Source: an uncultured Desulfobacterales bacterium
GTDB lineage: Bacteria > Desulfobacterota > Desulfobacteria > Desulfobacterales > JAFDCJ01
Assembly: GCA_945787595.1 (NCBI GenBank)
Contig: CALZJV010000722.1
Location: 1-8,559, forward strand
Length of the DNA: 8,559 bases
Direction: 5' to 3'
The notes under the pieces were generated by a model. It saw nothing but the letters and a program-made list of their open reading frames with translations. It searched no databases and was not told the origin of the DNA. Positions 1 to 8,559 of this stretch are shown piece after piece; the first letter of the stretch is position 1, and the number at the start of each line of letters is the position of its first letter. A program made the translations under genes and the position numbers.

Positions 1-1
1 A

Positions 2-1576
2 GGAGATCGGGTATTGATTTACATGCCCATGATACCCGAGGCCCTTATCGCCATGCTGGCCAGTGCACGGCTCGGAGCGGTGCACTCGGTTGTTTTTGGT
101 GGATTTGCGGCCAAAGAGCTGGCGGTACGCATCGACGATGCCAAACCCAAAGTTATTGTCTGCGCTTCCTGCGGCATCGAGGTGGCGCGGGTGATCGCCT
201 ACAAACCCCTGCTGGATAAGGCCATTGAAATGGCGCAATCCAAACCGAGCGCCTGCATCGTCAAGCAACGACCCATGGAAGCCGCCGCCATGACCGACGG
301 CCGTGATCTGGACTGGGACAGCCTCATGAAAGACGCCCAGCCCCATGACTGTGTACCGGTGGCGGCCACCGACCCCCTTTACATTTTGTACACCTCCGGC
401 ACCACCGGGGTCCCCAAAGGGGTTGTGCGGGATAACGGCGGGCACCTGGTTGCCTTGAAATGGACCATGGGCGCCGTGTACAATATTGAAGCCGGCGATG
501 TCTACTGGGCGGCATCCGATGTCGGCTGGGTGGTGGGTCATTCCTATATCGTCTACGGTCCGCTGTTAAAGGGCTGTACGACCATCATATTTGAAGGCAA
601 ACCGGTGGGAACGCCGGATGCCGGTGTTTTCTGGCGGGTCATATCGGAGCACAACGTCAAGGTGATGTTCACTGCACCGACGGCCTTCAGGGCCATCAAA
701 CGCGAAGACCCCCGGGCGGAACTGATGAAAAATTATGACCTGTCGAATTTTAAAGCACTGTTTCTGGCCGGCGAGAGACTGGATCCGGACACCCTGAAAT
801 GGGCTGAAAACAGCCTGGGGGTTCCGGTGATCGACCACTGGTGGCAGACCGAAACCGGCTGGGCCATTGCCGGCAATTGTATTGGCCTGCATCATTTTCC
901 GATTAAAGAGGGCTCACCCACCAAACCGGCACCGGGATGGAATCTGCAGGTGGTTGATGCAAATTGCAATCCGATTAAATCCGGTGATATCGGCGCACTG
1001 GTGGTCAAACTGCCGCTGCCCCCCGGCAGTCTGCCGACATTGTGGAACAACGATCAGGGTTTTATAAAGGCCTATCTGGAGGAATTTCCCGGTTATTACA
1101 AGACGGCTGATGCCGGCTACATCGATGAAGACGGCTATGTTTTCGTGATGAGCCGCACCGATGATATTATCAACGTTGCCGGACATCGTCTTTCCACCGG
1201 GGCCATGGAAGAAGTCCTGGCCGATCATCCGGATGTGGCCGAATGTGCGGTGCTGGGAGTTGATGATAAACTCAAAGGCCAGGTGCCCATCGGTTTTCTG
1301 GTCTTGAATGCGGGGGTTACCCGCAGCCCGGATGAAATTATCAGAGAAACGGTCCAGATGGTCAGAGACCGGATCGGTCCGGTGGCTTCCTTTAAGACCG
1401 CGACGGTGGTCAAACGCCTGCCGAAAACCCGTTCCGGCAAGATCTTGCGGGGTACGATCCAAAAAATTGCCGACAATAAGCCTTATAAGGCCCCGGCCAC
1501 CATAGATGATCCCGTCATTTTAGATGAGATGGCCGAAGCATTGACCGGTATCGGATATGCAAAGGCAAAAGAATAG
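2..1576 (+). CDS. Propionyl-/acetyl-CoA synthetase (AMP-forming), 5'-truncated
   Basis: Acyl-adenylate-forming ligase that activates a short-chain acid (propionate or acetate) with ATP and CoA in the cytoplasm. The frame is open to the window edge, so 524 C-terminal residues are visible. Family members run to about 630 residues, so roughly 100 N-terminal residues lie outside. Numbering from the codon at base 2, the phosphate-binding loop YTSGTTGVPKG is at about 130-140, the adenylate motif WWQTETGW at 280-287, the hinge/A8 region HRLSTGAMEE at 395-404, and the A10 motif KTRSGKILRG carries the catalytic (acetylatable) lysine at about 480. The tail (ADNKPYKAPATIDDP) resembles PrpE/ACSS3-type propionyl-CoA synthetases more than classical Acs, but substrate choice is inference. 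The reading frame is intact, unlike the sensor genes nearby. Family certain; exact substrate uncertain. Confidence 0.93.
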   Translation, partial: GDRVLIYMPMIPEALIAMLASARLGAVHSVVFGGFAAKELAVRIDDAKPKVIVCASCGIEVARVIAYKPLLDKAIEMAQSKPSACIVKQRPMEAAAMTDGRDLDWDSLMKDAQPHDCVPVAATDPLYILYTSGTTGVPKGVVRDNGGHLVALKWTMGAVYNIEAGDVYWAASDVGWVVGHSYIVYGPLLKGCTTIIFEGKPVGTPDAGVFWRVISEHNVKVMFTAPTAFRAIKREDPRAELMKNYDLSNFKALFLAGERLDPDTLKWAENSLGVPVIDHWWQTETGWAIAGNCIGLHHFPIKEGSPTKPAPGWNLQVVDANCNPIKSGDIGALVVKLPLPPGSLPTLWNNDQGFIKAYLEEFPGYYKTADAGYIDEDGYVFVMSRTDDIINVAGHRLSTGAMEEVLADHPDVAECAVLGVDDKLKGQVPIGFLVLNAGVTRSPDEIIRETVQMVRDRIGPVASFKTATVVKRLPKTRSGKILRGTIQKIADNKPYKAPATIDDPVILDEMAEALTGIGYAKAKE

Positions 1577-1919
1577 CTAGGAAGGATAGCTAGGCAAATC
1601 TCAAATTACAAGCTCCAAATTACAAATAAATCTCAAATTACAATATACAATGACAAAAAAAGCTTTGAGATCGGAGTAGGCAATATTTATTACAACAAGC
1701 CTCACGCTTTGGCAAACTGAAATGTTCTTTCTTCATTATCATGTACCAGTTTGGAATTTTGAATTTTGGTGATTGGGATTTATTTGATGTTTGATATTTG
1801 TAATTTGTTATTTAAAAGTAACACGGAGCAAGCCTTTCCAGCCGGCACGGTGGACTGCCCAACTATATTATTACAAAAAATGATTAAACATCCTTGAAAA
1901 CCGGTGGTGAACTAAGACT
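1577..1919. repeat. Intergenic region with AT-rich imperfect inverted repeat
   Basis: A 343-nt stretch with no supportable gene. The left part has three exact copies of CAAATTACAA (1602-1611, 1616-1625, 1634-1643). The right part (about 1751-1815) is its imperfect reverse complement and includes an exact TTGTAATTTG at 1798-1807, so the whole can fold into a long imperfect hairpin. The central loop (about 1650-1750) shows no ORF. Right after the CoA-ligase stop, ATAGCTAGG occurs twice (1573-1581 and 1586-1594). The last 80 bases before the receiver gene hold an AT-rich TATATT (1864-1869) that could be a -10 element, but no convincing -35 accompanies it. No clear rho-independent terminator is visible. 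Confidence 0.7.
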
Positions 1920-2309
1920 ATGCCGAAAGAAATCCTGATAGTGGATGATGAACCCAGTATCGTCGTGCCCATCCAGTTTCTGATGGAGCAACAGGGCTAC
2001 ACTGTAATGGTGGCTGAAAATGGCGAAAGTGCCCTGGACATCATTTATAAATATAAGCCGGACCTCATATTACTCGACATCATGCTTCCCAGAATTGACG
2101 GATATGAGGTTTGTGAAATCGTCCGTTTAGATCCCAGGTACAGGGATATCAAAATTATTTTCCTAACCGCCAAAGGTCGTGAAGTGGAAATCGCCAAAGG
2201 TTTGGCACTGGGCGCCGATGCTTATATTACCAAACCCTTCTCGAATACCGAGCTGGTCTCCAAAGTCAAAGAACTTTTAGCCATTACCCATGAAACTGCC
2301 GAGGAGTAA
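1920..2309 (+). CDS. Stand-alone response regulator receiver (CheY/Spo0F-like) protein
   Basis: A 129-residue single REC domain with no output domain. The acidic pair D9-D10 (ILIVDDEPS), the phospho-acceptor D53 (LILLDIMLPRIDG), T83 (FLTAKG) and K105 (ITKPF) are all present, so the domain should bind Mg2+ and accept phosphate from a histidine kinase. A Shine-Dalgarno-like GGTGGTGA (1903-1910) lies 9 nt before the ATG. Its last 20 nt overlap the start of the HAMP-PAS gene, which suggests co-translation. Without an output domain it must act by protein contact or as a phosphate relay. Possible partners are the adjacent pseudokinase-exonuclease and the intact kinase encoded at 5066-5929; the choice between them is inference. 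Confidence 0.93.
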   Translation: MPKEILIVDDEPSIVVPIQFLMEQQGYTVMVAENGESALDIIYKYKPDLILLDIMLPRIDGYEVCEIVRLDPRYRDIKIIFLTAKGREVEIAKGLALGADAYITKPFSNTELVSKVKELLAITHETAEE

Positions 2310-3054
2310 ATTCTGGGGAGCTGTCGGCCTTTCCTTCGTGTCCCTGATCATCATCCTCACCATTTCCGCTGTCTGGTTTAAGCGTCAACTGACATCTGAT
2401 GAACTAAACTTAATTACCCATCTTTTGCGGCAGCTTATTGGCCCGCTCGTCATCATTAGTTTGCTACTGGCGGCGGTCTGCGTCTGGGCCGTGGAAGCTA
2501 TATTCCGTAATTATATCAGACCTATTCACAAAATTGCGGAAAAAGTATCATTGATCAACACCACAAATCCGTCCTACCGAATTGCGGGCCAAGGTGCAGG
2601 GGAAATCCGCCTGCTTTGCGAGCGCATCAACGAAGCCGCCCAGCGGCACGAAACCCTCGCAAAGCATGTGGAGGCCAAAGTCCAGATGGCCAAATCAGAA
2701 TTTGAACAGGAAAAAAATTCTCTGGCGGCTATTGTGACCGAGTTGCCTGAAGGTGTTCTGATCTGCAACCCCGACGGCCGGATTCTGCTGTATAACAACC
2801 GCGCCAAACAACTACTGACCGGTAGACCGGACAGGGATCAGGCCATTTCAGGTTCTCATGAATCCGAGCGTTATATCGGCCTGGGACGTTCCATCTTCGG
2901 AATCATCGATAAAAACCTCTTGGCGCATGTTATCGATCAAATCAACGGAAAACTGCAACAAAATGATCCCCAGGCAGTCTCTTATTTCGTGGTGCCGGGT
3001 ACGGATGATCGGCTGCTTCGGGTAGAGGCTGTCCCTGTTTTAACAGTGATTTGA
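2290..3054 (+). CDS. Membrane HAMP-PAS sensor module (N-terminal part of a broken sensor-exonuclease gene)
   Basis: A 254-residue N-terminal half of what looks like one larger sensor protein. Two hydrophobic helices (about 9-30 and 49-72) flank a very short loop, so there is almost no periplasmic sensor. They are followed by a HAMP-like linker (about 73-125, starting near YIRPIHKIAEKV), a charged coiled-coil stretch to about 147, and a PAS domain from about 145 (LPEGVLICNPDGRILLYNN). The PAS ends at the strand RLLRVEAVPVLT and then hits a stop. The usual last PAS strand (a GFVL..DIT-type segment) is missing. The next ORF resumes directly in the kinase-like helix, one frame over. The ATG overlaps the receiver gene by 20 nt, with no strong ribosome site of its own, which fits translational coupling. 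Domain calls are by pattern only. Confidence 0.8.
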   Translation: MKLPRSKFWGAVGLSFVSLIIILTISAVWFKRQLTSDELNLITHLLRQLIGPLVIISLLLAAVCVWAVEAIFRNYIRPIHKIAEKVSLINTTNPSYRIAGQGAGEIRLLCERINEAAQRHETLAKHVEAKVQMAKSEFEQEKNSLAAIVTELPEGVLICNPDGRILLYNNRAKQLLTGRPDRDQAISGSHESERYIGLGRSIFGIIDKNLLAHVIDQINGKLQQNDPQAVSYFVVPGTDDRLLRVEAVPVLTVI

Positions 3055-4397
3055 ATCTGGCTCTGCAAGCAGTTACCAGAGGATTCCGGGCATCGCTGGC
3101 CGGTATTCGCTCTGCCATTGAAACCATCATAGAGTATCCGAATATGGACATCGATCAGCTCGAAGAATTCAGAAAAATCATCCATAGAGAATCCATCAGC
3201 ATGGGTGAGCTTTTGGAGAGCAACTTGAGCTTTGATGCCAAAATAGGACTCAATCAGTGGCCGTTGACCACCATGTCCGCCGAAAATCTGACGGATCTGC
3301 TTTCGACCAGATCCCTCGAAAAGCTTCAGGTACAGATTCGGATGGAAGATATCGTTGATCCCCTTTGGGTAAAGGTTGACAGCTATTCCTTTCTGCTGGT
3401 GCTGCTTTTTCTAATCGACAAATTAAAGACCTTGATCGGCATCGAGGAGCTTACCTGCAGATTGACCGACCTGGATTGGTATGTCGGACTTGATTTGCTG
3501 TGGCCGGGCCCGCCAATAAAAATTGAAACCGTGCGCGAGTGGGAACAGGCGCCGTTGGTGTTCGAGCAGGAAGGATTGTCCCTGACACTTCGGGAAATAA
3601 TTGACCATCTCGGCTCCGATATTGGATCCTATGGATCCAAACGCTTGAAGGGCACATCATATTTGCGACTCTTTTTACCGGTTGTCGAGACTTTTGAACC
3701 CGAAGAGATCAGACGCCTGACTATTTTGCCGGAAAGCCGGCCGGAGTACTATGATTTTGATTTATTTAGCCGGTCGGAGCAGGTGGCGGAATTGGAGAAC
3801 CGGCCTTTGACGGAACTGACCTATACGGTATTTGATATGGAAACCACCGGCCTGAATCCTTCCGAAGGAGATGAAATTTTATCTATCGGCGCCATGCGAA
3901 TTGTTAACTGCCGCTTGTTGCGCGAAGAACGATTTGAACAGCTGGTTGACCCGTTGCGGAAAATCCCCTGGGAATCTGTGCAGATACACGGTATCCATCC
4001 GGAGATGCTCCTCGGACAACCGACCATCGACAAGGTCCTTCCCGGATTTCAAAAATTCTTAGAGAATACCATTCTTGTGGCTCACAATGCGGCCTTTGAC
4101 ATGCGTTTTTTGCAGATGAAGGAAGAACAAACCGCGGTCAAGATCATCAATCCGGTATTGGATACCCTGCTGCTGTCCGCTGTGGTGCATCCGTCGCACT
4201 CAAACCATGACCTGGAGGCGATCGCACAACGCCTGGGAGTCCGCATCCTAGGCCGTCATACCGCTATTGGGGATGCACTGGTTACCGCTGAACTATTTCT
4301 AAAATTGCTGCCGCTTCTGGCGCACAATGGTATCTATACCTTGAAGGATGCCCTGGCCGCCTCCCAAAAAACGTATTATGCGCGGATTAAATTCTGA
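3051..4397 (+). CDS. Degenerate histidine-kinase core fused to DEDDh 3'-5' exonuclease
   Basis: 448 codons from a TTG that overlaps the preceding stop (TTGA, 3051-3054). No ribosome site is seen, so this is probably the distal half of the HAMP-PAS gene rather than an independent gene. Residues about 5-60 look like a HisKA dimerisation helix (FRASLAGIR aligns with LRTPLTAIR), but the His position is R10. Residues about 106-211 follow the outline of a HATPase: the N-box-like VLLFLIDKLK has F120 and K124 where Asn is expected, the G1-like WPGPPI lacks the Asp, the G2-like GLSL is at 175-178, and the end GTSYLRLFLPV is typical. A DnaQ-type exonuclease follows at about 255-425: ExoI FDMETTGL (D262, E264), ExoII HNAAFD (D350), ExoIII H403-x4-D408. 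All four metal ligands and the general-base His are present. Likely a DNA or RNA exonuclease under sensory control; substrate unknown. Confidence 0.88.
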   Translation: MNLALQAVTRGFRASLAGIRSAIETIIEYPNMDIDQLEEFRKIIHRESISMGELLESNLSFDAKIGLNQWPLTTMSAENLTDLLSTRSLEKLQVQIRMEDIVDPLWVKVDSYSFLLVLLFLIDKLKTLIGIEELTCRLTDLDWYVGLDLLWPGPPIKIETVREWEQAPLVFEQEGLSLTLREIIDHLGSDIGSYGSKRLKGTSYLRLFLPVVETFEPEEIRRLTILPESRPEYYDFDLFSRSEQVAELENRPLTELTYTVFDMETTGLNPSEGDEILSIGAMRIVNCRLLREERFEQLVDPLRKIPWESVQIHGIHPEMLLGQPTIDKVLPGFQKFLENTILVAHNAAFDMRFLQMKEEQTAVKIINPVLDTLLLSAVVHPSHSNHDLEAIAQRLGVRILGRHTAIGDALVTAELFLKLLPLLAHNGIYTLKDALAASQKTYYARIKF

Positions 4398-4475
4398 CCT
4401 ACTGTTAGGTTTCGGGCTAAAGCAGGTATTAGGTGTCGGGTGTCAGGAGAGAATAGGTTTCGGGTGTCAGGTGTC

Positions 4476-4483
4476 AGGAGGGA
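4476..4483 (+). promoter_or_regulatory. Strong Shine-Dalgarno deciding the GTG start of the four-helix-bundle gene
   Basis: AGGAGGGA lies 4 nt before the in-frame GTG at 4488. It forms where the flanking GTGTCAGG repeat ends, so the repeat unit itself supplies most of the ribosome site. This favours 4488 over the upstream in-frame GTG at 4440, whose leader codons are only translated repeat. Confidence 0.6.
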
Positions 4484-4487
4484 TGTA

Positions 4488-4967
4488 GTGGCAGCTAAGA
4501 ATTTTTTGGAGGTTGAGGACCTTGAGGTCTACAGAAAGTTGTGTCGGTTGCACATTGATGTCTGCGACTTGACGCATGGATGGCCGAAGGAAGAGAAATA
4601 TGAATTGGGCAGCCAGGCAAGGCGCTCCTCAAACAGTGCACCTGCCCAGTTGGCCGAGAAAAATGATGACCGGCATATTCGCAACAAGATTGAGGGTGTG
4701 AATCGCGCCAGAGGTGAAGCTGCTGAGACAATTCATCACTTGTTCATGGCGAAACTCAAAGGTTACACCACGGGAAAGGCATTTCGAGAATTTCGGGATC
4801 GTTACAACGAGTGCATTCGCATGCTGAATGGATTGGAGAAGACATTAGAGCGCAAGGTTCCGGAACGAGAACGTCGCTGGCAGGTAGCAGAGGAATCGGC
4901 AGAGTACAGCTTAAACGATAAAGCCCACTCATCTGGTTGGCCCATTCCTTCAAAAATCGAAGCCTGA
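4488..4967 (+). CDS. Four-helix bundle protein (23S rRNA intervening-sequence type)
   Basis: 159 residues. Residues about 5-120 match the IVS-encoded / four-helix-bundle family: the entry motif VEDLEVYRKL, a mid motif SAPAQLAEK (about 50-58) equivalent to the family's S-[IV]-P-x-N-[IL]-A-E, and a closing LNGLEKTL (about 113-120). A charged tail of about 40 residues follows that is not part of the usual fold. Members occur inside 23S rRNA insertions, and the fold is shared with Avd of diversity-generating retroelements; their function is poorly known, with nucleic-acid binding suggested. It lies 90 nt after the exonuclease gene, same strand, and is flanked by inverted repeats absent from the neighbouring genes, which suggests a passenger rather than a member of the sensor operon. 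Start chosen at GTG 4488 from the AGGAGGGA site; an in-frame GTG at 4440 is the alternative. Confidence 0.82.
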   Translation: MAAKNFLEVEDLEVYRKLCRLHIDVCDLTHGWPKEEKYELGSQARRSSNSAPAQLAEKNDDRHIRNKIEGVNRARGEAAETIHHLFMAKLKGYTTGKAFREFRDRYNECIRMLNGLEKTLERKVPERERRWQVAEESAEYSLNDKAHSSGWPIPSKIEA

Positions 4968-5065
4968 CAACATTGCTCTCTCCCGACACCCGACACCTGT
5001 TCACACGCGACACCTGAAAACTTCATTTTCTTACAACATTTTGTCAGATTAAAAGTCCTAAGCGC

Positions 5066-5965
5066 CTAATGCCCGCTCTCGGCCCGATTTACCGGCAGTG
5101 AAAATGAGAACCTGGCGCCTCTGCCGGGTTCACTTTCGACCCAAATTCGGCCGTGGTGAAAATCGACAATGCGCTTGGTGATCGTTAAACCGATACCGGT
5201 TCCGGCAGGGCGACCCTGGGTTGGATTTTTGACCTGGTGAAATGGCTGGAATATTTTGCCCAGATCTTTAGGATTGATTCCGATGCCATTGTCCTGTACC
5301 TCGACGATCAGCTGATTGTCTGAGGATCGCAGACGAACGGCAATCATCCCACGGTCGGGATCACAGAATTTTACGGCGTTGGAAATGATATTCACCATGA
5401 CCTGAATAAGCCGGTCGCGATCGCCGGACACCCGGGGCACATCCGGGGCGAGATCCAGCGCGATGGTTATGTTTTTGTCATTAATTAGCTGAAGGGTGCT
5501 GTTGACGGCATCGTTGACGACCTCTTTTAGATCTAGTGACGAAACCGCCCAATCCATTTGGGCCGATTCGATTTTTTCGTAATCTAGGATCTGGCTGACC
5601 AGCCGGATCAGCCGATCGCTTTCTTTGATAATGATACCAGCAAAATTCTCGAGCTGGACCGGGTTGATGTTCGGGTTTGCCGAAAGAATTTCGGCCAGGG
5701 ACCGCACGGCGGTAAGGGGCGTGCGCAGTTCATGGGTAACCGTTGAGATGAAGTCATCTTTGAGCCGATCCAATTCCTGCAACCGCATATTGGCTTCCTG
5801 CAGGTCGGCCGTCGCTTTTTCCAATTCACGGCTGTGGGCAATTACCTGTCGGGTTTCATCGAGGATGTTGAGCACCTCTTCCAGACCCAGGGGTTCCTCT
5901 TTGACAACCGACGATACCATGATCCGCTGACCAGATCGGCGTCGGCCGTCATATAGTCGTCCCAA
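5066..5965 (-). CDS. Histidine-kinase half of SSS-type sensor kinase (HisKA-HATPase)
   Basis: A catalytically complete transmitter. Residues about 14-50 (RIMVSSVVKEEPLGLEEV) are the end of the STAC/linker segment found in CbrA/CrbS-like kinases. A coiled coil at about 40-68 (ATADLQEANMRLQELDRLKD) leads into HisKA with H78 in STVTHELRTPLT. The HATPase has an N-box with N192 and N196 (NIISNAVKF), G1 DNGIGI (225-230), G2 GTGIGL (255-260), and the ending GARFSFSLPV. It should autophosphorylate. The first 13 residues (MGRLYDGRRR...) are an out-of-frame reading of the symporter gene, so this is not an independent protein but the C-terminal part of the gene starting at 7794, shifted near 5930. No receiver gene follows on this strand; the stand-alone receiver at 1920 is the nearest candidate partner. 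Confidence 0.9.
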   Translation of the reverse strand: MGRLYDGRRRSGQRIMVSSVVKEEPLGLEEVLNILDETRQVIAHSRELEKATADLQEANMRLQELDRLKDDFISTVTHELRTPLTAVRSLAEILSANPNINPVQLENFAGIIIKESDRLIRLVSQILDYEKIESAQMDWAVSSLDLKEVVNDAVNSTLQLINDKNITIALDLAPDVPRVSGDRDRLIQVMVNIISNAVKFCDPDRGMIAVRLRSSDNQLIVEVQDNGIGINPKDLGKIFQPFHQVKNPTQGRPAGTGIGLTITKRIVDFHHGRIWVESEPGRGARFSFSLPVNRAESGH

Positions 5966-7794
5966 TTAATATCGTGTTTTACGGCGTAACCGGACAATTC
6001 CGCTTCGGCTTTTGTTCTACCCAGAAACCGTGCTAACAACGATTTTAAATCCGGCAAATTAACCGTGCCGCGCCGGAAAAGTGAATCTCCGGTTTCGCCG
6101 GAATACTTGAAGACATCCACAAACAGGGCGGCCTGGGTGTGTTCGATCGCCCGGGGCCGCCCTAAAATGGATACAGCGATGTAAACACTCACATTGACCA
6201 GGATGCTCCAGAATGCCGCATGGGAGATAGGGTTGAAATGCTGCAATCCGAACAGTTGATACGGTTTCAGCAGGTTAATACCGAATGGTCCCGCTGTCAC
6301 AAAATCCTGGTGGATCACGCCGACTTGGACAAGTGAGGGCAGGAAAATCGTGTAGGTCAAAACTATGAATCCGGCGATTAAACCGCTGATGGCGCCCGAG
6401 CGGGTGCCGCCTTTCCAGAATATGCCGCCGAGCAGGGCCGGTGCAAATTGCGCCACCGCCGCAAAAGACATCAGGCCGATGGAGACCAGGGCATAGAAAC
6501 CGCCAAGGTAATGGAAATAGGCATAGCCCAGCATCAGAACCAGGATGATGCTTCCCCGGCGGATGGTTAGCAGCAGGCCGGTCAGTTCGCGGCGCTGGGA
6601 AATGGCCGGGATCGGCAAGCGCAGCAACACCGGCATAACAAGATCATTGCAGATCATCGTGCTCAAGGCGATGGTTTCGACGATCACCATGCCGGTGGCG
6701 GCGGATATGCCGCCGAGATAAACGAATAAGGTCAGCAATTGCTGCCGGCCGGCCATTGGTAAAGTCAGGACAAATGTATCGGCATCGATGCTGCCGTCGG
6801 CGAACCGCAGCATGCCGCCGAGAGCAACCGGCAGCACAAAAATATTAATGGCGACCAGATACAGTGGAAAGAGCCAGATAGCCTTGTTTAAATGCTCCTC
6901 ATTAACATTCTCAACCACAATTACCTGAAATTGACGAGGCAGCAAGAGTATGGCCATCATTGACAGAAAGATATACATACTCCAATCGATGAACGTGCTG
7001 CCACCGGCATTTATTGCTAAAAGATCTTTGAAGACAGGAAAGGATCGCTCTGGTGATTCGATGGTCATACCGCTTTTAAGATCGGAAAAACTGAGCGCCT
7101 TTTCGAACAGATCGGCAAACCCATTATATAGTCCGTAAGTTACAAAAAGTCCCACCGCCAGGAAGGCGACCAGCTTTATGATCGATTCAAAGGCAATGGC
7201 CGCCACAAGCCCTTCGTGCCGTTCGGTGGCATCCAGATGACGGGTGCCGAATAAAATGGCAAAAACAGCGAGCATCAGGGCCACATAAAACGCGGTATCG
7301 CCGAGTACCGGAATATTGGCGATATTCGCCGTTACGGAGATTTCAGGGTACTGATTGATCAGAAAAAATGTGGTTGATATGGCTTTGATCTGGACGGCGA
7401 TATAGGGAATGACACCCGCGACGGCAATAATGGTAACCAAGCCGCCCAGGGTCGGACTTTTGCCGTAGCGCGAGGCAATAAAATCAGCGATGGATGTAAT
7501 GCGATGGACCTTGCTGATGCGGATGATTTTCCGCAGCACCAGCCAGCCCAGCATCGCCATCAGGGTTGGGCCGATGTAAATGGTCAGAAAGCTCAGACCG
7601 CTGTGAGTCGCCAGACCCACACTGCCGTAAAAGGTCCATGCCGTGCAGTAAACCGCCAGAGAAAGGGCGTAGATATAGGGATTGCTGATGATACTGCGGC
7701 CGGCATCTGCCCGTTTATCGCCATAATAGGCAATCACAAAAAGAAGGCCGACATAGCCGAATGAAACAAATAAGATGATTCCAGTTTTTAACAC
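5842..7794 (-). CDS. SSS-type membrane sensor half of CbrA/CrbS-like histidine kinase
   Basis: 650 codons with about a dozen hydrophobic helices of the sodium/solute symporter (SSS) fold over residues 1-545. Landmarks typical of SSS domains in sensor kinases are GTRHLDATERHEG (183-195), LLPRQFQVIVVENVNEEHL (284-302) and SFAAVAQFAPALLGGIFWKGG (443-463). A cytoplasmic STAC-like segment follows from about 552. Real homology ends at about residue 622 (MTADADLV); the last 28 residues are out of frame. The kinase continues in the overlapping minus ORF ending at 5066, giving SSS-STAC-HisKA-HATPase. Relatives sense or transport histidine, acetate or other acids. GTG start with GAGAGG 7 nt upstream, 3 nt after the small membrane gene's stop, which points to coupling. 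The nearby short-chain acyl-CoA synthetase supports a carboxylate-sensing role; that is inference. Confidence 0.92.
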   Translation of the reverse strand: MLKTGIILFVSFGYVGLLFVIAYYGDKRADAGRSIISNPYIYALSLAVYCTAWTFYGSVGLATHSGLSFLTIYIGPTLMAMLGWLVLRKIIRISKVHRITSIADFIASRYGKSPTLGGLVTIIAVAGVIPYIAVQIKAISTTFFLINQYPEISVTANIANIPVLGDTAFYVALMLAVFAILFGTRHLDATERHEGLVAAIAFESIIKLVAFLAVGLFVTYGLYNGFADLFEKALSFSDLKSGMTIESPERSFPVFKDLLAINAGGSTFIDWSMYIFLSMMAILLLPRQFQVIVVENVNEEHLNKAIWLFPLYLVAINIFVLPVALGGMLRFADGSIDADTFVLTLPMAGRQQLLTLFVYLGGISAATGMVIVETIALSTMICNDLVMPVLLRLPIPAISQRRELTGLLLTIRRGSIILVLMLGYAYFHYLGGFYALVSIGLMSFAAVAQFAPALLGGIFWKGGTRSGAISGLIAGFIVLTYTIFLPSLVQVGVIHQDFVTAGPFGINLLKPYQLFGLQHFNPISHAAFWSILVNVSVYIAVSILGRPRAIEHTQAALFVDVFKYSGETGDSLFRRGTVNLPDLKSLLARFLGRTKAEAELSGYAVKHDINWDDYMTADADLVSGSWYRRLSKRNPWVWKRCSTSSMKPDR

Positions 7795-7797
7795 TTA

Positions 7798-8036
7798 TCA
7801 ACCTCTCGCGTCATCGGAATCATACTTGTGTTCATTCGAACGGAACATGGTCGCCAGGGCCGTGAGACCGATCAGCAGACACCAGGCACCGAAAATGTAC
7901 ACAAGCAACAACGGCAAGCCGAATATCGGGATTTCCAAATTAAAAAGAGAAAGGATAGGATCGGATAGTTGAATAGGACACAGCCGAGTAGAAAAAGGGC
8001 GACCAGGCGTTTGTTTAGTTTGCTTTCACGCATCAT
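7798..8036 (-). pseudogene. Small two-helix membrane protein upstream of SSS kinase, frameshifted
   Basis: Reading the minus strand from ATG at 8036 gives MMRESKLNKRLVALFLLG, then NYPILSFLF. The frame then changes at a T run (AAAAA on + at 7942-7946), and the neighbouring frame continues NLEIPIFGLPLLLVYIFG and ends FRSNEHKYDSDDARG at TGA 7800-7798. Joining the frames by one inserted or two deleted bases gives about 79 residues with two hydrophobic helices and charged ends. This is the plan of the small proteins coded just before SSS permeases and SSS kinases (DUF485/DUF3311-like, or CbrX next to CbrA). As written, the first frame stops early. Its stop lies 3 nt before the sensor's GTG. Likely a membrane partner or a coupling leader for the sensor. 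The start is uncertain because no strong ribosome site precedes it. Confidence 0.62.
7802..7807 (-). promoter_or_regulatory. Ribosome-binding site for the SSS sensor GTG start
   Basis: GAGAGG on the minus strand, 7 nt before the GTG at 7794 and embedded in the last codons of the small membrane gene. It supports GTG 7794 as the start and makes translation of the sensor dependent on, or at least adjacent to, that of the small protein. Confidence 0.6.
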
Positions 8037-8086
8037 CGATCGTTTTTCTTGCAGGGGTTAAGATCGAGTTTAGGACAAACACTGCT

Positions 8087-8115
8087 ACCATAGACCAATT
8101 TGGTGATCGTGTCAA
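8087..8115 (-). promoter_or_regulatory. Sigma70-type promoter for the minus-strand SSS-kinase operon
   Basis: On the minus strand a perfect -35 TTGACA (8115-8110) is separated by exactly 17 nt from TATGGT (8092-8087, 4 of 6 matches to the -10 consensus). Transcription would start near 8080, leaving about 44 nt of leader before the ATG at 8036. Its position directly upstream of the small membrane protein and SSS-kinase genes fits an operon promoter. Confidence 0.66.
8094..8104. promoter_or_regulatory. Candidate operator in the promoter spacer
   Basis: ACCAATTTGGT is an 11-nt palindrome (5+1+5) lying wholly in the 17-nt spacer between the -35 and -10 of the minus-strand promoter. A dimeric regulator bound there would block RNA polymerase. 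Short palindromes occur by chance, so the call rests on its placement. Confidence 0.3.
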
Positions 8116-8138
8116 TTTGGCCGGCGACGGTTTAAGGA

Positions 8139-8263
8139 TTGAATATTGTCGATTGAATATTGAATATTTAAGGTCCACCTCCGGCGGGATCGATTATTAA
8201 ATATAAATCATAAAAATGACGGAGCGAAGCAACATCCACAAATATTCAATCGACAATATTCAA
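8139..8263. repeat. Perfect 23-nt inverted repeat with 79-nt loop (TTGAATATT-type)
   Basis: The arms at 8139-8161 and 8241-8263 are exact reverse complements. Both are made of reiterated TTGAATATT units around a central GTCGATTG, and further units extend each side (to 8169 and to 8272). The loop carries a GC-rich CACCTCCGGCGGGATC segment and a GGAGCGAAGC segment. No ORF lies inside. It separates the divergent promoters of the SSS-kinase operon and the cNMP-domain gene. It could be a non-coding miniature element or an extruding hairpin; with no T run after it on either side, it does not look like a terminator. Confidence 0.75.
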
Positions 8264-8297
8264 TATTCAATTCCGGCTCGCCGGGTTAGAATTTGGA

Positions 8298-8326
8298 TTG
8301 GAATGCCAATGGGGATGTGCTACTCT
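8298..8326 (+). promoter_or_regulatory. Candidate promoter of the cNMP-domain gene
   Basis: TTGGAA (8298-8303, 4 of 6 to the -35 consensus), a 17-nt spacer and TACTCT (8321-8326, 3 of 6), helped by an extended -10 TG one base upstream (TGCTACTCT). Start would fall near 8333, about 36 nt before the ATG at 8369. Weak by consensus but correctly placed. Confidence 0.4.
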
Positions 8327-8368
8327 AATGAAGATTATCCCTCGTTAATGCAATAATCAGGTGAGGTT

Positions 8369-8559
8369 ATGAAAGATCAAATCTATCAATTATTGTCCCA
8401 TACGCCGCCATTTTCGGAGCTGCCTGAAAATGAACTATTATGGGTGGCCGCTGAAATGTCGCAAGAGATTTTCCCGAAAAACGTCGTCCTCTCCGTCCAG
8501 GGCAAGACAAAGTTGGAGAGTGTCTATATTATCAAAGAGGGATCACTGGAGCTGTTTTA
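8369..8559 (+). CDS. Cyclic-nucleotide-binding-domain protein, 3'-truncated
   Basis: 63 codons run off the window from an ATG preceded by AGGTGAGG (8359-8366). The start MKDQIYQLLSHTPPFSELPE, followed by LLWVAAEMSQEIFPKNVVLS and VYIIKEGSLELF, is the N-terminal half of a CAP_ED/cNMP-binding fold: the 'pF..L....l' entry helix, then strands with YIIKEGSLEL in place of the usual y.I..G.v.v. Long proteins with this start often continue into CBS pairs and a DUF294 nucleotidyltransferase-like domain, and such genes sit beside exonuclease and SSS-permease genes in other proteobacteria. The rest is outside the window, so a Crp-like regulator is also possible. Confidence 0.75.
   Translation, partial: MKDQIYQLLSHTPPFSELPENELLWVAAEMSQEIFPKNVVLSVQGKTKLESVYIIKEGSLELF

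Follow-up and report, generated by a model that had tools for sequence, protein, structure and literature searches.

Two-component systems usually end in DNA-binding response regulators or second-messenger enzymes. In eukaryotes, RNase L and Ire1 carry a sensor, a kinase or pseudokinase module and a nuclease on a single chain; their kinase and nuclease folds are unrelated to those described here, and the likeness is one of analogy only. The pseudo-histidine kinase NifL regulates other two-component proteins, and DivL of Caulobacter has, to our knowledge, no effector enzyme. According to the available text of the DivL study (PMC4211667), this protein has lost catalysis and yet reads a phosphorylated single-domain receiver, DivK~P, through its normal docking face; R553A is one of four mutants in which DivK~P binding was 8-15-fold weaker. 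Additionally, the exonuclease PP_0353 of Pseudomonas putida, a putative enzyme with an RNase_T match, belongs to an operon to which ErdR, from the CrbS/R-like MxtR/ErdR system, binds, as described in the accessible part of its report (PMC9927547). The same part of the report states that loss of PP_0353 delayed growth on pyruvate and not on acetate, and its authors speculate on mRNA decay and call the mechanism unclear. PP_0353 resembles the family described below in that an RNase_T-family exonuclease is connected with an SLC5/STAC kinase system as well as with growth on carboxylates; a kinase-like part goes unmentioned in the portion of the text available, and the two were compared by description only. 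In excerpts of the respective papers, CrbS is a hybrid kinase (PMC5715377) and its partner belongs to the LuxR family (PMC9100948).

At the level of sequence and predicted fold, the intact form of the gene studied here was shown to encode a membrane-anchored receptor-nuclease that consists of two transmembrane helices, a HAMP-like/coiled-coil segment, a PAS domain, a dead DHp-CA histidine-kinase core, an RPEYYDFDL linker and a putative DEDDh exonuclease. Among the papers listed in literature searches that took in few subscription journals, none described a histidine kinase-exonuclease fusion of this kind. The best 25 NCBIfam matches per protein included no curated model of the fusion, and a search of solved structures by sequence (9 distinct sequences, E 1e-5) revealed no match beyond the exonuclease. 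The sequences are already in databases, and the system itself is new as far as we searched.

In the window, by which we mean the whole 8,559-nucleotide stretch of DNA that was analysed, the fusion gene is present in two pieces on the forward strand. Piece 1 (2290-3054, +) encodes the two membrane helices, the HAMP-like/coiled-coil segment and a PAS domain without its C-terminal part, and piece 2 (3051-4397, +) encodes the DHp-CA pseudokinase, the linker and the exonuclease. A tblastn comparison with the intact relative P0003 revealed that its residues 251 and 274 join at window position 3042. With loci L001 and L002 as references, we found a 67-nt deletion at 3042/3043 that takes out the end of the PAS domain and shifts the frame, and the TTG at 3051 is therefore probably no evolved start. 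The best relatives of the fusion protein were Desulfobacterota proteins, so that this phylum is the most likely origin of the window; the ten best-scoring ones were 90-92% identical, and eight of them are single ORFs of 724-726 amino acids. The other two are shorter, namely P0002 (480 amino acids) and P0009 (463 amino acids). P0002 has no start-codon residue at its beginning, lies on a 2015-base contig and was probably cut by the contig end. P0009, which is 90% identical and lies on a 4115-base contig, has its starting Met within the last part of the PAS domain; it could be another damaged copy or an incomplete gene call. Given the eight unbroken relatives and the 67-nt deletion in the window, the two ORFs do not represent a natural pair, and a reading as two genuine genes, the second starting at TTG, was rejected. 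The fusion gene in the window is disrupted and probably non-functional as sequenced.

An earlier note made from the letters alone had described a two-helix membrane anchor, a PAS domain and an exonuclease with all its motifs intact, and each of these parts was recovered. Hydrophobic stretches were present at residues about 6-32 and 41-76, in agreement with two membrane helices. The PAS domain gave a weak, partial match in the window (Pfam PAS_8, E 0.0015, below its cut-off) and a clearer one at residues 151-270 of P0003 (PAS_4, E 1.2e-6), whose AlphaFold2 model was used for the layout of the N-terminal part. A Pfam match to HAMP was obtained in the distant member L086 only. The exonuclease domain (3828-4298, +) matched Pfam RNase_T (PF00929) over second-ORF residues 260-416 with an E-value of 2.4e-36, and D262, E264, D350, H403 and D408 stood where they had been claimed. 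These five DEDDh catalytic residues of the putative 3'-5' exonuclease were kept in all 133 aligned family sequences. The domain was nearest to the PolC and epsilon exonucleases, and many of the listed relatives are automatically annotated as DNA polymerase III subunit epsilon, others as exonuclease domain-containing protein. Between the CA domain and the exonuclease, the linker motif SRPEYYDFDLF (3735-3767, +; second-ORF residues 229-239) is also strongly conserved; across the 133 rows, R was found in 124, P in 126, D in 130 and F in 131 at P0003 columns 506, 507, 511 and 512, respectively.

The kinase-like core begins with a DHp-like helical hairpin (3051-3257, +; second-ORF residues 1-69), followed by a CA (HATPase-like) domain (3267-3683, +; residues 73-211). 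The note had placed R10 (3078-3080) at the position of the phospho-accepting His and F120 and K124 at both N-box Asn, and had read the G1 box as WPGPPI, which starts at residue 151. A profile alignment with catalytically intact SLC5-kinases confirmed these assignments: R286, F396, K400 and W427 of P0003 fell on the phospho-His, both N-box Asn and the G1 Asp, and, as the numbering of P0003 runs 276 residues ahead of that of the second ORF, they correspond to R10, F120, K124 and W151. An HMM-HMM comparison of the type proposed in the note upheld the fold. The family profile matched the intact SLC5-kinases of the same loci at 99.2% (hhalign, E 7.1e-20, 215 columns), whereas four controls (DHp against CA, CA against DHp, and the exonuclease and TM-PAS parts against the histidine kinase) gave 0.2-0.7%, by which a chance resemblance to histidine kinases was rejected. 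The DHp part compared with DHp alone gave an E-value of 2.1e-14. The AlphaFold2 model of second-ORF residues 1-213 from the window had a mean pLDDT of 87, and the DivL structure 4q20 was one of the fold matches obtained for the family.

A survey of homologues for loss of the His, likewise proposed in the note, was carried out on a 133-sequence alignment made up of 7 listed proteins, the 80 first-scan loci and 46 further loci; it includes near-duplicates, such as P0003 and L001, and is gapped at the His column in six rows. His was found in none of the 127 sequences with a residue there. The column instead contained E in 94, R in 10, D in 9 and other residues in 14, with neither His nor Tyr among them. 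The first N-box Asn was present in 0 of 130 sequences and the second in 3 of 129; Asp was absent from the G1 position in all 129, where W was found in 120. A locally mutated active kinase was therefore rejected, as the His is kept in 0/127. As far as these sequences were sampled, kinase chemistry is absent throughout and the nuclease residues are fully kept, which is the opposite of single-copy decay.

Three residues after the His position, the family carries an Arg (R in 119 and K in 5, that is, R/K in 124 of 127) that matches R553 of DivL. The family and the DivL/DivK~P pair share a histidine-kinase fold without kinase activity, a PAS input, a stand-alone receiver partner and this retained Arg. 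They differ in that DivL has a Tyr at the His position, as given in the available text (PMC4211667), where the nuclease family mostly has E, R or D, and in that the family carries a C-terminal exonuclease and its receiver binding is a prediction. By analogy, the family may work like DivL but does not belong to the DivL type, with no Tyr in 127 sequences and with its fused exonuclease.

Directly before the fusion gene lies a stand-alone receiver gene (1920-2309, +; Pfam Response_reg, E 1.4e-29), which overlaps the following ORF, from 2290, by 20 nt. The upstream receiver to which the note had drawn attention proved to be a conserved neighbour: it was found directly upstream on the same strand in 79 of the 80 first-scan loci, which are the best 80 of 489 and belong mostly to Rhodocyclales and relatives. 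In the receivers of these best 80 of 489 loci, the acidic pair, the phospho-Asp53, the Lys and the Thr/Ser were each kept in 79/79. Across all 145 loci, the receiver was upstream in 116 of the 131 with a frame of at least 600 amino acids, compared with none of the 14 shorter ones. Upon removal of near-identical loci (9 of the 145, 5 with and 4 without a receiver), the counts became 111/124 for long and 0/12 for short forms; of near-identical copies the one with more partners was retained at first, and an unbiased choice led to the same counts. One of the 12 short forms, L169, has only 82 bp upstream, so 11 could be tested for an upstream receiver. When loci were instead classed by a DHp HMM, a receiver was present in 105 of 111 with a detected DHp and in 6 of 25 without; these six have long frames, in which the DHp has probably diverged too far for the profile to detect. 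In a second, more distant set, it was upstream in 32/40 loci with the dead core versus 0/6 without. The adjacent receiver was absent from 13 of the 124 long loci, among which L089 and L090 have almost no upstream sequence and some others (L136, L179) have no detected DHp-CA. On the tree, the association between receiver and long frame reflects about five changes, too few for significance, and independent pairs gave a median p of 0.5, which is not significant. Covariation between receiver and DHp specificity positions was likewise without signal, as random sets scored as high in 0.39 and 0.12 of cases; the positive control, receiver against live kinase, gave 0.60 and was signal-free as well, so the comparison lacked power in these loci.

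An SLC5-type transporter-histidine kinase gene (5066-7794, −) is present in the window as two ORFs, 5842-7794 and 5066-5965. Such a kinase was found nearby in 75 of the best 80 of 489 loci, on the same strand upstream of the receiver in 74 of these 75 and downstream in L003. In the kinases of these best 80 loci, the His, both N-box Asn and the G1 Asp were kept in 77/77 (76 ORFs and that of the window). Of the second, more distant set, 22 of 40 loci with the dead core and 0 of 6 without it carried an SLC5-type gene within the fetched stretch. As evident from the match of L004's kinase to the CbrA SLC5-STAC structure 10ed_A (E 2.5e-72) and to many histidine kinases, the neighbouring kinase is of the same kind as CrbS/MxtR and CbrA. 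The 10ED entry is described as CbrXA SLC5-STAC in the available part of PMC13022988. For the transporter part, a Pfam search gave no transporter family match, and NCBIfam returned nothing for L004 and a weak TIGR03648 match, below cut-off, for the window. The loci differ from CrbS/R in that the SLC5-kinase has no fused receiver (the 76 ORFs carry at most 35 residues outside the window's histidine-kinase columns) and is accompanied by a stand-alone receiver and a nuclease. From the gene order and the intact active sites, we infer that the SLC5-kinase of the window is the kinase for the stand-alone receiver. The window's SLC5-kinase gene also contains a second gap of about 15 codons at 5926, clean and out-of-frame, as judged against L004 and L070 (53-60% identity), both of which align across the two ORFs as a single protein.

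The fusion with the dead core was found in loci of Desulfobacterota, Chloroflexi and Proteobacteria. A family member spanning the dead core was present in 7 of 148 genomes in the phylum of G001 (Desulfobacterota, judged by the title of L002). Profile matches at E 1e-40, some of them to the exonuclease only, were obtained in 44 of 299 genomes in the phylum of G003 (Pseudomonadota, judged by the title of L010) and in 3 of 101 in that of G004 (Chloroflexota, judged by that of L004); each of the three samples includes the genome used as its centre. Shorter members were also observed. L166, L168, L170, L172 and L175-L177 have no detected DHp-CA and keep the RPxxYDFDL-like linker and the exonuclease, with a weak PAS match in L166 and L168. 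In the latter two, a receiver gene is present a few kb away, as is the beginning of an SLC5-type gene, and the receiver is therefore retained there without the dead core. The closely related L127 and L128 (L178 is the same place as L127) have lost the DHp and kept the CA domain, and neither a receiver nor an SLC5-kinase was found in their fetched stretch. In L059, from Aromatoleum toluvorans, the long form is followed, some 3 kb further downstream and beyond a sodium:solute symporter gene, by a gene for a 208-residue exonuclease (13108-13731, +).

A dead sensor kinase fused to a putative nuclease, usually beside live kinase and receiver genes, points to a possible signalling route, so far unstudied, with a nuclease in place of a gene switch at its end. 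We propose that the SLC5-transporter kinase would sense a small carboxylate or its transport and would phosphorylate the stand-alone receiver, a step suggested by the gene order and intact active sites. Once phosphorylated, the receiver would dock on the dead core at the DHp surface that has been kept, much as DivL is bound by DivK~P; this step follows the DivL analogy, and the retention of the H-box Arg was counted in its favour. A change in the DHp-CA dimer, together with PAS input, would pass through the linker to switch the exonuclease, as the conserved fusion and linker suggest. The targets would perhaps be RNA or DNA near the membrane, and the outcome would be a fast, non-transcriptional output for a carboxylate-sensing system; the carboxylate connection is drawn from the ligase neighbour described below, the SLC5 kinase type and PP_0353. 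By sequence and analogy, this overall explanation could equally well hold or fail in our judgement. The broader view, in which widespread receptor-nucleases let a transporter-coupled kinase act through a free receiver on a dead histidine kinase-exonuclease, so that two-component signalling ends in nucleic-acid degradation as a post-transcriptional arm of carboxylate sensing, is put forward more tentatively. If true, the control of a nuclease by receiver phosphorylation through a pseudo-histidine kinase would constitute a novel class of output, dead histidine kinases would be seen as signal readers carrying their own effector, and proteins labelled DNA polymerase III epsilon would gain a testable role. 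The receptor-nuclease reading might likewise shed light on why loss of PP_0353 affects growth on pyruvate.

In a rival view, the dead core is a mere dimerising, mechanical spacer, the nuclease responds solely to PAS and membrane input, and the receiver serves another purpose, for instance by draining phosphate or as a freely diffusing partner for the SLC5-kinase. This view gains from the existence of TM-PAS-linker-exonuclease forms without DHp-CA, L166 and L168, in which the receiver stands apart from the nuclease gene; the upstream receiver in 111/124 long versus 0/12 short forms (not significant by independent pairs) and the H-box Arg that was retained despite the loss of kinase chemistry argue against it, and we regard it as rather unlikely. 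Signal flow could also run in reverse, such that the dead kinase binds the receiver or the SLC5-kinase, acts as a co-receptor or sequesters its partner, and in this way tunes phosphorylation, with the nuclease as a separate function on the same chain. Pseudo-histidine-kinase regulators of two-component proteins exist, as the available DivL text (PMC4211667) attests, and the gene neighbourhood is equally compatible with such a role. However, exonuclease residues kept in 133/133 and the highly conserved linker between CA and exonuclease suggest that the kinase-like and nuclease parts cooperate, which leaves reverse flow improbable. The protein might also be a common exonuclease of DNA repair or proofreading that carries a functionless kinase relic, which would accord with the epsilon annotation of many listed relatives and with the nearness of the domain to PolC and epsilon; this is nevertheless very improbable, as the relic is kept in Desulfobacterota, Chloroflexi and Proteobacteria loci with specific conserved residues and a receiver neighbour.

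A further question concerns the window and does not compete with these readings of the family: the split fusion gene and the damaged SLC5-kinase gene might belong to a cluster that is in fact intact and was altered by errors in sequencing or assembly. Clean out-of-frame gaps in two neighbouring genes, 67 nt at 3042 and about 15 codons at 5926, favour an artefact, although gaps this large are not what single-base errors typically produce. We consider an artefact a serious possibility, only slightly less probable than genuine damage.

The remaining genes of the window were also inspected. An acetate/propionate-CoA ligase-like gene (2-1576, +), whose 5' end lies beyond the window, matched NCBIfam PRK10524 with an E-value of 1.1e-186 and 622 bits; the cut-off is 955, and the lower score presumably arises because the gene is cut by the window edge. 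Downstream of the fusion gene, a 23S_rRNA_IVP-type (PF05635) four-helix-bundle gene (4440-4967, +) is flanked by a 22-nt inverted repeat, AGGTGTCGGGTGTCAGGAGAGA, at 4431-4452/4977-4998 (95% complementary), and the gene with its repeat might form a small unit that is mobile or carried by repeats. A small membrane-protein gene at about 7858-8045 (−) is present in two frames, matched by L168 at 7965-7870 and 8045-7944, and may also be frameshifted; a gene of the same kind precedes the SLC5-type gene in L166 and L168. We also observed a 24-nt perfect inverted repeat at 8138-8161/8241-8264, in the gap preceding the last gene of the window, and AT-rich inverted repeats at 1596-1650/1759-1813 that are 71% complementary.
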